Notes under the pieces: generated by a model
What the model was told of the DNA's origin: nothing
Database searches by the model: none
Seen by the model: only the letters and a program-made list of their open reading frames with translations
Translations under genes and position numbers: made by a program
NCBI RefSeq assembly: GCF_024256385.1
Contig: NZ_JAMLFW010000001.1
Coordinates: 496,001-560,000, forward strand
Direction of reading: 5' to 3'
DNA: 64,000 nucleotides
Origin: Anatilimnocola floriformis
Lineage (GTDB): Bacteria; Planctomycetota; Planctomycetia; Pirellulales; Pirellulaceae
Part shown: positions 1 through 64,000 of the stretch, piece by piece
Layout: each line of letters begins with the position of its first letter
Numbering within the stretch: position 1 is the first letter of the stretch

Positions 1-84
1 AAGCATCGGCTGGAAATCGGCTCACATACTCCCTGCTGCGAGACGGATTGTCAAACACGGCCTGCCGATTGTGCAGCGACGCGT

Positions 85-2835
85 TCAATGTTCTCTCGTA
101 GTCTCCATTTTTCGCGTTGGCTCCGGGGCATGTTCGTGACCCATGTCCTCGGGAGTAATAATCACGGCAGGCGGCGTCTGCCGTGGTTTCGACGGCAACG
201 AACTCAGGAAGTAAACTGCGCCGATGCCGCAAAGCAGCCCGAGCGGCAAGAGCAGGACGACCGCAACGGCGCTCAGCACCGCGGCGACGTTGGAAGTCTG
301 CCGGTTGTTCGTCGCTCGAAACGGCGGCGGTCCTTTCGCCAGCATTTCTTTTTGGGGCGGGTCTGAATGCAGTCCTCGATTGGCTGCTTCCCACGCGAGT
401 CGTACCAACCAAAGATCGATGAGAATGATCGGTGGCAGGCACATCAAGGTCATCAGCAGCAACGGCCCTATCAGCGTGATCATGCCGGGCCCCGTCGCCA
501 GAAAACGAAAGGCTGCGATGAAGAGTACAAACGCCACACCGAGCAGCAGCACATCGAGCAGCAATAGAGGAAAGAGCATCGCATCGAAGAGCGCCAGCGG
601 CATGCCGTAGAGTTTGCCTGCCGAGCGGCGGATGTTGCCGATCGCGAGCACGCCGAGCAGCGTGGTGGCAAACGGCGCGATCAGGCCCGGCAAGCCGACA
701 CAGGCAATGGGTAGCATGATCCATTTCACCAGAACCGGCCCCTGCGCCATCGGTCCATGCTCCATGGCAGAGACATGCTCCATGGCAGAGACATGCTCCA
801 TGGCAGGGGCGTGATCCATCGGCTGTTTGAAACCAAACCAGCTGACAATCATCAGCCCAAACGGCAACAGCACGAGCGGAATGAGAATCGCTCCCCACAC
901 CGCGGCTTGCGATATGCGTGGTTCCGTTGATTCACCAGCCCGCGGCAGCAGTGGTTGAACCGACCGAACTGTCGGCTGTTCGTATTCGGCCAGGCCGCGC
1001 ACCGCAGCTCGCCAGGCGAGTCGCACCAGCCAGGCATCGAGCGCGAGTACCAGCGGCAACACAATTAGTCCGGTCAGCAGCAGCGCCGCCATGTTATTGG
1101 CATCGGTTGATCGCGAGATCTGTAGTCCGACGGTGACCAACGCCGCGAACAGTCCGTAACCAACAACCAATAACAGCAGATCGAGAATGAGCAGCGGGAA
1201 CGCGAGGGCATCGAACAACGCCAGCGGCATGCCAAAGAGCTTCCCTTTAGCCGCGCGGATTTGTCCGATCGCCACAATGCCGAGGATAGTGGTCACCAGC
1301 GGCGAAAAGAGGCCGACGATGCCCGGAATAACCAACAGCAGCGCCATCAGGCGTAGTCCTACAGGCGGCCTGCCGTCCTCGCCACTTTGCACCGTGATCG
1401 TACTGCCGACCAGCATCAGCACGGTGATGAGAAACAGCGGCGCAAAGATCGCTCCCCAGAGGGCTGCCGGCGAAAGCCGCGGCCCGTCATCGCTCTGATT
1501 CGCCGGGCGATTTGCTTCGTGCAGTTGTTCCAATCCCGCGCGATACTTCCACCAACCAAACGCGGTTCCGGCGAGCAGGGCGACAAAGATCACCATGATC
1601 GTACTGAAGATCGTCTGCACATTGCGGCCGAACTTCCAGGCTTGGCCGATGCGGATCAAATCAGTATCGGGGCCATCGATCATCGTGGCCACGGGCGGCC
1701 CGAAGTACAGCACAAACCAAAGTGTAAAGAGCGACAGCGCGAAGCAGTGGATCAGATTCCAGGTCGATCCTAAGTAAGGATCTTTCTCGTCCTCAGGCGT
1801 TTCCACGCTCGCGGGCGTCATCGGCAGCGGAGCTGGCTTCGCTACGGCAGCAGGTGAATGCATCACAGCGTCGACACCCGACTTCATCTCGCTCACCTGC
1901 TGATAGCGCTCGGCAGGTTCGTTCTCAAGCGCACGCAACACCACATCGTCGAGGCGGGCATCGACACTCGCCTTCTTCGACGGCGGTGCAAAGCGGCCGA
2001 TCGGCAGTTCGCCGGTGAGGAGCTCATAAAAGACCACGCCGAGCGAAAAGATATCGGCGCGATGATCGACTTCTTTCGTGCCGAGCATTTGCTCCGGCGC
2101 CATGTAGCGGAGCGTGCCCATTACTTGCTGCGTGCCGGTCAGCGAGCCCTCGACACTGTGCACACCGAGCAACTTGGCCAGTCCAAAGTCGGCGATTTTC
2201 ACGCGGCCGCGCGTATCGATGAGGATGTTTTCCGGCTTGATGTCGCGATGCACGACACCCACATCGTGAGCGTACTGCAACGCCTCGCAAATTTGCGGCA
2301 CGATGGCGAGGGCCTCGGCGGGATTCATCTTGCCGGCTTGAATGGCCTGCCGCAGATTCACGCCATCGACGTATTCCATCACGAAGTAACACAAGCCGTC
2401 GGACTGACCAAAGTCGTGCACCGCGACGATGTGCGGATGACTGAGGAGTGCCAGCGCGCGGGCTTCGCGAGAAAAGCGTTCCGTGAAAGCCGCGTTCTGC
2501 TGCGGCGTGTGCCCGGGGCCAATTTCGAACGGGAGAATCTTGAGTGCGACGAGTCGCTCGAGGCCACGTTGCCGAGCCTTATAAACGGCCCCCATGCCAC
2601 CCTGGCCGATCAGCTCCAGGATTTCGTACTGCGGAATCCTCGGTTGCAATTCAGCGACCGTCGGCGGCACGAAATGGCCACTCCCCGAAGTCGTCCGTGT
2701 CGCTCCCATCGAACCGCTGGCGAGCGGCGGCTGACTTTCCATCGCCGCCCGCAGCAGGCAGCGCGGGCATTCCCCCTGCGGCGCATCGGGCGGCAGCGGC
2801 GATCCACAGTCGAGGCAATAAATGACATCGGACAT
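85..2835 (-). CDS. Membrane-anchored Ser/Thr protein kinase with zinc-ribbon N-terminus
   Basis: A 916-residue Hanks-type serine/threonine kinase, expected in the inner membrane with the kinase domain in the cytoplasm. Two CxxC pairs (C7/C10 and C24/C27) form a zinc-ribbon-like head. The kinase domain (about 70-325) has the glycine loop GQGGMGAVYKAR, VALK (K99), HRDIKPEN, DFGLA and APEQ, so it looks catalytically competent. The rest is a string of hydrophobic segments arranged as two copies of one module, each containing GMPLALFDA and LVRLAW, joined by an MEH-rich strip encoded by three 18-bp DNA repeats. The substrate is unknown. The gene is divergent from the next one. The start is the ATG giving MSDVIYC just before the first CxxC. 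Confidence 0.93.
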   Translation of the reverse strand: MSDVIYCLDCGSPLPPDAPQGECPRCLLRAAMESQPPLASGSMGATRTTSGSGHFVPPTVAELQPRIPQYEILELIGQGGMGAVYKARQRGLERLVALKILPFEIGPGHTPQQNAAFTERFSREARALALLSHPHIVAVHDFGQSDGLCYFVMEYVDGVNLRQAIQAGKMNPAEALAIVPQICEALQYAHDVGVVHRDIKPENILIDTRGRVKIADFGLAKLLGVHSVEGSLTGTQQVMGTLRYMAPEQMLGTKEVDHRADIFSLGVVFYELLTGELPIGRFAPPSKKASVDARLDDVVLRALENEPAERYQQVSEMKSGVDAVMHSPAAVAKPAPLPMTPASVETPEDEKDPYLGSTWNLIHCFALSLFTLWFVLYFGPPVATMIDGPDTDLIRIGQAWKFGRNVQTIFSTIMVIFVALLAGTAFGWWKYRAGLEQLHEANRPANQSDDGPRLSPAALWGAIFAPLFLITVLMLVGSTITVQSGEDGRPPVGLRLMALLLVIPGIVGLFSPLVTTILGIVAIGQIRAAKGKLFGMPLALFDALAFPLLILDLLLLVVGYGLFAALVTVGLQISRSTDANNMAALLLTGLIVLPLVLALDAWLVRLAWRAAVRGLAEYEQPTVRSVQPLLPRAGESTEPRISQAAVWGAILIPLVLLPFGLMIVSWFGFKQPMDHAPAMEHVSAMEHVSAMEHGPMAQGPVLVKWIMLPIACVGLPGLIAPFATTLLGVLAIGNIRRSAGKLYGMPLALFDAMLFPLLLLDVLLLGVAFVLFIAAFRFLATGPGMITLIGPLLLMTLMCLPPIILIDLWLVRLAWEAANRGLHSDPPQKEMLAKGPPPFRATNNRQTSNVAAVLSAVAVVLLLPLGLLCGIGAVYFLSSLPSKPRQTPPAVIITPEDMGHEHAPEPTRKMETTREH
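757..810. repeat. Three tandem 18-bp repeats inside the kinase gene
   Basis: Unit ATGCTCCATGGCAGAGAC occurs at 757-774 and 775-792, and a diverged third copy at 793-810. On the coding strand it gives a repeated AMEHVS motif in an extra-membrane loop between the two membrane modules of the kinase. The frame is kept because the unit is six codons, so copy number could vary without breaking the gene. Confidence 0.9.
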
Positions 2836-2949
2836 GGCGTGTAAATCCTGAGAGAGGTGAGGCTACCACGCTCTACAGCAGTTTCTCCACTTGGTTACCG
2901 ATCTGGCGAAGATTTTTTGCGAATTCTGTGATTTGGCCCTTCGCCGCCC

Positions 2950-2955
2950 TACAAT
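2950..2955 (+). promoter_or_regulatory. Candidate -10 box (TACAAT)
   Basis: TACAAT lies 51 nt before the start of the secreted SGNH-like gene. No good -35 box is visible at 16-18 nt spacing. The same hexamer precedes several other genes in this window, which is the main reason to list it. Confidence 0.3.
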
Positions 2956-3006
2956 GCGGCCAAATCTCACAGAGTTCCACCTCTCCCACCTTCCCGGAGC
3001 CCGCCG

Positions 3007-3903
3007 ATGTCACTGCGTTCGCTGCAGTTCTGTTTTCTCTCGCTGCTCATCACATCTGCGGCTTGGTCGCAAGAAGCGAAACCAGCCGCCGCCCCTGCGA
3101 CCGGCGCAATCACGACCGGCCAGAAGGTCTTTTCGATGGGGCACAGCTTTCATTACTTCATGCCGCCGATTTTGGCCGACATCGCCAAGGCTGCCGAGAT
3201 CAAAGATCATAAGCAAGTCGGCATGTCGGCCATCGGCGGCTCGCGGATCATTCAACACTGGGACGTGAAGGACGACAAATTCAAAGCCAAGGAAACGCTG
3301 AAGGCCGGCGGCGCCGATGTTTTCACCATGGCGCCGATTTATTTGCCCGATGATGGCATCGAGAACTTTGTGGCTCTCGCTTTCGAGGGCAATCCGAACG
3401 TGCGGATCACCATTCAAGAATTCTGGCTGCCGTACGATGCCTACACGCCGCCGGTTCACAAGAGCCCCGGCCCGGTCGATCACAACGCGCAGAAAATTCC
3501 CGAGCTGCGCGAGAAACATAATCAGTATTTCGCCGCTATGGATGAACACGTGCAACTGCTGCGCAAAAAGCACGGCAAGGAGACGATCTTCGTCGCGCCG
3601 GTCGGCCAAGCCGTGCTCGCGCTGCGGGAACAAATCGTCGATGGCAAAGTCGCCGGGCTCAGCAAGCAGAGCGACCTGTTCACCGATGACATCGGCCACG
3701 CCACGCCGCCGTTGCAAGCGCTCGTGGCGTATGTCCATTACTCGGTCACTTATCGTAAGAGCCCCGTCGGTCTGCCGGTTCCTGCGGTGCTGGGCGCTGG
3801 CAAAAACGAAAAGTATTCGCCGGAACTCGTAAAGCAGTTGCAAGAGATCGCCTGGCAAGCGGCGACCACGCATCCGCTGAGCGGCGTGAAAGAAAGTAAA
3901 TGA
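3007..3903 (+). CDS. Secreted SGNH-like hydrolase of unknown substrate
   Basis: A 298-residue protein with a clear N-terminal signal peptide (hydrophobic stretch ending near AWSQ, residues 1-22), so it should be exported. The mature part has an SGNH-type pattern: MGHSFH near residue 44 as nucleophile block, GGSRI as a second glycine block, and DDIGHA late in the protein as a possible D-x-x-H pair. I infer an SGNH/GDSL-like fold; no substrate can be named. A TACAAT -10-like box lies about 55 nt upstream. Its TGA stop overlaps a possible ATG of the next gene (ATGA), so co-transcription is likely. Confidence 0.7.
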   Translation: MSLRSLQFCFLSLLITSAAWSQEAKPAAAPATGAITTGQKVFSMGHSFHYFMPPILADIAKAAEIKDHKQVGMSAIGGSRIIQHWDVKDDKFKAKETLKAGGADVFTMAPIYLPDDGIENFVALAFEGNPNVRITIQEFWLPYDAYTPPVHKSPGPVDHNAQKIPELREKHNQYFAAMDEHVQLLRKKHGKETIFVAPVGQAVLALREQIVDGKVAGLSKQSDLFTDDIGHATPPLQALVAYVHYSVTYRKSPVGLPVPAVLGAGKNEKYSPELVKQLQEIAWQAATTHPLSGVKESK

Positions 3904-3956
3904 ATCGCACCGGCCACCACCGAGTAAGCTCGGTGGGTCTCGTGGAAAGAGTTTCA

Positions 3957-4742
3957 ATGACAGACAACACTAGCTCCGCCATCGAAACCGCCAACATCCA
4001 TTTGGAGGTCGATGGCCGAGAACATTTGCTGCCGATCCAATTTCGCCTCGGCGAACAACCGATCGCCGGGCTCTTGTCGTTTGCTCAGCAGCTGACCAAC
4101 GAACTCACGACCCTCTCGATTCAAAAGGTCGAAAGCGAAGGTAAGAAAATCAGCTGCCAGATGGGCTGCGGCGCCTGCTGCCGCCAGCTCGTCGCCATTT
4201 CGCTGGTCGAAGCCCAAGATCTGGCCCGCGTCGTCCGCGAAATGCCTCCCGAACGGCAAGCCGTCATTCGCGAACGTTTTGCTCGCGGCATCGCCAAGCT
4301 CGAAGCCGCCGGCTTGCTCGATGCTCAAGAGAAAAAAGGGAATCGCGACTTGATCGATACCGAACCCGGCAGCACGGAGTCGTCGATCCCCCGCATCGCG
4401 AAGAACTATTTCAACCAAGGTGTCGCCTGTCCGTTTCTCGAAAACGAAAGTTGCGGCATCTATCCCGACCGTCCCCTCGTCTGCCGCGAATACCACGTCA
4501 CCTCACCGGCTGATCGCTGCGCCAAGATCTATCAAATCGGCGTCGACCCCGTCCCTGTCAGCCGCCACATCGGCGAACACCTGGCTCGCACTGCCCACGC
4601 GGTGTCCGGCTTGCCGAAGCAAATGATCCCACTGCTGATGTCGCTGGAATGGGACCAAGCAAATCCGAACGCGGCGCGGGAAAAGCATGACGGCGTTGAA
4701 CTGGTGCGAGCGCTGGTGCAAGAAATAGGGACTGGGGGCTAA
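3957..4742 (+). CDS. YkgJ-type cysteine-cluster protein
   Basis: Cytoplasmic protein of 261 residues with the YkgJ/Fe-Zn chelating Cys pattern: CQMGCGACC in the first half, then CPFLENESCGIYPDRPLVC and a final SPADRC. Such proteins bind iron or zinc; the physiological role is not established. I chose the ATG at 3957 (MTDNTSS), with GGAAAG 9 nt upstream; an in-frame ATG at 3900 overlapping the previous stop would add 19 residues. The last codons and stop lie inside the left arm of an inverted intergenic repeat, so the C-terminal GTGG is repeat-derived. Confidence 0.8.
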   Translation: MTDNTSSAIETANIHLEVDGREHLLPIQFRLGEQPIAGLLSFAQQLTNELTTLSIQKVESEGKKISCQMGCGACCRQLVAISLVEAQDLARVVREMPPERQAVIRERFARGIAKLEAAGLLDAQEKKGNRDLIDTEPGSTESSIPRIAKNYFNQGVACPFLENESCGIYPDRPLVCREYHVTSPADRCAKIYQIGVDPVPVSRHIGEHLARTAHAVSGLPKQMIPLLMSLEWDQANPNAAREKHDGVELVRALVQEIGTGG

Positions 4743-4839
4743 GAACTGGGATCTGGGGAAAAGGCGGAGGGGAAGTACAATAAAAATCTGGGTGAATCGA
4801 ATTGCATTCCCCAGCCCCAAGCTCCTAGCCCCCAGTCCC
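4728..4839. repeat. Inverted repeat, family B (GGGGCTAGGAACTGGGG type)
   Basis: Two arms of about 32 nt (4728-4759 and 4808-4839) are imperfect reverse complements: GGGACTGGGGGCTAAGAACT against its mirror ending CCTAGCCCCCAGTCCC, separated by 48 nt. The left arm contains the stop codon of the upstream gene; the right arm ends 9 nt before the start codon of the next. Related copies occur at 9078, 14470, 32625, 33990 and 55699. Confidence 0.8.
4776..4781 (+). promoter_or_regulatory. Candidate -10 box (TACAAT)
   Basis: TACAAT sits in the loop of the inverted repeat, 68 nt before the AarF-type gene. No convincing -35 hexamer was found. The placement resembles the box upstream of the VWA gene at 9115, also followed by a family-B repeat arm. 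Confidence 0.3.
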
Positions 4840-4848
4840 CTCCGCCCC

Positions 4849-6552
4849 ATGCGCATCACCTCCATCCCGCAGATGTTTCGCAATGTGCGCCGCGGGACGG
4901 AGATTGTTTCGGTTCTCAGCAAGTACGGCCTCGCCGATTGGCTGAGCGGCACGAATATCGATTTTGCCAAAGATCAGCTGCGACATCGTGATGGCGAAAT
5001 TCTCGCGCGGCTCACACGCGAAGCTCGCATCCGATTGACGCTCACCGAGCTCGGACCGACGTTCATCAAGCTCGGCCAACTGCTGAGCACTCGGCCCGAT
5101 CTGGTCGGCAAGGATCTGGCCACCGAATTGCAACAACTGCAATCGTCGACGCCCGCTGATTCGCCGGAACAGGTGCGACAGACGGTCGAAGCCGAACTCG
5201 GTCAGCCGATCGAGCAGCTCTTCGCCGAGTTCGATCTCACACCAATCGCCTCGGCGTCGATCGGCCAGGTGCATCAAGCGCGACTGCTCACCGGCGAACG
5301 GGTCGTCGTGAAAGTGCAGCACGCGGGGATCGAACAAAAGGTCAACGAAGATCTCGAGGTCCTCGCTGGCATGGCGCAGCTTTCGGAGAACCTCAGCGAG
5401 TTCAAGCCGTATCGGCCGATCGCGAATCTCGCCGAGATGGGCCGTACTTTGCGGCGCGAACTTGACTTCGGCCGTGAAGAGCGGAACTTGCTGCAGTTCG
5501 CTTCGCTCTTTGGCGACGACGAAACCGTTTGCATTCCGCGGCCGTTCACCGATCTCTGCACGCAGCGTGTGCTGACGATGACGATGGTCGACGGCTTGCC
5601 GATGAGTCACACGGCCGCCGTCGATGCAGCCGGCATCGATCGCGAGCAAGTGGCTCGCCGCGGCGCCGAACTTTATCTGCAGATGATTTTCACGCACGGC
5701 TTTTATCACGCCGATCCGCATCCGGGAAACATTCTGCTGCTGCCGGGCAACGTCATCGCGCTCATCGACTTCGGCATGGTCGGCCGCATCGACGAACGGC
5801 TGCGCGAAGACATCGAAGAGATGCTGCTGGCCATCGTCAACCACGATGTGCCGATGCTCACGCGGCTGATCAAACGGATCGGCGCGATTCCGCCCAACCT
5901 CGATGAAGCGGGCCTCGCCAACGACGTCGCCGATTTCGTCGGTCACTACTCGACGCAGGCCCTCGATCAGTTCGATCTCAGCGGCTCGCTGACCGACATG
6001 GTCGAAATCATTCGCCGCTATCAAATCACGCTGCCGACGCAAGTCGCGATGCTCATCAAAGTGCTGGTCACGCTTGAAGGAACCACGCGGCTCCTCTCGG
6101 CCAAATTCAGCCTGATGGAACTCATTCAGCCGATGCATCGCCAGATGGTTTTGCGCCGCCTCTCACCGGCCCGCGCGGCGAAAAAACTGCGCCGGCTGTT
6201 CGTCGAGCTCGAGCATCTCAGCGAAGTGCTGCCGCAGCGGGTGATGCAAATCCTCGAGCAAGTGCAGAGCGGCAAGTTCGATGTCCATCTCGATCATCGC
6301 GGCCTGGGCCCGAGCGTAAACCGCCTCGTTCTCGGTATGTTAGCGAGCGCACTCTTCATGGGGAGCAGCTTGATGCTCGCCCATCAGGTGCCGCCGCACG
6401 TGATGCACATTCCTTATCTAACCGAGTTCCTCGGCCTCGAGAAAATCTCGCTGCTCGGCCTCAGCGGATGCACGCTTAGTTTGCTTGTCGGCCTGCGTCT
6501 GCTGCGGGCCATCGGCAAGAGCGGGCATCTGGATCAGAAGGTTTCCAAGTAG
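4849..6552 (+). CDS. AarF/UbiB (ABC1) family kinase-like protein
   Basis: A 567-residue ABC1/UbiB protein. The family supports quinone biosynthesis or lipid metabolism at the membrane. Visible signatures are KLGQLLSTRPD (KxGQ motif), the Ala-rich loop SASIGQVHQA, VVVKVQ with the conserved Lys, ADPHPGN and DFGMVG. Two hydrophobic segments close the protein (near LGMLASALFMGSSLMLA and LLGLSGCTLSLLVG), typical of the family. I chose the ATG giving MRITSIP because upstream in-frame codons are repeat sequence. It lacks a Shine-Dalgarno sequence: the leader is the C-rich repeat arm. A strong terminator hairpin follows. Confidence 0.92.
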   Translation: MRITSIPQMFRNVRRGTEIVSVLSKYGLADWLSGTNIDFAKDQLRHRDGEILARLTREARIRLTLTELGPTFIKLGQLLSTRPDLVGKDLATELQQLQSSTPADSPEQVRQTVEAELGQPIEQLFAEFDLTPIASASIGQVHQARLLTGERVVVKVQHAGIEQKVNEDLEVLAGMAQLSENLSEFKPYRPIANLAEMGRTLRRELDFGREERNLLQFASLFGDDETVCIPRPFTDLCTQRVLTMTMVDGLPMSHTAAVDAAGIDREQVARRGAELYLQMIFTHGFYHADPHPGNILLLPGNVIALIDFGMVGRIDERLREDIEEMLLAIVNHDVPMLTRLIKRIGAIPPNLDEAGLANDVADFVGHYSTQALDQFDLSGSLTDMVEIIRRYQITLPTQVAMLIKVLVTLEGTTRLLSAKFSLMELIQPMHRQMVLRRLSPARAAKKLRRLFVELEHLSEVLPQRVMQILEQVQSGKFDVHLDHRGLGPSVNRLVLGMLASALFMGSSLMLAHQVPPHVMHIPYLTEFLGLEKISLLGLSGCTLSLLVGLRLLRAIGKSGHLDQKVSK

Positions 6553-6584
6553 ATCTCGTCGCGCCAATGCTGATTGCAAACCCG

Positions 6585-6628
6585 CCACGCGCCGTTGATA
6601 ATCCGGCGCGTGGTCTTTTGCTTTCTTG
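6585..6628 (+). terminator. Rho-independent terminator after the AarF-type gene
   Basis: CCACGCGCCG and CGGCGCGTGG form a perfect 10-bp stem with a 9-nt loop, followed by the T-rich TCTTTTGCTTTCTT. It lies 32 nt after the AarF-type stop and before the esterase start at 6661, which argues against an upstream start for the esterase. Confidence 0.8.
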
Positions 6629-6660
6629 ATTGTGCGTTTTCGTCGGCAGGAAATTCTGAC

Positions 6661-7899
6661 ATGCTCTTCACTCTCCGTTGCGGCGTGATTCTCTCGTTGT
6701 TGGTGGGCGGCCTGACCTGCGCTGCCGAACCGGCGAAGTTGCCCGCCACCACGCCGTGGAAACTTGAGGAACTCAACAAACCGCCGAAGCACGAGTGGCT
6801 CAACAAGGACGAGCCGGTGCATTCGCTCTTCTACGAAGGAGAGAAATACAACGGCCAGCCGACGCAGGTCTTTGCTTACTATGCCTCGCCGCGGACGCTC
6901 GGCATTGCGATGCAAAACGTCAAGCATCCTGCCGTGGTGCTCGTGCACGGCGGTGGCGGCACGGCGTTTCGTGAATGGGCCGAGGTATGGGCTCGCAAGG
7001 GTTACGTGGCGATTGCCATGGACCTCGCCGGCCATCGGCCGCTGGAAGGGAAGAACGCCCACGATCAGAAGAACCGCACGCGTCTCGAGAACGGCGGGCC
7101 GAACCAGGGCGACGACGAAAAGTTCGGCAGCATTCTAAAAGAGCCTGGCGAACAATGGCCCTACCACGCGGTGGCCGCAGTCATTCGTGCCCACTCGCTG
7201 ATCCGCAGTTTCGAAGAAGTCGATGCCGACCGCACGGCAGTCACTGGCATTAGTTGGGGCGGTTACCTCACCTGCATCGTGGCCGGCGTCGATTCGCGCT
7301 TCAAAGCCGCCGTGCCCGTTTACGGCTGCGGACATCTGCAAGAGAACAGTGCGTGGACCGATCGCCTCAACAAGATGCCCGCCGACCAACGCGACCGCTG
7401 GACGCAGCTGTGGGACCCCAAACAATACCTGCCGTCGGTCAGCATGCCGATCCTCTTCGTCAACGGCACGAACGACTTTGCCTATCCGCTCGATAGCTAC
7501 ATGAAAAGCTTCGACGATGTCCGCGGCGACAAGCAACTCTGCGTGACCGTCAACATGCCGCACGGCCATCCGCCGGGCTGGAAGCCGGAAGAGATCGCCC
7601 TCTTTGTGCAGCAGTGTTTGCAGAAAGAAGACATCCTGACGAAGCCCGGAGAACCTAAGTTGTCCGACAAGGAGATAACATGCACTTGCACGGGCGGCTT
7701 GAAAAAGCTGATCGAAGCCAAGCTGCACTACACGACCGACACGGGCCCGATCAACAAGCGGAGTTGGAAGAGCGTCGACGCGAAGATCAACGAGCGCACC
7801 ATCACGGCAGTCGCGCCGCCTGGCGATGCGACGGTATGGTTCTTGACGGTGACGGATGAGTTGGGAGCGACGGTGAGTACGCGAGTGATGATTAAGTGA
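6661..7899 (+). CDS. Secreted alpha/beta hydrolase, acetyl-esterase or prolyl-oligopeptidase-like
   Basis: Exported hydrolase of 412 residues. A signal peptide (LRCGVILSLLVGGLTCAAE) is followed by an alpha/beta-hydrolase core: VVLVHGGGGTAF oxyanion region, nucleophile elbow GISWGG, acid in NGTNDFAYP and the His in MPHGHPPGW. A C-terminal extension of about 70 residues reads like a small beta-rich domain. The closest families I recognise are dienelactone hydrolase/acetylxylan esterase and the S9 core; the substrate could be an esterified polysaccharide but this is inference. The start is the ATG after the terminator, opening directly into the signal peptide. Confidence 0.8.
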   Translation: MLFTLRCGVILSLLVGGLTCAAEPAKLPATTPWKLEELNKPPKHEWLNKDEPVHSLFYEGEKYNGQPTQVFAYYASPRTLGIAMQNVKHPAVVLVHGGGGTAFREWAEVWARKGYVAIAMDLAGHRPLEGKNAHDQKNRTRLENGGPNQGDDEKFGSILKEPGEQWPYHAVAAVIRAHSLIRSFEEVDADRTAVTGISWGGYLTCIVAGVDSRFKAAVPVYGCGHLQENSAWTDRLNKMPADQRDRWTQLWDPKQYLPSVSMPILFVNGTNDFAYPLDSYMKSFDDVRGDKQLCVTVNMPHGHPPGWKPEEIALFVQQCLQKEDILTKPGEPKLSDKEITCTCTGGLKKLIEAKLHYTTDTGPINKRSWKSVDAKINERTITAVAPPGDATVWFLTVTDELGATVSTRVMIK

Positions 7900-8110
7900 G
7901 GCGGTAGGGTGATGAGGAGATAGGGTACGAGGGTGATGGGGTGTGGGAGTGAAGTTGTTCAAAGATTGTCGCGCTGTTGTAAAACACCCCGCATGAGGGA
8001 TGGAAGTGTTGTGAGGATTTGTAGTCAGTAATCAGCAAGTCATTTGCAGGATTTGGTTTGCGAGTTTTGAAAAACCACAACAACTGTTGTGAAGGTGTGA
8101 AGCCAAAAAC

Positions 8111-9028
8111 ATGATGCCAGCAACCAATCGTCGATGCTTCCTCCGGGCCGCAGCCACGCTGGCGAGCGCGAGCCTATTATCGTCGACTTCGCACGCTGCC
8201 TTCCTCAAACCACCCGTCATCGACACTCACGTTCATTGCTTCGCCGGAATCAAGGACGAACGCTTCCCCTATCACGCGAACGGTCCGTATCAACCCGCCG
8301 AAGCCGCGACGCCGGAAAAGTTGCTCGCCGATATGGATCGGGCTGGCGTTGAAGGCGCGGTGATCGTTCATCCGGAACCGTATCAGGATGATCATCGCTA
8401 TCTGGAGCACTGCCTCACCGTCGGCGGCAAACGTTTCAAGGGAACTGCCCTCGTCTTTGCCGATCAGCCGAAGTCGGTCGCGCAGTTGCCGGATCTTGCG
8501 AAGCGATTGCCGATCGTGGCCGTGCGAATTCATGCGTACAACCCCGAACGGTTGCCGCCGTGGGACAAGCCTTCGTTAAAATCGCTGTGGAAGCAGGCCG
8601 CTGATCTCGGTCTCGCCGTGCAACTCCATTTGGAACCACGTTACGCTCCGCGATTCACACCACTTATCAAAGAGTTCAAAGATACGACGGTCATCATCGA
8701 TCACCTCGGCAGACCATTGCAGGGAACGGCTGAGGATCATGCGCATGTGGTGAAATGGGCGACGCTGCCGAACACCGTGATGAAGCTCAGTTCGTTTCCT
8801 GGGCCGCAGGAAGAGGGCAAAGAAAAACTAAAACCGGTCGTGAAGCAACTCGTCGCTGAGTTTGGCGCCGATCGGTTGATCTGTGGCGGTGGAATTTACG
8901 AACCACTGAGCAAGGATGGTGTGGCGCCGATTTTCAACCACATCGGCGAGTACTTGGGGCCACTGGACATTGGGGATTTAAACAAGATTTACGGCTTAAA
9001 CGCCCACCGGTTGTTTAAATTCGCCTGA
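8111..9028 (+). CDS. Exported amidohydrolase-2 family protein with an altered active-site loop
   Basis: A 305-residue metal-dependent hydrolase of the amidohydrolase_2 TIM-barrel family. The N-terminus has a Tat-like signal (NRRCFLRAAATLAS). The metal motif DTHVHCF and the strand VIIDHLGRP are present, as is the usual C-terminal KIYGLNAHRLFKF. The site where the family normally reads GSDxP (with the catalytic Asp) reads CGGGIYEP instead, so activity may be changed or lost. Related enzymes act on lactones or decarboxylate aromatic acids. An alternative start is the second ATG, 3 nt downstream. Probably monocistronic. Confidence 0.85.
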   Translation: MMPATNRRCFLRAAATLASASLLSSTSHAAFLKPPVIDTHVHCFAGIKDERFPYHANGPYQPAEAATPEKLLADMDRAGVEGAVIVHPEPYQDDHRYLEHCLTVGGKRFKGTALVFADQPKSVAQLPDLAKRLPIVAVRIHAYNPERLPPWDKPSLKSLWKQAADLGLAVQLHLEPRYAPRFTPLIKEFKDTTVIIDHLGRPLQGTAEDHAHVVKWATLPNTVMKLSSFPGPQEEGKEKLKPVVKQLVAEFGADRLICGGGIYEPLSKDGVAPIFNHIGEYLGPLDIGDLNKIYGLNAHRLFKFA

Positions 9029-9042
9029 TGGCCGGTTTGCGC

Positions 9043-9048
9043 TACAAT
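9043..9048 (+). promoter_or_regulatory. Candidate -10 box (TACAAT)
   Basis: TACAAT lies 67 nt before the VWA gene and just after the amidohydrolase stop. The -35 region is not convincing. Its context up to the start codon resembles that of the AarF-type gene. Confidence 0.3.
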
Positions 9049-9077
9049 GTGGGGAAGGTATTTCGACTGCATTCCTC

Positions 9078-9110
9078 CAGATCCTAGCTCCCAGCCCCTA
9101 GCCCCCAAAA
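9078..9110 (+). repeat. Family-B repeat arm abutting a start codon
   Basis: AGATCCTAGCTCCCAGCCCC followed by TAGCCCCCAAAA ends 4 nt before the ATG at 9115. It is C-rich and contains no Shine-Dalgarno sequence. It is a single arm; no mirrored partner is clear. Confidence 0.65.
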
Positions 9111-9114
9111 TCCC

Positions 9115-10803
9115 ATGCGACCCGGCGGCATCATCCACACCTATCAGAAGTTCGACCCGGTCAGCTTTCCAAGCCCGACGCAACCGCCGCCGGATTTGGT
9201 CAGCCCGGCGTTCGAACACATGCTGATGTACGGCAATATGCGCCGGCTGACTGATGAGGAACTCGCGCGGGCGATTCGTCTCGATCCCAGCCAGATCGCC
9301 GGGCTCGGCCCGAGTCTCGATGCGCTGATGGCCATGCTGCTCGAGCGGAAGCGAAAGATTCTCGCCCAGTACGAAACCGATACGGTGCAGAAAACGGCGA
9401 GCAAGGATTTTCATAAAGCGAGCGCCAAGACGCAGCCGCCTGATGCATTGCGCAAATCATTCAAGCGCGCCGTCGATAGCGAACAGCTGCATGAACTCGA
9501 AATCCTCTGGTATGCAGCCGGCGACGAGCGAAGCAAGTTTGCCCATCAGTTGGTGCAGCTGATCGATGTCCTCGGCAAGAAATACCAGGTTGACGAGCTT
9601 GCCGCCAAGTATGACTTCACCGGCCAGACGGCGATGAGCGTCGAAGAAGCGCTGGCGGTGAAAGACGAACTCGAAAAGATCGACAAGCTGCTGAAGCAGC
9701 TCGAAGATGCGAAGGCCAACGCGCAGATCGCGATCATCGACATGGATCTGCTGGAGCAGTTCACCGAGCCGGGCGACATCGAGAAGCTCGGCGAGCTGCA
9801 GAACATGGTCGAAAACATGGTCCGCGAAATGGCCGAGCGACAAGGCCTGGAAAAAGACGGCAGCGGCTTTCGCTTGACACCGCAAGCTTATCGGCTGTTT
9901 CAAGGCCGGCTGCTGGAACGGATCTTCAGCAACCTGCTCGATTCGAAAACAGGCCGCCATCCCAATCCGGTGCTCGGCGAAGGAGCCGTCGAACTGCAAA
10001 CAACCAAGCCCTATGAGTTTGGCGACTCGCTCACGCAAATGGACATTCCGCAGTCGTTCGTCAACGCGCTGCTTCGCACCGGCGGCGAACTGCCGATTCG
10101 GTTGAAGCAGGATGACATCGTCATTCATAAAACGCGGAACACGCCGAAGTGTGCGACGGTCGTCATCATGGATATGAGCGGCTCGATGCGGCACGACGGG
10201 CAGTACATCAACGTCAAACGAATGGGCCTCGCGCTCGAAGGGCTGATTCGCAAAGAGTACCCCGGCGACTTTTTGCAGTTCGTCGAGATGGCCACGTTTG
10301 CTCGTCTGGTGCCGCCGGGCAAAGTCGTCGAGCTAATGCCCAAGCCGGTCACGCTCTTCGATCCGGTGGTGCGACTCCGAGTCGACATGTCGAAAGACAA
10401 CGTCGCCGAAAGTCGCATCCCGCCCCACTTCACCAATATTCAGCGCTCGCTGGCGATGTCGCGGCAGTTCCTCAGCACGCAGGACACGCCGAACCGACAG
10501 ATCATTCTCATCACCGATGGCTTGCCAACCGCGCATTACAGCGGCGATTGGTTGTATCTGCTTTATCCGCCGGATCCACGCACCGAAGAAGCGACGCTGC
10601 GCGAAGGGATGCTCTGCGCTCGCGAAGGGATCACAATCAACCTCTTCCTACTGCCGAGTTGGTCGCAATCGGAAGAAGATATTCGGTTTGCTTATCGATT
10701 GGCAGAGAGTACGAAGGGGCGCGTCTTTTTCACGGCGGGGAATGATCTCGATCGCTATGTGGTGTGGGATTATGTGAAGCGGAAACGCGAGATCATCGCC
10801 TAG
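9115..10803 (+). CDS. VWA domain protein, CoxE/magnesium-chelatase-like
   Basis: Cytoplasmic protein of 562 residues without signal or membrane segment. A helical, Lys/Glu-rich N-terminal half (about 1-320) precedes a von Willebrand A domain carrying the MIDAS motif DMSGSMRHDG near residue 352 and the later ITDGLPTAH. Proteins of this type usually work with a MoxR-like AAA ATPase as a metal-inserting or remodelling pair, but no ATPase lies nearby. The start is an ATG directly after the repeat-derived leader. The SUKH-like gene starts 2 nt after its stop, suggesting an operon. Confidence 0.85.
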   Translation: MRPGGIIHTYQKFDPVSFPSPTQPPPDLVSPAFEHMLMYGNMRRLTDEELARAIRLDPSQIAGLGPSLDALMAMLLERKRKILAQYETDTVQKTASKDFHKASAKTQPPDALRKSFKRAVDSEQLHELEILWYAAGDERSKFAHQLVQLIDVLGKKYQVDELAAKYDFTGQTAMSVEEALAVKDELEKIDKLLKQLEDAKANAQIAIIDMDLLEQFTEPGDIEKLGELQNMVENMVREMAERQGLEKDGSGFRLTPQAYRLFQGRLLERIFSNLLDSKTGRHPNPVLGEGAVELQTTKPYEFGDSLTQMDIPQSFVNALLRTGGELPIRLKQDDIVIHKTRNTPKCATVVIMDMSGSMRHDGQYINVKRMGLALEGLIRKEYPGDFLQFVEMATFARLVPPGKVVELMPKPVTLFDPVVRLRVDMSKDNVAESRIPPHFTNIQRSLAMSRQFLSTQDTPNRQIILITDGLPTAHYSGDWLYLLYPPDPRTEEATLREGMLCAREGITINLFLLPSWSQSEEDIRFAYRLAESTKGRVFFTAGNDLDRYVVWDYVKRKREIIA

Positions 10804-10805
10804 CC

Positions 10806-11216
10806 ATGAGTGCCGATGCTTTCAAATCCGAGGTTGCTGCCAAATTGCCGGCGCAGTACGAGCCGTTGCTACTCACTTTTTACGGCCTCGAGTCGCAGGT
10901 GAATCGTGGAATGTTGGTGATCGGTGATGACTACGGCACTGAACTTTGTCTCGATCTAAGCAGTGGAAACATTCAATCGATCGATCCCAACAGCGAGCAC
11001 CCCACACGCTTCATGAACTCCAGCATTGCACAGCTGGCACAATTCATCGCGACTCACGATCGGCTTGTAAGTAAACTGACAGTGGATGCAGATACCGATT
11101 TAAGTTCGCAACTCGAACTACTGCGATCAAGCTTGCTGGCGACCGATCAAGTAGCGCTCGCGCGTCCCGAGAATTGGTGGTCGACAGTTCTCGAACAACT
11201 TGAATACGAAATTTAG
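10806..11216 (+). CDS. SUKH-like (SMI1/KNR4 superfamily) protein
   Basis: A 136-residue soluble protein starting 2 nt after the VWA stop. The pattern of a charged N-terminal helix, FYGLESQVNRGMLVIGDDYG, a short LCLDLSSGNI strand pair and a conserved MNSSIAQLAQF helix resembles the SUKH-4 immunity family. SUKH proteins often neutralise contact-dependent nuclease or deaminase toxins, but no toxin gene is next to it, so it may instead serve a regulatory role with the VWA protein. Family assignment is by pattern only. The ATG at 10806 is preferred to an upstream start inside the VWA gene. Confidence 0.6.
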   Translation: MSADAFKSEVAAKLPAQYEPLLLTFYGLESQVNRGMLVIGDDYGTELCLDLSSGNIQSIDPNSEHPTRFMNSSIAQLAQFIATHDRLVSKLTVDADTDLSSQLELLRSSLLATDQVALARPENWWSTVLEQLEYEI

Positions 11217-11272
11217 TTCGCTGTGAATCCATCAACCATTGCTGAAACTCACCGCTCGCGCGAGATCATCGC

Positions 11273-12127
11273 GTGAAGGATTCGCCGCTCCTGCCCTACG
11301 CCTGGATGTTGGCCAGTGCATCTTCATTTTCCGTGATGGCTGTATGCACTCACGCGCTCGAGAACTCGTGCCCGTGGCAAGTGATTGCCATCTTTCGCGC
11401 GGGCTTGGCCATGCTGTTTGCGGCGATGCTGACCTATCAGGCCGGCGCGCGGTTCGTGCTCTTTCGGCCGAAGACGCTGTGGATGCGAAGCATCGCCGGG
11501 AGCATCAGTCTGCTCTGCGGCTTTTATGCGATGACGCATCACAGTCTGTCGGAAGTGCTCGTGCTGACGAACATGTATCCGCTGTGGGTTGCCGTCCTCA
11601 GCTGGCCCTTGCTCGGCGAACTTCCGTCGGCGGAAGTTTGGATCGCGATCCTGTTGTCGATCACCGGTATGTGCTTGATGCAACCGCCGCTGGAGTTCGA
11701 AGCCCGCCTGGCCTTCGGCGCGGCGCTGCTCAGTTCATTCACGAGCGGCATCGCTTTGATTGGCTTGCACAAGCTGAAGCAACTCGACGCGCGAGCGATT
11801 GTCACGCACTTTTCCGGCGTGGCTTTTCTGCTCAGCATTGCGGCCTGGTTTGTATTTCCGCAGACGCGAACGACGACGGTTTCGGTTGGCACCGGTCTGC
11901 TGTTGCTTGGTGTTGGCGCCGCGGCCACCGCGGGTCAGCTGTTTCTGACGAAAGCGTTCACGACTGGCAATGCGGCTCGCGTGGCTGTCGTTGGTCTATC
12001 GCAGGTGGCGATCGTGATGCTGCTGGAAATTTTGATTTGGGGCCGAACATTCAACGGTCAAACGTTGGTTGGCATGGCGCTGGTCGTGGCGCCGACGGCT
12101 TGGATGATGCTGCGTCGTGCTCAGTGA
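11273..12127 (+). CDS. EamA/DMT family transporter
   Basis: A 284-residue integral membrane protein with about ten hydrophobic segments in two halves, as in the EamA/drug-metabolite transporter superfamily (RhaT/YdcZ-like). Recognisable features are the WMLASASSFSVMAV first helix, the GFYAMTHHSLSEVLVLTNMYPLWV motif region of repeat one and the matching GQLFLTKAFTTGNAARVA region of repeat two. These carriers export or import small metabolites; the substrate cannot be told. The start is a GTG at 11273 (MKDSPLLPY). A longer open frame in another phase across the same DNA lacks membrane character and was discarded. Confidence 0.88.
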   Translation: MKDSPLLPYAWMLASASSFSVMAVCTHALENSCPWQVIAIFRAGLAMLFAAMLTYQAGARFVLFRPKTLWMRSIAGSISLLCGFYAMTHHSLSEVLVLTNMYPLWVAVLSWPLLGELPSAEVWIAILLSITGMCLMQPPLEFEARLAFGAALLSSFTSGIALIGLHKLKQLDARAIVTHFSGVAFLLSIAAWFVFPQTRTTTVSVGTGLLLLGVGAAATAGQLFLTKAFTTGNAARVAVVGLSQVAIVMLLEILIWGRTFNGQTLVGMALVVAPTAWMMLRRAQ

Positions 12128-12134
12128 CGGCAGA

Positions 12135-12371
12135 TCAGTGATGACCATGAGCGGCCGGCGCTGGCGCATGGGCAGCGGGTTCCGCATGCGGCGCGTGAGG
12201 ATCAGTCGGGGCCGCGTGCGGATCGGCGGAAGCGTCCTTTTTCCAGAAGCAGAGTGCCTGCCATCCCTTGGCTGGACCTTGGCCCATGTGAACGGCCAAG
12301 CCGAAGCCGAGCGCGAGATTACCGATGCTCACGGAGAGGATCAGCGACATCAGCAGTAAGAATGAAAGCAT
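12135..12371 (-). CDS. Small membrane protein with His/Ala/Pro-rich tail
   Basis: A 78-residue predicted protein. The first 28 residues are a hydrophobic anchor (MLSFLLLMSLILSVSIGNLAL), a short amphipathic section with one Cys follows, and the last 30 residues are rich in His, Ala, Pro and Asp (HAAPTDPHAPHAEPAAHAP). The tail could bind divalent metals such as Ni, Zn or Cu; this is inference. It is convergent with the EamA gene and 8 nt away. No family recognised. The anchor-plus-tail organisation on the strand without another gene supports it being real. Confidence 0.6.
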   Translation of the reverse strand: MLSFLLLMSLILSVSIGNLALGFGLAVHMGQGPAKGWQALCFWKKDASADPHAAPTDPHAPHAEPAAHAPAPAAHGHH

Positions 12372-12497
12372 CGGCAGGCCCCTGAAAATTTCAGCCAGCG
12401 CGCCGCGACATAGAGTTGTCTGCAGCGCGATCGCTTCCCAAGTTTAGGCCACGGCCAGCGCACGGTTATGACGGATCTGCGGGCTGCGCCGCGCAGA

Positions 12498-13301
12498 CTA
12501 TTTGCCGAGTTCCTGCGAACGCTTCGTCGCTGAGTCAACGGCGGCAATCAGAGCGCCACGCAGGCCGCGATCTTCGAGCGTAGCGAGGCCGGCGATCGTC
12601 GTGCCGCCGGGACTGGCGACGGCATCTTTCAGAACGCCCGGATGTTCACCGCGGGTGAGAACCATCTGAGCCGCGCCGAGAACCGTTTGCGCGGCGAGCG
12701 AAGTGGCAAGCGCGCGGGGCAGGCCCGCCTTCACGCCGCCGTCACTGAGCGCTTCGATAATGAGATACACATACGCCGGACCGGAGCCGGAAAGGCCTGT
12801 GACGGCATCGAGCAGCTTTTCATCCACCAGATGAGCAATGCCCACGGCGGAGAGAAGTTTCTTCACCAGTTCGCCATCGGCAGCCGTCGCGCCGGAAGCG
12901 AGCGCGAACGCACTCGCGCCTTGGCCCACGAGGCAGGGCGTGTTCGGCATAACGCGAACGACGCGTTCGGTCTTGAGACCAGCGCAGAGTTTTTCCAGCG
13001 AGATGCCGGCCGCGATTGAGATGACGAGTTTATTCGCGAGCTTGCCGGCGAGGTCTTTATAGACGGCGGGCATGACTTGCGGCTTGACCGCGAGGATCAC
13101 GACATCGCTGGCCGCGGCGACCTCGGCATTACTGGCGACTTTCAGCCCCGGCAGGTCCTTTGCGAGTTTGTCGGTGGCCGCAGGGTAAGCGTCGGAGGCG
13201 GAGATTTTTGCCGCGGGAAGGATGTTCGCTCGGACGAAGCCTTGGGCGAGAGCGGTGGCCATTTGGCCGGCGCCGATGAAACCGATTTTGAGATCCGACA
13301 T
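12498..13301 (-). CDS. proC: Pyrroline-5-carboxylate reductase
   Basis: ProC catalyses the last step of proline synthesis, NAD(P)H-dependent reduction of pyrroline-5-carboxylate, in the cytoplasm. The 267-residue length is normal. The N-terminal Rossmann motif is GFIGAGQMA (residues 7-15); AVKPQ and RVMPNTPCLVGQGASAF are hallmark ProC segments. The C-terminal dimerisation domain has the signature from VTGLSGSGPAYVYL to HPGVLKDAVASPGGTT. The gene stands alone, 85 nt downstream of the threonine aldolase start region on the same strand side, with no other proline genes nearby. Confidence 0.96.
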   Translation of the reverse strand: MSDLKIGFIGAGQMATALAQGFVRANILPAAKISASDAYPAATDKLAKDLPGLKVASNAEVAAASDVVILAVKPQVMPAVYKDLAGKLANKLVISIAAGISLEKLCAGLKTERVVRVMPNTPCLVGQGASAFALASGATAADGELVKKLLSAVGIAHLVDEKLLDAVTGLSGSGPAYVYLIIEALSDGGVKAGLPRALATSLAAQTVLGAAQMVLTRGEHPGVLKDAVASPGGTTIAGLATLEDRGLRGALIAAVDSATKRSQELGK

Positions 13302-13386
13302 GAGTACTACGTGAGATGGAGATGTTGAGTGAGTACCCGCTTCACCCTTCGGCTCACGCCTCGGGCTACCTGCGACGCTGCACGTC

Positions 13387-14466
13387 TTAATAAGCGGGTT
13401 CGAGTTCTTTGGCCGCGGTGTTGCCTTTGGCGAGTTCGCCGGCGACGCGCTCGATGATCTTGCCGGCTTCGCGGCATTGAGCTTCGGTGACGTCGAGATG
13501 AGTCACCAAGCGGACCTGCGTCTTGCTGATGGCGAGGGCCAGGACGTTTTGCAGTTTCAGTTCAGCTTGGAATTGCGCAGCCGAGCCGAGCTTGGGATCG
13601 ACCTTGAAGATGACGATGTTGGTATCGACATCTTCCGGTGAGAGAGCGAGCCCTTCGGTCTGGCGAATCGCCGCAGCGAGGATCTGAGCGTTGGCATGAT
13701 CTTGAACCAGTCGGCCACGATGATGTTCGAGGCCGTAGAGCGCACCAGCGGCAATGATGCCGCACTGACGCATGGCGCCGCCGAAGAGTTTGCGATGACG
13801 ACGAGCTTCGGCAATCATTTCCTTCGGCCCAGCCAACGCGGAACCGACAGGAGCACCGAGGCCCTTGCTGAAGCAAACGCTGACGGTGTCGAAATGCTTC
13901 GACCATTGCTCGGCGGGAATGCCGGTCGCGGCTACGGCGTTGAAAAGGCGCGCGCCGTCGAGATGCGTCCGCAAACCGTTTTCGTGCGCCCAGGTGCAGA
14001 TGTCTTCGACGTGATCGTAGGGCTGAACTTTGCCGGCGCCGCGATTGTGCGTGTTCTCGAGGCAGACCAGGCGAGTACGAACCATGTGATCGTTGCCGGG
14101 CCGGATCAAGTCGCGAAGCTGATCGACATGCAGCACGCCGCCGAGCCCTTCCACGGTTCGTGTGGCCACGCCGCCGAGCTGGGCGAAGGCCGCTTGTTCG
14201 TAGTTGTAGATATGGCAGCCGACTTCACAGATGAACTCATCGCCCGCTTTGCAATGAATCCGCACGCCCACCTGGTTCGTCATAGTCCCGGAGGGCATGA
14301 AGATGGCAGCTTCCTTGCCCAGCAGTTCGGCGGTCAGCCGTTCCAGCTTGTTGCAGGTGGGATCGACGTCGATCACGTCGTCGCCGACCTCGCAATTGGC
14401 GATAAACGCCCGCATGGCCGCGGTGGGTTTGGTAACGGTATCGCTGCGGAGGTCGATGGGGGCCAT
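13387..14466 (-). CDS. ltaE: Low-specificity L-threonine aldolase
   Basis: PLP enzyme of 359 residues that splits L-threonine or L-allo-threonine to glycine and acetaldehyde. It opens with IDLRSDTVTKPT, a family signature, and has MPSGTMTNQ, LENTHNRGAG and the Schiff-base Lys in VCFSKGLGAPVGS (K201). Length and motif order fit the beta-eliminating lyase/threonine aldolase family. The start codon is preceded by a family-B repeat arm rather than a Shine-Dalgarno sequence. Lies upstream of proC on the same strand, 85 nt away, so both amino-acid genes may be co-transcribed. Confidence 0.94.
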   Translation of the reverse strand: MAPIDLRSDTVTKPTAAMRAFIANCEVGDDVIDVDPTCNKLERLTAELLGKEAAIFMPSGTMTNQVGVRIHCKAGDEFICEVGCHIYNYEQAAFAQLGGVATRTVEGLGGVLHVDQLRDLIRPGNDHMVRTRLVCLENTHNRGAGKVQPYDHVEDICTWAHENGLRTHLDGARLFNAVAATGIPAEQWSKHFDTVSVCFSKGLGAPVGSALAGPKEMIAEARRHRKLFGGAMRQCGIIAAGALYGLEHHRGRLVQDHANAQILAAAIRQTEGLALSPEDVDTNIVIFKVDPKLGSAAQFQAELKLQNVLALAISKTQVRLVTHLDVTEAQCREAGKIIERVAGELAKGNTAAKELEPAY

Positions 14467-14469
14467 GGA

Positions 14470-14570
14470 AGGGGCTGGGGGCTAGGAACTAGGGGCTGGG
14501 GAAAATGCACGAACATCAAAGTCAACACAATCTTAAACTCCCCAGTCCCAAGCCCCCAGTCCCCAGCCCC
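14470..14570. repeat. Inverted repeat, family B
   Basis: Arms at about 14470-14502 and 14538-14570 are reverse complements of each other in outline: GGGGCTGGGGGCTAGGAACT against CCCAGTCCCAAGCCCCCAGT. The left arm ends 4 nt upstream of the threonine aldolase ATG (minus strand). The loop is AT-rich. Confidence 0.8.
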
Positions 14571-14763
14571 AATCGGACCGCTTCAATTCCCTTGTAACAC
14601 TCGGTAAGTCGGCACGTTAATCTTTCAGCGGAGAGTGGCTGACCGGTTGATCGGCAGCTGGATTCGCCAGAAGTCAGTCGTCCGCGGGGCCTGGCTTCTG
14701 GCGACTTCAGCTGAGGCGATACAAATCAAACGGATTGGCCCATTGCCAGCAGGAATCACAGCA

Positions 14764-15309
14764 ATGCAAGCAGACGCGCGGCGGGCTTGGGTGATGTCAA
14801 CTCTGGACCAGCATGAGTCGGAGTTGGTGCGTTATGCGCAACGTTTTGTGGGCGATTTGCATGCCGCCCGCGACGTGGTGCAACACGCCTTTCTTCGGCT
14901 GTGCGATCAGGACCCGAAGGAATTGCGGGGACGCGAAGCCGCCTGGCTGTATCGCGTATGCCGTAATCGGGCCCTCGATTGGTTGCGGCAGTCCGGTCGG
15001 CTGCAGTCGTTCGACGAAAGCGATGAACTGCAACTGACGGGCGAGCAATCGAGTTCGCCGGAGTCCGATCCAGCCGTGCTCGCCGAGCGGGGAGAATTGA
15101 GCGACGTGCTCCGGTCGCTGGTCGACCGCTTGCCGTTGCTGTACCGCGAGCCGTTGCAGCTCTGGTCGCAAGGTTGGTCGTATCGCGAGATTGCCGAAGT
15201 GGTGGAGCGCACCGAAGGCAACGTTCGCGTGCTCGTCCACCGGGCGGTCAAAGCACTGCGCGAGCATCCGCAAGTTTCGAGCTGGCAAGCCGCGGGAGTG
15301 AGGGGATAG
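14764..15309 (+). CDS. RNA polymerase sigma factor, ECF type
   Basis: A 181-residue sigma-70 family factor with only regions 2 and 4. Region 2 spans LVRYAQRFVGDLHAARDVVQHAF to the helix AAWLYRVCRNRALDWLR; region 4 is YREPLQLWSQGWSYREIAEV with the HTH GNVRVLVHRAVKALREH. The start is the ATG giving MQADARR, preceded by CAGGAA; an upstream GTG would add a non-conserved stretch. The next gene encodes a membrane-anchored VWA protein, likely its functional partner or target. ECF factors generally answer to an envelope anti-sigma factor. Confidence 0.9.
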   Translation: MQADARRAWVMSTLDQHESELVRYAQRFVGDLHAARDVVQHAFLRLCDQDPKELRGREAAWLYRVCRNRALDWLRQSGRLQSFDESDELQLTGEQSSSPESDPAVLAERGELSDVLRSLVDRLPLLYREPLQLWSQGWSYREIAEVVERTEGNVRVLVHRAVKALREHPQVSSWQAAGVRG

Positions 15310-15319
15310 TTTTTATTTT

Positions 15320-15368
15320 CTCACTCCCTCGCCCCTGTACCCAGGGGAGAGGGTTGGGGGTGAGGGGC
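15320..15368 (+). repeat. Palindromic repeat, family A, after the sigma factor stop
   Basis: CTCACTCCCTCGCCCCTG pairs with CAGGGGAGAGGG and GGTGAG, forming a hairpin with a small loop. It starts 11 nt after the sigma factor stop, in sense orientation. Related copies: 22639, 41083, 43832, 44318, 45231 and 45360. Confidence 0.85.
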
Positions 15369-15483
15369 CTGACTTGCAAATTGAGTCTCCTCGCACTTCT
15401 GCCTCGCTAACGCGTCGGGCTACCTGAATCCTCGCTTCGCTTCGGACTTAAAAATCAATTTCCCTTTTTAGGGTTCCATAAAA

Positions 15484-18216
15484 ATGAAGACCAACCAGCA
15501 CAACTCAGGCGAACCAGCCGATCCATTTGCCAATCAACTGAAGCAAGCTATTGCCGGCAACAATCTACCGCCAGCCGATCCGGCGCTGCGCGAAGCACTC
15601 CTCAAGAAGCTGAACCAACCGGCGGGTGAACCAACGCTGACCGTCGCTGCGGCGAATCGTCGGCGGACGTTCTTCCAACGGGCCGGGATGGTTTTGGCGT
15701 CGACGGCGGCGCTGGCGCTTGTCGCTTTCCTGTGGCAACGGCCTCATTCGGCGATGTCGCTATTGAGCTGGCGTGACGAAGCACCGCCGCGGGCTGTGAA
15801 GCGGGCTAACTCGGCCTTGGATGACGATTTTCACTCGTTCGGTGTTGGACTTAAACCAGCGGGACCGGCGGCAGATTTAGACTACCGAGAGAAGAATGCC
15901 GGAGTCGCGCAAGGCGAGCCTGCGGTCCAACGGTCCAAAAAGGAACCGGTGCCGAGCAAGCCTACGGGCCAAGTGAAGGGCGGAGCGCGTCCCGGCATGG
16001 GGCGAGGCCGTGGCTCCGGTGATCGCCCCGAAGCAGAGGTTAGCGAATCTGATTTCAATTCGGCTGGGATCACGTTTGGCTATGAGGTTAACAGAGGCCC
16101 GGAAGCGCAACCGGCTCCAACTACGGCGCCTGGCAATCCTGTGGAATCAGCTCCAGCTCGCCCCTACACAGTGACTCGTGGCCAGCGCGACTATTTTGAA
16201 AGTGCTGGTGGAAATCCCGCGGCAAACGAACCTAAACCCGCAGGCGGACCTGCCAGCGCTTGGATCGGTGGTGAGGCAAAAAATCCGGTCACTTATTCCA
16301 TGCCGGCCCCGCCGAGCGCGATTCCCCTGCCAGCCCAACCCGCGGGGCCCGGCAAGCCTGGCAACCAGACTACGCATACGGCAAGCAAGGTAGAAGGATT
16401 GACGCCGCGGATCCTCGTGGACGATGAGTCCTCGAAGCTGCCAACCAGCGGCACGCCTTTTGGGCCAGCGAACAAGGAACTACGTCAATTTGCGGATGAG
16501 CTGGCCCACGCCGACTCGGAGAAGCTCGCCGAGCAACTGACGCAAAAGGATTCAGGCGTCAAGCAACGTCAGGAAGAGATTCGCCAGAAGTTCAGCAAGG
16601 TCGTCACGCTGGCCGACGATTTGAAGCGCGAGCGGGCTCGTGGCGATTTGAACGAAGTGGCTGAACGCAAGAAGCTTGCTGATCTCGATGTCGCGATTCG
16701 CGACGTGCAAGACACGGAACGCAAGTACAAAGCCATTCTGCCGCAAATTGGCGGTGAGCAATATGCTCCGATCGTTGAGAACGAGTTCCGTTCGCCGAGC
16801 GCCGAAGGGCACGCGCAGTCGACGTTCTCGATCGATGTCGACACGGCTTCGTATGCCAACACCCGCCGCTTTTTGAACAACGGTTCGTTGCCGCCGCCGG
16901 ATGCGGTCCGCATCGAAGAGTTGGTGAATTACTTCAAGTACAAGTATCCGCAGCCGAAGGGTGACGATCCTTTCTCCGTCAACATGGAGATGGCCGATTG
17001 CCCGTGGCATCCGGGGCACAAGCTGTTGCGGGTTGGTCTGCAAGGGAAAGAAATTCACCGTGCCGAACGGCCGGCGAGCAACATCGTGTTCCTCATCGAT
17101 ACCTCGGGCTCGATGACCGATGCCAATAAGCTGCCGCTGCTGAAGCAAGCCTTCACTATGCTCACTTCCGAGCTCGGCGAGAACGACAAGGTGACGATCG
17201 TCACTTACGCCGGCAACGCCGGCTTGAAGCTCGAGCCAACGCGCGGCGATCAGAAGGATAAGATCATCGCGGCCATCGACAGCCTGCAATCGGGCGGTTC
17301 GACGCACGGCAGTGCCGGCATCACGCTGGCCTATGAACAAGCGGCTGCCCAGTTCATCAAGGGCGGCACCAACAAGGTCATCCTCGCCACTGACGGTGAC
17401 CTGAATGTCGGCATCACCGACGATGCAGCCCTGGTCGATTTGATCACGAAGAAAAAGGAATCGGGCGTCTTCCTCACCGTCCTTGGCGTCGGCACGGGCA
17501 ATCTCAAGGATGCCAAGATGGAACGCCTCGCCGACAACGGCAACGGTGTGTATGCCTATCTCGACAGTGTTCGCGAAGCCCGCAAGGTGCTTGTTGAAGA
17601 GATGTCGGGGAGCCTGGTGACGATTGCCAAGGACGTGAAAATCCAGATCGTGTTTAATCCGGTCCAGATTCAGTCATATCGTTTGCTCGGTTATGAAAAC
17701 CGCGTGATGGCCAACAAGGATTTCGACAACGACAAGAAGGATGCTGGTGAAATTGGTGCCGGCCACAGCGTAACCGCCTTCTACGAAGTCGTGCTCGCTG
17801 ACGGTGCGAAGAAACAGCAGGCCGATGCAGATGAGTCGAAGGAAGAGGCCGAGGATCTGATCTATCAGCGACCGAAAGTAGAGAAGCCCAAACTGGAACT
17901 TACGGACGCTGCGAACAATGGCGAGTTGCTCACCGTCAAGTTGCGGTACAAGCAGCCCGAATCCGACACGAGCAAACTGCTGAAATTCCCCCTCAAGGAC
18001 AAGGGGGGCAACTTCAACAGTGCCTCGGCCGATTTCCAATTCGCTTCGTCAGTCGTCGCCTTCGGCCTGGCTCTGCGAAACAGCGAGTATCGCGGCAGCG
18101 CGAATCTCTCTGCCGTTTCGGAAATCGCCACGGCTGCCATCGGCGAAGACGCCGGCGGCCATCGGGCCGAGTTCCTCGATCTCGTCCGGCGGGCGAAATC
18201 GCTGCGAGGTGAGTAA
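15484..18216 (+). CDS. Membrane-anchored VWA protein, YfbK type
   Basis: A 910-residue protein. The first 60 residues are hydrophilic, then a single membrane helix (GMVLASTAALALVAFLW, about 62-78), so most of the chain faces the periplasm. A Pro/Gly-rich linker (to about 320) and a coiled-coil-like stretch (about 330-415) lead to the YfbK module: N-terminal domain with ENEFRSPSAEGHAQSTFSID, VWA domain with MIDAS DTSGSM (D539), and a C-terminal DUF3520-like domain starting near VKIQIVFNP. The hydrophilic head upstream of the helix, directly after an ECF sigma gene, could act as anti-sigma region; this is inference. A rho-independent terminator follows. Confidence 0.9.
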   Translation: MKTNQHNSGEPADPFANQLKQAIAGNNLPPADPALREALLKKLNQPAGEPTLTVAAANRRRTFFQRAGMVLASTAALALVAFLWQRPHSAMSLLSWRDEAPPRAVKRANSALDDDFHSFGVGLKPAGPAADLDYREKNAGVAQGEPAVQRSKKEPVPSKPTGQVKGGARPGMGRGRGSGDRPEAEVSESDFNSAGITFGYEVNRGPEAQPAPTTAPGNPVESAPARPYTVTRGQRDYFESAGGNPAANEPKPAGGPASAWIGGEAKNPVTYSMPAPPSAIPLPAQPAGPGKPGNQTTHTASKVEGLTPRILVDDESSKLPTSGTPFGPANKELRQFADELAHADSEKLAEQLTQKDSGVKQRQEEIRQKFSKVVTLADDLKRERARGDLNEVAERKKLADLDVAIRDVQDTERKYKAILPQIGGEQYAPIVENEFRSPSAEGHAQSTFSIDVDTASYANTRRFLNNGSLPPPDAVRIEELVNYFKYKYPQPKGDDPFSVNMEMADCPWHPGHKLLRVGLQGKEIHRAERPASNIVFLIDTSGSMTDANKLPLLKQAFTMLTSELGENDKVTIVTYAGNAGLKLEPTRGDQKDKIIAAIDSLQSGGSTHGSAGITLAYEQAAAQFIKGGTNKVILATDGDLNVGITDDAALVDLITKKKESGVFLTVLGVGTGNLKDAKMERLADNGNGVYAYLDSVREARKVLVEEMSGSLVTIAKDVKIQIVFNPVQIQSYRLLGYENRVMANKDFDNDKKDAGEIGAGHSVTAFYEVVLADGAKKQQADADESKEEAEDLIYQRPKVEKPKLELTDAANNGELLTVKLRYKQPESDTSKLLKFPLKDKGGNFNSASADFQFASSVVAFGLALRNSEYRGSANLSAVSEIATAAIGEDAGGHRAEFLDLVRRAKSLRGE

Positions 18217-18248
18217 GCGAGCCGGTTGACGATGGATTAAAATGAGGG

Positions 18249-18286
18249 CCCGGCAGCGATGGTTGCCGGGTCTTTGTTTTTTCTTG
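18249..18286 (+). terminator. Rho-independent terminator after the VWA gene
   Basis: CCCGGCA and TGCCGGG make a 7-bp GC stem with a loop of about 8 nt, followed by TCTTTGTTTTTTCTT. It lies 33 nt after the VWA stop. Confidence 0.8.
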
Positions 18287-18306
18287 CTTACCACCTTCGG
18301 CAGGCC

Positions 18307-18606
18307 ATGGAAGAAAATCCCTACGAATCGCCAGCCGAAATTGAGCTGCCCCCCGAGCACACAGCAGCGCCCCCACAGCAGCCACTGGCGGCGCGGATCA
18401 AGCGCGTGACGCAAGTGATCACGCTGACGTTTGCGGTCATCTTCTTCCTGATCCGGGCTGGCGTGATTCCGCCGCAACAGGTCATCGTTTTGCAGATTCT
18501 CTTCGGCGGCTCGATGCTCGGGCTCGTCGTGATTATGGCCTGCAACTATTTCGTCAAGCCGAAGCTATTTCAGCGGCCGACACCGCGACGGCTGCGGGTG
18601 AAGTAG
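18307..18606 (+). CDS. Small membrane protein with NPYESP N-terminus
   Basis: A 99-residue protein beginning MEENPYESPAE. The NPYxSP start recurs in many planctomycete small membrane proteins, to my knowledge without an assigned role. After a Pro-rich cytoplasmic segment come two hydrophobic helices (VITLTFAVIFFLI and LFGGSMLGLVVIMAC) and a basic tail. No family with known function is recognised. The ATG at 18307 is chosen because the NPYESP motif follows at once; an upstream in-frame start would overlap the terminator. Confidence 0.65.
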   Translation: MEENPYESPAEIELPPEHTAAPPQQPLAARIKRVTQVITLTFAVIFFLIRAGVIPPQQVIVLQILFGGSMLGLVVIMACNYFVKPKLFQRPTPRRLRVK

Positions 18607-18758
18607 CCCTGCCGCGCTGCTGAGCACTCTTTTGGCAACGGTTGCCCGGATTTGAGCAGATGTGCTGGCTAAGGTGCTGGCGAAGCTACGTCATAATTTT
18701 CATTCCTGCTTGCTGTCATTGAAGTTAGGTGCGGTTCTCCGCCGCAGGCCCTTGCGGT

Positions 18759-18774
18759 TGGCATTCCGATTGCT
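18759..18774 (+). promoter_or_regulatory. Sigma-54 promoter upstream of the P-II gene
   Basis: TGGCATTCCGATTGCT matches the sigma-54 consensus TGGCAYGN4TTGCW, with the GG and GC doublets exactly 10 nt apart and a T before the TGG. Transcription would start near 18785, about 65 nt before the P-II start codon. Sigma-54/NtrC control of glnB/glnK genes is well established in other bacteria. Confidence 0.75.
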
Positions 18775-18849
18775 AGAACATGGGTCCGCGGTAGGCGGCC
18801 GGCGAATGTTTTCCCGGCAGATCACTTTCTTGCTTCGGGAGCTTTCGGT

Positions 18850-19194
18850 ATGGCCATGGTTAAGATTGAGGCGATTGTTCGGCACCACCGGTTGGATGAA
18901 ATCAAGAACGCCCTGGTGGCGGCAGGTTTTCACGGCCTGACGGTCACGGAAGTGCGCGGTTTCGGCCGACAAAAAGGTCAGAAAGAAACGTATCGCGGTG
19001 CCGAATATAAGATCGACTTCATTCCCAAGTTGAAGATCGAGCTGGTCGTTCCCACCGAGTCGAGCGAAAAAGCCATCAGCTCGATCATCAAGACTGCTCA
19101 AACCGGCCAGATCGGCGACGGCAAGATTTTTGTTTCGGAAATCAAGGAAGCCATCCGCATTCGCACCGGCGAAACCGGCGGCACGGCTCTTTAA
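18850..19194 (+). CDS. glnB: Nitrogen regulatory protein P-II
   Basis: A 114-residue P-II signal protein that senses 2-oxoglutarate and ATP/ADP and controls nitrogen-assimilation proteins. The chain has the hallmark TVTEVRGFGRQKG, the T-loop with YRGAEY (Y53 here equals the uridylylated Tyr51 of E. coli GlnB) and the C-terminal signature GQIGDGKIFV. No amtB is adjacent, so glnB is used rather than glnK, but that distinction is not secure. GGGAG lies about 12 nt before the ATG. A sigma-54 promoter precedes it, and a GlnE-like protein is encoded 10 kb away. Confidence 0.95.
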   Translation: MAMVKIEAIVRHHRLDEIKNALVAAGFHGLTVTEVRGFGRQKGQKETYRGAEYKIDFIPKLKIELVVPTESSEKAISSIIKTAQTGQIGDGKIFVSEIKEAIRIRTGETGGTAL

Positions 19195-19245
19195 TATTCA
19201 GACCTCTAGCCCCTAGTTTTGCTTTCCGTAAGGATGCACCCCGTC

Positions 19246-19503
19246 ATGGTTTCGACGTGCTCTGATTCCGTTCTGTCGACTGCCTCTTGCGATGCTGATC
19301 AGAGGCTGCAGACGCGGATTGTTACTCAGCTTTCGCAAAGCCATCACCAGGCTCTGCGTAAGTTGGCCGTCGAAGTTCGCGAGGGGCTCGTCACGCTCCG
19401 CGGCAATGTCCGCTGGTTCTACGAAAAGCAGGTCGCCATCCAGCACTGCCAGGCCGAAGGGGCCCGGCAGTTGATCGATGCGGTCGAAGTCGCTGCGGGT
19501 TAG
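19246..19503 (+). CDS. Small BON-domain protein
   Basis: An 85-residue protein dominated by one BON-like domain: LQTRIVTQLSQSHHQALRKLAVEVREG, then VTLRGNVRWFYEKQVA and the closing helix with VDAVEVA-like ending (IDAVEVAAG). BON domains bind membranes or ligands. There is no signal peptide, so it is probably cytoplasmic. The start is unsure: ATG at 19246 has TAAGGA upstream at fair spacing; an in-frame ATG at 19234 is the alternative. A terminator-like hairpin follows the stop. Confidence 0.7.
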   Translation: MVSTCSDSVLSTASCDADQRLQTRIVTQLSQSHHQALRKLAVEVREGLVTLRGNVRWFYEKQVAIQHCQAEGARQLIDAVEVAAG

Positions 19504-19518
19504 ACGCTAAGCACTGAG

Positions 19519-19543
19519 CCGCCGCGCGATTGCCGGCGGTTTT
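19519..19543 (+). terminator. Terminator hairpin after the BON gene
   Basis: CCGCCG and CGGCGG form a 6-bp stem over a 9-nt loop, followed by TTTT. It lies 15 nt after the stop codon. Confidence 0.55.
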
Positions 19544-19549
19544 CCTGGC

Positions 19550-19574
19550 GGACGCACTTTCTTTTCGTGCGTCC
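19550..19574. repeat. Perfect 8-bp hairpin downstream of the terminator
   Basis: GGACGCAC and GTGCGTCC pair perfectly across the loop TTTCTTTTC. It could be a second terminator or a 5' leader structure for the following membrane protein gene. Confidence 0.6.
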
Positions 19575-19666
19575 GACCGATACTCTGCAACGCAGATGCT
19601 GTTGCATTGCAAGTCACGCCAGAGACTTGAACTTCTTCACCGTCCATCTCTGGTGGTCCTGCGCGC

Positions 19667-20026
19667 ATGATCTCTCACAAGCAACTGGCCGCGGCTTGCG
19701 GCATCTTTGGCCTCGCCGTCATCGCTGGCGGCGTGATCCGCATTCTGATGGATGCCAATGGTCAGAACGGTCTCTACTTCGGCCTGGCCATGGGCAGCAT
19801 CGCCCTGATGGCTGCCACCTTCGCCTTCATCGGGCAAATCTGGCCGGCGAGGATTGTCGCTGCGCTGGCGATCTTCGTGGTGGTTCTTTGGTTCGGCTAC
19901 GACATGTACCGCGACCTGAAGAACAACTTCCGCATTGGTGAAGCCGAGATTCGAAAGTCGGTGGTCATTGCGCTTGGTGTTGCCCTGGCTGTGATCTTGG
20001 CGTTGCCGGTGAAGAAGGCAAATTAG
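19667..20026 (+). CDS. Four-helix integral membrane protein, unknown function
   Basis: A 119-residue protein with four hydrophobic segments: AACGIFGLAVIAGGVI, FGLAMGSIALMAATFAFIG, IVAALAIFVVVLWFG and VVIALGVALAVILAL, with a short hydrophilic loop containing DMYRDLKNNF between helices three and four. It superficially resembles small TMEM14-like proteins, but I cannot assign a family. No enzymatic motif. It is followed 55 nt later by the VOC gene on the same strand. Confidence 0.65.
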   Translation: MISHKQLAAACGIFGLAVIAGGVIRILMDANGQNGLYFGLAMGSIALMAATFAFIGQIWPARIVAALAIFVVVLWFGYDMYRDLKNNFRIGEAEIRKSVVIALGVALAVILALPVKKAN

Positions 20027-20081
20027 ACTCGGTAGCCGGACTGCCCTTTTCGCCAGCCGCTGGCCCAAGCACAATGCCAGC

Positions 20082-20459
20082 ATGAAAATCATCGAACTCA
20101 ATCACGTGGCGCTGCATGTCGCCGATCTGGAAAAGAGCTGCGCGTTCTATCGGGACGTGCTGCAGCTGCCGCCGATGGAGCGGCCGGCGTTTACTTTTCC
20201 CGGGGCTTGGTTTCGCTTGGGCGAGCGGCAGGAATTGCATTTGATCGGCGGGCGGCAGATTCAGCCACAGTCGCAGCGGCGGGGGAATCACTGGGCAATT
20301 CAGGTCGACGATCTCGATGCCTGGGAAGCCCACCTGACGAAGGCCGATTATCCGTTTTTTCCGCGCGTTCGACGGCCGGATGGGGCAGGCCAGGTCTTTT
20401 TGGTCGATCCCGATGGGCATTTTATCGAACTTTGTACCCCTCCTGGCGTGATTCCATAA
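20082..20459 (+). CDS. VOC family (glyoxalase/bleomycin-resistance-like) protein
   Basis: A 125-residue single-domain vicinal-oxygen-chelate protein. Two beta-alpha-beta-beta-beta units are visible: LNHVALHVADLEKSCAFYRDVLQL and the second half from HWAIQVDDLDAWEAHL to QVFLVDPDGHFIELC. Metal-ligand candidates are the His of LNHVAL, the His of ELHLIG, the His of HWAIQV and the Glu of FIEL. The reaction may be glyoxalase, dioxygenase or resistance; the sequence alone does not decide. Confidence 0.88.
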   Translation: MKIIELNHVALHVADLEKSCAFYRDVLQLPPMERPAFTFPGAWFRLGERQELHLIGGRQIQPQSQRRGNHWAIQVDDLDAWEAHLTKADYPFFPRVRRPDGAGQVFLVDPDGHFIELCTPPGVIP

Positions 20460-20705
20460 TTGGAAGAGAATGGCATGGCAGAGGACGACGGTAAGGTTTA
20501 CGCTGCCGTCCTTAGTCTGCTTGATTTTTGGATTTTTTGAGATTCCTGCGAGAATTACCGGCCACAAAATTTGGGTTTTCCAAAGCGCCGGTTAGAATTG
20601 AGTAGTAGAGCGTTTTTTCCAATCGAACCTGCCGGTTATCACCGGCGTCCAGTCCAGGATTACCTGCACGAGGATCGCCCGGTTCAGTGGCTGAGAAGAA
20701 TCGCC

Positions 20706-21269
20706 ATGTCCGATCCCAATCGCATCCGACGCCAACAAATCCTTCGGGAAGCCGAAGGCTATTTGGATCTCATCACCGTCTTTGGTGGACGTTGGCCTTG
20801 TCGCCCCGATGTGCGCGATCAGGTTGCCAACCGAGTGCTGGCAACGCTCGATCGCATCGATAATCCGGGCGGCCTGCGGGGACACATTCTGTTCCTCCGC
20901 GGTCAGGCCCTGCGAACCATGGAACGCTACGCCGACGCGATCAAACCGCTCCGCGACGCAGCCGACCTCGAGCAGGGCAATTTCCATATCCGCTTGGCCC
21001 TCGGCTGGTGCTACAAGCGCGTCCGCCGTCTCGACCTCGCCATTCAAGCCTTGGAAGAAGCTCTCGAAGCCGACGCCGAGCAACCGATTCTGCACTACAA
21101 CCTGGCTTGCTACTGGAGCCTGGCTGGCAACGCAAAAATCGCCTGCTCTTATCTATCGCAGGCCTTCGAATTGCAGCCCGACTACCGCGACCTAGTCGGC
21201 AGCGAACGGGACTTCGATCCGATTCGCAAGCACCCTTATTTTCAATCACTGACCAGCGTGATTGTCTAA
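20706..21269 (+). CDS. Tetratricopeptide-repeat protein
   Basis: A 187-residue soluble protein. The second half is made of TPR-type helices: GHILFLRGQALRTMERYADAIKPLRDA, HIRLALGWCYKRVRRLDLAIQALEEALE and ILHYNLACYWSLAGNAKIACSYLSQAFE. The ending RDLVGSERDFDPIRKHPYFQSL is seen in TPR proteins that cap the last repeat. It likely mediates protein binding; no partner is evident. The ATG giving MSDPNRIRRQQ is preferred over an upstream start with poor coding character. Confidence 0.8.
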   Translation: MSDPNRIRRQQILREAEGYLDLITVFGGRWPCRPDVRDQVANRVLATLDRIDNPGGLRGHILFLRGQALRTMERYADAIKPLRDAADLEQGNFHIRLALGWCYKRVRRLDLAIQALEEALEADAEQPILHYNLACYWSLAGNAKIACSYLSQAFELQPDYRDLVGSERDFDPIRKHPYFQSLTSVIV

Positions 21270-21617
21270 GTTCTGCTTCGACTTTCATAACCCGTGGCGT
21301 CAGCCAGGGTTTCGGCAAGGGAAGGTATATCCCTCGCACTATGTGGACGCTCGATTGGCTCGTCTTCTTGTCTCAGAACTCAAAACTCAGAACCCAAAAC
21401 TACTCCTCCAGCGTTCAGACAAAATCCCCGCAAAATCGACACGAAGATTGATCGTCTGTTCGCGTTCGTTTATAGTCCCTGCAATCTTGTCGCAGTTCTT
21501 TTCGATTACTTTTAGCCCCGGTCTGGTGCGGGACTCTCCACTTCCCCCTGCCGGAAGCGGTCATTCGTGAACGAAGTGACGGTACTGGCGCGAGCTCTGA
21601 TTTTCAGGGGACATGCA
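21270..21617. other. Non-coding gap with one repeat copy
   Basis: 348 nt between the TPR gene and the DUF1559 gene. It holds a copy of the family-C repeat at 21369-21393 and otherwise nothing I can interpret. Short open frames here show no conserved features. Confidence 0.7.
21369..21393 (+). repeat. Family-C repeat (exact match to 57729-57753)
   Basis: A 25-nt sequence starting TGTCTCAGAACTCAAAACTC is identical to the right arm of the inverted repeat at 57684-57753. No partner arm is present here. Confidence 0.85.
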
Positions 21618-22634
21618 ATGCAACGGGTGCGAATCAAGCGGGCGTTTACGCTTGTGGAATTGCTGGTCGTAATTGCCATCATTGGCGTCTTGGTGGCGTT
21701 ACTGCTTCCCGCCGTGCAAGCGGCGCGTGAAGCCGCGCGGCGAACCAGTTGCGCAAACAACATGCGGCAGATGGGGCTCGGGCTGCACAACCATCACGAT
21801 ACGTATTTGGTCTTTCCGCCGGGCGGAACGTACTACGGCAACTGCTGCACGCCGTCGACATACACCAACTGGGCGCTGGAACTGCTGCCGTTCGTCGAAC
21901 AGCTGAATCTCTACACCAAGTACCGCCAGAACGAAGAGAATATTTCGACCAACAACATTACCGAAGTCGGCCAGAAGCGAGTGAAGGCCTACGAATGCGC
22001 ATCGGACACGATGCTGGGTAAGTTGGAAGCACCCGATAGCGGCCCGAACCCTGCCGGGCAAAAGTGGATGCACTCCAGCTACCGCGCGGTGAGCGGCAAG
22101 CTCAACATGCAAGTCGGCCACGGCGCCTGGGATAGTTATGAGCCTGGTCTCTGGCCCGGCGGCGTGATGGATCATCAGTACAAGTCGTTCCTGCATTCGA
22201 TCGGCGTCTCTTACAACGGCGCACCAGCCGGCACGACCAGCGCCGCGATGGGTGGTCCAGAACGAATGTCGAACTGCACCGACGGCACGAGCAATACGCT
22301 GATGGTCGGCGAATACACCACGCGCACCTTGACCGACCGCGGTACGTTCTGGGCTTACACTTACGCGTCCTACAACCAATCGTCGGTCGGCCCCGAAAGT
22401 CGCTTGTATGGAATGCCGTTCGGGCGGAGTTCGACAGACAAGGAAGGCTGCTGGGGCACTCCCGGTCAGTATGCCGAGCAACCCTGCAAACGGGCCTTCA
22501 ACAGCGAACATACTCGCGGCAGCAACTGGACGCTCGGCGACGCTTCGGTGAAATTCGTCAGCGTCAATGTCGACATCAACCTGCTACAAAACATGGCCAC
22601 GATGGCGGGCGGCGAAGCCCAGGTCCTGCCGTAG
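21618..22634 (+). CDS. DUF1559 prepilin-like protein
   Basis: A 338-residue planctomycete protein with a type IV pilin-like N-terminus: basic RVRIKRA, then [20 protein letters not shown], cleavable by a prepilin peptidase before the Phe. A conserved [14 protein letters not shown] helix leads to a globular DUF1559 domain. The C-terminal signature usually written H-x9-DG reads H-x9-DA (LGDASVKFV), a small deviation. It may form surface pseudopilus-like structures; function is not established. The ATG giving MQRVRIKR is chosen as it sits just before the leader. It pairs with the lipoprotein gene downstream. Confidence 0.9.
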   Translation: MQRVRIKRAFTLVELLVVIAIIGVLVALLLPAVQAAREAARRTSCANNMRQMGLGLHNHHDTYLVFPPGGTYYGNCCTPSTYTNWALELLPFVEQLNLYTKYRQNEENISTNNITEVGQKRVKAYECASDTMLGKLEAPDSGPNPAGQKWMHSSYRAVSGKLNMQVGHGAWDSYEPGLWPGGVMDHQYKSFLHSIGVSYNGAPAGTTSAAMGGPERMSNCTDGTSNTLMVGEYTTRTLTDRGTFWAYTYASYNQSSVGPESRLYGMPFGRSSTDKEGCWGTPGQYAEQPCKRAFNSEHTRGSNWTLGDASVKFVSVNVDINLLQNMATMAGGEAQVLP

Positions 22635-22638
22635 TTTT

Positions 22639-22686
22639 CACTCCCTCGCCTCGGTACTCCGGGGAGCGGAGTCGGAGTGAGGGGCT
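22639..22686 (+). repeat. Palindromic repeat, family A, after the DUF1559 stop
   Basis: ACTCCCTCGCCTCGGTACTC followed by CGGGGAGCGGAG and GAGTGAGGGGC. Begins 5 nt after the stop codon, sense orientation. It separates the DUF1559 gene from the lipoprotein gene. Confidence 0.8.
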
Positions 22687-22710
22687 GAGCAGCAACAAGA
22701 GTTAACCACC

Positions 22711-23145
22711 ATGAATCGTCTCGTCCTGTTCGTTCTCGTTGCTTTGATCACCGGCTGCGGCGGCCCCAAGTTTGTGCCGGTCTCCGGCATCATCAAGCTC
22801 AACGGCGAACCCTACGGCAAAGCGGTCATCACCTTTCAGCCGATCAGCACCGAGAGCGATCCCAATCCCGGCCGAGGCTCGAGCGCCTTGACCGATGCTA
22901 ATGGCCGCTATTCGCTCGAAAGCGGTACGAACAAAGGCGCAATCATCGGCAAGCATCGCGTGCGCATTCAAACGGCTGGCGGCAATGTCGTAGGCCAGGA
23001 TCCGACGCAGGTCGCCGAAGATGGCGCGCCTGCCGTGCGCAATGTCGATCCGATTCCACCCGAGTGGAATTCGAACAGCGCGAAAGAATTCGAAGTGCCA
23101 CTCGCCGGCACCGACAAAGCCGACTTCGACATTGTCACGAAGTAG
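22711..23145 (+). CDS. Lipoprotein with carboxypeptidase-regulatory-like fold
   Basis: A 144-residue predicted lipoprotein. The leader MNRLVLFVLVALITGC ends in a lipobox (ITGC) with the acylated Cys at 16. The mature part VSGIIKLNGEPYGKAVITFQP and the later SALTDANGRYSL pattern match the small beta-sandwich (transthyretin/carboxypeptidase-regulatory-like) lipoproteins that accompany DUF1559 genes in planctomycetes. It is probably periplasmic-facing or outer-membrane-associated. The function is not established. It lies directly downstream of a DUF1559 gene, which supports a shared role. Confidence 0.8.
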   Translation: MNRLVLFVLVALITGCGGPKFVPVSGIIKLNGEPYGKAVITFQPISTESDPNPGRGSSALTDANGRYSLESGTNKGAIIGKHRVRIQTAGGNVVGQDPTQVAEDGAPAVRNVDPIPPEWNSNSAKEFEVPLAGTDKADFDIVTK

Positions 23146-23212
23146 TCGGCGATTCGTTCGCCCTCGCTAACGCTACGGCCTCGCTGTTACTATATTGACT
23201 ACAGTGGCTGGC

Positions 23213-23238
23213 GGTCTGCCGTCAGGCCGACTTTTCTT
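23213..23238 (+). terminator. Terminator-like hairpin after the lipoprotein gene
   Basis: GGTCTG and CAGGCC form a 6-bp stem with one G-T pair over a 4-nt loop, followed by GACTTTTCTT. Weak but well placed, about 70 nt after the stop. Confidence 0.4.
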
Positions 23239-23267
23239 CCCGTAGTGGCATTGAGTGGCGGGTTTTT

Positions 23268-25106
23268 GTGGTTGGGAATTCCTATCTATTGATGATTACC
23301 GGCGCGCGGGCCGGTGCGCACATGGTGCTGACGCCCGATCGTCCCACGCGCATTGGTCGCGGGCTCGATTGCGACGTGGTCCTCTCCGATCCGCTGGCCT
23401 CGCGGGTCCACGCGATCATTGAACACGTCGAAGGCCTGTGGTGGATTCGCGACCTCACGAGCCGCAACGGCACTTACCTCAACGGTCAAAAGATCGACGA
23501 AGCCCGCCTGGCCCCCGACTGTCGCGTAAAAATCGGCACCACGGAATTCATCTACTGCGAGCAGCTTGATCCGCACAGCAGTTCGGCCCGGCAGGAGCAC
23601 ACTCAAACGGTCGTGCGCGATCGCGTCGTCACCGAAGTCATCCCCAACGATCTCGGCTTTTCGCTGCTGCAAGACAACGAGCGCAATCAAGACTTCCTCA
23701 CGCTGCATCAGCTCAGCGTGCGATTGCTTGGCTGCAGCGATCCCGATGAAGTCATCCAAGTCTCGCTCGATCTGCTGTTGCACCGTACGCAAGCCTCAGT
23801 CGTCGGTTTCTTGTGGGTCAGCGACGACGGTCAACTCAAACCAAAGCTGGTGATTCCCGAAGATGCAGCCGGCAAAGTGCGACTGAGCGACAGTCTCACC
23901 GAAATGGTCTGCCGCCAGGGGAAAGCGGTTTGGATCGACAATCAGCCGTCGAGCGCCAGCACCGAAAGCCTGAAGAACTACGCCGATGCTCTGTGCATTC
24001 CGCTGGTGCATGACAAGAAGACGCTCGGCGCGATTCACATCTATCTCGATCAAGGCCGGTTCCGGCAGAGCGATTTTGAAGTGTCGCTGCTGCTGGCGAA
24101 TATCCTCACCGTCGCTTTGGTTCGATCACGTCAGGAAGCGGTGCTCCGCGCCGACAATCGCCGGTTGAGCGACAAAGCCGCGATCTTCGATGAGTTGCTG
24201 GGCGACAGCAAACCGATGCTCGAGTTGAAGTCGCGCATCAGCCGCATCGCGCGTGCGACCGGCTGCGTGCTTGTTCGCGGCGAAAGTGGTGCTGGCAAGG
24301 AACTGGTCGCGCGGGCCATTCATCGAGCTAGCACTCGGTCTGATCGGCCGATGCTCAGCGTCAACTGCGCTGCCATTCCGCGCGACCTGATGGAGAGCCA
24401 ACTCTTCGGCCATAAGAAGGGCTCGTTCACTGGCGCTGAGAGCGATCACGTCGGTTGGTTTCAGCAAGCTCACACCGGCACTCTATTTCTCGATGAGGTC
24501 GGCGAGCTGACGCTTGAGGGCCAAGCCAAACTGCTGCGCATTCTCGAAGGTCATCCCTTCTTGCCCGTCGGCTCGACCAAAGAGGTCAATGTCGACGTGC
24601 GAGTGATAGCAGCTACCAATCGCGACCTGCGCGAATTTGTGCGCGATCATAAATTTCGCGAAGACCTTTATTACCGCCTGAGTGTCTTCGAACTTTACAT
24701 ACCGCCGCTCCGCGATCGCGGTGCTGACATCGACATGCTAGCGGAATTCTTTCTCAATCACTTCCGCAAGCAACATGGTCGGCCCAATTTGTTGATAGCA
24801 CCCGACACGCGCGAACGCTTGCTCAGCTATCAGTGGCCTGGCAATGTGCGGCAGCTGCGCAATGTGCTCGACTCTGCCGTGGTAATGTGCGAAGGAAATA
24901 CGATCCTTCCCGACGATCTCGGATTGCGGGATGTTGGTGGCGGCAAAGAACTTGAGTCATTACGCCTTGATTTCTGGGAACGAAAGCTGATACAAGAGGC
25001 GCTGAATCGGACGGATGGCAATGTTCCTGAAGCGGCGAAACTTTTGGGATTAGGGCGAGCTACGTTGTACCGGAAAATCGAGGAATATGGGATAGTTCGC
25101 CGATAA
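23268..25106 (+). CDS. Sigma-54-dependent activator with FHA and GAF domains
   Basis: A 612-residue bacterial enhancer-binding protein. An N-terminal FHA domain (about 1-100; IGRGLDCDVVLSD, SRVHA, RNGTYLNG) binds phosphothreonine, suggesting input from Ser/Thr kinases. A GAF-like domain (about 140-290) follows. The AAA+ domain has Walker A GESGAGKE (338-345), the sigma-54 contact loop GSFTGA (385-390, a variant of GAFTGA), and Walker B TLFLDEVGEL. The C-terminal Fis-type HTH is GNVPEAAKLLGLGRATLYRKI. It drives transcription from sigma-54 promoters; two such promoters are seen in this window. The start is a GTG (MVGNSYLLM), so the start is somewhat uncertain. Confidence 0.95.
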   Translation: MVGNSYLLMITGARAGAHMVLTPDRPTRIGRGLDCDVVLSDPLASRVHAIIEHVEGLWWIRDLTSRNGTYLNGQKIDEARLAPDCRVKIGTTEFIYCEQLDPHSSSARQEHTQTVVRDRVVTEVIPNDLGFSLLQDNERNQDFLTLHQLSVRLLGCSDPDEVIQVSLDLLLHRTQASVVGFLWVSDDGQLKPKLVIPEDAAGKVRLSDSLTEMVCRQGKAVWIDNQPSSASTESLKNYADALCIPLVHDKKTLGAIHIYLDQGRFRQSDFEVSLLLANILTVALVRSRQEAVLRADNRRLSDKAAIFDELLGDSKPMLELKSRISRIARATGCVLVRGESGAGKELVARAIHRASTRSDRPMLSVNCAAIPRDLMESQLFGHKKGSFTGAESDHVGWFQQAHTGTLFLDEVGELTLEGQAKLLRILEGHPFLPVGSTKEVNVDVRVIAATNRDLREFVRDHKFREDLYYRLSVFELYIPPLRDRGADIDMLAEFFLNHFRKQHGRPNLLIAPDTRERLLSYQWPGNVRQLRNVLDSAVVMCEGNTILPDDLGLRDVGGGKELESLRLDFWERKLIQEALNRTDGNVPEAAKLLGLGRATLYRKIEEYGIVRR

Positions 25107-25158
25107 GGTTATTACCGCCCGATCTTCCTGCCTCTCGTTGACCACGGAAAAGTTGAAA

Positions 25159-26217
25159 ATGGATGTTCACTTTCCTTCCTTCCGACCCCATCCTTGGGTT
25201 CGCGGTGGACATTTACAGACGATCCTCGGCTGCTATTTCTTTCATCAGACGATTACGTACACCGCGACTCAGCATCGCGTGACGCTCGATGATGGTGACG
25301 CAATCGTCGTGCACGACGATCGTCCGCAGAAATGGCAACCGAATGATCCCGTCGCCTTGCTCGTGCATGGCCTCGGTGGTTCGCATCAATCGGGTTACAT
25401 GCAGCGCTGCGCAAAGAAACTCAACGCGCACGGCGTGCGCGTGTTTCGCATGGACCTTCGCGGCTGCGGCGCCGGCATCGGTCTGGCCCGACAACTCTGC
25501 CATGCGGGACGCAGCGACGATGTCGCGGCGGTACTCAACGACATCAACGTTCGCTGCCTGAATTCGCCGACGGCGGTCATCGGGTTTTCGATGGGGGCCA
25601 ACATGGTCCTCAAGCTGGCGGGCGAATGGGCAGATCAAGCTCCGGACAATGTGGTGGGCGTGATGGCGGTCGCGCCCCCGGTCGATCTCGGCGTCACCTG
25701 CCTGAATGTGCAAAAAGTGCTGCGCGGCATGTACGATCGCTCTTTCGTAACCGGACTGCGCCGCTACATTGCCAACCGCGAACGCAACACGCCCGACTGC
25801 ACACCCGTACCACTTCCCGCAAGTCTCCGCGGCATTCGTGATTTCGACGCGTGTGTCACGGCGCCGCTGTCGGGCTTTGCCGATGCGGATGATTACTACT
25901 CGCAAGCGAGCTCGGGGCCGTATCTTCGCAAAATTCGCATTCCTACGCTGATTGTCGCGGCCAAAGATGACCCGATCGTGCCGATCGACTGTTTGCAGCA
26001 ATCGCAGATCTCGGACGCGGTGAAACTGATTATCGCCGACGGCGGTGGGCACTTGGGATACGTCGCTGCTCGCAGCAAAGATCCTGACTGTCGTTGGCTT
26101 GATTGGCGCGTCGTCGATTGGACGCTGGCCCACATGCCTGGACCGCTGGTCGCCGCCAACTGGCGGTTGACGCGGCCGAATTTGAACACGCTGCCGGGTG
26201 TGCAACACTCGGTTTAG
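25159..26217 (+). CDS. YheT-type alpha/beta hydrolase
   Basis: A 352-residue hydrolase of the YheT/EMB8 family. It shows the family start (FRPHPWVRGGHLQTILG), VALLVHGLGGSHQSGYMQ, nucleophile elbow GFSMGAN, the acid in AAKDDPIVP and the His in GGGHLGYV. Substrates of this family are uncertain; carboxyl esters or lipids are likely. No signal peptide. The ATG at 25159 (MDVHFPSF) is preferred over a TTG 21 nt upstream. Its last 4 nt overlap the convergent D-aminoacylase-like gene. Confidence 0.88.
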   Translation: MDVHFPSFRPHPWVRGGHLQTILGCYFFHQTITYTATQHRVTLDDGDAIVVHDDRPQKWQPNDPVALLVHGLGGSHQSGYMQRCAKKLNAHGVRVFRMDLRGCGAGIGLARQLCHAGRSDDVAAVLNDINVRCLNSPTAVIGFSMGANMVLKLAGEWADQAPDNVVGVMAVAPPVDLGVTCLNVQKVLRGMYDRSFVTGLRRYIANRERNTPDCTPVPLPASLRGIRDFDACVTAPLSGFADADDYYSQASSGPYLRKIRIPTLIVAAKDDPIVPIDCLQQSQISDAVKLIIADGGGHLGYVAARSKDPDCRWLDWRVVDWTLAHMPGPLVAANWRLTRPNLNTLPGVQHSV

Positions 26218-27803
26218 GGCTGATAGCGCAGGAATTTTCCGGGCGCGCTGCCGTTGAATTCAATCGGTGCAGCGTTTTTCACAATCACCTGGCCGTTCAC
26301 CAGTACGTGTTCGATGCCGGCGCAGATTTGCTGCGGCTGCTCGTACGTCGCGTGATCGGCGACGGTCACTGCATCGAAGACCACCAAGTCTGCCCAAGCT
26401 CCTTCTCGAATTACGCCGCGATCGCGCAAGCCAAAACGCGCAGCCGGCACGCCGCTGAGCTTCTGCACGGCAGATTCAAGCGAGAAAAGTCGCTGCTCGC
26501 GAACGCAACTCCCCAGCAGTCTCCCCGTCGAACCATACACGCGCGGATGCACGACGCTATTTTTTACAGCGTGTACGCTGCTGCTGTCGGGAAACCAAAT
26601 ACCGTCGCTTCCCATCATGTACAGATCGTGCGCGAGAAGCGGCTGAACCAGTGAATCGTCGCCGGCGTTGATGACCAGCAGCATGGCCAGGTTTTCTTCG
26701 ATCAGCAAGTGATAGAGGGCTTCTTCGGCGGGTCGATTCATTTCGGCGATGTAGTCGGAAAGCAACTTGCCGTGATGAATCGAGTTGTTGCCGCTGCTGG
26801 TCCACGCGATGTGAAACTTGTCGAGCGACACGCCGAGATTCGCCAGACCGACGCGAAAGCGCGCGAGCAATTCATCGCGCCCCATGTTTGCCACGACCTG
26901 CAGCGGCCCCTCGCGCCAGGCTTCGTACGGCAGCAGGTAATTGAGCATCGTGCTGCTGCGCTGGTAGGGATAGACGTCGAATGACAAATCGACTTCTCGG
27001 CGAGCTCGCTCGAGAAACTCCAGCACCTGATCGACTTCCTGCGGCGTGGTTCCCTTGAGGTGCGAAATGTGAACCTTCACGCCGGCCCGCTTGCCGATCT
27101 CCACCGCTTCGTCGAGAGCAACAAACAAGCCGGCTTTGTAGCGAATGTGCGTGACGTATAAACCGTCGAACCGCGCGATCGCCCGGCAAGCATCGACCAA
27201 CTCGTCCGTCGTCGCCGCGCATTGCGTCAGGTAATCGAGCCCCGTCGACAGCCCCACGCCGCCTTGCTCCATTCCCATTTCAATCTCACGGCGAATGTTT
27301 CGCCGTTGGTAATCATCGAGAGGCCGATGACCAAAGCCGGCGTGCAGCGTCCGGCAGTTGGCGTAGGGGACGTGCGTCGCTACGTTTTGCGCCGTGTGTC
27401 CGTCCAGCAGCGCGCAATATTCGCCGATGCTCTCCCAGTCGCGATATTCCTGCAGCCGCAAACCATTCAGGGCTCGCAGATAAAAAATCCACTGCCGCCA
27501 GGTGTGGCGATCGACCGGCGCATAAGAAATGCCGTCGGCCATCAACACTTCGGTGGTGAAGCCTTGGCTGGTCTTCGGCCAGAAATTTGTCTGCGAGAGG
27601 AGCCAGCCGTCGCTGTGATTGTGAACGTCAACAAAGCCCGGCGCGACAATCCGCCCCGTCGCATCGATTCGCGCCGCCGCGGCAACGCTCGACAATTCGC
27701 CAACGGCAGCAATTCGCCCATCCAGCAATCCGACGTCGCCGCGGATGCGCGGCGCTCCGGTGCCATCGATGATTTCGCCGCCATGAATGATCGTGTCGAA
27801 CAA
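26214..27803 (-). CDS. N-acyl-D-amino-acid deacylase family amidohydrolase
   Basis: A 529-residue metal-dependent hydrolase of the D-aminoacylase/dihydropyrimidinase-like superfamily. The N-terminal beta domain begins MFDTIIHGGEIIDGTGAPRIRGDVGL; the metal motif is DVHNHSDG; further ligands are in HIRYKAG and VHISHLKG, and the late Asp in GSDGIWFPDS. The family removes acyl groups from D-amino acids or related compounds; the exact substrate cannot be read. No signal peptide, so cytoplasmic. It is convergent with the YheT-type gene and divergent from the glutaredoxin-like gene. Confidence 0.85.
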   Translation of the reverse strand: MFDTIIHGGEIIDGTGAPRIRGDVGLLDGRIAAVGELSSVAAAARIDATGRIVAPGFVDVHNHSDGWLLSQTNFWPKTSQGFTTEVLMADGISYAPVDRHTWRQWIFYLRALNGLRLQEYRDWESIGEYCALLDGHTAQNVATHVPYANCRTLHAGFGHRPLDDYQRRNIRREIEMGMEQGGVGLSTGLDYLTQCAATTDELVDACRAIARFDGLYVTHIRYKAGLFVALDEAVEIGKRAGVKVHISHLKGTTPQEVDQVLEFLERARREVDLSFDVYPYQRSSTMLNYLLPYEAWREGPLQVVANMGRDELLARFRVGLANLGVSLDKFHIAWTSSGNNSIHHGKLLSDYIAEMNRPAEEALYHLLIEENLAMLLVINAGDDSLVQPLLAHDLYMMGSDGIWFPDSSSVHAVKNSVVHPRVYGSTGRLLGSCVREQRLFSLESAVQKLSGVPAARFGLRDRGVIREGAWADLVVFDAVTVADHATYEQPQQICAGIEHVLVNGQVIVKNAAPIEFNGSAPGKFLRYQP

Positions 27804-27854
27804 CGTAAATCTCCGCTAGTTTCGCTCGGCCCTGCTCCGGGCACTTCGGCTGCC

Positions 27855-27860
27855 TATAAT
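27855..27860 (+). promoter_or_regulatory. Candidate -10 box (TATAAT)
   Basis: A perfect TATAAT lies 27 nt before the glutaredoxin-like gene. No TTGACA-like -35 hexamer is visible at normal spacing, so other factors would be needed. Confidence 0.4.
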
Positions 27861-27886
27861 AACGGTGCTGGAGGAGCATTTTCACC

Positions 27887-28111
27887 ATGACCGAACATCA
27901 AGTCACGATTTACACCCGGGCCGGTTGCCATCTGTGCGACGACGCGCGGGAACTGCTCGAGCGCTACGGCTTGTCGCCTGAGCTCGTCGATATCGACGCC
28001 GATCCCGCCCTGCGCGAGCGCTACACCACCTGCGTGCCGGTGGTCCTCATCGACGGCAAGGAACGATTCCGCGGCAAAGTGAACGAAGTGCTGCTGCGGC
28101 GGCTGCTCTAA
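27887..28111 (+). CDS. Glutaredoxin-like thiol-disulfide protein
   Basis: A 74-residue single thioredoxin-fold domain of the glutaredoxin/DUF836 type. The redox pair CHLC (C14, C17) sits after the first strand, followed by ARELLERYG, the ELVDIDADPALRERY segment and the cis-Pro region CVPVVLIDG. It likely reduces disulfides or mixed disulfides in the cytoplasm. GGAGGA lies 12 nt before the ATG, a strong ribosome-binding site. The Cys-rich small membrane protein gene follows after 26 nt, so both may share a transcript. Confidence 0.85.
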   Translation: MTEHQVTIYTRAGCHLCDDARELLERYGLSPELVDIDADPALRERYTTCVPVVLIDGKERFRGKVNEVLLRRLL

Positions 28112-28137
28112 GCGGGCCCACGGAATAGAATAAGAAC

Positions 28138-28371
28138 ATGCTTTCGTCGTTGCTGATTCAAAACCTGATTGTCGGTGCCATCGTGCTCGTCGCGACCGTG
28201 CTGCTGTTGATTCGCGCCAGCAAATATCTGCGCCCCGCGAAGAGCAACGCTGGCTGCGCGTCGGGTTGTGGCGGCTGCGCCAGTCAGACAAAGATGCAGA
28301 CGAATCTGCCGGCAAATCTATCGAGCCAGCCTAAGTTGCTTCAACTGGGCCAGACTTCTCGGCGCGAGTAA
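28138..28371 (+). CDS. Small Cys-rich membrane protein, FeoB-associated type
   Basis: A 77-residue protein with one hydrophobic helix (LIVGAIVLVATVLLLI, residues 10-25), a basic stretch and the Cys cluster CASGCGGC (C40, C44, C47). The layout matches the FeoB-associated Cys-rich membrane proteins, which are tied to ferrous iron uptake, but no feoA/feoB gene lies here. The tail is polar without motifs. It may bind iron or a cluster; this is inference. Confidence 0.65.
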   Translation: MLSSLLIQNLIVGAIVLVATVLLLIRASKYLRPAKSNAGCASGCGGCASQTKMQTNLPANLSSQPKLLQLGQTSRRE

Positions 28372-28374
28372 CGC

Positions 28375-29337
28375 TTAGGGCCAGTTGGTCAGGGCTACGC
28401 CATCGATCGGGTTACACGCCGCGGCCCAAACGGCGGAATCGATGCTCGACGAAATCGTTTTTACACTGCCGTCGCTCATGCACACGCCAATGCCACCAGG
28501 ATGAGGCGTTTGGGGCAGGATCGGGTCGCAGTTGTTGTACCAGTGGGGCGATTGCTGGAACTTGGCACAGGCCGGATAAGCCGCGCCCGACGTGAGCACC
28601 ACCGGATCCTTGGCCACGTTGCCGATGCAAAAGATTGGCTGCCAGGTTTGATTGGAATCGCTCCATAGGTTGCCATTGGTCGCCGCGCCGTTCGGATCGC
28701 CACCATTGCCGCACGTGCCATAACGCTCGGTAAAGACCACCGTGTTCGACAGCCCATCGGTCAGCTCGGAACTCTTGGCGACCCCTTCGCGGCAATCGGC
28801 ATTCGTCGATCCATCGGGATTGCCGACGACGTAATAGTTGCCCGCATAGTTGCCGATGGCCCAGCCATTCGCGCCGCCGTGCGTGGTCGCTCCCATGCCG
28901 CGCGGCGAACTCGTTTCGCTCGGACATTGATGAGCCTTCAACGGCGTTTGATACACCAGCTTGCCGCCGACACTGGTGCCGACGTTGAGCATTGACGCTT
29001 CGTACAGCGGCCGTTGTTCGATATACGGCAGCAGCCAATTGAAGAGCGTAAATCCGACGGCGGGCTTGAATTTGTCCTGCACCGTATGCACAGCGCCACT
29101 CGCGCTCGAAATCAGCGCCGGATACTGCTGGTAAGAATCCTCGAAGTTATGCAACGACAAGCCGTGCTGCTTGATGTTGTTCTGGCACTGCGACCGCCGA
29201 GCTGCTTCGCGAGCCGCCTGCACCGCGGGCAGAAGGAGCGCGACCAGCACACCGATGATCGCAATCACCACCAACAATTCGACCAGCGTAAACGCCGGGC
29301 TGCGAGAGTGCCGCCGCGGCTGTACGAACGAAAACAT
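28375..29337 (-). CDS. DUF1559 prepilin-like protein
   Basis: A 320-residue DUF1559 protein. The pilin-like leader [20 protein letters not shown] is followed by [20 protein letters not shown]. The C-terminal signature [13 protein letters not shown] is canonical (H-x9-DG). The start at 29337 (MFSFVQPRR) is chosen because GGGAGAG lies 7 nt upstream; an upstream in-frame ATG at 29403 would add an unneeded hydrophobic stretch. No lipoprotein partner is adjacent. It is divergent from glnE. Confidence 0.9.
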
Positions 29338-29488
29338 GACAGACTCTCCCACAGACAAGAGAAATAGGAAGGAGAGGACGCTGTAAGATAATCTCGCCGC
29401 CACGGCCGTGGCAAGAGAAACTCGCGTTTCGTCGGCTGAAGTGAAGAGCTGAATTCCGGCCGTGCCTGACGGCTACACTTGCCACCAT

Positions 29489-29506
29489 CTCGCACTAAAA
29501 TGCGAG
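29489..29506 (+). promoter_or_regulatory. Hairpin covering the glnE ribosome-binding site
   Basis: CTCGCA and TGCGAG form a perfect 6-bp stem around CTAAAA. The downstream arm includes TGCGAGG, the only Shine-Dalgarno-like sequence, and ends 1 nt before the ATG at 29508. Folding would hide the ribosome-binding site. Confidence 0.6.
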
Positions 29507-29507
29507 G

Positions 29508-32500
29508 ATGGAAATTCGTACTTTGGTTTCGCTCCTCGATCAATCCAGTGACGTGGCGGAAACGCTCCAGGCCTGGCGGGTGAGCGATCCGGCCGCGGCC
29601 AGGCACGCGCTGCTCGACCTCGCCGATGGGGGCGTGCCGCTCGATCTGCTCGCCACACTCTGCTCACAGCTCGATACTCTGCTGCCGGAAACGCCCGATC
29701 CGCTCACCGTGCTCGAGGGAGTGCGGCAGTTCATTCTGGCTTCGCGCAGCCCGCTGTCGTTTGCAGCGCTCGTCGAGCGCGATGCCACCACGCTGCCGAT
29801 GCTGGTGCGAGTCCTCGCTTGGGGCGGCGTTTGGCGGGAAACGATTCTCCGCGATCCGGAAGCATTCGATCTATTGCGCTTGACCGAAGGCCAGCCGGTG
29901 GAACGAGCGACACTCGTCGCCGACGTTACCGCCGAAGCGACACACCTGCTCGACGAACGCTCGCAGATCTCGGCACTCCGCCGTATCAAACGTCGCGAGC
30001 AACTGCGCATCTTTTACGGCGAACGAGTCGGCAAACACAAGCCTGAGCTCGTCTGGCAGCAACTCACCTACCTGGCCGAAGCTCTCTTGGCCGGTGGACT
30101 CGCAGCTGCGCAGCAAAAATTGCAAGCGAGCAAAACGGCGACCGGTTCGCCGCGACGCGTCGTGCCGCTGGGGGCGGTTTCGCTCCTCGCGTTCGGTCGC
30201 TGCGGCGCGGGAGAACAAGATTACGGCGAGCGATTGCAACTGCTCCTTCTGCACGAAACGCTCCCCGCCGACGATGCTCAGCGCCGCGCAGCTGCTGATC
30301 AATACGAACGCCTCGCTCGGCAGCTCTTTCGGTTGCTCACGGAAAACACCGATCTGGGGATCGCCTACAAAGTCGAGCTGCAGTCGATTCCCAATCGCGA
30401 GACATCCCCGACAGTGATTGCCGCCAATGAAGCGGCAGCTCTCTTCGACGAATTCGGCCGAACCTGGCATCGGCAGAGTTTTACGCAGGCGCGCTGCGTC
30501 GCCGGCGATCGGCCATTGGCAGATTCGTTTCTGCAACAACTTCAACCGTGGGTCTTTCGCCGCCTGCTGTCGCGCGCCGATGAAGCAGGGCTGCGAGCAC
30601 TCAAGCGGCGAATCGTTCGCCGGGCCGAATTGGCCGCGGCTTCGGCAGAGAAGCACGATATTGAAATCGGCCCCGGCGGTTTGTTTGACTTCGAACAAAC
30701 CATTCAGTTTCTGCGCCTGCTCAGCGGCGGCGATCAGCCGCGCGTGCGACTTCCCGGCACGCTCGACGCCATCGCGGGTCTCGAGCAAGAAGGCTCGATC
30801 AGCGTACAAGAGCGCACGGCGCTCGAGGATGCCTACCTCGCTCTGCGCAAAGAATTGCATGCAGCGCAAACTTCGGCCAGCGACAGTGCCGCTGCGCGGA
30901 GCACGGGGCCATCTCCCGTGACTTACGAACTGCTTCGCGGTTTGCTGCAGGCGGCGTTTCCCGACGAAACCGATCCGCCGCCGGAAGTCGATTTGCTCCA
31001 GGCGCCGCATCCCACGGCAGCCGAGGCAGCGCAAATTCTCTCGCCCTATCGATTTCAGGACTGTGCGACGGCACTGCGGCATCTCAACGATCTGGCCAGC
31101 GAACGCACGGCCTTTTTGTCGACGCGGCGATGTCGTTATTACCTGTCGTCGATCATCGGCCGATTGCTTACTGCCATCGCCGCTACGCCGCAGCCCGATG
31201 TGACGCTGGCCAACCTCAGCCGCGTGAGCGATTCGCTCGGCTGCAAAGGCGTGCTGTGGGAATTGTTCCATTCGCATCAGCCGTCGCTCGAGCTTTACGT
31301 GCGCGTGTGCGGCTGCAGTCCCTATCTGTCGGACCTGATGATCACGAATCCAGGCATGCTCGATGAGCTGCTCGATTCGCTGCAATTGCGCCGACACCCG
31401 GAACTCGCCGAGCTGCAGCGGACTTGGCAGGAACTGCAGCGCGGAGGCGGACCAGCGTTGCCGAAGTTGCTCGCGCTCAAGGCTTCGCGCCATTTGCAGA
31501 TCGGCGTGCGCGATGTGCTGCAGCGCGAACCGATCGAAGCCACGCATCGCGCTTTGAGTGATGTTGCCGAAGTTGCGCTCGCTGTCGTCGCCCGGCAGGA
31601 GTTCGATCGCCTGGTCGAAAAGCACGGCAGGCCGATGATCGAAGAAGGCCCGTTCGCGGGAGAGCAGTGCGGCTTTGTGATTCTCGGCCTCGGCAAACTC
31701 GGCGGACAAGAGCCGAACTATCACAGCGATCTGCAAATCGCCTTTGTCTATGAAGCCGAAGGCTCCACACAAGGCGTCGAACGAGCGAAACGCGTGCAGC
31801 CGACGACGAACGGCCATTTCTTTACGCAACTCGCCCAGCGCGTGTTGAAAGAAGTTTCGCAGTCCACCCCGCAAGGACGATTGCATCCGCTCGAAGCGGG
31901 CCTGCGACCGCTGGGGACGGCTGGGCCGCTGGCAAATTCGCTCGCCGATCTGGCCGCTCACTTTCAGTCGGGCGAAGCGCCGCTCGCTCACTGGCTATCG
32001 CTCCTCAAGGCCCGCGCGATCTTCGGCCCCGCGCCGTCGCAAGCCACCGCGATGAATGCGGTCCGGCAATGGCTCACCGCACGACCTTGGCAGCAAGCCG
32101 ACGCCCGGCAGCTGTATCACGATCGCCTGCAACTCGATCAAGGCGCGGCGGCGTTCAATGTGAAGCGCGGCGTCGGCGGCACGCTCGATATCGAAACGGT
32201 CGTGCAACGTTTGCAACTGGAACACGCCCATCGGCATCCTCGCATTCTCGTACCAGGAACGCTCGCCGCGATCCAAGCCTTGGAAGAAGCCGGCATATTC
32301 TCGCAGACCGAAGCCGCTCGCTGGTCGGAATCGTATCGCCTGCTGCGACGCATCGAAGGTGGAATTCGGCTGCTGAATACGCGCGACCGGCACGTGTTGC
32401 CGGGCGATGGTGTTGATCTGCAGCGACTCGCGCTGCTGCTCGATTATCCTTCGCCAGACGACCTCCTGACCGCGTGCAAGCAAACGATGACCAGCAACCG

Positions 32501-32561
32501 CGAGCGTTTCCACGCCGCCTTTGCCGATGCCCTGCAGTGGCTCGAAGAACAGAATCAGTGA
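29508..32561 (+). CDS. glnE: GlnE-like glutamine synthetase adenylyltransferase with altered active sites
   Basis: A 1017-residue protein with the two-part organisation of GlnE, which adenylylates and deadenylylates glutamine synthetase under P-II control. Each nucleotidyltransferase domain normally has GGxEx4SDxDL. In the first (230-245) the pattern reads GRCGAGEQDYGERLQL, so both Asp are lost (R242, Q244). In the second (729-744) it reads GKLGGQEPNYHSDLQI: D741 stays but the second is Q743. Flanking signatures, including the helical regions with LFDFEQTIQFLRLL and VGGTLDIETVVQRLQL, are kept. It may be a regulatory protein without catalysis, or use an unusual mechanism. The P-II gene at 18850 is a likely partner. 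Confidence 0.85.
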   Translation: MEIRTLVSLLDQSSDVAETLQAWRVSDPAAARHALLDLADGGVPLDLLATLCSQLDTLLPETPDPLTVLEGVRQFILASRSPLSFAALVERDATTLPMLVRVLAWGGVWRETILRDPEAFDLLRLTEGQPVERATLVADVTAEATHLLDERSQISALRRIKRREQLRIFYGERVGKHKPELVWQQLTYLAEALLAGGLAAAQQKLQASKTATGSPRRVVPLGAVSLLAFGRCGAGEQDYGERLQLLLLHETLPADDAQRRAAADQYERLARQLFRLLTENTDLGIAYKVELQSIPNRETSPTVIAANEAAALFDEFGRTWHRQSFTQARCVAGDRPLADSFLQQLQPWVFRRLLSRADEAGLRALKRRIVRRAELAAASAEKHDIEIGPGGLFDFEQTIQFLRLLSGGDQPRVRLPGTLDAIAGLEQEGSISVQERTALEDAYLALRKELHAAQTSASDSAAARSTGPSPVTYELLRGLLQAAFPDETDPPPEVDLLQAPHPTAAEAAQILSPYRFQDCATALRHLNDLASERTAFLSTRRCRYYLSSIIGRLLTAIAATPQPDVTLANLSRVSDSLGCKGVLWELFHSHQPSLELYVRVCGCSPYLSDLMITNPGMLDELLDSLQLRRHPELAELQRTWQELQRGGGPALPKLLALKASRHLQIGVRDVLQREPIEATHRALSDVAEVALAVVARQEFDRLVEKHGRPMIEEGPFAGEQCGFVILGLGKLGGQEPNYHSDLQIAFVYEAEGSTQGVERAKRVQPTTNGHFFTQLAQRVLKEVSQSTPQGRLHPLEAGLRPLGTAGPLANSLADLAAHFQSGEAPLAHWLSLLKARAIFGPAPSQATAMNAVRQWLTARPWQQADARQLYHDRLQLDQGAAAFNVKRGVGGTLDIETVVQRLQLEHAHRHPRILVPGTLAAIQALEEAGIFSQTEAARWSESYRLLRRIEGGIRLLNTRDRHVLPGDGVDLQRLALLLDYPSPDDLLTACKQTMTSNRERFHAAFADALQWLEEQNQ

Positions 32562-32624
32562 TCGCTAGCCGTCCGTTTGCGGTTATGAAACCGGCAGCGA
32601 GTTGTTACGATAAAAGCTGACTCA

Positions 32625-32658
32625 ACCCCAGTTCCTAGCCCCCAGCCCCCGTTCCCCC
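32625..32658 (+). repeat. Family-B repeat arm abutting the ispH start codon
   Basis: CCCCAGTTCCTAGCCCCCAG followed by CCCCCGTTCCCCC ends at the ATG of ispH. There is no purine-rich ribosome-binding site. A TACGAT box lies at 32606-32611. Confidence 0.7.
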
Positions 32659-33600
32659 ATGCGAATCATCCTGGCTGCTCCCCGCGGTTTTTGTGCGGGG
32701 GTGAATATGGCGATCGAAAGCCTCGACCTGGCGATTCAGGCCTTCGGCACGCCAATCTACGTCTATCATGAGATCGTCCACAATAAATACGTGGTCGAAA
32801 CCTTTCGCGATAAAGGGGCCATCTTCGTCGACCACCTGGAAGAAGTTCCTCCCGGCGCGACGTTGCTCTTTTCCGCGCACGGCGTCTCGCCCGCCATTCG
32901 CAATCTGGCCAAGGAGCGGAAGCTGCGGGCCATCGATGCCACCTGCCCGCTGGTCACCAAGGTCCACCTCGAAGCCATCCGCTTCGCTCGCGACGGCTAC
33001 ACAATTTTCCTCATCGGCCATGAGGGGCACGACGAAGTGATCGGCACGATGGGCGAAGCTCCCGCGGCGATCCAGCTCGTCGAGACCGAAGAAGACATCG
33101 CCGCGCTCAGCTATCCGCCCGATGCCAAGCTGGCCTTCCTCACGCAAACGACTCTCTCCGTCGACGATGCCAATCGCATCATTCGCTGCTTGAAGGAACG
33201 ATTCCCTCAAATCATCGGCCCGCCGAAAGAAGACATCTGCTACGCCACCACCAATCGTCAAGAAGCGGTTCGCACGCTCGCCGTTGAAGCCGATCTGGTG
33301 CTTGTGCTCGGCAGCCAGAACAGCTCGAACAGCCAACGCCTCCGCGAGCTCGCCACCGAGCACGGCGTGCAAGCGTATTTGATCGATGGCCAGGCCGATG
33401 TCGATGACAAATGGTTCGAAGGGGTCGAGACCGTCGTGATGACCGCCGGCGCGAGCGCGCCGGAATCGGTTGTGCAGGAATGTGTCGAATATCTCCGCGA
33501 GCATTTTCACGCAACGGTCGAGGTCCGCACGCTGCGGCTCGAAGATATTCACTTTCCGCTGCCGCGCGAGTTGCGCGGGCTGCAGATCAGCCAGAGCTAA
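32659..33600 (+). CDS. ispH: 4-hydroxy-3-methylbut-2-enyl diphosphate reductase
   Basis: IspH makes isopentenyl and dimethylallyl diphosphate in the last step of the MEP isoprenoid pathway, using a [4Fe-4S] cluster. The 313-residue chain has the three cluster Cys: C12 (GFCAG), C96 (DATCPLV) and C194 (ICYATTNRQ). Substrate residues H41, H74, H124 and E126 are at the same places as in E. coli IspH. Length is normal. The start is the ATG directly after a C-rich repeat arm, so translation initiates without a clear Shine-Dalgarno sequence. A small membrane protein gene follows after 11 nt. Confidence 0.97.
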   Translation: MRIILAAPRGFCAGVNMAIESLDLAIQAFGTPIYVYHEIVHNKYVVETFRDKGAIFVDHLEEVPPGATLLFSAHGVSPAIRNLAKERKLRAIDATCPLVTKVHLEAIRFARDGYTIFLIGHEGHDEVIGTMGEAPAAIQLVETEEDIAALSYPPDAKLAFLTQTTLSVDDANRIIRCLKERFPQIIGPPKEDICYATTNRQEAVRTLAVEADLVLVLGSQNSSNSQRLRELATEHGVQAYLIDGQADVDDKWFEGVETVVMTAGASAPESVVQECVEYLREHFHATVEVRTLRLEDIHFPLPRELRGLQISQS

Positions 33601-33611
33601 GGAAGCGGGAG

Positions 33612-33992
33612 ATGGGAAGCGGTTTGTTTCGTGGCCTGACGGCTGCGCTCTGTGTTTCCCTGCCGGCGGTAATTTGCTGGGGGCTCCTCAGTATCGCTGG
33701 ATCGCCAACTCACGAGCAGGAATCGGCGGTCCGCACTCCTAACCCGGCCAAGTTTGTCGATCCCGATCCGGTCAGCAACGGCCTGATGTGTATGAACCCG
33801 CGCCTGGTTTGGCCGGCGCAACTCTGGAAACCGATTTTCGTGGTCGGCTGCGTCGCTTGGACGCTTGCCGCGCTATTCTTCCGCGGCAGATGGGCCCGCA
33901 TAAATTGGCTCGCGGGCAGCAGCCTATTCTTCGGCCTCGCCCTCGCCTGGCCATGGCTTCTCGGCTTACTTACACCACTCATCTTTCCCTAA
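33612..33992 (+). CDS. Small membrane protein, unknown function
   Basis: A 126-residue protein with a hydrophobic N-terminal helix (LTAALCVSLPAVICWGLLSIAG), a polar middle (about 30-62) and two further helices (PIFVVGCVAWTLAALFF and SSLFFGLALAWPWLLGLL). GGAAGCGGGAG precedes the ATG at 33612. It starts 12 nt after ispH, so it is probably co-transcribed, without a clue to function. No family recognised. A family-B-like repeat follows its stop. Confidence 0.6.
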   Translation: MGSGLFRGLTAALCVSLPAVICWGLLSIAGSPTHEQESAVRTPNPAKFVDPDPVSNGLMCMNPRLVWPAQLWKPIFVVGCVAWTLAALFFRGRWARINWLAGSSLFFGLALAWPWLLGLLTPLIFP

Positions 33993-34020
33993 CCCCCAGT
34001 TCCCAGCCACCAATCCCCGC
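33990..34020 (+). repeat. Family-B-like repeat after a stop codon
   Basis: TAACCCCCAGTTCCCAGCCA then CCAATCCCCGC begins with the stop codon itself. It is a degenerate single arm. Confidence 0.5.
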
Positions 34021-34116
34021 CCGCGGCGCCGTTTTGTAAAAACTTCCCTTTTCACTCAAGCCCAGCGGCTGCTACAACCCCGACCCTTCTCAACTCACTC
34101 GGTCGAGGGTCGAAAC

Positions 34117-35343
34117 ATGCCAGGTCTGGCTCTGCGCGTTCGCATATTCACGCTGGTAGTTGTCTGTCTGCTCCTCGCCACGGCAGCTTCGGCAGCGCCC
34201 CCTTGGGCTCAGTTGATTCCCTTCCGCAGCGGCGGCGGCGCGCCGGTGCGCACCGCTTCGGCGACGATCACGCGCGATGCCGATTTCAGCCTGACCGAAC
34301 AGCACGGTCCCTGGATGATCATGTGCGCTACGTTCGTCGACAAGTTTGAAGCCGACGGCCAAACCACGACTGGCGAAGCGCAAGCCGAAGCGCTCGTTCG
34401 TGAACTCCGTTCGAAGCATCGCCTGCAAGCTTACATCTTTCGTCAGCGTTTTGATTTCACCCAGAAGGAAGCGGGCCTCGGCCTGAATCGTTTTGGTGGC
34501 GACAAGAAAATGAAAGCCCTGCGGCCGCGCGAGTTCGACGAAATCGCCGTCATGGTCGGCGACTTCCAAACAGTCAACGATCCAGCGCTCGAGAACACTC
34601 TCAAGGCGATCAAGAAGCTGCAACCGAAATGCATGACCAAGGACCCCACGCAGGCCGACTCCAAGCCGACCCAGCACTTCGCCACCTGGTTCAGCGAACA
34701 ATATCGCACGCTCTCGCACAAGAATGATCCGAAGTACCAGCAGCGCGGCCCACTCGGCCGGGCCTTCGTCACGAAGAACCCGCTGCTGCCCGACGAACTG
34801 TTCGTCGCCAAGGGACTCGATCCGCTGGTGATCGACATGAACAAGAACCTGCCGAACAGCCTGCTGCGGAATCAAAAGAAGTACACCGTGAAAGTCGCCA
34901 CCTTCCGCGGCGTCGACACGATGAAGCCCAAAGAATTCGACAAGCTCACCAGCGAAAGCAAACACGGCTCGAAGATCGACGAAGCCGCTGAAAAAGCCAA
35001 CAAGCTGTGCGCCGCGCTCCGCAAGCAAGGTGTCGAAGCCTACGAGTTTCACGACATTTCGGAAAGCATCGTCACGATCGGTTCGTTCGACTCGGTCGGT
35101 GAAGAGCGGGCCGACGGCAAGACGGAAATCAATCGCGCTGTGCTCGCCATCATGGAAAAATACAAAGCCGAGCTCATCAACGCCGCCCAACTCGGCGGCC
35201 AACAAGGGATGATGCTGAAGTCGATCCCCGGCTGCAAGTACAACAACAAGGACATCAACTTCGATGCCCAACCGGTGCCCGTCGAAGTTCCTCGCCAATC
35301 GCTGGCCGCGAATTACAATTCGACCAACAGCCCACTGCGATAG
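34117..35343 (+). CDS. Secreted protein with two SPOR-like repeats
   Basis: A 408-residue protein with a signal peptide (VRIFTLVVVCLLLATAASA). The mature part contains two related units: one around GPWMIMCATFVDKF with AEALVRELRSKHRLQAYIF, and one around YTVKVATFRGVD with ANKLCAALRKQGVEAYEFHD and SIVTIGSFDSVG. The pattern (strand, helix with LR.....AY, strand with SIV.IGSF) resembles SPOR domains, which bind denuded peptidoglycan. The link is by pattern only. About 120 nt of non-coding DNA separates it from the preceding gene. No partner gene is obvious. Confidence 0.6.
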   Translation: MPGLALRVRIFTLVVVCLLLATAASAAPPWAQLIPFRSGGGAPVRTASATITRDADFSLTEQHGPWMIMCATFVDKFEADGQTTTGEAQAEALVRELRSKHRLQAYIFRQRFDFTQKEAGLGLNRFGGDKKMKALRPREFDEIAVMVGDFQTVNDPALENTLKAIKKLQPKCMTKDPTQADSKPTQHFATWFSEQYRTLSHKNDPKYQQRGPLGRAFVTKNPLLPDELFVAKGLDPLVIDMNKNLPNSLLRNQKKYTVKVATFRGVDTMKPKEFDKLTSESKHGSKIDEAAEKANKLCAALRKQGVEAYEFHDISESIVTIGSFDSVGEERADGKTEINRAVLAIMEKYKAELINAAQLGGQQGMMLKSIPGCKYNNKDINFDAQPVPVEVPRQSLAANYNSTNSPLR

Positions 35344-35355
35344 TTTTCGGTGGAC

Positions 35356-36807
35356 TCACGCGAGCAGATCAAAAACAACTCGACCATGCACGTCGGTCAA
35401 ACGACGATCGATGCCGTTGTGATACCAGGTCAGCCGCGTGTGATCGATGCCGAGTAGATGGAGCACCGTGGCGTGCAGATCGTACACGGTCATTGGGTCG
35501 CTGGTTGGTTGATAGCCGACCTCGTCACTCTCGCCGTACGAGAAGCCGCGCTTCACGCCGCCGCCGCACAGCCAGCCGGTGAAGCACAGGTTGTGATGAT
35601 CACGCCCCTTGCCGTTTTCGCCCTGCGTGAACGGCGTGCGGCCGAACTCGCTCGTCCAAAACACGAGCGTGTCGTCGAGCAAGCCACGGCGCTTTAGATC
35701 CTTCAGCAAACCGGCGACCGGTTTGTCGAGCAGCACTCCCTGCGTGTCGTGATTCTGCTTCAGATCTTCGTGCGCATCCCAGTTGATCCGCGGCGAACCG
35801 AGCGCGCCGCCGTTGTAAAGTTGCACGAACCGCACGCCCCGCTCGATCAATCGCCGCGCGAGCAAACAGTTCCGACCAAAACCCGCAGTGAGAGGTTGAT
35901 CGATCCCGTAGAGCGCTTGCGTCTCGCGCGTTTCCTGCTCAATCCCCACCGTCTCCGGAATGCTCACCTGCATCTGCGCAGCGAGTTCGTACGATCGCAG
36001 TCGCGCCGTGAGCGCCGAATCGAGCGGATACTCCTCTGCCATTCGGCGGTTCATTTGTTCGAGCGCTTTCAGCGCTGCCGTGCGTGCTTCCGGCGAAACA
36101 TCCTTCGGCGTTTGCAAGTTGGCAACCGGCTCCGTCTTCGCCGTGTCAAACGCAACTCCCTGATGCAGCGCCGGCAAAAAACCATTCCCCCAGTTGCTCG
36201 CGCCGCCATTCACAATGCCGCGTGGATCGGGCAGCACCACGAACGCCGGCAGCGACTGGCTGTCGGTCCCCAAGCCATAGCTGAGCCAGGCACCGAGGCT
36301 CGGATAGCCGTTGAGCGTGAAACCCGTGTTCATCTGAAAGCAGGCCGGCGTGTGCGAGCTACTCTTGGCCACCAGACTGCGAACAATCGTTAGATCATCG
36401 ACGCACTCGGCAATATTCGGCAGCAAACTGCTGACCCAGGTGCCGGTCTCGCCATACTGCTTGAATGAGTAAAAACTCTTCCGCAGTTTGCCGATCTGCC
36501 CAAAAAACGGCTCGATCTTCCCCTTGCCGACGAGCGGCTGATTGTCGAGCTTCTCCAGCTCCGGCTTGTAATCAAACGTATCGACTTGGCTCACCCCGCC
36601 GGGCGAAAAAATATGAATGCACCGCTTCGCCCGCGGCGGATGATGCAAACCGGTGACGCTCCGTTTCTTTTGGCCTGACGTCTCCTCACCGAACCCATCG
36701 CCGGTCAGCAGCGCTGCCATCGCCATCGCGCCGAGACCACTCGCAGAATGGGCAAGCCAATCGCGGCGGGAAGATATGCTCGGTGTTTGAACTGGAGAAA
36801 TTTGCAT
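35356..36807 (-). CDS. DUF1501 family protein, Tat-exported
   Basis: A 483-residue DUF1501 protein, a sulfatase/alkaline-phosphatase-like family abundant in planctomycetes. The N-terminus has a Tat motif (SRRDWLAHSASGLGAMAMAAL). The family core includes KRCIHIFSPGGVSQVDTFDYKP near the start and FWTSEFGRTPFTQGENGKGRDHH toward the end. In planctomycetes such genes usually follow a DUF1549/DUF1553 cytochrome-like gene; here none is adjacent, so it is an orphan. Function is not established. Upstream lies a MITE-like repeat. Confidence 0.88.
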   Translation of the reverse strand: MQISPVQTPSISSRRDWLAHSASGLGAMAMAALLTGDGFGEETSGQKKRSVTGLHHPPRAKRCIHIFSPGGVSQVDTFDYKPELEKLDNQPLVGKGKIEPFFGQIGKLRKSFYSFKQYGETGTWVSSLLPNIAECVDDLTIVRSLVAKSSSHTPACFQMNTGFTLNGYPSLGAWLSYGLGTDSQSLPAFVVLPDPRGIVNGGASNWGNGFLPALHQGVAFDTAKTEPVANLQTPKDVSPEARTAALKALEQMNRRMAEEYPLDSALTARLRSYELAAQMQVSIPETVGIEQETRETQALYGIDQPLTAGFGRNCLLARRLIERGVRFVQLYNGGALGSPRINWDAHEDLKQNHDTQGVLLDKPVAGLLKDLKRRGLLDDTLVFWTSEFGRTPFTQGENGKGRDHHNLCFTGWLCGGGVKRGFSYGESDEVGYQPTSDPMTVYDLHATVLHLLGIDHTRLTWYHNGIDRRLTDVHGRVVFDLLA

Positions 36808-36855
36808 GGATTCCAGTTTACTTCATCCGCAACGGTCGCTTCAAATTGGACCCAT

Positions 36856-37060
36856 CGTCGTCTTTCGCTCCGCGAAAGATAATGGAGGTTAAATCAAGCT
36901 GCGTCAAACGGGCTCCGCAATGTTCCGGCTTTGGCTAGCCGATGTCGAAAGCTCTATCGCAGCAAATAGGTGCACTCGCGGAATGCCGAAAGTCGCGAAG
37001 CTCTTTCGGCGGCGCATGGTTAGTCTGCCTCGATTTAACTTTCGCGGAGCGAAAGTCGAC
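36856..37060. repeat. MITE-like element, family D, with terminal inverted repeats
   Basis: CTTTCGCTCCGCGAAAG at 36862-36878 is mirrored by CTTTCGCGGAGCGAAAG at 37039-37055. The inverted similarity extends inward (GGTTAAATCAAG against CTCGATTTAAC) and outward (CATCGTCG against GTCGACAATG). The element is about 205 nt with no coding sequence that looks real. A relative lies at 61775-61907. Confidence 0.75.
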
Positions 37061-37067
37061 AATGGGG

Positions 37068-37796
37068 TTACTCGCGGCTGACGAGTACTTGCTGCGCCAG
37101 CGGCATGCTGAGCGAAGCCTTTGCTTCGGCAACTTCTAGCGACACGACGCCCGCTTCGCGCCGACTGTTCGTCACTCGACCCTGCACGCCGATTCTCAAG
37201 CCGGTTTCGGCCAGGTAGCGGAGGAACTCCGGCGTTTGATCGAGCACCCGTTCGATGCGAAAACCATCGCCGACTGCGAGTTCCGAAAGCCGAACGGTCT
37301 GCGCTGCCGGGAGCGTGCCGTCGGCTTTGGGAATGGGATCGCCATGCGGATCGCAGGCAGGGTATTGGAGAAAAGCGTCGATCCGATCGATCAGCAGATC
37401 GCTGACCGCGTGTTCCATGTTCTCGGCTTCGTCGTGAACTTCGTCCCAGGTGAGTTCCAGCGTCTTGGCCAAAAACAGTTCGATCAATCGATGCCGCCGC
37501 AACACGCGCAGCGCGAGCGCGCGACCAGCGGGCGTCAATTCCGCGCCGCCGTATTTCACATAAGTGGCTAGGCCCGATTCACTCAGCGTCTTCAGCATGC
37601 TGGTCACACTGCTGGGCGAAACCTTCAGCAATTCAGCAATCTGGCCGGTGCTTACCGGGCGATTGTCCTGCAGCGAACTGATTTGAAAGATCGCTTTGAC
37701 ATAATTTTCGATCGTCAGACTGGCCAAGAGATTCGCTCCGCGAGTGATGAGAACTTCGATTGTAACCAACCCACCCGTCGCTGACACCGTGACCAT
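37068..37796 (-). CDS. DtxR/MntR-type metal-dependent transcription regulator
   Basis: A protein of up to 242 residues. The HTH domain is [16 protein letters not shown] to [18 protein letters not shown], the metal-binding/dimerisation domain has [16 protein letters not shown] and the CDPHGDPIP signature, and the C-terminal SH3-like (FeoA-like) domain runs from [17 protein letters not shown]. It senses Fe or Mn and represses uptake genes. The start is uncertain: the ATG at 37796 gives 25 extra residues; a TTG just before LASLTIENY is more in line with the family. The gene is divergent from pyrC, sharing a 21-nt gap. Confidence 0.9.
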
Positions 37797-37817
37797 TCAT
37801 TCGCTAAATTCAGGCAT

Positions 37818-39155
37818 ATGAAAACTCTCATTCGCCATGCTCAAGTTGTCCTGCCCCACGAAACCGCTAGCGTTTCGGTCCTCGTCGAAAACGGCAAGAT
37901 CGCCGCCATCGATGCCGCCGCGCACACCACCGCCGATGAAATCGTCGACGCTCGCGGCTTGCATTTGATTCCGGGTGTGATCGACGATCAGGTTCACTTT
38001 CGCGAGCCGGGACTCACGCACAAAGAAGATCTCTACACGGCTTCGCGAGCCTGTGCGAAAGGAGGCGTGACGACCTTCCTGGAGATGCCGAACACCAATC
38101 CGACGACGACCTCGGTCGCCGCGCTGCACGACAAGCTGGCCCTCGCGGCCAGCAAGTGCCTGGTGAACTACGGCTTTTACATCGGCGCGACAACGACGAA
38201 CGTCGCCGAACTCGCGCACGCGCATCGGACCCCCGGCATCAAGATTTTTATCGGCAGCAGCACCGGCAACATGCTGGTCGATGAGCAAGCCGCACTGGAA
38301 GCGATCTTTGCCGAAACGACGCTTCCCATCTGCGCTCACTGCGAAGACGAAACGACCGTCCGCGAGAACAGTGCCAAGTTTGCCGGCACGACGAACGTTG
38401 CCGACCATTCCAAGATCCGCGATCACCGCGCTGCCGTCATCGCGACCAAGCGAGCCATCGATCTGGCTCATCGGCACAACCATCGCTTTCACGTGCTGCA
38501 TGTTTCGACTGCCGACGAAGTGCCGTTGCTCGCCGATCATCGCAAGCTGATCACGGCCGAGGCTTGTCCGCATCATCTCCTCTTCAGCATCGACGACTAC
38601 GCCCGCCTCGGCACGCTCGTGCAGATGAATCCTTCGCTCAAAACCAAAGACGACTGCCGCGGATTGTGGCAAGGTTTGCAGGATGGCTTGATTCAAGTCA
38701 TCGCCACCGATCACGCGCCGCATACGCTCGAGGAAAAACAAAAGCCTTACTCGCCCGACCACGGCGGCAGCCCGTCGGGACTGCCTGCCGTCGAGAACTC
38801 ACTCGCCCTGATGCTGAACGAAGTGAACCAAGGCCGCTGCACCTTGCAGCAAGTGGTTCACTGGATGTGCGATGCCCCGGCCCGGGTGTGGGACATTGTC
38901 GACAAAGGTCGGATCGCCGTTGGTTACGATGCCGACCTGGTACTCGTCGATTTGCAGAAGACGGCCGAGGTTCGCAACGAGACGCAAGAGACGAAATCGC
39001 GCTGGACTCCCTGGCATGGCGTGACCCTCACCGGTTGGCCGGTGCGGACGTGGGTCATGGGCCAGGAAGTTTTTCGCGACGGGCAGATTCACGCCAATAT
39101 CCGCGGCAGCGAAGCCCGTTTCGATCACGCCCGCGGCGGTTATTGGTCGACGTAA
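37818..39155 (+). CDS. pyrC: Dihydroorotase, class I
   Basis: Third step of pyrimidine synthesis, reversible closing of carbamoyl aspartate. The 445-residue chain is a class I DHOase. The first metal motif reads [10 protein letters not shown], with Gln where many enzymes have the first His (DxHxH); the same DDQVHF form is known to me from Bacteroidetes-type dihydroorotases, so this is a subgroup trait rather than damage. The carbamylated Lys is in [14 protein letters not shown]; later ligands are in [18 protein letters not shown] and the Asp of ATDHAPH. No other pyr gene is nearby. Confidence 0.94.
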
Positions 39156-39279
39156 GTTCGCGTGGCGAAGGGCAACAGCCCAAGAATTTTATCGGTGTTA
39201 ATGCTAATTCTCGGGAGCGGAGCTAACTTCGCGCCGCTCCCTGGAGACTTTTTTTGAAACTGCCGCCCCGCGCGATTGG

Positions 39280-39285
39280 TACAAT
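39280..39285 (+). promoter_or_regulatory. Candidate -10 box (TACAAT)
   Basis: TACAAT 40 nt before the large secreted protein gene. A TTGAAA at 39254-39259 could be the -35 box, but the spacing of 20 nt is long. Confidence 0.35.
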
Positions 39286-39325
39286 TGGCGACTCTCGATC
39301 CGCTCCCTCACGCGAGTGCCAGGCC

Positions 39326-41077
39326 ATGACCGCTCCGCTGCGAGTTCGCCTCGTCGGTTGTTTCCTTCTCGGATCTCTGTTGCTGAGCGTGCCATCGTTC
39401 GCCGCGGAGAAGACCGCCCGCGACCTGCTGCCAGCCACGGTCATCGGTTACGCCGAGTTGCCGCAGCCTGGCAAGTTGATCGATCTGTTTGTCGATCACC
39501 CGCTGTCGAAACAGTTGCAAGCCTTGCCCGAATATCAGCAGGCCATGCAACGACCCGAATATCAAAAAGGACTGGAAGCTCTCGCCGCCATCGAAAAGGG
39601 GCTCGGTGAAAAGCTCCGTCCCGCGGCTGGCAAACTGACCAGCGGCGGCGCGTACTTTGGTTTCGATCTCGCCAGTCAGGGTGTCGTGCTGCTAATCAAA
39701 TCGAGCGATGCTGCGCTGGCCGACAAGGCACTCGACACCAGCTTGGAACTCGCCCGCGCTGCCGCCAAGGAACAAGGAAACGGCGATCCAGTAAAGAGCG
39801 GTGAGTTTCGCGGCATCAAGACGCAGCAAATTGGCGATCTACGCCTGGCCGTGAGAGACGGCTGGATGATCGCGGCGAACAAATCGCTGACGCTGTCGTT
39901 CGTCCTCAACAACTTGCTCGATGAGAAGCCAGAATCGCTCGCCGGAGAAATGCAGTTTCAAACGGCCTACGCCAAACGTTCGCCCACGGCCTGCCTCTGG
40001 TCGTACATCGATCTCCGTCTGCTCCGCAGCACCGGCATTTTGAAAACGCTCGCTTCGCAAAAGAGTGACAACCCCGCCGGCGAACTTTTGGCCGGCGGCA
40101 TTGTTACTGCTTTGCCCGATGCACCGTACGTCACAGCAACGCTCGAAGCCGATCAGCAGCGGTTCGCCCTGTCGCTGGCCATGCCCTGCGATACGGCCGC
40201 CGCCGCGAAGAAAAAGGAGTTCTACTTCGGAGTCGCAGGCCAAGGTCAATCGCCGCCACTGCTCGAACCCAAGCACACGCTCTTCACGCTCAGCACCTAC
40301 CGCGACTTCGGTTCACTGTGGAAGAACGCACCCGACCTCTTCAACGACGAAATCAACGCCAAGTTTGTCGAAGCCGAGGGTGGTTTGAAAACGCTCTTCG
40401 CCGGCCGCGATTTTCGCGATGAGATTCTCGGCAATTTGCTCCCCGGAATGCAGATTGTCGCCGTCCGCCAGCAGTACAAAGCGGGCGATGTGATTCCCGC
40501 CATCAAGTTGCCAGCGATCGCGCTAGTCATGCAAATGAAGAACCCCGAGACCTCGCGGATTTTCAAAGTCACCTTTCAGAGCTTCATCGGCTTCATCAAT
40601 ATCGCCGGCGGTCAGAACGGCATCGATCCGCTCGATCTGAACAGCGAAAAAATCGGCAATGCTCTGGTTGTTTCTGCCGAGTATCTGCCCCCTGAGGATG
40701 AGAAGACCAAACTAGCCGCACCGCCGCAGTTCAATGCTTCTCCCACGGCCGCCTTCGTCGGCGACAAATTCATTCTCAGCAGCGCTAAGCCCCTCGCGAT
40801 CGAATTGCTCGATCTCGTACCAAATGCGCCAGCCACGCCGACAGGCACGAACACGGCGATCAAAATCGACGGCCAAGTGGTGCAAGCCGCCCTCGACGAC
40901 AACCGTGAATCGCTGATCACGCAAAACATGCTGGAGCGCGGTCACGATCGCGACGCCGCCGAAAAGCAAGTCACCGGCCTGCTCGCCGCCGGCAAACAAA
41001 TCGCCGGCACGACGCTCAAACTAATGCAAAACGCCGGTGAACTGCGCCTCGATTGGGAAATCAAGTTGAGTAAGTAA
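39326..41077 (+). CDS. Large secreted protein of unknown function
   Basis: A 583-residue exported protein. Signal peptide LRVRLVGCFLLGSLLLSVPSFA, then a mature chain of alternating helices and strands with ARDLLPATVIGYAELPQPGKLIDLF at its start and several segments that resemble DUF3352-like periplasmic proteins (GGAYFGFDLASQGVVLLIK; SLTLSFVLNNLLDEK). No catalytic motif is evident. The ATG giving MTAPLRVRL is chosen because the signal peptide starts there; an upstream start would bury it. A family-A repeat follows the stop. Confidence 0.7.
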   Translation: MTAPLRVRLVGCFLLGSLLLSVPSFAAEKTARDLLPATVIGYAELPQPGKLIDLFVDHPLSKQLQALPEYQQAMQRPEYQKGLEALAAIEKGLGEKLRPAAGKLTSGGAYFGFDLASQGVVLLIKSSDAALADKALDTSLELARAAAKEQGNGDPVKSGEFRGIKTQQIGDLRLAVRDGWMIAANKSLTLSFVLNNLLDEKPESLAGEMQFQTAYAKRSPTACLWSYIDLRLLRSTGILKTLASQKSDNPAGELLAGGIVTALPDAPYVTATLEADQQRFALSLAMPCDTAAAAKKKEFYFGVAGQGQSPPLLEPKHTLFTLSTYRDFGSLWKNAPDLFNDEINAKFVEAEGGLKTLFAGRDFRDEILGNLLPGMQIVAVRQQYKAGDVIPAIKLPAIALVMQMKNPETSRIFKVTFQSFIGFINIAGGQNGIDPLDLNSEKIGNALVVSAEYLPPEDEKTKLAAPPQFNASPTAAFVGDKFILSSAKPLAIELLDLVPNAPATPTGTNTAIKIDGQVVQAALDDNRESLITQNMLERGHDRDAAEKQVTGLLAAGKQIAGTTLKLMQNAGELRLDWEIKLSK

Positions 41078-41082
41078 TTCTT

Positions 41083-41140
41083 ACTTCCTCGCCTCGGTAC
41101 TCCGCGTAAAAACCTGGGGAGAGCGTTGGGGTGAGGGGCC
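41083..41140 (+). repeat. Palindromic repeat, family A, longer variant
   Basis: ACTTCCTCGCCTCGGTACTC then CGCGTAAAAACCTGGGGAGA and GCGTTGGGGTGAGGGGC. Starts 6 nt after the stop, sense orientation. The loop region is expanded compared with the other copies. Confidence 0.8.
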
Positions 41141-41181
41141 GTTCGGCGAGTTCTTTCTGCGCATGTAAAAGAGTCGATCTT

Positions 41182-42534
41182 ATGAATCTCTCACCCACCG
41201 AAGCCTGGCTCCCCTACGAACCCTCGCCAGCCCAACCCTTCGACCGCCGCGCCGCCGCTCATCTCTTCCGCCGCGCCGGTTTCGCCGCCACCTTCGCCGA
41301 ACTCAACCAAGCCGTCGAACGTGGTCCGCAAGCCACTACGCAGCGTCTCCTCGCGGGTGAACGCGGCAGCGAACCCTTCGCCGACAGTATGCAGCGATTC
41401 GCCACGTCCGTCCTCGGCCGCGACAGCACCGAAGCCCTCGCTTCGTGGTGGCTGTATCGCATGCGGCACACACCGGCGCCCCTCCTCGAAAAAACAACCC
41501 TCTTCTGGCACGGCCATTTCGCGACGTCTGCCGCCAAGGTCAACGTAGCCAAGTTGATGCTGCGGCAGAATGATTTGCTTCGCGCGAACTGCTTCGGCGA
41601 TTTTCAGGCATTGGTGAAAGCGATCGGCCGCGATCCGGCCATGCTGCTCTACCTCGATTCATCGACCAACCGCAAAAACCATCCCAACGAAAACTTTGCC
41701 CGCGAGGTGCTGGAACTCTTCACGCTCGGCCCGGGTAATTACACCGAGCGCGACATTCAGCAGCTGGCCCGTTGCTACACCGGCTGGGAGATTCAGCACG
41801 AGGAATTCAAGTTCAACTCGTACCAGCACGACACCGCGAGCAAAACGATCTTCGGCCGGAGCGGCGATTTCGACGGCGACAGCGCGCTGCCGATTGTCTT
41901 CGATCAGCCCGCTGCGGCGACTTTCACGGTAACCAAGCTGGTCCGCTACTTCGTCGCCGATGAAGCTTATCTGTCGCCTGAATGGATCGCGCCACTTGCG
42001 CAGCAGTTTCGCGCTTCGCAATTTCAAGTCAAGCCGCTGCTTGAGACGATTCTCTCGAGTCGGTTGTTCTATTCGCCGGAAGTGCGCGGCGCGAAAGTTC
42101 GTTCGCCGGTCGAACTGACGATTGGATTCTTGCGCAGCTTCGATGCCGGCGCCAATCTGCAAAATTTGGTGAGCGGCCTGCGCGGCCTTGGTCAGCTGCC
42201 GCTGTTTCCACCGAACGTGAAGGGTTGGAATGGTGGCCGGCAGTGGATCAATGCGTCGACGATCGTGGCCCGCGCGAACCTGATGAAGAAGCTGATTCAG
42301 GAAGCGAGTGGCCGATTCGGCGGCACATCGCTGGTCGAATGGCTGAAGCAACATGGCATGGAACGCGGTAAGGATGCCGTCGCCGGGCTCACTGATTTGC
42401 TGCTGCCTGTCGCGTCCCCCGCCGATGTGCAGGAAAAACTAGCGGCCGCTTTCGATACGACCAAAGACCGTGAGAACGCTGTGCAGAATGCGCTGCATAT
42501 GTTCTGCACGTTGCCGGAATACCAATTGAGCTGA
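41182..42534 (+). CDS. DUF1800 family protein
   Basis: A 450-residue DUF1800 protein, a family of unknown function usually encoded directly upstream of a DUF1501 gene, as here (7 nt gap). Recognisable parts are AAHLFRRAGFAATFAELNQAVERGP at the N-terminus, TLFWHGHFATSAAKV, NENFAREVLELFTLG and FPPNVKGWNGGRQWINASTI. The ATG giving MNLSPTEAW is preferred over an upstream start in repeat-derived sequence. It likely acts with the DUF1501 product; location is uncertain as no clear signal peptide is seen. Confidence 0.88.
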   Translation: MNLSPTEAWLPYEPSPAQPFDRRAAAHLFRRAGFAATFAELNQAVERGPQATTQRLLAGERGSEPFADSMQRFATSVLGRDSTEALASWWLYRMRHTPAPLLEKTTLFWHGHFATSAAKVNVAKLMLRQNDLLRANCFGDFQALVKAIGRDPAMLLYLDSSTNRKNHPNENFAREVLELFTLGPGNYTERDIQQLARCYTGWEIQHEEFKFNSYQHDTASKTIFGRSGDFDGDSALPIVFDQPAAATFTVTKLVRYFVADEAYLSPEWIAPLAQQFRASQFQVKPLLETILSSRLFYSPEVRGAKVRSPVELTIGFLRSFDAGANLQNLVSGLRGLGQLPLFPPNVKGWNGGRQWINASTIVARANLMKKLIQEASGRFGGTSLVEWLKQHGMERGKDAVAGLTDLLLPVASPADVQEKLAAAFDTTKDRENAVQNALHMFCTLPEYQLS

Positions 42535-42541
42535 GGACGTT

Positions 42542-43795
42542 ATGCAAAACTACACGCGTCGCCGTTTTCTCGCCGATGTTTCGGCTTCGGCTGCGACTGC
42601 CGGGATGATCTCGCTCGCCGGCAGCACGCCGTTGTTCCTCACCGAATCGGCGGCCGCTGCCGCCGAGCAAAAAGGGGATAACATCCTCGTTGTCGTGCAA
42701 CTCAGCGGCGGCAACGATGGCTTGAACACGGTCATTCCGTACAAGCACGAGCTCTACAAAAAGGCTCGGCCGAGCCTGGGGCAAGATGCCGCGACGGTCA
42801 TCAAGCTGAAGGACGATCTGGGCCTGCACACCGCACTGAAGGGCTTCGGCAAGTTGTGGGAAGCTGGCCAACTTGCGATCGTGCAGGGCGTCGGTTATCC
42901 CAACCCGAATCGTTCGCACTTTGAGTCGATGGATATCTGGCACACGGCGAACTTGAAGATCGGCGATCGAACGAGCGGTTGGTTGGGGCGGACGTTCGAT
43001 CGTCTCAAGCTCGATCGGCCGCAACTTGAAAACGCAGAGTCTTCACCGGCGCTGCATCTCGGCGGAGAAGAACAACCCCTCGCGCTGGCCGCCCGCGACG
43101 TGCCAACGCCGTCGATCACTTCGCTTGATCAGTTCAAGCTCGATACCGGGAGAAGCGAACCTCGTCGGCAAGCTATCGAAACGGCAGCAGCAGCGGCGCG
43201 ACCGGCTGAGAACGATCTGCTGAAGTTTGTCGCCACACGTTCGACGGCGGCGCTCAAGCTGTCGCATCATTTGGAGCAGGCCGCAAAGGAATACTCGACG
43301 AACGTCAAATATCCGGAGACACAACTCGCTGGCAAGCTGAAGCAAGTCGCGCAGCTCATCGATGCTGGCCTCGGTAATCGCGTTTACTATGTCACACTCG
43401 ATGGCTTCGATACGCACAGCGAGCAAGCCGCCGCTCACCAGGGCTTGTTGCAGCAATTGGGCGACGCTCTGTTTTCATTCACCGAGGATTTGAAAGCTCA
43501 CGGCCATGCGGAGCGCGTGGCATCGCTCGTCTTCAGCGAGTTCGGCCGGCGCGTGCAAGAGAACAGCAGTCGCGGTACCGATCATGGCGCGGCAGCGCCG
43601 GCCTTTGTCATCGGCAGCAAAGTAAAAGCCGGTTTGATCGGCGTGCATCCGAAACTGGATGACCTCGACGACGGCGATTTGAAATTCCACACCGACTTCC
43701 GCAGTGTGTATTCGTCGCTACTGACCAACTGGCTAAAGTGGCCGACGCAACCGGGAATTGCCGATGCCGTGCGAAGCGTGGAACTATTCTCGTAA
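42542..43795 (+). CDS. DUF1501 family protein, Tat-exported
   Basis: A 417-residue DUF1501 protein partnered with the DUF1800 gene 7 nt upstream. Tat-like leader TRRRFLADVSASAATAGMISLAG. The core has ILVVVQLSGGNDGLNTVIPY, GYPNPNRSHFESMDIWHTA and SEFGRRVQENSSRGTDHGAA, all typical of the short form of the family. The function is unknown; the fold is related to alkaline phosphatase/sulfatase. The pair is a common two-gene operon across bacteria. Confidence 0.9.
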   Translation: MQNYTRRRFLADVSASAATAGMISLAGSTPLFLTESAAAAAEQKGDNILVVVQLSGGNDGLNTVIPYKHELYKKARPSLGQDAATVIKLKDDLGLHTALKGFGKLWEAGQLAIVQGVGYPNPNRSHFESMDIWHTANLKIGDRTSGWLGRTFDRLKLDRPQLENAESSPALHLGGEEQPLALAARDVPTPSITSLDQFKLDTGRSEPRRQAIETAAAAARPAENDLLKFVATRSTAALKLSHHLEQAAKEYSTNVKYPETQLAGKLKQVAQLIDAGLGNRVYYVTLDGFDTHSEQAAAHQGLLQQLGDALFSFTEDLKAHGHAERVASLVFSEFGRRVQENSSRGTDHGAAAPAFVIGSKVKAGLIGVHPKLDDLDDGDLKFHTDFRSVYSSLLTNWLKWPTQPGIADAVRSVELFS

Positions 43796-43831
43796 CGCTA
43801 CCACGGTTCGAAGCAATCGTTTTCGTACTTG

Positions 43832-43878
43832 AACTCCCTCGCCCCGGTACTCCGGGGAGAGGGTCGGGGTGAGGGGCT
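43832..43878 (+). repeat. Palindromic repeat, family A, between DUF1501 and DUF559 genes
   Basis: AACTCCCTCGCCCCGGTACT then CCGGGGAGAGGGTCGGGGTG and AGGGGC. This is the copy closest to a consensus. It lies 37 nt after the DUF1501 stop, sense orientation; its end abuts the stop codon of the DUF559 gene on the other strand. Confidence 0.85.
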
Positions 43879-44269
43879 AGATCTGCGTTTCACTCCGGCC
43901 ACCCAATCCGACCAACTCTATACACTTCTGCCAAATCAATTCCGCCACTCCCTCCGCGTTTTCATTCACATCGTGATTCGTGTAGCGAATCACGGCAAAT
44001 CCCCGTTCGACAAACCAAGCCTGGCGCGCTGCATCGGCTTCTTCTTTTCCTTGATGAGACTTGCCATCTAACTCGACTACCAGACCAGCATCCGGACAAA
44101 AGAAGTCCGCGATGTAGTTTCCGAGTGGATGCTGCCGGCGGAATTTGAACCCGCCTAATTTGCGATCACGCAGCAAATGCCAGATAGCAGCTTCTGCGTC
44201 ATTGGGAGCTTGACGCATTTCGCGAGCGCGCTCGTTGAAGAGTGCCCCGTTACGAGGGCGGTGGCGCAT
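43877..44269 (-). CDS. DUF559 domain putative endonuclease
   Basis: A 130-residue DUF559 protein, related to very-short-patch-repair-type endonucleases. The pattern is complete: NDAEAAIWHLLRDRKLGGFKFRRQHPLGNYIADFFCPDAGLVVELDGKSH, with the Asp of IADFFC, the Glu of VVELDG and the Gln/Lys residues of the PD-(D/E)xK-like core, then FAVIRYTNHDV. The start is the ATG giving MRHRPRNGALFNERAREMR; an upstream ATG adds little. The gene is bracketed by family-A repeats in opposite orientation (43832 and 44318). Substrate and partners are unknown. Confidence 0.85.
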   Translation of the reverse strand: MRHRPRNGALFNERAREMRQAPNDAEAAIWHLLRDRKLGGFKFRRQHPLGNYIADFFCPDAGLVVELDGKSHQGKEEADAARQAWFVERGFAVIRYTNHDVNENAEGVAELIWQKCIELVGLGGRSETQI

Positions 44270-44317
44270 GGTGTGCGTTCCGGAGAATATTCCAATTGAG
44301 AAGTTACTCGCGGCTCG

Positions 44318-44367
44318 GCCCCTCACCCCAACCCTCTCCCCGTGAGTACACGGGGAGAGAGGGAGAA
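44318..44367 (-). repeat. Palindromic repeat, family A, minus orientation
   Basis: GCCCCTCACCCCAACCCTCT then CCCCGTGAGTACACGGGGAG and AGAGGGA. It lies 14 nt after the peroxiredoxin stop in that gene's sense orientation, and faces the copy at 43832. Confidence 0.85.
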
Positions 44368-44380
44368 GGAATTGTCTGCG

Positions 44381-44932
44381 TTACGACTTCTTCGCACCCA
44401 CGCCCAGTTCCTTCAACTTTGCGGCGACATCGGCGCCGTGCGATTCGGTCTTCACGCCCTTGTCGACGTACAGCACCTTGCCGCCTTCGCCGATGTAGAA
44501 CGTGACGCGGTTGGCGGCGTTGCCTTTGTCATTCAAAATGCCGAACGCCTTCGAGACCTTGGTGTCCGGATCGCTAAGGATTGGATAATCGAGCGACAGG
44601 GATTCGGCGAACGCTTTATTCCCCTTTTCACCTTCGATCGGATCGGTGCTGGCAGTGAAGTAGGCCACGTCGAGGCCCTTCAGCGACGCGCTGTTTTCTT
44701 TCATGCTTTTGCACTCTTTGGTGCAACCGCCCGTAAAGGCCCGAGGAAACCAGGCGACGACCACGGCTTTGTTGGTCTTCAGCAGTTCGGCGAGTTTATA
44801 GGTTTTGCCGTCGCTCCCCTTGAGTTCGAAGTCGGGGGCAGTGTCGCCAACCTTGAGAGGTTCGGCGGCAAACAGCGAGCCGCAGCCCAACGCGACGACC
44901 GTGGCGAGAGCGAGAGATAGAAGCGATTTCAT
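44381..44932 (-). CDS. Exported peroxiredoxin, BCP type
   Basis: A 183-residue AhpC/TSA-family peroxiredoxin that reduces peroxides. A signal peptide (SLLSLALATVVALGCGSLFAA) makes it periplasmic, unlike cytoplasmic BCP. The peroxidatic Cys is in FTGGCTKECKSM, with a second Cys four residues on as a possible resolving Cys. Other landmarks: VGDTAPDFELKGSDGK, VVVAWFPRAF and VTFYIGEGGKVLYV. The start is the ATG giving MKSLLSLAL. A thioredoxin-type reductant in the periplasm would be needed. Confidence 0.88.
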   Translation of the reverse strand: MKSLLSLALATVVALGCGSLFAAEPLKVGDTAPDFELKGSDGKTYKLAELLKTNKAVVVAWFPRAFTGGCTKECKSMKENSASLKGLDVAYFTASTDPIEGEKGNKAFAESLSLDYPILSDPDTKVSKAFGILNDKGNAANRVTFYIGEGGKVLYVDKGVKTESHGADVAAKLKELGVGAKKS

Positions 44933-45144
44933 GAACAATCTCCGGTAGGAAAGGTGGGAAGAAAAACATGACCGCAGGTGCTTGGGAAAGCTAACGCGGT
45001 GTTGGCAGCGGGCTGAGGACCAACCTACCGCAGCGATATCCCACATTCAAGTTAAGGGCCGATCGAGCAGTCGCTAGCAAATTTGAACCGCCGACGGGTC
45101 CCTCCGCCGCTGACCGAGGCGATCCTCGCCCTCCCACAATCAGC

Positions 45145-45187
45145 GCCAGCGTGAATGGCTCCTCCCAGAGTAACCGTTCACGCTGGC
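45145..45187. repeat. Family-E hairpin
   Basis: GCCAGCGTGAATGG (45145-45158) and CCGTTCACGCTGGC (45174-45187) pair over 14 nt with one mismatch. The arm sequence recurs at 45426-45443 and 45745-45763. Confidence 0.75.
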
Positions 45188-45230
45188 AATGCATGCATCG
45201 TGAGCGCTCGGCAGGCAGCATCCTTTCCTG

Positions 45231-45274
45231 CTCCCCTCGCCCCGCTTCGGGGAGAGGGGCTGGGGGTGAGGGGT
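45231..45274 (+). repeat. Palindromic repeat, family A
   Basis: CTCCCCTCGCCCCGCTTCGG then GGAGAGGGGCTGGGGGTGAG. Unlike the others it is not next to a stop codon; it faces a minus-oriented copy 85 nt further on. Confidence 0.8.
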
Positions 45275-45359
45275 GAACCGAAGCGAGAGTGTGCTAATGA
45301 GCACGCACTATGGATTGCCGAACAGTTCGCCAGAAAATTGAGTCAAACTCGCGCATTAT

Positions 45360-45409
45360 CCCCTCACCCTCGACCCCTCTCCCCGAAACGGGGCGAGGGG
45401 AGAGAGAAA
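45360..45409 (-). repeat. Palindromic repeat, family A, minus orientation
   Basis: CCCCTCACCCTCGACCCCTC then TCCCCGAAACGGGGCGAGGG. Together with the copy at 45231 it forms a facing pair, as in REPIN-type doublets. Confidence 0.8.
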
Positions 45410-45425
45410 AGGCCGCTGACGGCGT

Positions 45426-45443
45426 CGCTGGCGTGAATGGTTA
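45426..45443 (+). repeat. Family-E copy
   Basis: GCTGGCGTGAATGGTTAC, matching one arm of the hairpin at 45145. Confidence 0.7.
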
Positions 45444-45744
45444 CTTTCAGATTTATGGCGGACCAAAGTTGTCCGCGCTGATGTGTCTTTATGGGGCCGG
45501 GCGGTAGGTCCACAGTCGCGGACGGACGTGGAAGTGAAACGAGCAGGCATTGTCTGGACCTGTTCAAACTCAGCTGCGACCGCTCCGTTGGATGGTGATA
45601 AAGTGTGATATTCGAGACCCGATATCGCAGTCATTTTTTGTCCTTAAGTCTTACCTAGAAACAACTTATAGATGAAATCGAGTTTTGCATCACCTGTTAT
45701 ATTCTGGGGGTATGAAAGGGGGGGCAGTTGTTCCAGAATTGTTG

Positions 45745-45763
45745 GCTGGCGTGAATGGTTCAC
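45745..45763 (+). repeat. Family-E copy
   Basis: GCTGGCGTGAATGGTTCAC, the third copy, about 160 nt before the POTRA gene. Confidence 0.65.
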
Positions 45764-45925
45764 GGCGACCGGCGGGCAAAAGCTCCCTTGCCACTCACAG
45801 CACCTTTCAGTACAGATACGCCCCCTTGAATCCGCCCGGGCGGCGGTGCGCTGCTGCGCGCCACTTGCTGGCGGAAAAAGAGGGATGCTGTAGTTGCTAT
45901 CAACCGTTCTGGGGCCAGATTTATC

Positions 45926-47665
45926 ATGCCGATCAAGCGAACCTTCGCCGCAACTATCTGGTGTGGAATGCTGCTGGTCGCGAATGCCGCGCTGGGGCAA
46001 GGCGCCGGGCCGCCGCCGAACTATCAGAACAGCGGTGGCAACTACGCCCCCAATGGCGCGCCGAACACGGTGCCCACGGGCTATCCCGCTTATCCGAACA
46101 TGCGGCCGCCGGCGCTGCGCGACGATCAGCAAAACATGCCGCCGAATGCCAATCCGCACGACATCAATCGCGCGCTCAATCCCAACGGCCCGCCGCCGGA
46201 CGGCAAGCCGCAGGAAAATCCGCAGCTGGTTGTCGACGTGCAGATTCTGGGCATCGAAAAGTCGCGTGAGCACACGGTGCAGAAGTATCTGCATACTCGC
46301 CGCGACAAAGAGTTCGATCCGGAAATGGTGCAAGGCGACGTTCGCCGGCTCGTCAGTTCGGGGCAGTTTCGCGACGTGCGCACGTACACCCGGCCGGCCG
46401 CCAACGGCATCATTGTGATCTATGAAATCTTCGAACGGCCGCGCATCAAATACATCAAGCACATCGGCAATCGCGATGCCGGCGAAAAGAAGCTCGCCAA
46501 GGAACACGCCCTGAAAGTCGGCGATCCGCTCAACGCTTATAACGCCGAAGAGGGCCGCCGCAAGATCGAGGAGTGGTATCACAAGAACGGCCATCCCAAG
46601 GCCCAGGTGTCGATCATGGAAGGAGACAAGCCGAACGACAAAGGGCTGGTCTATTACATCAACGAAGGAAACCTGGAACGGATCGAAACAGTCTCGTTCC
46701 GCGGCAACACCGTGGCCAGTGATCAGCGGTTGAAGACGCAAATCGAATCGAAGCCCGGTTGGTTCTACTATTTCTTCGGCGGCAAGGTGGATCGGGCGAA
46801 GCTCGATTCGGATGTCGAGAAGCTGACTGCTTATTACCGCCGGCTCGGTTACTTTCGCGCTCGCGTCGCCCGCGAGTTGGATATGGATGAAAGCGGCAAA
46901 TGGGTCACGCTAACGTTTGTCATCGACGAAGGCCCACGCTATGTCGTTCGCAGCGTGAAGATCGAAGGGGTCGCGAATTTTCCAGAAGCACCGCTGCTCG
47001 GTTTCATGGATATCAAGGCCGGTGAGTATTTCCATCAGGACAAGATGAACAAGGACATTACCACGCTGACCGATTTGTACGGCAGCAAGGGCTTTGTCTT
47101 TGCCGACGTGCAAGCCGATCCGCGGTTCCTCGAGGAGCCGGGCCAGATCGATCTGGTGTATCGCGTCAAGGAAGGCGAAGTCTTTCACATTGGCGATATC
47201 AACGTGCACGTCGGCGGCGAATATCCCCACACCCGCGATGCAGTGGTGCTGGTGCGTTCTGGTTTGATGCCCGGTGACCTGGCCGACATGCGGAAGATTC
47301 GTGACTGGGAACGTCGGTTGAAGTCGTCACAGTTGTTCGAAACCAATCCGCAACAAGGCGACGCGCCGCGGGTGGCCCTCGGCACGCCGTCGGTCGGCAA
47401 TGCAGCCAATATTGCCAAGGGCAAAGGAAGCAACGGACCAACCATCCGCGGCCAATCGCCCGACTATGGCCCGCCTCATCGCGCACCCTATGTGCCGCAA
47501 CCACTCAACCAGCCGCTGTATCAAACCGGCCGGTATGACGCGCCCGCTCAGCCGCAAATTCCGCAGCAGCCCGCTTATACACCGCCGCTGCAATTTAATC
47601 CCCCAACATCGGATTTTCCCGCTTCGCCACTTCCTCAAAATCGCGTTGATTTTTGGGGAAACTAG
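45926..47665 (+). CDS. Secreted protein with five POTRA-like repeats and no barrel (split BamA, part 1)
   Basis: A 579-residue exported protein with signal peptide TFAATIWCGMLLVANAALG. After a Pro/Asn-rich stretch (about 27-100) come five POTRA-like repeats: 101-171, 172-249, 250-337, 338-418 and 419-485, with typical VDVQILGIEKS, VSFRGNTVASDQRLK, GYFRARVARELD and VKIEGVANF segments. BamA also has five POTRA units, but there a beta-barrel follows at once; here the chain ends in about 95 Pro/Gln/Tyr-rich residues and stops. The barrel is encoded 95 nt downstream. It should act in outer-membrane protein insertion as the periplasmic half of a two-protein Omp85 machine. Confidence 0.88.
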   Translation: MPIKRTFAATIWCGMLLVANAALGQGAGPPPNYQNSGGNYAPNGAPNTVPTGYPAYPNMRPPALRDDQQNMPPNANPHDINRALNPNGPPPDGKPQENPQLVVDVQILGIEKSREHTVQKYLHTRRDKEFDPEMVQGDVRRLVSSGQFRDVRTYTRPAANGIIVIYEIFERPRIKYIKHIGNRDAGEKKLAKEHALKVGDPLNAYNAEEGRRKIEEWYHKNGHPKAQVSIMEGDKPNDKGLVYYINEGNLERIETVSFRGNTVASDQRLKTQIESKPGWFYYFFGGKVDRAKLDSDVEKLTAYYRRLGYFRARVARELDMDESGKWVTLTFVIDEGPRYVVRSVKIEGVANFPEAPLLGFMDIKAGEYFHQDKMNKDITTLTDLYGSKGFVFADVQADPRFLEEPGQIDLVYRVKEGEVFHIGDINVHVGGEYPHTRDAVVLVRSGLMPGDLADMRKIRDWERRLKSSQLFETNPQQGDAPRVALGTPSVGNAANIAKGKGSNGPTIRGQSPDYGPPHRAPYVPQPLNQPLYQTGRYDAPAQPQIPQQPAYTPPLQFNPPTSDFPASPLPQNRVDFWGN

Positions 47666-47760
47666 CGCTGACGAAACTTTGACAATCCCGTAAAGTCCGC
47701 GCCACTTATCGATAGTCGACTGCTGCGACTAACGCAGGCCTGCTCAGGAACCACCCGCTG

Positions 47761-49311
47761 ATGACCCGCAAGCTGCAATGCCGAACGCTCTGGACCCAAG
47801 TGGCCCAGTTCCGCGTATTTCCGGCCATGGCGCTCGCGTGTGGAACGCTGCTCATTCTCTTATTCAGCGTTGATTCAGCTCGCGGTCAGTATTACCCGCC
47901 GCAAGGTCCGCCGACGAATTACGGCGCCAATCCTTACTTGCAACAACAGCCTGCCGCTCAGCCAGGTTACGCGCCGCAACCGGGCTATGCACCACAGCCG
48001 GCATACAATGGCCAACCGAACTACGGCCAACCCGTGTCGGCGCCAGGCGGATTCAATTCGCCGAATCCTTATCTGCAAGCTGGTCCGGGTGGACCAACAA
48101 CCGCCTATCAACCCGCGCTGCCACCGCCGCCAGGAATGCCGCCATCGGGCTCGCCGATGATCAATCCCAACGGCTCGCCGTTTAATCCTCCTTCGCCGCT
48201 CGATAGTGCGCCGCAGTACTTGCAGCCCGAACCCAACACCACGCCCCTCGATGTCTATGTCGAAGAGACCCGCACGGGCCGCTTCATGTTCGGCGTGGCG
48301 GTGAATAGCGATGCAGGCGTGACGGGGCAGATCACGATCGACGAACGCAACTTCGACATCATGCGTCCCGCCACCACTTGGGACGACTTCATGAACGGCA
48401 CGGCCTGGCGCGGAGCTGGCCAAGGCTTTCGCATCGAAGCTCAGCCTGGTAACCAAGTACAGCGGTACATGGTCAGCTTCACCGATCCGTACTTCCTCTA
48501 TACGAACATCAGCTTCAGCGCGAGTGCGTTCTACTTCGACCGTGGTTACTACGACTGGTCGGAATCGCGTTACGGTGGCCGCCTCGCTTGGGGTTATCGT
48601 CTGACGCCCGACCTCTCGGTGACCACCGCACTACGAGCCGAAAACATCAACCTCTTCAATCCTCGCGTGCTCACCGTGCCGGAGCTGAACTCCGCACTCG
48701 GTAAGACGGATCTCTTCAGCGGCAAACTGACGCTGACGCACGATACTCGCGACTTGCCTTTCATGCCGACCGAAGGTCACATGATTGAAATGTCGTACGA
48801 GCAGGCCTTTGGCGATTACGACTTTCCGCGCGGCGGCATCGATTACTACCAGTACTTCCTGCTGAACCAACGCCCCGACGGTTCGGGCCGTCACACTCTG
48901 GCCTTCAGCAGCCGACTCGGTGTCACCGGTTCGCAAACGCCGATTTTCGAAAACTACTTCGCGGGTGGTTTCTCGACGATCCGCGGTTACTCGTTCCGCG
49001 GTGCCTCGCCTATCGAAAATGGTGTGCGCGTCGGTGGTGAGTTGAGCTGGCTCAACTCGGTTGAATACTTCTTCCCGCTCACAGCCGACGACATGGTCAA
49101 GGGAACCGTCTTCTGCGACTTTGGTACGGTCGAGCGAGACATCGCCATCCGTGGCGAAAACTTCCGCGTCGCGCCGGGCTTCGGCCTTCGCATTAATGTG
49201 CCGGCCCTCGGCCCCGCGCCGCTGGCTCTCGACTTTGCATTCCCGATTCACTCAGCGACGGGTGACGACCGGCAAATGTTCAGCTTCTTCTTTGGCTTGT
49301 CTCGCCAATAG
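47761..49311 (+). CDS. Omp85-type outer-membrane beta-barrel without POTRA (split BamA, part 2)
   Basis: A 516-residue outer-membrane protein. Hydrophobic signal (MALACGTLLILLFSVDSARG), then about 115 residues rich in Pro, Gln, Tyr and Gly (including repeated PGYAPQ), and a barrel from about 161 to the end. The barrel has alternating strands, TDPYFLYTNISFSAS, DTRDLPFMPTEGHMIEMSYEQAF, and the Omp85 signature FSTIRGYSFR (R408-G-Y, matching the VRGF/Y lid loop), and ends in a Phe-rich last strand (MFSFFFGL). No POTRA unit is present. It follows the POTRA gene by 95 nt on the same strand and has its own signal peptide, so this is not a frameshift. Confidence 0.88.
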   Translation: MTRKLQCRTLWTQVAQFRVFPAMALACGTLLILLFSVDSARGQYYPPQGPPTNYGANPYLQQQPAAQPGYAPQPGYAPQPAYNGQPNYGQPVSAPGGFNSPNPYLQAGPGGPTTAYQPALPPPPGMPPSGSPMINPNGSPFNPPSPLDSAPQYLQPEPNTTPLDVYVEETRTGRFMFGVAVNSDAGVTGQITIDERNFDIMRPATTWDDFMNGTAWRGAGQGFRIEAQPGNQVQRYMVSFTDPYFLYTNISFSASAFYFDRGYYDWSESRYGGRLAWGYRLTPDLSVTTALRAENINLFNPRVLTVPELNSALGKTDLFSGKLTLTHDTRDLPFMPTEGHMIEMSYEQAFGDYDFPRGGIDYYQYFLLNQRPDGSGRHTLAFSSRLGVTGSQTPIFENYFAGGFSTIRGYSFRGASPIENGVRVGGELSWLNSVEYFFPLTADDMVKGTVFCDFGTVERDIAIRGENFRVAPGFGLRINVPALGPAPLALDFAFPIHSATGDDRQMFSFFFGLSRQ

Positions 49312-49329
49312 TCAGCTGAGGCGGCCGGC

Positions 49330-49716
49330 TTAGCTATTTGCTGCCGGCCGAATCAACCACGCCACGATCAGCAAAATCGCCGAGCCGATGAAGACGGCGG
49401 GCGCGACGATGCCGATGCTATGGGTGCCGACCGCGAGCAGCAGCGCGGCGAGCGGGCCCAGAATCGCGCCCACGGCCAGGCCAGACAACATTCCCGCCAC
49501 GCGGTTGAAGTGAAATACGCCGACTGCGATGCCGATCATGCTGCCCACGAAGGCGCTGACGATCGTAGTAACCGCCAGCTCGAACGCATCTTCGTACCAA
49601 TCGAAACGACTCGCCCGCAGTAGCGGCCCGATCGCTCCCGCCACAATCGCGGCGCACGTCAGGATCAGAAACAGCAGGGCGAGTGGATAAGTGCGATTGC
49701 TGGAAGGAGCGTTCAT
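49330..49716 (-). CDS. Four-helix membrane protein at the end of the pilin operon
   Basis: A 128-residue protein with four hydrophobic segments: LALLFLILTCAAIVAGAIGPLL, FELAVTTIVSAFVGSMIGIAVGVF, MLSGLAVGAILGPLAALLLAVG and IVAPAVFIGSAILLIVAWLI. Its ATG overlaps the stop of the DUF1559 gene (ATGA), so it belongs to the operon. No family recognised. It may be an accessory membrane component. Confidence 0.7.
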   Translation of the reverse strand: MNAPSSNRTYPLALLFLILTCAAIVAGAIGPLLRASRFDWYEDAFELAVTTIVSAFVGSMIGIAVGVFHFNRVAGMLSGLAVGAILGPLAALLLAVGTHSIGIVAPAVFIGSAILLIVAWLIRPAANS

Positions 49717-50786
49717 GGCTGTTGCGCCAGTTGGCCATCTCGGCGGTTAATCAGAGCTTGCAACATGGGCAAAGTAAGAGTGCTCGACAAAAAGCGGACG
49801 CTGCCATCGCCGAACGCGGCGTTCATTCCTTGGGGATGGGTGCTGCCGAACCCGCCGACGTATTTCGGGTCGTTGAGCGGCAGCGGTTTGGGTGGCGGTG
49901 GCTTCACGCGTTTCTGCGGCTGCCAGTGCGGATCATAAGGGCCGCCCGGGGCTGGCGAAGGCGGAACTGGCACGCCATTGGGATCGGGCACCGCTGCTTC
50001 CGGAGCATCGTCGGGCGGCAGGGCCGCTTCAGGAAAGTCAGCCTCCTCCACTACCGGCGTGATGCGCTCGAACGGCGTGGGCGTTGTTTCGGAGGTAACC
50101 TCTGCCGGATTCGGATAGCCAAAGTTGCCAGGTCGCGGCAGGCCGTCGTGATAGTTCAGGTAATTCATCATCACGCCGCCGTTGCGCAGTGTCGCCCGCG
50201 TCCCCGACAGCCAGCCGAGATCAAACGAATCGGTGATTTTCTCGCCGAGGAACAAAGTCGCCGAAGCGCCGTCGGCCAAGTCGTCGAACGTGAGTTTGCT
50301 GTTCAAGTAAAACACGCCGTTGTTGGTTTCGCTGATCGGTTGCTCCTGATCGTGGTGGGCGGCAGCGAAATCGCTGTAGACAGCGCCATGACGCGGGCTC
50401 GACGGGCAACGAACGAGGTTCGGCCCGTTCTCTCGCGCGACCGTGTTCTTAGCGTCGTACACACTCACCGCTTGGTCGATCTGCTTGTACAGGTTTTGCT
50501 GCTCTCGATAGGGAAGGACGTGAGCGATCCAGGTGAGATGATTGTCGTTCGGCAAATTTACGACCGGCGACTTCGCGGCAAGCGTGCCCGGTGGATAAAC
50601 GAGCTGCGCTTGCTCGTACTGATGAATGCCGATGGCGAGTTGCGACAGGTGACTCGCGCAAGTCGCTCGCCGGGCCGCTTCACGAGCGGCTTGCACGGCA
50701 GGAAGGATGATCGAGACCATCAAGCCGATGATGGCAATGACGACGAGCAGCTCAACCAGCGTGAAACCGCGACGACGAGAGGACAT
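49713..50786 (-). CDS. DUF1559 prepilin-like protein in the secretion operon
   Basis: A 357-residue DUF1559 protein. Leader [38 protein letters not shown], and the canonical C-terminal HPQGMNAAFGDGS. The middle has a Pro-rich insert (VPVPPSPAPGGPYDPHWQP and KPPPPKPLPL). It is the sixth of seven genes in a compact operon, 15 nt after the pseudopilin gene, and overlaps the following membrane gene by 4 nt. This context suggests that at least some DUF1559 proteins are built by GspF-type machinery. Confidence 0.9.
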   Translation of the reverse strand: MSSRRRGFTLVELLVVIAIIGLMVSIILPAVQAAREAARRATCASHLSQLAIGIHQYEQAQLVYPPGTLAAKSPVVNLPNDNHLTWIAHVLPYREQQNLYKQIDQAVSVYDAKNTVARENGPNLVRCPSSPRHGAVYSDFAAAHHDQEQPISETNNGVFYLNSKLTFDDLADGASATLFLGEKITDSFDLGWLSGTRATLRNGGVMMNYLNYHDGLPRPGNFGYPNPAEVTSETTPTPFERITPVVEEADFPEAALPPDDAPEAAVPDPNGVPVPPSPAPGGPYDPHWQPQKRVKPPPPKPLPLNDPKYVGGFGSTHPQGMNAAFGDGSVRFLSSTLTLPMLQALINRRDGQLAQQP

Positions 50787-50801
50787 GGCAAAACTCCAAA
50801 G

Positions 50802-51209
50802 TTAATCACGCGGACGCAAGTTGATTTGCCGCTCGCTAACAACCTGAGCGCGGCGCGTGGGATGATCGGGAAATAGCGAAGTGACGGTGACGCTGAATTG
50901 ATTCTCTGGGGAACCGGGTGTCACAGCGATGACGACGCGCGCTGAGGTCGTTCCCGCAGCGTTCTTCAGCGTCGGCTGCCAGGTTTCGCCCTGGTACTTT
51001 CGATCGCCGTTCAATTTTGCCGCCGCGCGATCGAGGGCCGATTCGGCGAGCGCTTGCGCTTGCAGTTTGTTCAACAGACTTCGTGTTTCACGTTCTTGCA
51101 CCAACAGTCGTTGCAAAAACACGCTCAAAGTCACGAGCACGATGCCGAAGACCGCGATGACGGCGAGCATCACGAAGCCGCGACGGCGCTGGCGGCGAAA
51201 GTGAGTCAT
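50802..51209 (-). CDS. Pseudopilin-like protein, GspK/PilX type
   Basis: A 135-residue protein with a basic N-terminus and pilin-like hydrophobic stretch (RRRGFVMLAVIAVFGIVLVTLSVFLQRL). The position-5 Glu of classical pilins is not present (F-V-M-L-A), as in GspK and PilX minor pilins. A helical part (RETRSLLNKLQAQALAESALDRAAAKL) and a beta-rich C-terminus with a GSPENQFSVTVTSLFP segment follow. Its start overlaps the previous stop by 4 nt (ATGA). It would sit at the tip or initiation complex of a pseudopilus. Confidence 0.75.
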   Translation of the reverse strand: MTHFRRQRRRGFVMLAVIAVFGIVLVTLSVFLQRLLVQERETRSLLNKLQAQALAESALDRAAAKLNGDRKYQGETWQPTLKNAAGTTSARVVIAVTPGSPENQFSVTVTSLFPDHPTRRAQVVSERQINLRPRD

Positions 51210-51730
51210 GGCTGCTCCTCCGCGGATTTCTTATCGCCGGAAATTCCACCGCCAATGAGCGTTTCGCAGTGATAAGGTTGTTGCCGGGCCTCAAGTTTTT
51301 GTTCGCTCGGCGGCAGGTACAGATCGAGCACGAGTAGTGTGCGACGGTCTGCCGGCTGCGAACTGAAACGCACGTCCATACCAGGTCGCAGAAAAAATAC
51401 TTCGCGCTGCCGCAGGCGATCTGCCTGCCAGCGTTCACGCACCAAGCCTTCAGCCGTGGCCGAATAAGTCCAGCGAATGCCTTGATCCGTGTTCAGCTCG
51501 CACTCCGTCGGCGATTTGACAGTCACACGCGCGGCTGCATGCGCGTCGGCCCGCAGGATGCCGTCGAGTCGGGCGAACTCGGCTCGCTGACGACTCCGTA
51601 GATGGGCCTGCCGTTGTGTTTGCAGTGTTGCCGAGAGAAACATCCCCAGCAACGCCATCAGCACGGTGACGATTCCCATCACGGCCATCAGCTCGACCAG
51701 CGAATATGCGCGGCGGAAGCTTTTTCTCAT
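51206..51730 (-). CDS. Pseudopilin-like protein, GspJ type
   Basis: A 174-residue protein beginning MRKSFRRAYSLVELMAVMGIVTVLMALLGMFLS, a prepilin leader with the position-5 Glu (YSLVE). The rest is helical then beta-rich, with LDGILRADAHAAARVTVKSPTECELN, resembling GspJ/PilW minor pseudopilins. The ATG at 51730 overlaps the upstream stop (ATGA) and opens on the leader; longer in-frame extensions lie in the neighbouring gene and are rejected. It overlaps the next gene by 4 nt. Confidence 0.78.
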   Translation of the reverse strand: MRKSFRRAYSLVELMAVMGIVTVLMALLGMFLSATLQTQRQAHLRSRQRAEFARLDGILRADAHAAARVTVKSPTECELNTDQGIRWTYSATAEGLVRERWQADRLRQREVFFLRPGMDVRFSSQPADRRTLLVLDLYLPPSEQKLEARQQPYHCETLIGGGISGDKKSAEEQP

Positions 51731-52164
51731 GGCTGCTCCTCCACGGGAGCAGGGCGATGTTTCCAAGCACTCAGTTCGATCGGCTGCACGCGATTGCCAG
51801 CCGGATCGCGCCACTCGACCCACACGCGAATCTGCCGCGAGGCGTCGTCGTCCAGCGCGACTACTTCGCTGTGCATCGTCGCCGTCTTCAGCAACAGCAG
51901 CACATCTTCCGGAGCGGCCTCGTCGGTGACCACGCGAACTGCGAGTTGCTCCCAAGTTTGGGCCTGCAGCACGTCCAGCCGATTGGCCACAGCCCGCAGC
52001 GCCGCCTGGCGGGCATCGGTCGCTCGTTCTTGCCGCGCGATCAGGTGCAGCAACTGAGCCACCACGAGCGCGCAGGCCACGAACATGGCTGACGCGATGG
52101 TCATTTCCAAAATCGTGAAGGCGCTGCGATGCGCAGCGGCGCGATGTGCGGGGCGTCGCTTCAC
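51727..52164 (-). CDS. Pseudopilin-like protein, GspI type
   Basis: A 145-residue protein. The proposed start is a GTG sharing one base with the stop of the GspF-fusion gene (TAGTG). The leader KRRPAHRAAAHRSAFTILEMTIASAMFVACALVVAQLL has the position-5 Glu of prepilins. The C-terminal domain has RVWVEWRDPAGNRVQPIELS. The shape fits GspI/PilV-type minor pseudopilins. No ATG is available near the leader. Confidence 0.72.
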   Translation of the reverse strand: MKRRPAHRAAAHRSAFTILEMTIASAMFVACALVVAQLLHLIARQERATDARQAALRAVANRLDVLQAQTWEQLAVRVVTDEAAPEDVLLLLKTATMHSEVVALDDDASRQIRVWVEWRDPAGNRVQPIELSAWKHRPAPVEEQP

Positions 52165-54566
52165 TAGGAAAGTCCTTGAATGAGGGCGATCAGTGGCAGC
52201 ATAAGACTGACGACGACGAAAGCCACAAACGTGCCGAATATCAGCAGCAGAATCGGATGCAAGATTTGATGCAACAGCGTGAGCCGATAAGTCATCCGGC
52301 GCATCAGCGAGTCTCCCATTTCGTCGAGCGCCCAAGGCAAATTGTCGGCGCGGGCGGCCGCTTGCAACACCGCGACCTCGGCGGGGCCGAGTAACCATTG
52401 TCGCTGCATGGCCGGTAGCCAATTGCCACCCTGTTCCACATCAAGCGCGACCTGACTTAGTCGGCGGCGGACACTGCCGCGGGGATAAACGTTTGCCAGC
52501 AGGGTGAGGGCCTGCGGCAACGGCACGCGCTGTTCGAGCAGCAGCGACAAACTGCGCAACACGAGACTCGCGTCATACCGCCAGAAGAAGTACCGCAATC
52601 CTTTGAACAGATCCATGACGCGCGCAACATCAGCGACATTGGCATAACGGCGACGCGCCTGCGAGCCGAACACCACAGGAAAGTCATAACAGCCGGTGTA
52701 AAAAATCGTCGCCAGCGCACTGACGCCCAGCATGGCCAGCAACAGCGGCAGGAGCAACAGAAAGCCACCTCCCTTAATCCAATCGGCCATCTCAAACAGA
52801 AGCAGAGTGGGCGCCGGCAAACGCAGACCGAACTCATCGAACATCCGGCGAAACACCAATACAAAGCCGAACATGGAATAGGCGCTGACCAAGAGCATCG
52901 TCAGCACCAGGCCGCAAAAATAGAGGAGGCGATTGACGATGACCCGGAAGGCAGCATCCGAATCGCTGACCCAGTTGAGTTGCGTCCGCAAGGCCAGGCC
53001 GCGGGCCACCAATACATCGCTCAAGTTCACGGCCAGTCGTTGAGCGGTATTCAGTCGCAGTCGCGCGCCGCGGGCAGCCGCCGAAAGAGTCACGCCAGCT
53101 TCCAATTGCGTTGCCAAGCGGTACGCGCGAGCGCCCGTATCGCCCACATTTTCAGCGGCAAATGCCAAGGCTGACTCGGGGAGCGGGATTCCTTTGTCGG
53201 CCGCGAACGCCAGGGAATTGATCAGGGCTTGATGCTCGCCGAGGCGATAGCGATCGACAAGCATCATCAGGGCCAGACCGCACAACGGCAGGAAAAGGAG
53301 GCTCAGCCACGAGAGCCCACTGATGATGATGCCGACGAGCCCGAGCAGAATCGTCAGCCAGGCCGCGGTCGTGAGAATGATGCGGGCCAGGTTCGAACGA
53401 ATGACACGTTTGCGATGCAAGATTTGCAGCGAGACGAGGATTGCCAGGCCGGGAACGATCAAGATCGACCACGATGTCGCTCGCGCGCCTTCCATCAGTT
53501 CGCGCAGTGCTGGCATGGAGCTGGGAGATGGTGTGCCCCAGGAAGTCATCAGGTCAGTAAAGACTCGCAACGGGACGATGCAAGCTGCGGCCATGGCGGC
53601 GTACAACCCGCCAGCCAGCAAGTAGATCACCGTCGGCGCGAGCAGCATGATGAGCGACGCCTGCGCCTGGAGCCGGGCATCGAGCATCTCTGCCGCCACA
53701 CGACAAGTCGCGGGCAGAGTGTCAGTCCGTTCGCCCACGCGAATCAGCGGTAAGGTCGATTCTGGCAATCCCGGAACGGCCTCGGCTGCCCGCGTGAGCG
53801 TTGATCCTTGCTCGACGCGCTGGGCCAGCACATCGGCATGCCGAGCGAGCGCTGCATCGGCAATTCCGCAGCCGGTAAGTCGCAAGGCCTCCGGCAGAGC
53901 GATTTGCCGCTCCAGCATGATCGCCAGTGCTCGATAGAATTCGCTGCTGCCGCTCCAGTGCCACAAGGGTCCAAAGATCGGCGTCACCGACATCCATTGA
54001 GACCACCCTCTGCGCCCGCCAATGACGCGGACAAGCAGCAGCAAGATGGCGGCGCCGCCGAGCAGCAGCAGTGAGAGAGACGCTGCTTTCCGGGCAATTT
54101 CATATGTCGCCAGGAAGGCTTGCGAAGTCTGCCATCCCATATCTTCGACAACTTGGCGCAGAACCGGCCCGACGTGAAATGCCAGAAAGAGGAATAGCAG
54201 GTACGTACCCGCGAGCGTCACCAACGGATAGGTGAGCGACTGAACTACGTTTCGCCAATGCGCGCCGGCTTGCTGCCGCGCGAGAAGCCATTCGGTAATC
54301 GCACTGCTCGGATCGCCCGTGGCGAGCGACGCCTTCAAGAGTCCCGACAGCGACGCGGGCAACGGCGAATTTTTGGTGAGGATCTGCGGCAGCGGTTCGC
54401 CGGTTTGGATGCGCTGAGCAACAGCGCGGAGCGACTTCGCCAGACGTCGATCGGGTGTGCTATCGGCGGCGGCGAGCAGCGCTTCGGCCAATGGCAGGCT
54501 GGACTGCGTCCCTTGCACAAGCAGTTGCGCGAGTTCGGTCGTCGAGTTGGCAGTGGTTTCAGCCAC
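52164..54566 (-). CDS. Tandem GspF fusion protein (two type II secretion F units)
   Basis: An 800-residue inner-membrane protein. GspF/PilC proteins are usually about 400 residues with two T2SSF domains. Here two such units are fused: first unit with cytoplasmic domains near 10-125 (LLVQGTQSSLPLAEALLAAAD) and 205-325 (FYRALAIMLERQIALPEALRL), second with LINSLAFAADKGIPLPESALAF (about 435-560) and LRSLSLLLEQRVPLPQALTLL (about 670-780), linked by extra membrane helices (about 345-425). GspF links the assembly ATPase to pilin addition. The start is a GTG directly after the upstream stop. The domains are diverged, not recent copies. Confidence 0.85.
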   Translation of the reverse strand: MAETTANSTTELAQLLVQGTQSSLPLAEALLAAADSTPDRRLAKSLRAVAQRIQTGEPLPQILTKNSPLPASLSGLLKASLATGDPSSAITEWLLARQQAGAHWRNVVQSLTYPLVTLAGTYLLFLFLAFHVGPVLRQVVEDMGWQTSQAFLATYEIARKAASLSLLLLGGAAILLLLVRVIGGRRGWSQWMSVTPIFGPLWHWSGSSEFYRALAIMLERQIALPEALRLTGCGIADAALARHADVLAQRVEQGSTLTRAAEAVPGLPESTLPLIRVGERTDTLPATCRVAAEMLDARLQAQASLIMLLAPTVIYLLAGGLYAAMAAACIVPLRVFTDLMTSWGTPSPSSMPALRELMEGARATSWSILIVPGLAILVSLQILHRKRVIRSNLARIILTTAAWLTILLGLVGIIISGLSWLSLLFLPLCGLALMMLVDRYRLGEHQALINSLAFAADKGIPLPESALAFAAENVGDTGARAYRLATQLEAGVTLSAAARGARLRLNTAQRLAVNLSDVLVARGLALRTQLNWVSDSDAAFRVIVNRLLYFCGLVLTMLLVSAYSMFGFVLVFRRMFDEFGLRLPAPTLLLFEMADWIKGGGFLLLLPLLLAMLGVSALATIFYTGCYDFPVVFGSQARRRYANVADVARVMDLFKGLRYFFWRYDASLVLRSLSLLLEQRVPLPQALTLLANVYPRGSVRRRLSQVALDVEQGGNWLPAMQRQWLLGPAEVAVLQAAARADNLPWALDEMGDSLMRRMTYRLTLLHQILHPILLLIFGTFVAFVVVSLMLPLIALIQGLS

Positions 54567-55631
54567 TCAAACCTCCACCATCTTGCGCATGATGACGAGC
54601 CAGGGCCCCAGCGTGATCAACAGATGAAACAGGGCCAGGCTGCCACCGATCGCCAGGGTGAAAATTGACGGAACCCAGGTGGCGAGCCATAGGCCGCGAC
54701 GACGAACTTCGGCGTGGTAGTTGGCGGCGAGTTGCCGCAGGTTAGTGCTGAGGTGCTGACCGCTCGGAGCATCGAGCAGCAGGCAAGCTACCAACGGCGG
54801 GAATGGTTGCGGAGGCCTTGCCATTTGACCGCGCTCGAGTTGATTTGCGAATTCGAGCGTGGCGCGAGCCAGCGGCTGCGATGTCAGCGTACCGCCCGCT
54901 AGGCGCAGAGCTTCGGTCAGCGGCAAGCCATGCTCGAGCAAGATCGCCAGTTGATCGCACAGGACTGCCGATTGTCCTGCGCGGCGCATCAGTCCCAGGC
55001 CACGAACCACACCGAGCGTTGGCAAGTCGAGCAGCGACCATTCACCCAGTCCTCGAGACGAACGACGCCACGACCAGACAATGAGCGCGAGAAAGGCTGC
55101 CGGCACGAGCCATTCCCAGAGCCATTGCGTCTGCCGCAGAGAACGGAGCACGGCTTGCGGAAGAGAGACATCGATGTCCCAATCCGCAGCGACCATCAGG
55201 TATACGCCGGCAAGCTTGTTAAGCCAGAAGAGAAAAAGGATCCAGGTCACGCAGACAACGAGCAGCGGATTGATCGCGGCGAGCAGCATTTGCCGCCGCA
55301 GTTCGCCGGTCTTGCGAGCTAACTGCATCATCCCCTGCAGAATGCCCGGCAGATTGCCGGCGCGAAGACCAGCCTCGACAAGTGCTTGATAGCCGGGCGG
55401 AAACTGCGTACCCGAACGAGCGACAACTTGATCGAGCGACATGCCCGCGGCCAGTTCACTCCCCATTTCGCGCGATACACGGCCGAGCCGACCCGGCAAC
55501 TCATGGCCAAGCGCGCTCAGCCCTTGGTCGAGCGGCATGCCGGTACGGGCGAGCGCAGCAATCTCATCGCTGAGCGCGATCAATTGCTCGAGCGACAAAG
55601 TTTGCCGCGGTGATAGATTCGCCGTCGCCAT
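54567..55631 (-). CDS. Type II secretion/pilus assembly platform protein GspF-like
   Basis: A 354-residue inner-membrane platform protein, normal in length for GspF/PilC. The first T2SSF domain is ALARTGMPLDQGLSALGHELPGRLGRV to GYQALVEAGLRAGNLPGILQGM, the second is around CDQLAILLEHGLPLTEALRLAGG. Three membrane helices are visible (NPLLVVCVTWILFLFWLN; LVPAAFLALIVWSW; FTLAIGGSLALFHLLI). It is the first gene of a seven-gene operon that continues with a second, double-length GspF. No GspE/PilB ATPase or secretin gene lies in the window. Confidence 0.85.
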   Translation of the reverse strand: MATANLSPRQTLSLEQLIALSDEIAALARTGMPLDQGLSALGHELPGRLGRVSREMGSELAAGMSLDQVVARSGTQFPPGYQALVEAGLRAGNLPGILQGMMQLARKTGELRRQMLLAAINPLLVVCVTWILFLFWLNKLAGVYLMVAADWDIDVSLPQAVLRSLRQTQWLWEWLVPAAFLALIVWSWRRSSRGLGEWSLLDLPTLGVVRGLGLMRRAGQSAVLCDQLAILLEHGLPLTEALRLAGGTLTSQPLARATLEFANQLERGQMARPPQPFPPLVACLLLDAPSGQHLSTNLRQLAANYHAEVRRRGLWLATWVPSIFTLAIGGSLALFHLLITLGPWLVIMRKMVEV

Positions 55632-55698
55632 CGAGTGATGTTTGCCGAGTAGAAGAGGGAGATGAGCGGCCCTCAGTGTAAACGGCGGCGGGGCGGAA

Positions 55699-55775
55699 GG
55701 GAGCTAGGAGTTAGGAACTTGGAGCTCCGGAAAATCCAGATGCATTTCCCAATCGATTCCCAGATCTCAGCTCAC
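55699..55775. repeat. Degenerate family-B inverted repeat
   Basis: GGGAGCTAGGAGTTAGGAAC at the left and CATTTCCCAATCGATTCCCA at the right, loosely mirrored, like the pair at 4728. It lies between the GspF operon promoter side and the end of the kinase gene. Confidence 0.5.
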
Positions 55776-55782
55776 GCATCGC

Positions 55783-56802
55783 TCATTGAATGGAACGCCA
55801 ACGATCGCGAATTTGCGCCGGCGTGGCTGTACCTGTCGTTCCCAATTGCTGGATCGTGATCGAGGCAATCAGGTTGCCGAACTCGGCGGCTTCGACCGGC
55901 GAAGCGCCCGTGAGCAGCGCGGTGACGATGCCGCTGGTCGCGGAATCGCCGGCGCCGCAGATATCGATCGGACCGGTCACTTGCGGCGCGGGGACAATCG
56001 TCGATTTACCATCGACGGTTGCCACCAGCGTGCCGAGTTCGCCGATGGTACAGAAGACGGGCTGCTTGGTCTTGGCGGCAAACTGTGCCGCGGCGGTATG
56101 AAACGCTGAGAGGTCGGCAGCCGGATCGATTCCAACCGCGCCGGCGATTTCGGCTCGGTTTCCCTTCAGCACGCCGAAGGAAAAATCGCGCAGCCGTTGT
56201 CGGCTGTCGCTGTAGATCAGTTTTTGGGGATTCCGTTTTGATAGCTCATGCAAGAAGTCGCGTACACGATCGGTCACCACGCCGCAGCCGAGCTCGTTCA
56301 CCTGATCGAGCACAATCAGGCCATCGCTCGATTGCCAAGTGTGCTCGATTCGCTGACAGAGCAAGTCCTGTACGTTGTCCGACAGCGGCGCGCGAGTCCG
56401 CACGTCGAACCGATTCAGCTCCTGCACTTTGTCGCCGACGGGTTGCATCGGCTTGGTGTAGGTCGGCGTGAGACGCTGCGGATCGCAAATGATGTTCTGT
56501 GGATCAACCGGCAGGCGGCGCACTTCGCGCAGAAGATCAAAGCCATGGCCGTCGTCGCCGATCACCGTGGTCGGCAACATCAGGCCGACGCCCAGCGCAG
56601 ACAGATTGTTCATCACCGTGCCGAGCGCGCCGGGAAAGTTGCGAATGCGGGTGACTTGATGCGCGACGAGGCCCGTTTCGATCGAAGTCTCGCCGACCGG
56701 CTGCAGTTCCAAGTAGCGATCGAGAAACAAGTCGCCGACGAGGCCGATGGTGAGTCGGGGCAGGGCACTGAGAATGGAATCGAGGCGGGCGGCGGAGAGC
56801 AA
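55783..56802 (-). CDS. PfkB-family sugar kinase, RfaE/HldE-like
   Basis: A 339-residue ribokinase-fold kinase. The N-terminal TIGLVGDLFLDRYLELQPVGETS and the FPGALGTVMNNLSALGV segment are like the kinase domain of RfaE/HldE, which phosphorylates D-glycero-D-manno-heptose 7-phosphate for LPS core synthesis. The catalytic GAGDS motif is at 283-287 (base D286). A SDSRQRLRDF segment also fits the RfaE group. The nucleotidyltransferase half of HldE is absent. The HAD-family gene lies 33 nt upstream on the same strand, fitting a two-gene sugar-phosphate unit. Confidence 0.8.
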   Translation of the reverse strand: MLSAARLDSILSALPRLTIGLVGDLFLDRYLELQPVGETSIETGLVAHQVTRIRNFPGALGTVMNNLSALGVGLMLPTTVIGDDGHGFDLLREVRRLPVDPQNIICDPQRLTPTYTKPMQPVGDKVQELNRFDVRTRAPLSDNVQDLLCQRIEHTWQSSDGLIVLDQVNELGCGVVTDRVRDFLHELSKRNPQKLIYSDSRQRLRDFSFGVLKGNRAEIAGAVGIDPAADLSAFHTAAAQFAAKTKQPVFCTIGELGTLVATVDGKSTIVPAPQVTGPIDICGAGDSATSGIVTALLTGASPVEAAEFGNLIASITIQQLGTTGTATPAQIRDRWRSIQ

Positions 56803-56835
56803 CGGAGGGTCCTTCCTGTTTTATCCAAGCAGACA

Positions 56836-57669
56836 TCAAACCATATCGGCAAAACCCAGCCGCTGAAACAGTTCCTGCCAGCAGCGATAGTCGCCGATGA
56901 TGATGTCTGCGCCGGCGCGGATCAAGTGCTCACGCTTCAGCGGATCAACGCCCGTCCCTGTGACCTCGTTGCTAGCGAGGCCAATCGCCAGGCCGCCGAG
57001 CTGCTTGATGGCCAGAATCTCGGTGGGGCCGTCGCCGATGGCAATGATGCTGCGGGCCGAATAGCCTTGCTTCACCAGCTGCTGCATGACGGCGAGCTTC
57101 GAGAACTTGGGATCCTGATCTACAGGACAATGCACGCGGGGCTCGAAGTAGGTGTGAAAGTCGAGCACCTGCAGCTCGTTCTTCACATCTTTCAGCTCGG
57201 TGCCGGAGGCGAGCACCAGATGAATCTTTCGCAGCTGCAACTCGTCCAGCATCCGCCGCGTGCCAGCAACGGCCATCATGTCGGGCGAGGCATGGCCGCG
57301 AGTCACCGCGCGGATGCGGGCATTGGTTTGCAGCATCAGGCTGTCTTGATACTGCTGAAAGTAGACATCCGCGGCTTGCGGCATGTGCCCACGCTGACGA
57401 ATCTCCGCGGCGAGGCGTTGCATCTGAACCATCGTCGGCTGGCCAGTCAACTCGATGACGAACTGCTCGACGAGTTTCTTCAGACTGTTCTGCGGCTCGC
57501 CAGTATCGAGACGCGATAGATGATCGACCATCATCGGCACCATGATGCCCTGCCAGTTGCGGCGCAGGAGCGACAGCGTGCCATCGAAATCAAAGACCAC
57601 CGCGCGATAGCCCGACTTGGGAATGTCGGCGCGGAGCAATTCCAAGTCGGGACTGGGGCGACGAACCAT
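56836..57669 (-). CDS. HAD-superfamily phosphatase-like hydrolase
   Basis: A 277-residue HAD hydrolase. Motif I is VVFDFDGTLS (nucleophile D27, acid D29), motif II is in LVLASGTELK, motif III/IV in IIAIGDGPTEI. A helical cap region (about 50-140) is present, which is like phosphoglycolate phosphatases and unlike the capless GmhB. The ATG giving MVRRPSPDLE is used; a longer form would start inside the repeat at 57684. It lies just upstream of the RfaE-like kinase gene and probably shares its transcript. Confidence 0.85.
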   Translation of the reverse strand: MVRRPSPDLELLRADIPKSGYRAVVFDFDGTLSLLRRNWQGIMVPMMVDHLSRLDTGEPQNSLKKLVEQFVIELTGQPTMVQMQRLAAEIRQRGHMPQAADVYFQQYQDSLMLQTNARIRAVTRGHASPDMMAVAGTRRMLDELQLRKIHLVLASGTELKDVKNELQVLDFHTYFEPRVHCPVDQDPKFSKLAVMQQLVKQGYSARSIIAIGDGPTEILAIKQLGGLAIGLASNEVTGTGVDPLKREHLIRAGADIIIGDYRCWQELFQRLGFADMV

Positions 57670-57683
57670 GGGAGCAGTTCTGA

Positions 57684-57753
57684 GTTCTGAGTTTTGGAGT
57701 TCTGAGACAGGAATCAATGATAACCTCCTGTCTCAGAACTCAAAACTCAGAAC
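57684..57753. repeat. Inverted repeat, family C
   Basis: The left arm (57684-57712) contains GAGTTCTGAGACAGGA-like sequence, the right arm (57726-57753) TCCTGTCTCAGAACTCAAAA; the arms pair over about 27 nt with a small bulge. It lies between the HAD gene and the PilZ-like gene. The 25 nt from 57729 are identical to 21369-21393. Confidence 0.8.
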
Positions 57754-57783
57754 TTCTTCCCAACTGCGACTTCCAACTCGGAA

Positions 57784-58236
57784 CTACCCGAGCGGCGAAT
57801 CGACCACTCCCACAAACCGCCCGCCGTTGTCGTACCAGCCGTGACGGCTGAAGCGACACCAGGTCAATTCCATGACGAGGCCGATCCATTTGCCGTCCTT
57901 GAGTGGAAACGACGCCACGACTCGCGACCACTCCAGTGGTTGCGCGAAGTAGAAATCGGCCCCGTGGTTCGACAGATGCTTGCCGACGACCACAAAGGTG
58001 TCGCCGAGCAACGGTCGGCCGTCGCGGTCGAGGGGCGTCATGTGGATTGGATACGGATAGGGATGCCGTGTCTCGGTTCGCCGCTCGACATGCCTTTCGG
58101 CCTGCGCGCTGACGAGCGCATGTTGCACTTGCTGCGCGATCAAATCCTTGGGCCGTTCGCACAAGGCCCGCGGTTGGTCCGACTCGGGCGTGAGAGCGGG
58201 CAAGAGCGCAGCGCAGTCCAGCGTCGACGTGGTCAT
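57784..58236 (-). CDS. PilZ-like domain protein
   Basis: A 150-residue soluble protein. The pattern ERRTETRHPYPYPI (RxxxR-like), VVGKHLSNHGADFYF (LSxxG strand) and MELTWCRFSR with NGGRFVGV at the end resembles PilZ domains, which bind cyclic di-GMP. The match to the RxxxR and D/NxSxxG motifs is imperfect (LSNHG), so the call is tentative. GGAGG lies close before the ATG. A GC-rich hairpin (58272-58289) lies in its leader. Confidence 0.5.
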   Translation of the reverse strand: MTTSTLDCAALLPALTPESDQPRALCERPKDLIAQQVQHALVSAQAERHVERRTETRHPYPYPIHMTPLDRDGRPLLGDTFVVVGKHLSNHGADFYFAQPLEWSRVVASFPLKDGKWIGLVMELTWCRFSRHGWYDNGGRFVGVVDSPLG

Positions 58237-58536
58237 CCAGCCTCCGGAACCAAACGAGATGAGAGAAGAGGCGCCGGCAGGAGCCGGCGAGCGCAGTCAG
58301 CCGAGACGAGATATGCAGAGAACAAAAATACCAGCCCTATCCCATCGGATCGCAACCGAAAAAGGCTCGGCCGCGGCGAAAGTCGGGCTTGGTGAAAGCC
58401 CCTGTTTTTCGCAGTGCAACGTGCGAACTACAGGAGCGTAACTATTATCTAGGTCGCAAAGTGGGAGCTGTCAAAAAGAGGCTGAGATTTCCTTGATTTG
58501 CCGATCAGAGAGCACCGACGGCAGCGAACCAACCAC
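58237..58536. other. Non-coding gap with a GC-rich leader hairpin
   Basis: 300 nt between two minus-strand genes. It contains the perfect 7-bp hairpin CGCCGGC/GCCGGCG at 58272-58289, 36 nt before the PilZ-like start, with loop TCCT on the coding strand. I could not fit the leader to a cyclic di-GMP or other known riboswitch by eye. Nothing else is evident. Confidence 0.55.
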
Positions 58537-58944
58537 TTATTCCGGCGAATCTGCCTCATCCAGCCATCGGCCAGAACGTACCGAGGCAGCGGGGTCAGCC
58601 GGCAGGGATTTCGGCCACAACAGTCTCTGCAAGGCGCCACCCAGCCACGCGGCAATGATCACCGGCAACCCAAAGAAAATGACATGAAACACAATGACGA
58701 CCTCGGTCGGACCGAGGCCGGAGGGATCTTTTTCCATTCGATACGCATTCACCGCCGCAATGACAAACGCCACGCCGAGGCCCAAGTAAAAACCGGGCCG
58801 AATGATAAACGAAGTCAGGAAAGCGCCGGCCATGGGCAGCACCAGAAATCGCCACCCGCTAGTCCACGAGGCGAACGCGACGCACAGCGTGGTCATCACG
58901 ATCAGAATCGCGACGAGCGATATTTGTGGGCGATTGGTTTCCAT
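58537..58944 (-). CDS. Small membrane protein, unknown function
   Basis: A 135-residue protein with four hydrophobic stretches: ISLVAILIVMTTLCVAFASW, FLVLPMAGAFLTSFII, FYLGLGVAFVIAAVNAY and VVIVFHVIFFGLPVIIAAWLGG, and a polar C-terminus. The N-terminus METNRPQISLVAILIVMT is of a kind common in planctomycete membrane proteins. No family recognised. It is divergent from def. Confidence 0.65.
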   Translation of the reverse strand: METNRPQISLVAILIVMTTLCVAFASWTSGWRFLVLPMAGAFLTSFIIRPGFYLGLGVAFVIAAVNAYRMEKDPSGLGPTEVVIVFHVIFFGLPVIIAAWLGGALQRLLWPKSLPADPAASVRSGRWLDEADSPE

Positions 58945-58984
58945 TCGCCCCAATCCTAGCCTCTGCAGTTGCTGGATTCTCCTT

Positions 58985-58990
58985 TATAAT
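58985..58990 (+). promoter_or_regulatory. Candidate -10 box (TATAAT) for def
   Basis: A perfect TATAAT lies 40 nt before the def start. CTGCAG at 58963-58968 would be a poor -35 box at 16 nt spacing. Confidence 0.4.
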
Positions 58991-59017
58991 CATTACTTTC
59001 CCCTGTCTGTCTGATTG

Positions 59018-59023
59018 CAGGAG
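59018..59023 (+). promoter_or_regulatory. Ribosome-binding site deciding the def start
   Basis: CAGGAG lies 6 nt before the GTG at 59030. An in-frame TTG at 59015 is too close to any Shine-Dalgarno sequence to be used, so the GTG is the start. Confidence 0.75.
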
Positions 59024-59029
59024 TTGTTC

Positions 59030-59611
59030 GTGCAGATTATCGCCTGGCCGCATTCGACCCTTCGCCACCAGTCGAAGCCCATCCGCCGCGTCGATGCGGA
59101 GTTGAAGCAGATGGTGCGGGAGATGTTCGACCTGATGTACGCCGCCAAGGGAATCGGCCTGGCCGCGAACCAGGTCAATCTGCCGCTGCGGCTGTTTGTC
59201 ATGAACCTGGAGTCGGATCCGGCGAAGAAGGAACTCGAGCAGGTCTTCATCAACCCCGTCATCAGCGGGCCCAAGGGATCGGCCGAAGCCGAGGAGGGCT
59301 GCCTCAGCCTGCCTGGTTTGTATGGACCCGTTGTGCGGCCCAAGCAGGTGCGGATCACGGCCTATGGTCTCGACGGCCGAGAGATCGATATGATCGCGAC
59401 GGAGTTGCTCGGCCGCTGCGTGCAGCACGAAGTCGATCATCTCGACGGCATGATGTTCATCGACCGCATGAGCGCCGGCGCCAAAGCCGATATCGCCGAT
59501 GAACTGTATGACTTCGAAACCGTCTTCAACAGCCAGCGCTCGACCGGCGGCATTCCGAACGATACGGTGCTCGCCGAAGAGCGGAAGAAATGGGAACTGA
59601 AGTATTGCTAA
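59030..59611 (+). CDS. def: Peptide deformylase
   Basis: Removes the formyl group from the N-terminal Met of new proteins. The 193-residue chain has all three metal motifs: GIGLAANQV (41-49), EEGCLSLPG and QHEVDHLDG, with Cys and two His as ligands and the catalytic Glu. The start is a GTG (MQIIAWPHS), because CAGGAG is well placed before it; the usual family start is also just before the Ile-x-x-x-P segment. The C-terminus is longer than in E. coli Def by about 25 residues, common in this group. No fmt gene follows. Confidence 0.96.
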   Translation: MQIIAWPHSTLRHQSKPIRRVDAELKQMVREMFDLMYAAKGIGLAANQVNLPLRLFVMNLESDPAKKELEQVFINPVISGPKGSAEAEEGCLSLPGLYGPVVRPKQVRITAYGLDGREIDMIATELLGRCVQHEVDHLDGMMFIDRMSAGAKADIADELYDFETVFNSQRSTGGIPNDTVLAEERKKWELKYC

Positions 59612-59618
59612 ACGGCAA

Positions 59619-59792
59619 CTACTTCACCTTCCGTCCCCATTCATCCACGCGCTGTTGATGCTGCTCTTCGATTTGCTTTTTGTCATCGGCTGTGAACACC
59701 GTTTTGGCGGGAGTGTCACTGCCGCCGCAGCCGATTAGTTGCGCTAGCAAGGCGGCGGCGATCAGATACTTCAACGAGCGGGCGTCAAACAT
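59619..59792 (-). CDS. Small lipoprotein, unknown function
   Basis: A 57-residue predicted lipoprotein: LKYLIAAALLAQLIGC is the signal, with the acylated Cys in the lipobox LIGC, followed by GGSDTPAKTVFTADDKKQIEEQHQQRVDEW, a short charged helix. Such small lipoproteins are frequent in planctomycetes beside DUF1559 genes, and one lies 60 nt upstream on the same strand. Function unknown. The ATG at 59792 is chosen as it directly precedes the signal. Confidence 0.7.
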   Translation of the reverse strand: MFDARSLKYLIAAALLAQLIGCGGSDTPAKTVFTADDKKQIEEQHQQRVDEWGRKVK

Positions 59793-59851
59793 GGCGAATT
59801 CGATTTCGAAAATAGGTCGGCGATGATCTGAACGTGGCACGAACGGAAACG

Positions 59852-60907
59852 CTACGGCAGTTGGCCAAGTTCACCGCCTGCCATGGTGCCGCTCGCGGTC
59901 CATACGTCGGCGTCGACCGATTCGGTGACGAAGCGAACGCTGCCATCCGCGAGACAGGCACTCGCGCCGCCGGGGTGATAGCTGCTCGCCGGCGTGACCA
60001 GTTCCCACCATTCGGTGTTGGGGCGGAAGCACGGTTTGTTGGGCGTGAGCAGCGTATTGAATCCGTTCCGCCAGATCGAACCTTCGCGCCACGGATAGCC
60101 GCGCCAGTTCCAACCGCCGAGCGTCGGCGCCGTTTTGTAATCGATAGCCAGGAATGCGGCGCGAGCGTCAGCCGCTGTCGTTTGACTTTGCGAACCGGCT
60201 TCGTAGCAATCGCGCCGTGGATCGCGGCGGCTCGGATCGGCGCCAATGCCGTTGCAAACCTCGGCGTAGAGCAGCGTGTTGCTCGTGCCGTCGGTAATGT
60301 CGCGTAGTTTGCTCGCGTCGACCGGCTTTACGGAGCCATAGGGCGTGAAATTCGTGCCATACGGCCCATCCCAGGAGTTCTTCAACTTCACCCAACTGCC
60401 GTAGTTGGTGTGATAGTTCGTAAAGCCATACACGAGCCCTTTGAACTCATTCATTTCCGAAGGACATTTGAAAATCTTCGGCCGGATCGTCGAGCCGTAC
60501 TCGTGGTCTAGCACGCCGCTTCCCGTGCCGGAGTCGGCGCTAGCGCCGTGTGCGAATGACGAATCCATCCGGTCAGAAATGTTCTTTTGCTCAAGAGTCG
60601 GCAGCAGGTAAGCATGCGGTGAAGGGCCAAACAGCGCTGCCGTTTTCGAGCCATCGGGCAACTTGCCGAATGTCGATTCGAAGTTGTGGGTGGCCAGGCC
60701 CAGTTGCTTCAAATGATTGATGCATTGCATCCGCCGGGCCGATTCGCGAGCGGCTTGCACGGCAGGCAGCAGCAGCGCGACGAGCACGCCAATAATGGCG
60801 ATGACGACGAGTAACTCGACCAGGGTAAAACCACGAACCAGAGTGGTTCGAGACAGCTTCGCGGTGCGAAGATTGGCGACACGGCCGCCGGCATTCCACA
60901 GAAACAT
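59852..60907 (-). CDS. DUF1559 prepilin-like protein
   Basis: A 351-residue DUF1559 protein with leader [35 protein letters not shown] and the C-terminal HPGGASACLADGS (canonical H-x9-DG). The ATG at 60907 (MFLWNAGGR) is chosen since GGGAGAGG lies about 9 nt upstream; ATGs further upstream lack a good ribosome-binding site. It is followed on the same strand by a small lipoprotein gene, giving a second DUF1559-lipoprotein pair in this window. Confidence 0.9.
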   Translation of the reverse strand: MFLWNAGGRVANLRTAKLSRTTLVRGFTLVELLVVIAIIGVLVALLLPAVQAARESARRMQCINHLKQLGLATHNFESTFGKLPDGSKTAALFGPSPHAYLLPTLEQKNISDRMDSSFAHGASADSGTGSGVLDHEYGSTIRPKIFKCPSEMNEFKGLVYGFTNYHTNYGSWVKLKNSWDGPYGTNFTPYGSVKPVDASKLRDITDGTSNTLLYAEVCNGIGADPSRRDPRRDCYEAGSQSQTTAADARAAFLAIDYKTAPTLGGWNWRGYPWREGSIWRNGFNTLLTPNKPCFRPNTEWWELVTPASSYHPGGASACLADGSVRFVTESVDADVWTASGTMAGGELGQLP

Positions 60908-61103
60908 TGCGAGAGCCTCTCCCAAACTCAGCATGCCGACTCTCGCCCGGGTCGTGGTGCTGATCACAGTGCGCTCGATTATTTCGCTGAGCGCGAGCTA
61001 GGAGAGGACACTTCTTACGTTAAGAATCGCCGCCAATTCTCGCAATCCGTTTCGTGGCGAAATTGTGAGCCTAAGGGGAATTATTTTCCCGCGACTTGCC
61101 TCT

Positions 61104-61769
61104 TCAAGGTGGGAAATGTAGTGGTTCTTTCGGCAGCAGCTCGTCCAGACGCACGCGCACATCGCTTCGGGCGCTGGGTAACAATTGCAAAAACGATTCG
61201 GGCAATGGCGGCAGTTGCACGCGCTTCATCACCTGATTTAAACGGACCAGCAACCGCTGATCGTCCTTGTAGTCGTAGAGAAATCGCTCGTTGTGAAACC
61301 GCGGAATCAGCGGCGCGAGGATCTCGGTCTGCCGCGTCGCCAGGCCGTTCACATATTGCTGCACGATGACTGGATCGAGCGCCGCAAGGGCTTCGTAGTA
61401 CTTTGGTAGCAGTGACGGATCATCCACATCGAGACAGGCATCCATCAGCAGTTCGACCAAGATGTGGCCGACAAAACTGGGACGAAAGCCATCATCGGGC
61501 GCGAGCAGATCCCGAATTCGCAGCGTAAACTGCAAACTCAAATCAACAAACGCCGGCTGCGTATGAAACCAGCCGTCATCGGCGTGATGCTGCATCACGC
61601 CGCGGGCGAATGAGGCCAGCTGCGGATTCTCGTCGTTTATATGCGGTTGCGCGGTCTTCGAGCGGAGTCGCATCCGCCGATCGATCACACCGAGCCAATC
61701 GGGGGCTGCTGTCCCTGCCATGTGGTAGGGATCATGCGTAAAGAACCTGCCGTGGGCGAGATAGTTCAT
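61104..61769 (-). CDS. Conserved hypothetical protein with an AcpH-like N-terminus
   Basis: A 221-residue soluble protein, His/Asp-rich and all-helical. The start MNYLAHGRFF and the motifs GVMQHHADDGWFH, FVGHILVELLMD and LDVDDP resemble metal-dependent all-alpha hydrolases such as acyl-carrier-protein phosphodiesterase (AcpH, MNYLAH start). The match is only local, so I do not assign the activity. The family-D repeat lies 5 nt before its ATG, and it lies downstream of the carboxyltransferase gene on the same strand. Confidence 0.55.
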   Translation of the reverse strand: MNYLAHGRFFTHDPYHMAGTAAPDWLGVIDRRMRLRSKTAQPHINDENPQLASFARGVMQHHADDGWFHTQPAFVDLSLQFTLRIRDLLAPDDGFRPSFVGHILVELLMDACLDVDDPSLLPKYYEALAALDPVIVQQYVNGLATRQTEILAPLIPRFHNERFLYDYKDDQRLLVRLNQVMKRVQLPPLPESFLQLLPSARSDVRVRLDELLPKEPLHFPP

Positions 61770-61774
61770 TGATT

Positions 61775-61907
61775 GTCGCCTTTCGCTCCGCGAAAGAGTG
61801 CGTCTTTTGGCCGGCGCGGCAGATGAAAGGTTGGTTCGAGCAAAGGTTACCTCAAGAAGACGCGCCCTTTCACGGAGTGAAAGGCGACGGTGCGGAGCGA
61901 AAGTCGA
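61775..61907. repeat. Family-D inverted repeat between two genes
   Basis: Arms GTCGCCTTTCGCTCCGCGAA (61775-61806) and its mirror with ACTCCGTGAAAGG (61857-61888) pair over about 32 nt, with compensatory changes inside the inner palindrome. A third half-copy, GTGCGGAGCGAAAGTCGAC, follows at 61889-61907. It is related to the element at 36856. Confidence 0.8.
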
Positions 61908-61909
61908 CT

Positions 61910-63544
61910 CTAGACCTGAAACACACCGAGCCGATACGGCTCTTCAACGGCCTGCCGCGTGACGATCTCCAGCGATTGAATCAGCGTGTTGCGAGTTTCC
62001 GCTGGCTCGATGATCGCATCGACCCACAGCCGCGCGGCCGCGTAACGGACATCGGTTTGCCGTTCGTAATCGCCGGCTACTTGTTCGCGGAGTTGCGCGA
62101 GTTCGTCAGCGTCGGCAGTGTGCCCTTGCTTCTTCATGCTGGCGACCATCACGTCGAGCAGCGTGTTTGTCGCTTGCTGGGCGCCCATCACCGCGCAGCG
62201 GGCGTGCGGCCAGGCGAAGATGAACCGCGGGTCAAAGGCTTTGCCGCAGAGAGCGTAGTTCCCGGCGCCAAACGAGCCGCCGGTGATGAGCGTGAGTTTC
62301 GGCACGCGACTGTTGCTAACGGCGGAGACGAGTTTTGCCCCGGCTTTGATAATGCCATCGCGTTCGCTATCGCGGCCCACCATGAATCCGTTGACGTCCT
62401 GCAAAAATAGCAGCGGAATTTGATCCTGATTGCAGCTCATCACAAACCGCGCGGCTTTGTCAGCTGAGTCGACATACACCACGCCGCCGAACTGAAACTC
62501 GCCGCGGGCGGTTTTGATCCGATGCAATTGATTGGCCACAATGCCGACGGGAAAACCGCCGATCCGTGCGGTGCCGCAAACCAGCGTTTGGCCGTAATCG
62601 GCTTTGTATTCTTCGAACGACCCCGCATCGACGAACGCGGCGAGCAGATCGCGCACGTCGGTGCTGCCCTTCCGCTCGCCGCGGGCGAAAGCTTCCAGCG
62701 CAGCAACGGCAGACGAAGGTTGACGCGCTTCGCTGCGCGAAAAGGGGGGCGGCGGAACTGCGGGATCGGCCGGCAACAAGCCAACTAGTCCGCGCAGCCG
62801 TTCGAGGCAACTCGCTTCATCCTTCTCTCGATAATCGATCGTACCGCTGACGGCAGCATGCATCAGCGCGCCGCCGAGATCTTCGCTCGAGACTTCCTGC
62901 CCGATCGCACTCTTCACCAGTGCAGGACCGGCGAGATACAGGCCGGAGCCTTCCGTCATCAACAGTTTGTCGCAGAGCACCGGCAGGTAACCGCCACCAG
63001 CGACGCAGTTGCCGAGGATGGCAGCGTATTGCGAAATGCCCGCGGCCGAGATCACCGCGTTGTTGCGAAAGATCCGACCGAAGTCATCTTCATCCGGAAA
63101 GACATCTTCCTGCAGAGGCAGAAAGACACCCGCCGAGTCGACGAGATAAACGAGCGGCAGCCGATTGAGAAAAGCGATCTTCTGCGCGCGAAGAACCTTC
63201 TTGGCCGTCATCGGAAAGAACGCGCCGGCTTTTACCGTGGCATCGTTGGCGATGACCATGTGTCGGCGTCCCTTGATCAAACCCACGCCGCACACCACAC
63301 CAGCAGCCGGAGCGCCGCCCCAGTCCCGATACATTTCGAACGCGGCCCACAAACCAATCTCCAGCCACGGCGAGCCCGCATCGAGCAATTGCGCGATGCG
63401 CTCTCGGGCGGTGCCGCGTCCCTTTGCATGTTGTCGTTCAATTGCTGCAGTACCACCGCCGACGAGCAGTTGTTGCATTTGCTCGGCGAACGAAGTTTCC
63501 GCCGCTGCATCTGCGCTGGCGTCCTTAGATTTCGCTTTCGTCAT
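61910..63544 (-). CDS. Acyl-CoA carboxylase carboxyltransferase beta subunit (methylcrotonyl-CoA type)
   Basis: A 544-residue biotin-dependent carboxyltransferase beta subunit. It follows methylcrotonyl-CoA carboxylase more than propionyl-CoA carboxylase: AGVFLPLQEDVFPDEDDFGRIF, the oxyanion segments ISQYAAILGNCVAGGGYLP and SFGAGNYALCGKAFDPRF with WPHARCAVMGAQQA. The enzyme would carboxylate a branched acyl-CoA in leucine breakdown; substrate choice is inference. No biotin-carboxylase/BCCP alpha subunit lies next to it within the window; upstream DNA on this strand is the 287-nt gap before the last gene. The length is normal. Confidence 0.9.
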   Translation of the reverse strand: MTKAKSKDASADAAAETSFAEQMQQLLVGGGTAAIERQHAKGRGTARERIAQLLDAGSPWLEIGLWAAFEMYRDWGGAPAAGVVCGVGLIKGRRHMVIANDATVKAGAFFPMTAKKVLRAQKIAFLNRLPLVYLVDSAGVFLPLQEDVFPDEDDFGRIFRNNAVISAAGISQYAAILGNCVAGGGYLPVLCDKLLMTEGSGLYLAGPALVKSAIGQEVSSEDLGGALMHAAVSGTIDYREKDEASCLERLRGLVGLLPADPAVPPPPFSRSEARQPSSAVAALEAFARGERKGSTDVRDLLAAFVDAGSFEEYKADYGQTLVCGTARIGGFPVGIVANQLHRIKTARGEFQFGGVVYVDSADKAARFVMSCNQDQIPLLFLQDVNGFMVGRDSERDGIIKAGAKLVSAVSNSRVPKLTLITGGSFGAGNYALCGKAFDPRFIFAWPHARCAVMGAQQATNTLLDVMVASMKKQGHTADADELAQLREQVAGDYERQTDVRYAAARLWVDAIIEPAETRNTLIQSLEIVTRQAVEEPYRLGVFQV

Positions 63545-63744
63545 CGGATTTACCGCCTGTTGTTCATCTCATTTGGTTGATTCGAGAGCGCGCGTTCACA
63601 TTGCTCGCGCGCCAGTCACTCATTGGTGCCGATCCAGGCCCGCCGAAACATTAAAAGTCTGCATTCCGGGGCCTTTCTGCATCATTTCTAACTCTCGTCA
63701 TGATCGCGACTTACGACACAACCCGAAACGCTGTCGAGCACGAA

Positions 63745-63760
63745 TGGCACGCACCTTGCG
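63745..63760 (+). promoter_or_regulatory. Sigma-54 promoter upstream of the last gene
   Basis: TGGCACGCACCTTGCG matches TGGCACGN4TTGCW at all but the last base, with GG and GC exactly 10 nt apart. The predicted transcript start near 63771 leaves a 60-nt leader to the ATG at 63832. Confidence 0.8.
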
Positions 63761-63831
63761 AATACCTGAATTGTCGCAAACAAACAGACTCGAAGTGATT
63801 TCGAGCCAACATTTTACACGGGGATATAGTC

Positions 63832-64000
63832 ATGAAACGCTTCTGGCAAATTTCGCTTGCTACGCTTTTGAGTCTCGGTTCGTACTGCACCGCCAACGCT
63901 CAACTTTCGACGCCACCTGGCCCGCCTTCGCCGGGTAACTGTGACACGATCGTTGGCTCGGCCGGTGGTTACTACGGCAACTACGGCTGGCATGCGTCGA
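63832..64000 (+). CDS. Secreted Gly/Tyr-rich protein, cut by the window end
   Basis: Only the first 56 codons are visible. The signal peptide KRFWQISLATLLSLGSYCTANA is followed by a Pro-, Gly- and Tyr-rich mature start (STPPGPPSPGNC, SAGGYYGNYGWH). Small exported proteins of this composition in planctomycetes can be surface or cell-wall related; no function can be read. GGGGA lies upstream of the ATG. A near-perfect sigma-54 promoter precedes it, so expression is probably conditional. Confidence 0.75.
   Translation, partial: MKRFWQISLATLLSLGSYCTANAQLSTPPGPPSPGNCDTIVGSAGGYYGNYGWHAS

Follow-up and report, generated by a model that had tools for sequence, protein, structure and literature searches.

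A GlnE homologue with both active sites degenerate in Anatilimnocola floriformis, and its degenerate glutamine synthetase partner

Introduction

Type I glutamine synthetase (GSI), GlnE, P-II and GlnD form a classic bicyclic regulatory cascade. Lengsin, a vertebrate lens protein related to glutamine synthetase (GS), is described as being without GS activity. It resembles the case reported here in that a GSI-related protein is kept without this activity, but it is eukaryotic and has no degenerate GlnE partner.

Within GlnE, the N-terminal domain takes AMP off GS, while the C-terminal domain puts AMP on (PMC12409994). In the GlnR system, GS serves as a sensor of the nitrogen state and exerts its effect by binding to another protein; the pair of proteins that we propose below would be similar in sensing by binding, yet the GS of the GlnR system is active and no GlnE takes part (PMC9249791). 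MntA of the MntA/HepT toxin-antitoxin system belongs to the same nucleotidyltransferase superfamily as GlnE, but it is small and active, and it modifies a toxin; its two Mg2+ ions are coordinated by three Asp residues, two of them in the DxD motif, and a D39E,D41E change lowered its function (PMC7641770).

The window that we analyzed is a 64,000-nucleotide stretch of the A. floriformis genome (contig NZ_JAMLFW010000001.1, positions 496,001 to 560,000), and it bears a glnE gene at 29508..32561 on the plus strand. Its product is like E. coli GlnE in having two nucleotidyltransferase and two helical domains and in having P-II and GlnD upstream in the cascade. On the other hand, five of its six catalytic Asp residues are changed, its AT-N is shortened, and the only GSI of the genome is devoid of Tyr397. 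A search of titles and abstracts in the open-licence literature found no report of a conserved pseudo-GlnE/pseudo-GSI pair.

Results

The window protein is a GlnE homologue. The open reading frame runs from an ATG start to a TGA stop and is intact over the codons of its 1017-residue product. Pfam models PF03710 (GlnE; whole-protein E 2.6e-69) and PF08335 (GlnD_UR_UTase) each match twice, and each PF03710 nucleotidyltransferase domain is followed by PF08335, the arrangement that marks the GlnE homology family. In an AlphaFold2 model (mean pLDDT 87, pTM 0.69) both nucleotidyltransferase folds are retained, and the model matches the domain structures of E. coli GlnE with Z scores of 42.7 (1v4a) and 42.1 (3k7d). 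The best score against the NCBIfam bifunctional-GlnE equivalog is 342.6 bits, below the cut-off of 487, with no score of an intact planctomycete GlnE to calibrate it. Judged from its sequence, the protein is thus GlnE by homology, failing in two features of a working GlnE, namely the catalytic Asp residues and a modifiable substrate.

A 706-codon open frame (window 29871-31991, minus strand) lies antisense to glnE. Similarly long antisense frames are found elsewhere, a 745-codon one opposite the type III glutamine synthetase (GSIII) gene and another opposite rpoB, which suggests an effect of codon usage rather than a gene.

A possible signal input to GlnE is the P-II protein encoded at 18847..19185 (plus strand), one of five P-II matches in the genome, whose T-loop Tyr is present in the sequence GAEYKIDF. 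GlnD is encoded by an 892-codon frame adjoining a P-II gene. With both GlnD and P-II encoded, the genome thus retains the genes of the first cycle of the cascade, and the loss of catalytic residues is limited to the second cycle.

Catalytic residues are lost at both sites. The initial annotation had reported degeneration of the two DxD motifs, and R242, Q244, D741 and Q743 are found exactly where it placed them. Site 1, in the AMP-removing domain, has the motif ERLQL (30228..30242, plus strand), with R242 and Q244 replacing the two Asp; site 2, in the adenylylating domain, has SDLQI (31725..31739, plus strand), where D741 is retained and Q743 replaces the second Asp. The damage extends beyond these motifs. 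The third Asp of each site is changed as well, to E290 at site 1 (30375..30377, plus strand) and to E796 at site 2 (31893..31895, plus strand). Aligned to D173/D175/D223 and D701/D703/D752 of E. coli K-12, the window protein therefore has R242/Q244/E290 and D741/Q743/E796. The genus was sampled by two species, the window genome (G000) and a single congener (G001); the GlnE of the latter is 71% identical over its full length and has the same six states, RQE at site 1 and DQE at site 2 (motif SDLQV). All six Asp residues are kept in 117 of the 136 rows of our GlnE alignment, which is partly redundant because some genomes entered it by two routes, and this conservation rules out chance as an explanation.

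It might be supposed that the pattern is an artefact of misalignment, of sequencing or assembly error, or of taking the wrong GS gene for the substrate. We give this next to no credence, as the motifs align ungapped, the independent genome of the congener has identical residues, and each genome of the genus has one GSI, orthologous by identity and position.

Judging by the motifs, D223 and D752 of E. coli are probably the counterparts of the third Asp of MntA. Given this equivalence and the metal ligands of MntA, site 1 of the window protein should be dead, and site 2 either severely impaired or dead. The carboxylates close to site 1 (E236, D238 and E241) appear out of register, and we see no clean substitute among them. 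Since site 2 keeps D741 and a carboxylate at E796, weak nucleotide binding or residual activity there is possible. One may thus imagine that site 2 still binds nucleotide and modifies another protein, or that AMP removal persists with other metal ligands. In favor of such altered catalysis, site 2 retains, besides these two carboxylates, 23 of the 29 near-invariant residues of its core, and site 2 is fully intact in some genera that have no GSI, which suggests that GlnE can act on another target. We nevertheless consider it improbable: the second DxD Asp is Gln in both species, MntA uses all three Asp residues to bind its two Mg2+ ions and is impaired even by the D39E,D41E change (PMC7641770), and site 1 lacks both DxD Asp and much of its core.

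Among 175 columns that are near-invariant in 116 intact relatives, both congeners retain 125 and lose 42. The losses fall most heavily on the core of the first nucleotidyltransferase domain, where 19 of 36 such columns are affected; the second core has lost 5 of 29, and the linker together with the AT-C helices, the best-kept part (43 of 49 kept), has lost 3 of 49. The earlier impression that the chain is otherwise well kept is thus only partly correct. In addition, compared with most relatives, AT-N is shortened by about 30 residues in its C-terminal part.

The GSI of the window genome is degenerate as well. A PF00120 search found one GSI and one GSIII, and no other GS, in each of the two species of the genus. 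The GSI gene lies outside the window and is an intact open reading frame of about 440 residues. Its product is orthologous to E. coli GlnA, from which it differs by E129K, E131Q, E212A, E220A, E327A, E357A and Y397N; the congener has the same pattern, but with E212S, E327Q and Y397R. Accordingly, the metal-binding glutamates 129, 131, 212, 220 and 357 are K, Q, A/S, A and A in the two species, and the adenylylated Tyr397 is Asn or Arg. Because this neighborhood is rearranged, the residues assigned to 212 and 220 are sensitive to the alignment, but our alignments consistently show no Glu at either position. Both species lack segment 155-184 and retain D50, H269, R321, R339, R344 and R359. Among the 142 columns in which 46 canonical sequences are invariant, both congeners retain 91 and both lose 40, the new state being identical in 29 of the 40. 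Indeed, most of the new states of GlnE and GSI are common to the two species.

The initial annotation had proposed to check Tyr397 of the GS, and it proved to be lost together with the metal ligands of the enzyme. This strongly supports its suggestion of a lineage in which the adenylylation reaction was lost, and we consider such a loss very likely.

We also considered whether this protein is a diverged paralogue, with a canonical copy elsewhere, and rejected this idea: the PF00120 search found GSI and GSIII only, and both identity and adjacency to GSIII support orthology. Identity to canonical GSI is about 45-50%, as opposed to 27-28% between the pseudo-GSI and paralogues. With TIGR00653 (cut-off 429.15 bits) the GSI of the congener scores 438.9, whereas that of the window genome, at 397.2, falls just under. 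Identity, the family model and the position beside GSIII thus indicate that the pseudo-GSI is a true GSI. In the congener it lies about 180 bases downstream of GSIII on the same strand, and canonical GSI also adjoins GSIII in two other genomes (G048 and G049). A 249-codon open reading frame without a Pfam match (L093:9113-9859, minus strand) lies between GSIII and the pseudo-GSI in the window genome, and is absent there in the congener. The active-site motifs of GSIII are retained in the genus, and the GSIII proteins of the two species share 91.6% identity.

Purifying selection acts on both degenerate proteins. Between the two congeners, dN/dS (Nei-Gojobori counts) is 0.14 for GlnE and 0.14 for pseudo-GSI, at a dS of about 1.6 that is near saturation, and 0.07 for GSIII. 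Unsaturated pairs of species from other lineages in which the proteins are degenerate agree with these values. For GlnE, the values are 0.13 in G011/G097 (dS 0.37), 0.08 in G082/G120 (dS 0.89) and 0.13 in G034/G108 (dS 0.55); for pseudo-GSI, they are 0.07 in G082/G120 (dS 0.69) and 0.14 in G034/G108 (dS 0.78). These low ratios, in the congeners and in independent degenerate pairs alike, indicate that both proteins are constrained. The claim that selection maintains GlnE is thereby borne out, and, as far as sequences can tell, the protein answers to the description of a pseudoenzyme, with catalytic residues lost and an open reading frame retained under purifying selection.

Still, it is plausible to ask whether we are observing a slow decay, in which GSIII took over and GSI and GlnE are relics with weak leftover constraint, caught midway through relaxed selection. 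GlnE and GSI do diverge faster than GSIII within the genus (each is 71% identical, compared with about 92%), the AT-N core of GlnE is eroded, and complete loss does occur, since 53 of 159 family genomes have no GSI-like match at E 1e-40 and 2 of 60 relatives have no GlnE match. We regard this explanation as unlikely, though it is the one among the alternatives that we take most seriously. Against it, the reading frames are intact (1017 and about 440 residues), several independent degenerate pairs give dN/dS of 0.07-0.14 without saturation of dS, most new states are common to both species of the genus, and pseudo-GSI and GlnE are retained together across several species of two other genera, g11 and g82.

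Loss of both GlnE sites recurs among relatives and is paired with changes in GSI. GlnE sites were surveyed in 60 relatives, nearly all of them one per genus, and most are intact. Both sites are degenerate in five genomes (G000, G001, G011, G013 and G038), and site 1 is degenerate in eight more (G002, G003, G006, G012, G014, G029, G034 and G036); G034 also has DDN at site 2, and for counting on the tree we treated it as having lost both. At least five independent changes are needed to explain the loss of both sites on a tree of RpoB from 58 genomes, also when only well-supported branches are considered. In the genus closest to that of the window on this tree (G004), GSI and GlnE site 2 are intact, while the N-terminal part of GlnE is cut by a contig end; the stem of the window's genus is therefore where both GSI and GlnE site 2 became degenerate. 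The substitutions may thus be called fixed within that genus, on the evidence of two species, but not in planctomycetes at large, as other lineages of the family lost their sites independently.

Because Fisher tests ignore phylogeny and overstate associations, we relied on a phylogenetically paired test. In six of six informative independent pairs, under most pairings, genomes that lost both sites (or GlnE itself) also lack the GSI Tyr or GSI altogether (median two-sided p 0.03, range 0.03-0.06). Moreover, GSII or GSIII is encoded in every one of the 15 genomes in which GlnE is degenerate or missing, compared with 27 of 44 genomes with intact GlnE, which is what would be expected if an alternative GS enzyme were a precondition for GlnE loss.

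Sampling of the family was widened to 159 genomes; the GSI readings leave out G097 and G158. Pseudo-GSI combined with a doubly degenerate GlnE was found in two species of g82 and in genus g11, where we read GlnE from five species and GSI from three. G169 is probably a further case, although its strongly diverged GSI may be a paralogue. Two species of g34, as well as G105, combine pseudo-GSI with a GlnE in which site 1 is dead but site 2 is complete or almost so.

There are exceptions to this pairing. In G007 (Y397F; L102) and G027 (Y397D; L111) the GSI Tyr is lost, yet GlnE keeps all six Asp; these might possibly be early stages in which the substrate changes first. Four lineages (G002, G003, G006 and G036; L016, L005, L066 and L032) have lost site 1 while site 2, GSI and Tyr397 are intact; adenylylation there would be irreversible by GlnE, unless AMP removal is done otherwise. 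Three species of genus g75 (G075, G119 and G155; L361, L362 and L363) have an intact GSI with Tyr397 and no detectable GlnE. In G151, an in-frame stop is flagged both in the GSI match (L366) and in the GlnE match (L326), and the two genes may have been broken together.

Genera without GSI keep the adenylylating site. In seven genera with no detected GSI (g12, g14, g29, g60, g69, g70 and g78), GlnE is dead at site 1 and reads DDD at site 2; the loci are L088 (G012), L082 (G014), L084 (G029), L337 (G060), L338 (G078), L335 (G070) and L342 (G069). In the GSI-less pair G012/G098, dN/dS of GlnE is 0.06. As site 2 is intact where GSI is missing, GlnE can apparently serve another target, and in these genera it may be a one-way AMP transferase acting on a new one, with GSII and GSIII as the obvious candidates. 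We considered the possibility that the adenylylation loop had been transferred to GSII in these genomes, and dismissed it, as inspection by eye of a nine-genome GSII alignment revealed no YDLPPEE-like Tyr adenylylation loop.

Discussion

Our results leave us highly confident that GlnE and GSI have degenerated together. The window GlnE would, with a probability of roughly 55%, be one half of a conserved non-catalytic GlnE/GSI pair, which is probably kept for binding or sensing. In this respect, the initial suggestion of a P-II- or GS-binding regulator without adenylylation seems plausible, given the purifying selection on the protein, its retained fold and the presence of P-II and GlnD.

The following course of events may be proposed. 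In the ancestor of the genus, an intact GSIII would have been able to supply glutamine, and the GSI/GlnE cycle would thus have been freed. GSI would then have lost its metal-binding glutamates and Tyr397, and GlnE the catalytic carboxylates of both the removing and the transferring sites. Both genes were kept full-length under purifying selection, presumably because each protein retains a non-catalytic job. GlnE might still sense the nitrogen state via P-II, GlnD and metabolites, and dock on the pseudo-GSI, and the two together might exert control through association, with the GSIII encoded next to the pseudo-GSI as the most plausible target. We infer three of these steps, namely that catalysis is absent, that GlnE and the pseudo-GSI are still in contact, and that GSIII is controlled, and we put forward GSIII as the target of the pair only tentatively.

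The main argument for continued joint action of the two proteins is that a degenerate enzyme and its degenerate substrate are retained together in several genera. It could be argued that they are kept for unrelated new functions, without any interaction, and that they lost their chemistry jointly simply because they shared the lost reaction. Each protein can indeed persist alone, GlnE in genera without GSI and GSI in g75 without detectable GlnE. We find such separate fates slightly more improbable even than altered catalysis, as the recurrent retention of degenerate GlnE alongside a GSI gene that is intact but encodes a degenerate protein (in the window's genus g1, in g11, g82 and g34, and probably in G169) is explained more easily by interaction. 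Several points do speak against the reading of a non-catalytic pair, namely the presence of D741 and E796 at site 2, the faster divergence of GlnE and GSI relative to GSIII, which relaxed constraint would also give, the nearly saturated dS and the sampling of the genus by two species, and the exceptions G007 and G027.

Extended to the whole of Pirellulaceae, this reading becomes speculative: the GS/GlnE cycle might have been repeatedly turned into a non-catalytic P-II-GlnE-GSI complex governing GSII or GSIII, while in GSI-less genera the adenylylating half might have been redirected to a new target.

In the lineage described here, the second cycle of the cascade has very likely lost its chemistry on both sides with both proteins kept, and comparable losses have occurred several times in one bacterial order. 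As natural replicates, they allow one to ask which roles remain for a modifying enzyme and its substrate after the modification ends, and the intact adenylylation site in GSI-less genera predicts an undiscovered AMPylation substrate. For annotation of these bacteria, the presence of GlnE need not imply control of GS by adenylylation.

Follow-up and report, generated by a model that had tools for sequence, protein, structure and literature searches.

BamA of Pirellulaceae is encoded as two exported proteins, with a cut placed by alignment inside POTRA5

BamA elsewhere is one conserved polypeptide, in which the fifth POTRA domain runs straight into the β-barrel. A locus of Anatilimnocola floriformis, within the 64,000-nucleotide stretch analysed here (the window), raises the question of whether a POTRA gene and the barrel gene that follows it together make up the BamA of this organism and, if so, where the protein was divided and how its two halves would work. 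A first-pass annotation had described two open reading frames 95 nt apart, the second encoding a barrel with an RGY lid, and the reading frames, the Pfam matches and an IRGY motif all agree with that layout (Table 1). Pfam finds four POTRA stretches in the POTRA chain (4e-49) and one Omp85 barrel, PF01103, in the barrel chain (1.8e-48), while the reading frames of the two genes differ. By eye, each chain begins with what resembles a signal peptide, in line with the export signals already proposed, and in a simple scan of the 95-nt gap nothing resembling a promoter turned up in the region, nor anything resembling a terminator on the + strand. Elsewhere in the window, DUF1800 and DUF1501 genes lie adjacent at 41131-43795 (+), and a gene at 52164-54566 (-) that adjoins prepilin-like genes encodes a protein of 800 aa in which the T2SS F domain is matched in three stretches.

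Table 1. Parts of the two-gene BamA locus, in window coordinates.
Feature	Coordinates	Strand	Basis
POTRA-chain gene, 579 aa, first half of split BamA	45926..47665	+	ORF list; Pfam; TIGR03303
POTRA-chain signal peptide (MPIKRTFAATIWCGMLLVANAALGQ), type I by eye	45926..46000	+	sequence
POTRA1 to POTRA4, each complete	46220..47176	+	Pfam; model pLDDT mostly >= 95
POTRA5 without its last strand (b1-a1-a2-b2)	47177..47377	+	alignment; model; structural alignment
Pro/Gln-rich C-terminal tail of POTRA chain (95 residues), putative first half of former linker	47378..47662	+	alignment; pLDDT mostly < 50
[VI]RGQSP linear motif in POTRA-chain tail	47444..47460	+	motif search
Intergenic stretch, 95 nt	47666..47760	+	sequence
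Barrel-chain gene, 516 aa, second half of split BamA	47761..49311	+	ORF list; Pfam; TIGR03303
Barrel-chain signal peptide, type I by eye in the window	47761..47886	+	sequence
Pro/Gly/Gln/Tyr-rich N-terminal tail of barrel chain (about 115 residues), putative second half of former linker	47887..48228	+	alignment; motif counts
Last β-strand of POTRA5, b3 (TPLDVYVEET), on barrel chain	48241..48270	+	alignment; strand conservation; co-variation
Omp85 β-barrel	48271..49308	+	Pfam; TIGR03303
IRGY lid motif, counterpart of E. coli BamA VRGF	48979..48990	+	sequence

The BamA model TIGR03303 is shared out between the two chains, with model positions 3-372 on the POTRA chain and 382-738 on the barrel chain, and the separate halves score 226.9 and 164.5 bits, each below the curated score of 297 bits. 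The window genome (8.93 Mb, 99.5% complete) contains a single PF01103 match, all four of its PF07244 matches fall in the POTRA-chain gene, and no other Pfam POTRA match is found at E values up to 10. By this search the pair is the sole BamA and the only Omp85 of the organism, going beyond the earlier suggestion that it might be the main one, and the search for another full-length BamA, which had been proposed along with that suggestion, returned none. The genome also encodes OmpH/Skp-like proteins and YfiO-type TPR proteins, but no clear single BamD stood out. Both halves are under purifying selection: between the window and its congener, dN is 0.15 and dS 1.40 over residues 97-484 of the POTRA chain, and dN is 0.11 and dS 1.05 over residues 155-516 of the barrel chain, which places dN/dS at about 0.1 in both chain cores.

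The split extends across the family of the window, Pirellulaceae, Blastopirellula marina included. All ten genomes of the family in a class-wide sample searched with the BamA model have it (10/10), and a family search, which translates through stop codons and in which joined frames were re-inspected, matched 63 of 65 genomes, with a fused frame in none of the 63. Thirteen genomes of the family that appeared to be fused were rejected because each of these single-frame loci is divided by a stop codon lying between the halves. Classification of the 80 named loci gave 67 split, 8 fused and 5 interrupted by contig ends, so that 67 of the 75 resolvable loci are split; the unlinked halves seen in two genomes are likewise explained by contig ends. 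In other families, BamA is fused in six genomes of the window's order and in five of its class, and the comparison with related genomes proposed at the outset finds fused homologues, among the sampled genomes, only outside the family. As the split is kept across the sampled family, an assembly or sequencing error is excluded, including the error joining both frames that the first-pass annotation had named as a refutation. Split Pirellulaceae sequences group in a single clade (SH-aLRT 99) with barrel data and also with concatenated data, and the family shares the split by descent. One MAG outside this clade (L165) is split too, its barrel gene starting 2 nt after the POTRA stop; the starred branches of the tree suggest that this is perhaps a second, independent fission, although the AU test does not reject a single origin (p = 0.07).

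Comparison with undivided proteins indicates where the cut lies. In classic planctomycete BamA, the loop between strands b2 and b3 of POTRA5 has about 8 residues and b3 stands directly before TG[RQS], for example PPTVEVIPNELDNMFKDIRVRVRETRTGQF. In the window, the conserved part of the POTRA chain ends at b2 (APRVALGTP), that of the barrel chain starts with PLDVYVEETRTGRF, and the alignment places b3 (PLDVYVEE, before TGR) on the barrel chain. The POTRA chain aligns structurally with residues 24-409 of E. coli BamA and thus ends within POTRA5, which we take to reach to about residue 421, so that the third POTRA5 strand is left to the barrel chain. On these alignments, the cut is between b2 and b3 of POTRA5. 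The count of five POTRAs on the first protein accordingly holds for four complete domains, the fifth lacking its last strand by alignment and structural alignment, and the description of the barrel protein as devoid of any POTRA has to be amended, since it keeps the last strand of POTRA5. An alignment that mixed fused rows with rows of POTRA or barrel alone misplaced POTRA5 and was not used.

Fused relatives in the class carry a Pro/Gln-rich low-complexity linker of 150-400 residues in the b2-b3 loop of POTRA5. Judged from the aligned sequences, the Pirellulaceae gene was cut within this linker, and fission came after linker insertion. The motif [VI]RGQSP recurs in the linkers of fused relatives and occurs once each in the tails of 37 of 68 split POTRA chains, where shuffling predicts 0.4, while 41 of 68 barrel tails hold 46 copies, where shuffling predicts 1.1; in the window it is present on the POTRA tail only. 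Because RGQSP is found on both sides of the cut family-wide, the tails are best read as two halves of one former linker; the initial guess had been that these facing tails could join the two halves of the protein. The fused BamA of Aeoliella straminimaris (L149), with its POTRA5 linker, resembles the pair in domain order, in the low-complexity site and in RGQSP, and differs from it in being one polypeptide. In the broader form [VI]RGQ[SND]P, this short linear motif is found far above its shuffled expectation in the BamA linkers and tails of Planctomycetia. A function of RGQSP as a genome-wide docking motif was considered and rejected, as among 10 pattern matches in the window genome only that of BamA lies in an apparent secreted tail. 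A strand-like stretch resembling b3, LDxDVYV, follows RGQSP in the tails of L088, L092, L093, L098, L101, L103, L105, L107, L112, L124, L125 and L161 and is also seen in linkers of fused relatives.

Set against known systems, the pair shares with BamA (TIGR03303) the Omp85 barrel, the RG[FY] lid, the status of single main Omp85 and a total of five POTRAs, a number reached only by both chains together (four complete and POTRA5 divided). It differs from BamA, a single polypeptide, in consisting of two polypeptides from two genes in different frames, with a signal peptide each, an apparent b2/b3 cut in POTRA5 and long low-complexity tails at the cut. Lipoprotein signals were assigned to about 60 of the 67 barrel chains, an approximate count because signal types were called by a simple home-made rule; those that look like type I are from the window, its congener, Rhodopirellula europaea, Neorhodopirellula and a small number of others. 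Heinz and Lithgow (2014, PMC4104836), in a text without mention of planctomycetes, described Omp85 classes that lack POTRAs or are lipoproteins. Like their 'noNterm' Omp85, the window barrel chain has no complete POTRA, but it has a POTRA partner gene just upstream, and a tail of >100 residues and the retained POTRA5 b3 precede its barrel. Most Pirellulaceae barrels, though not that of the window, resemble the Bacteroidetes Omp85 lipoproteins (TamL; PMC4104836) in having a lipid anchor before the Omp85 barrel, whereas in TamL three POTRAs share the chain with the barrel, and the protein is an extra paralogue instead of the sole BamA. The window barrel chain itself has no lipobox by eye, no POTRA domain and a score of 11.5 bits against NCBIfam TamL. 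BamA was listed for Pirellula and Blastopirellula by Speth and others (PMC3422733), with the split unremarked. In the open-access literature searched, which leaves most subscription papers outside, we found no published description of a split BamA or of a POTRA-only partner, and the novelty of the split is accordingly one of 'not found', not of 'proved absent'.

Because the break falls within a single domain, the two halves are likely to come together again through a shared strand. In 71 split barrel chains, the frequencies of hydrophobic residues at positions -11, -9, -7 and -5 before TGR are 0.85, 0.99, 0.99 and 0.87, an alternating pattern that b3 has kept, while the positions ahead of it are hydrophobic at about 0.3-0.4, which is nearly random. 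When the POTRA chain is modelled alone, POTRA1-4 are confident, but in POTRA5 b1 is unformed, b2 has 3 residues and there is no third strand. Some split POTRA chains stop 12-20 residues past b2, so that no cis strand is available in them. In an MI-APC analysis of 80 split pairs, POTRA5 accounts for 10 of the 20 strongest partners of b3 against 3.4 expected, and 32 other barrel windows reach at most 6; with one clade dropped, the b3-POTRA5 enrichment weakens to the range of the null (7, with a null maximum of 8), though the pair 333-567 ranks top both in the full set and after clade removal. From the conservation of b3, the incomplete predicted POTRA5 and the weak co-variation, we infer that the two chains dock, and the best reading of the pair is an insertase of two subunits that meet at POTRA5. 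The POTRA chain, consisting of POTRA1-4 and b1-a1-a2-b2 of POTRA5, would meet the barrel chain in the periplasm, where b3 at the barrel N-terminus would complete the POTRA5 sheet in trans and so restore a working insertase; in most relatives, the lipid anchor of the barrel chain would also tether its N-terminus to a membrane. We put the probability of an obligate two-chain BamA, with POTRA5 completed in trans by the strand of the barrel chain, at roughly 0.7.

It is possible, but a good deal less probable, that the chains act separately, with POTRA5 completed in cis by its own tail or left incomplete, the barrel serving as a POTRA-less Omp85 insertase, and contact, if any, made through RGQSP or a third protein. 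In the model of the fused relative L134 (pTM 0.41, POTRA5 pLDDT about 60-84), the barrel-side b3 does not form a strand, whereas RVLDINLH in the linker does (pLDDT near 77), and about 14 split POTRA chains by eye, or 8 by a strict pattern, have the LDxDVYV-like stretch after RGQSP that might do the same. POTRA-less Omp85 proteins are also known, and Sam50 functions without its POTRA (PMC4104836). However, the window and most split POTRA chains are without the LDxDVYV stretch, and the C-terminus of the POTRA chain in the window's congener is unlike that of the window, whereas b3 of the barrel chain is conserved throughout and POTRA5 is as conserved as the remaining POTRAs.

We consider it improbable that fission serves mainly to free the POTRA scaffold for several, exchangeable barrels. 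In two loci, L155 (1100-6400) and L156, a single POTRA gene does precede a tandem pair of barrel genes, with the POTRA5 b3 region in both barrels and the first barrel of each locus lipoprotein-type, but these are just 2 of the 67 split loci, and the window genome encodes a single barrel. A weak second match to the barrel part of BamA (E 2e-4, in a frame of 589 aa) was seen in another genome, G349, at C1:5046590-5046994, far from the main locus. That the halves are a single protein made by stop-codon read-through or frameshifting, the split being only apparent, is very unlikely: in 28 of 83 locus pairs the halves share one frame with one stop between them, but 13 of the 83 had been selected on that ground and without them the frame offsets are even (24, 24 and 22), as by chance, all three stop codon types are seen, the barrel chain carries a signal peptide of its own, in most cases with a lipobox, and the two halves in the window occupy different frames.

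Across Pirellulaceae, an essential outer-membrane insertase is produced as two proteins, each exported on its own, and the split explains why automatic annotation would show two partial BamA proteins. The fused relatives with a linker look like an intermediate step of gene fission in an essential gene. A two-chain BamA tests the extent of covalent linkage that the insertase needs and offers separable parts for mechanistic work. More tentatively, and as a reading that we hold to be doubtful, the pair may be a natural split-domain insertase, in which two chains jointly build the POTRA5 of every insertase, so that the scaffold can detach from, or swap between, barrels; if this were true, BAM assembly would be a reversible, regulated step in these bacteria, with two barrels per POTRA chain in some genomes.
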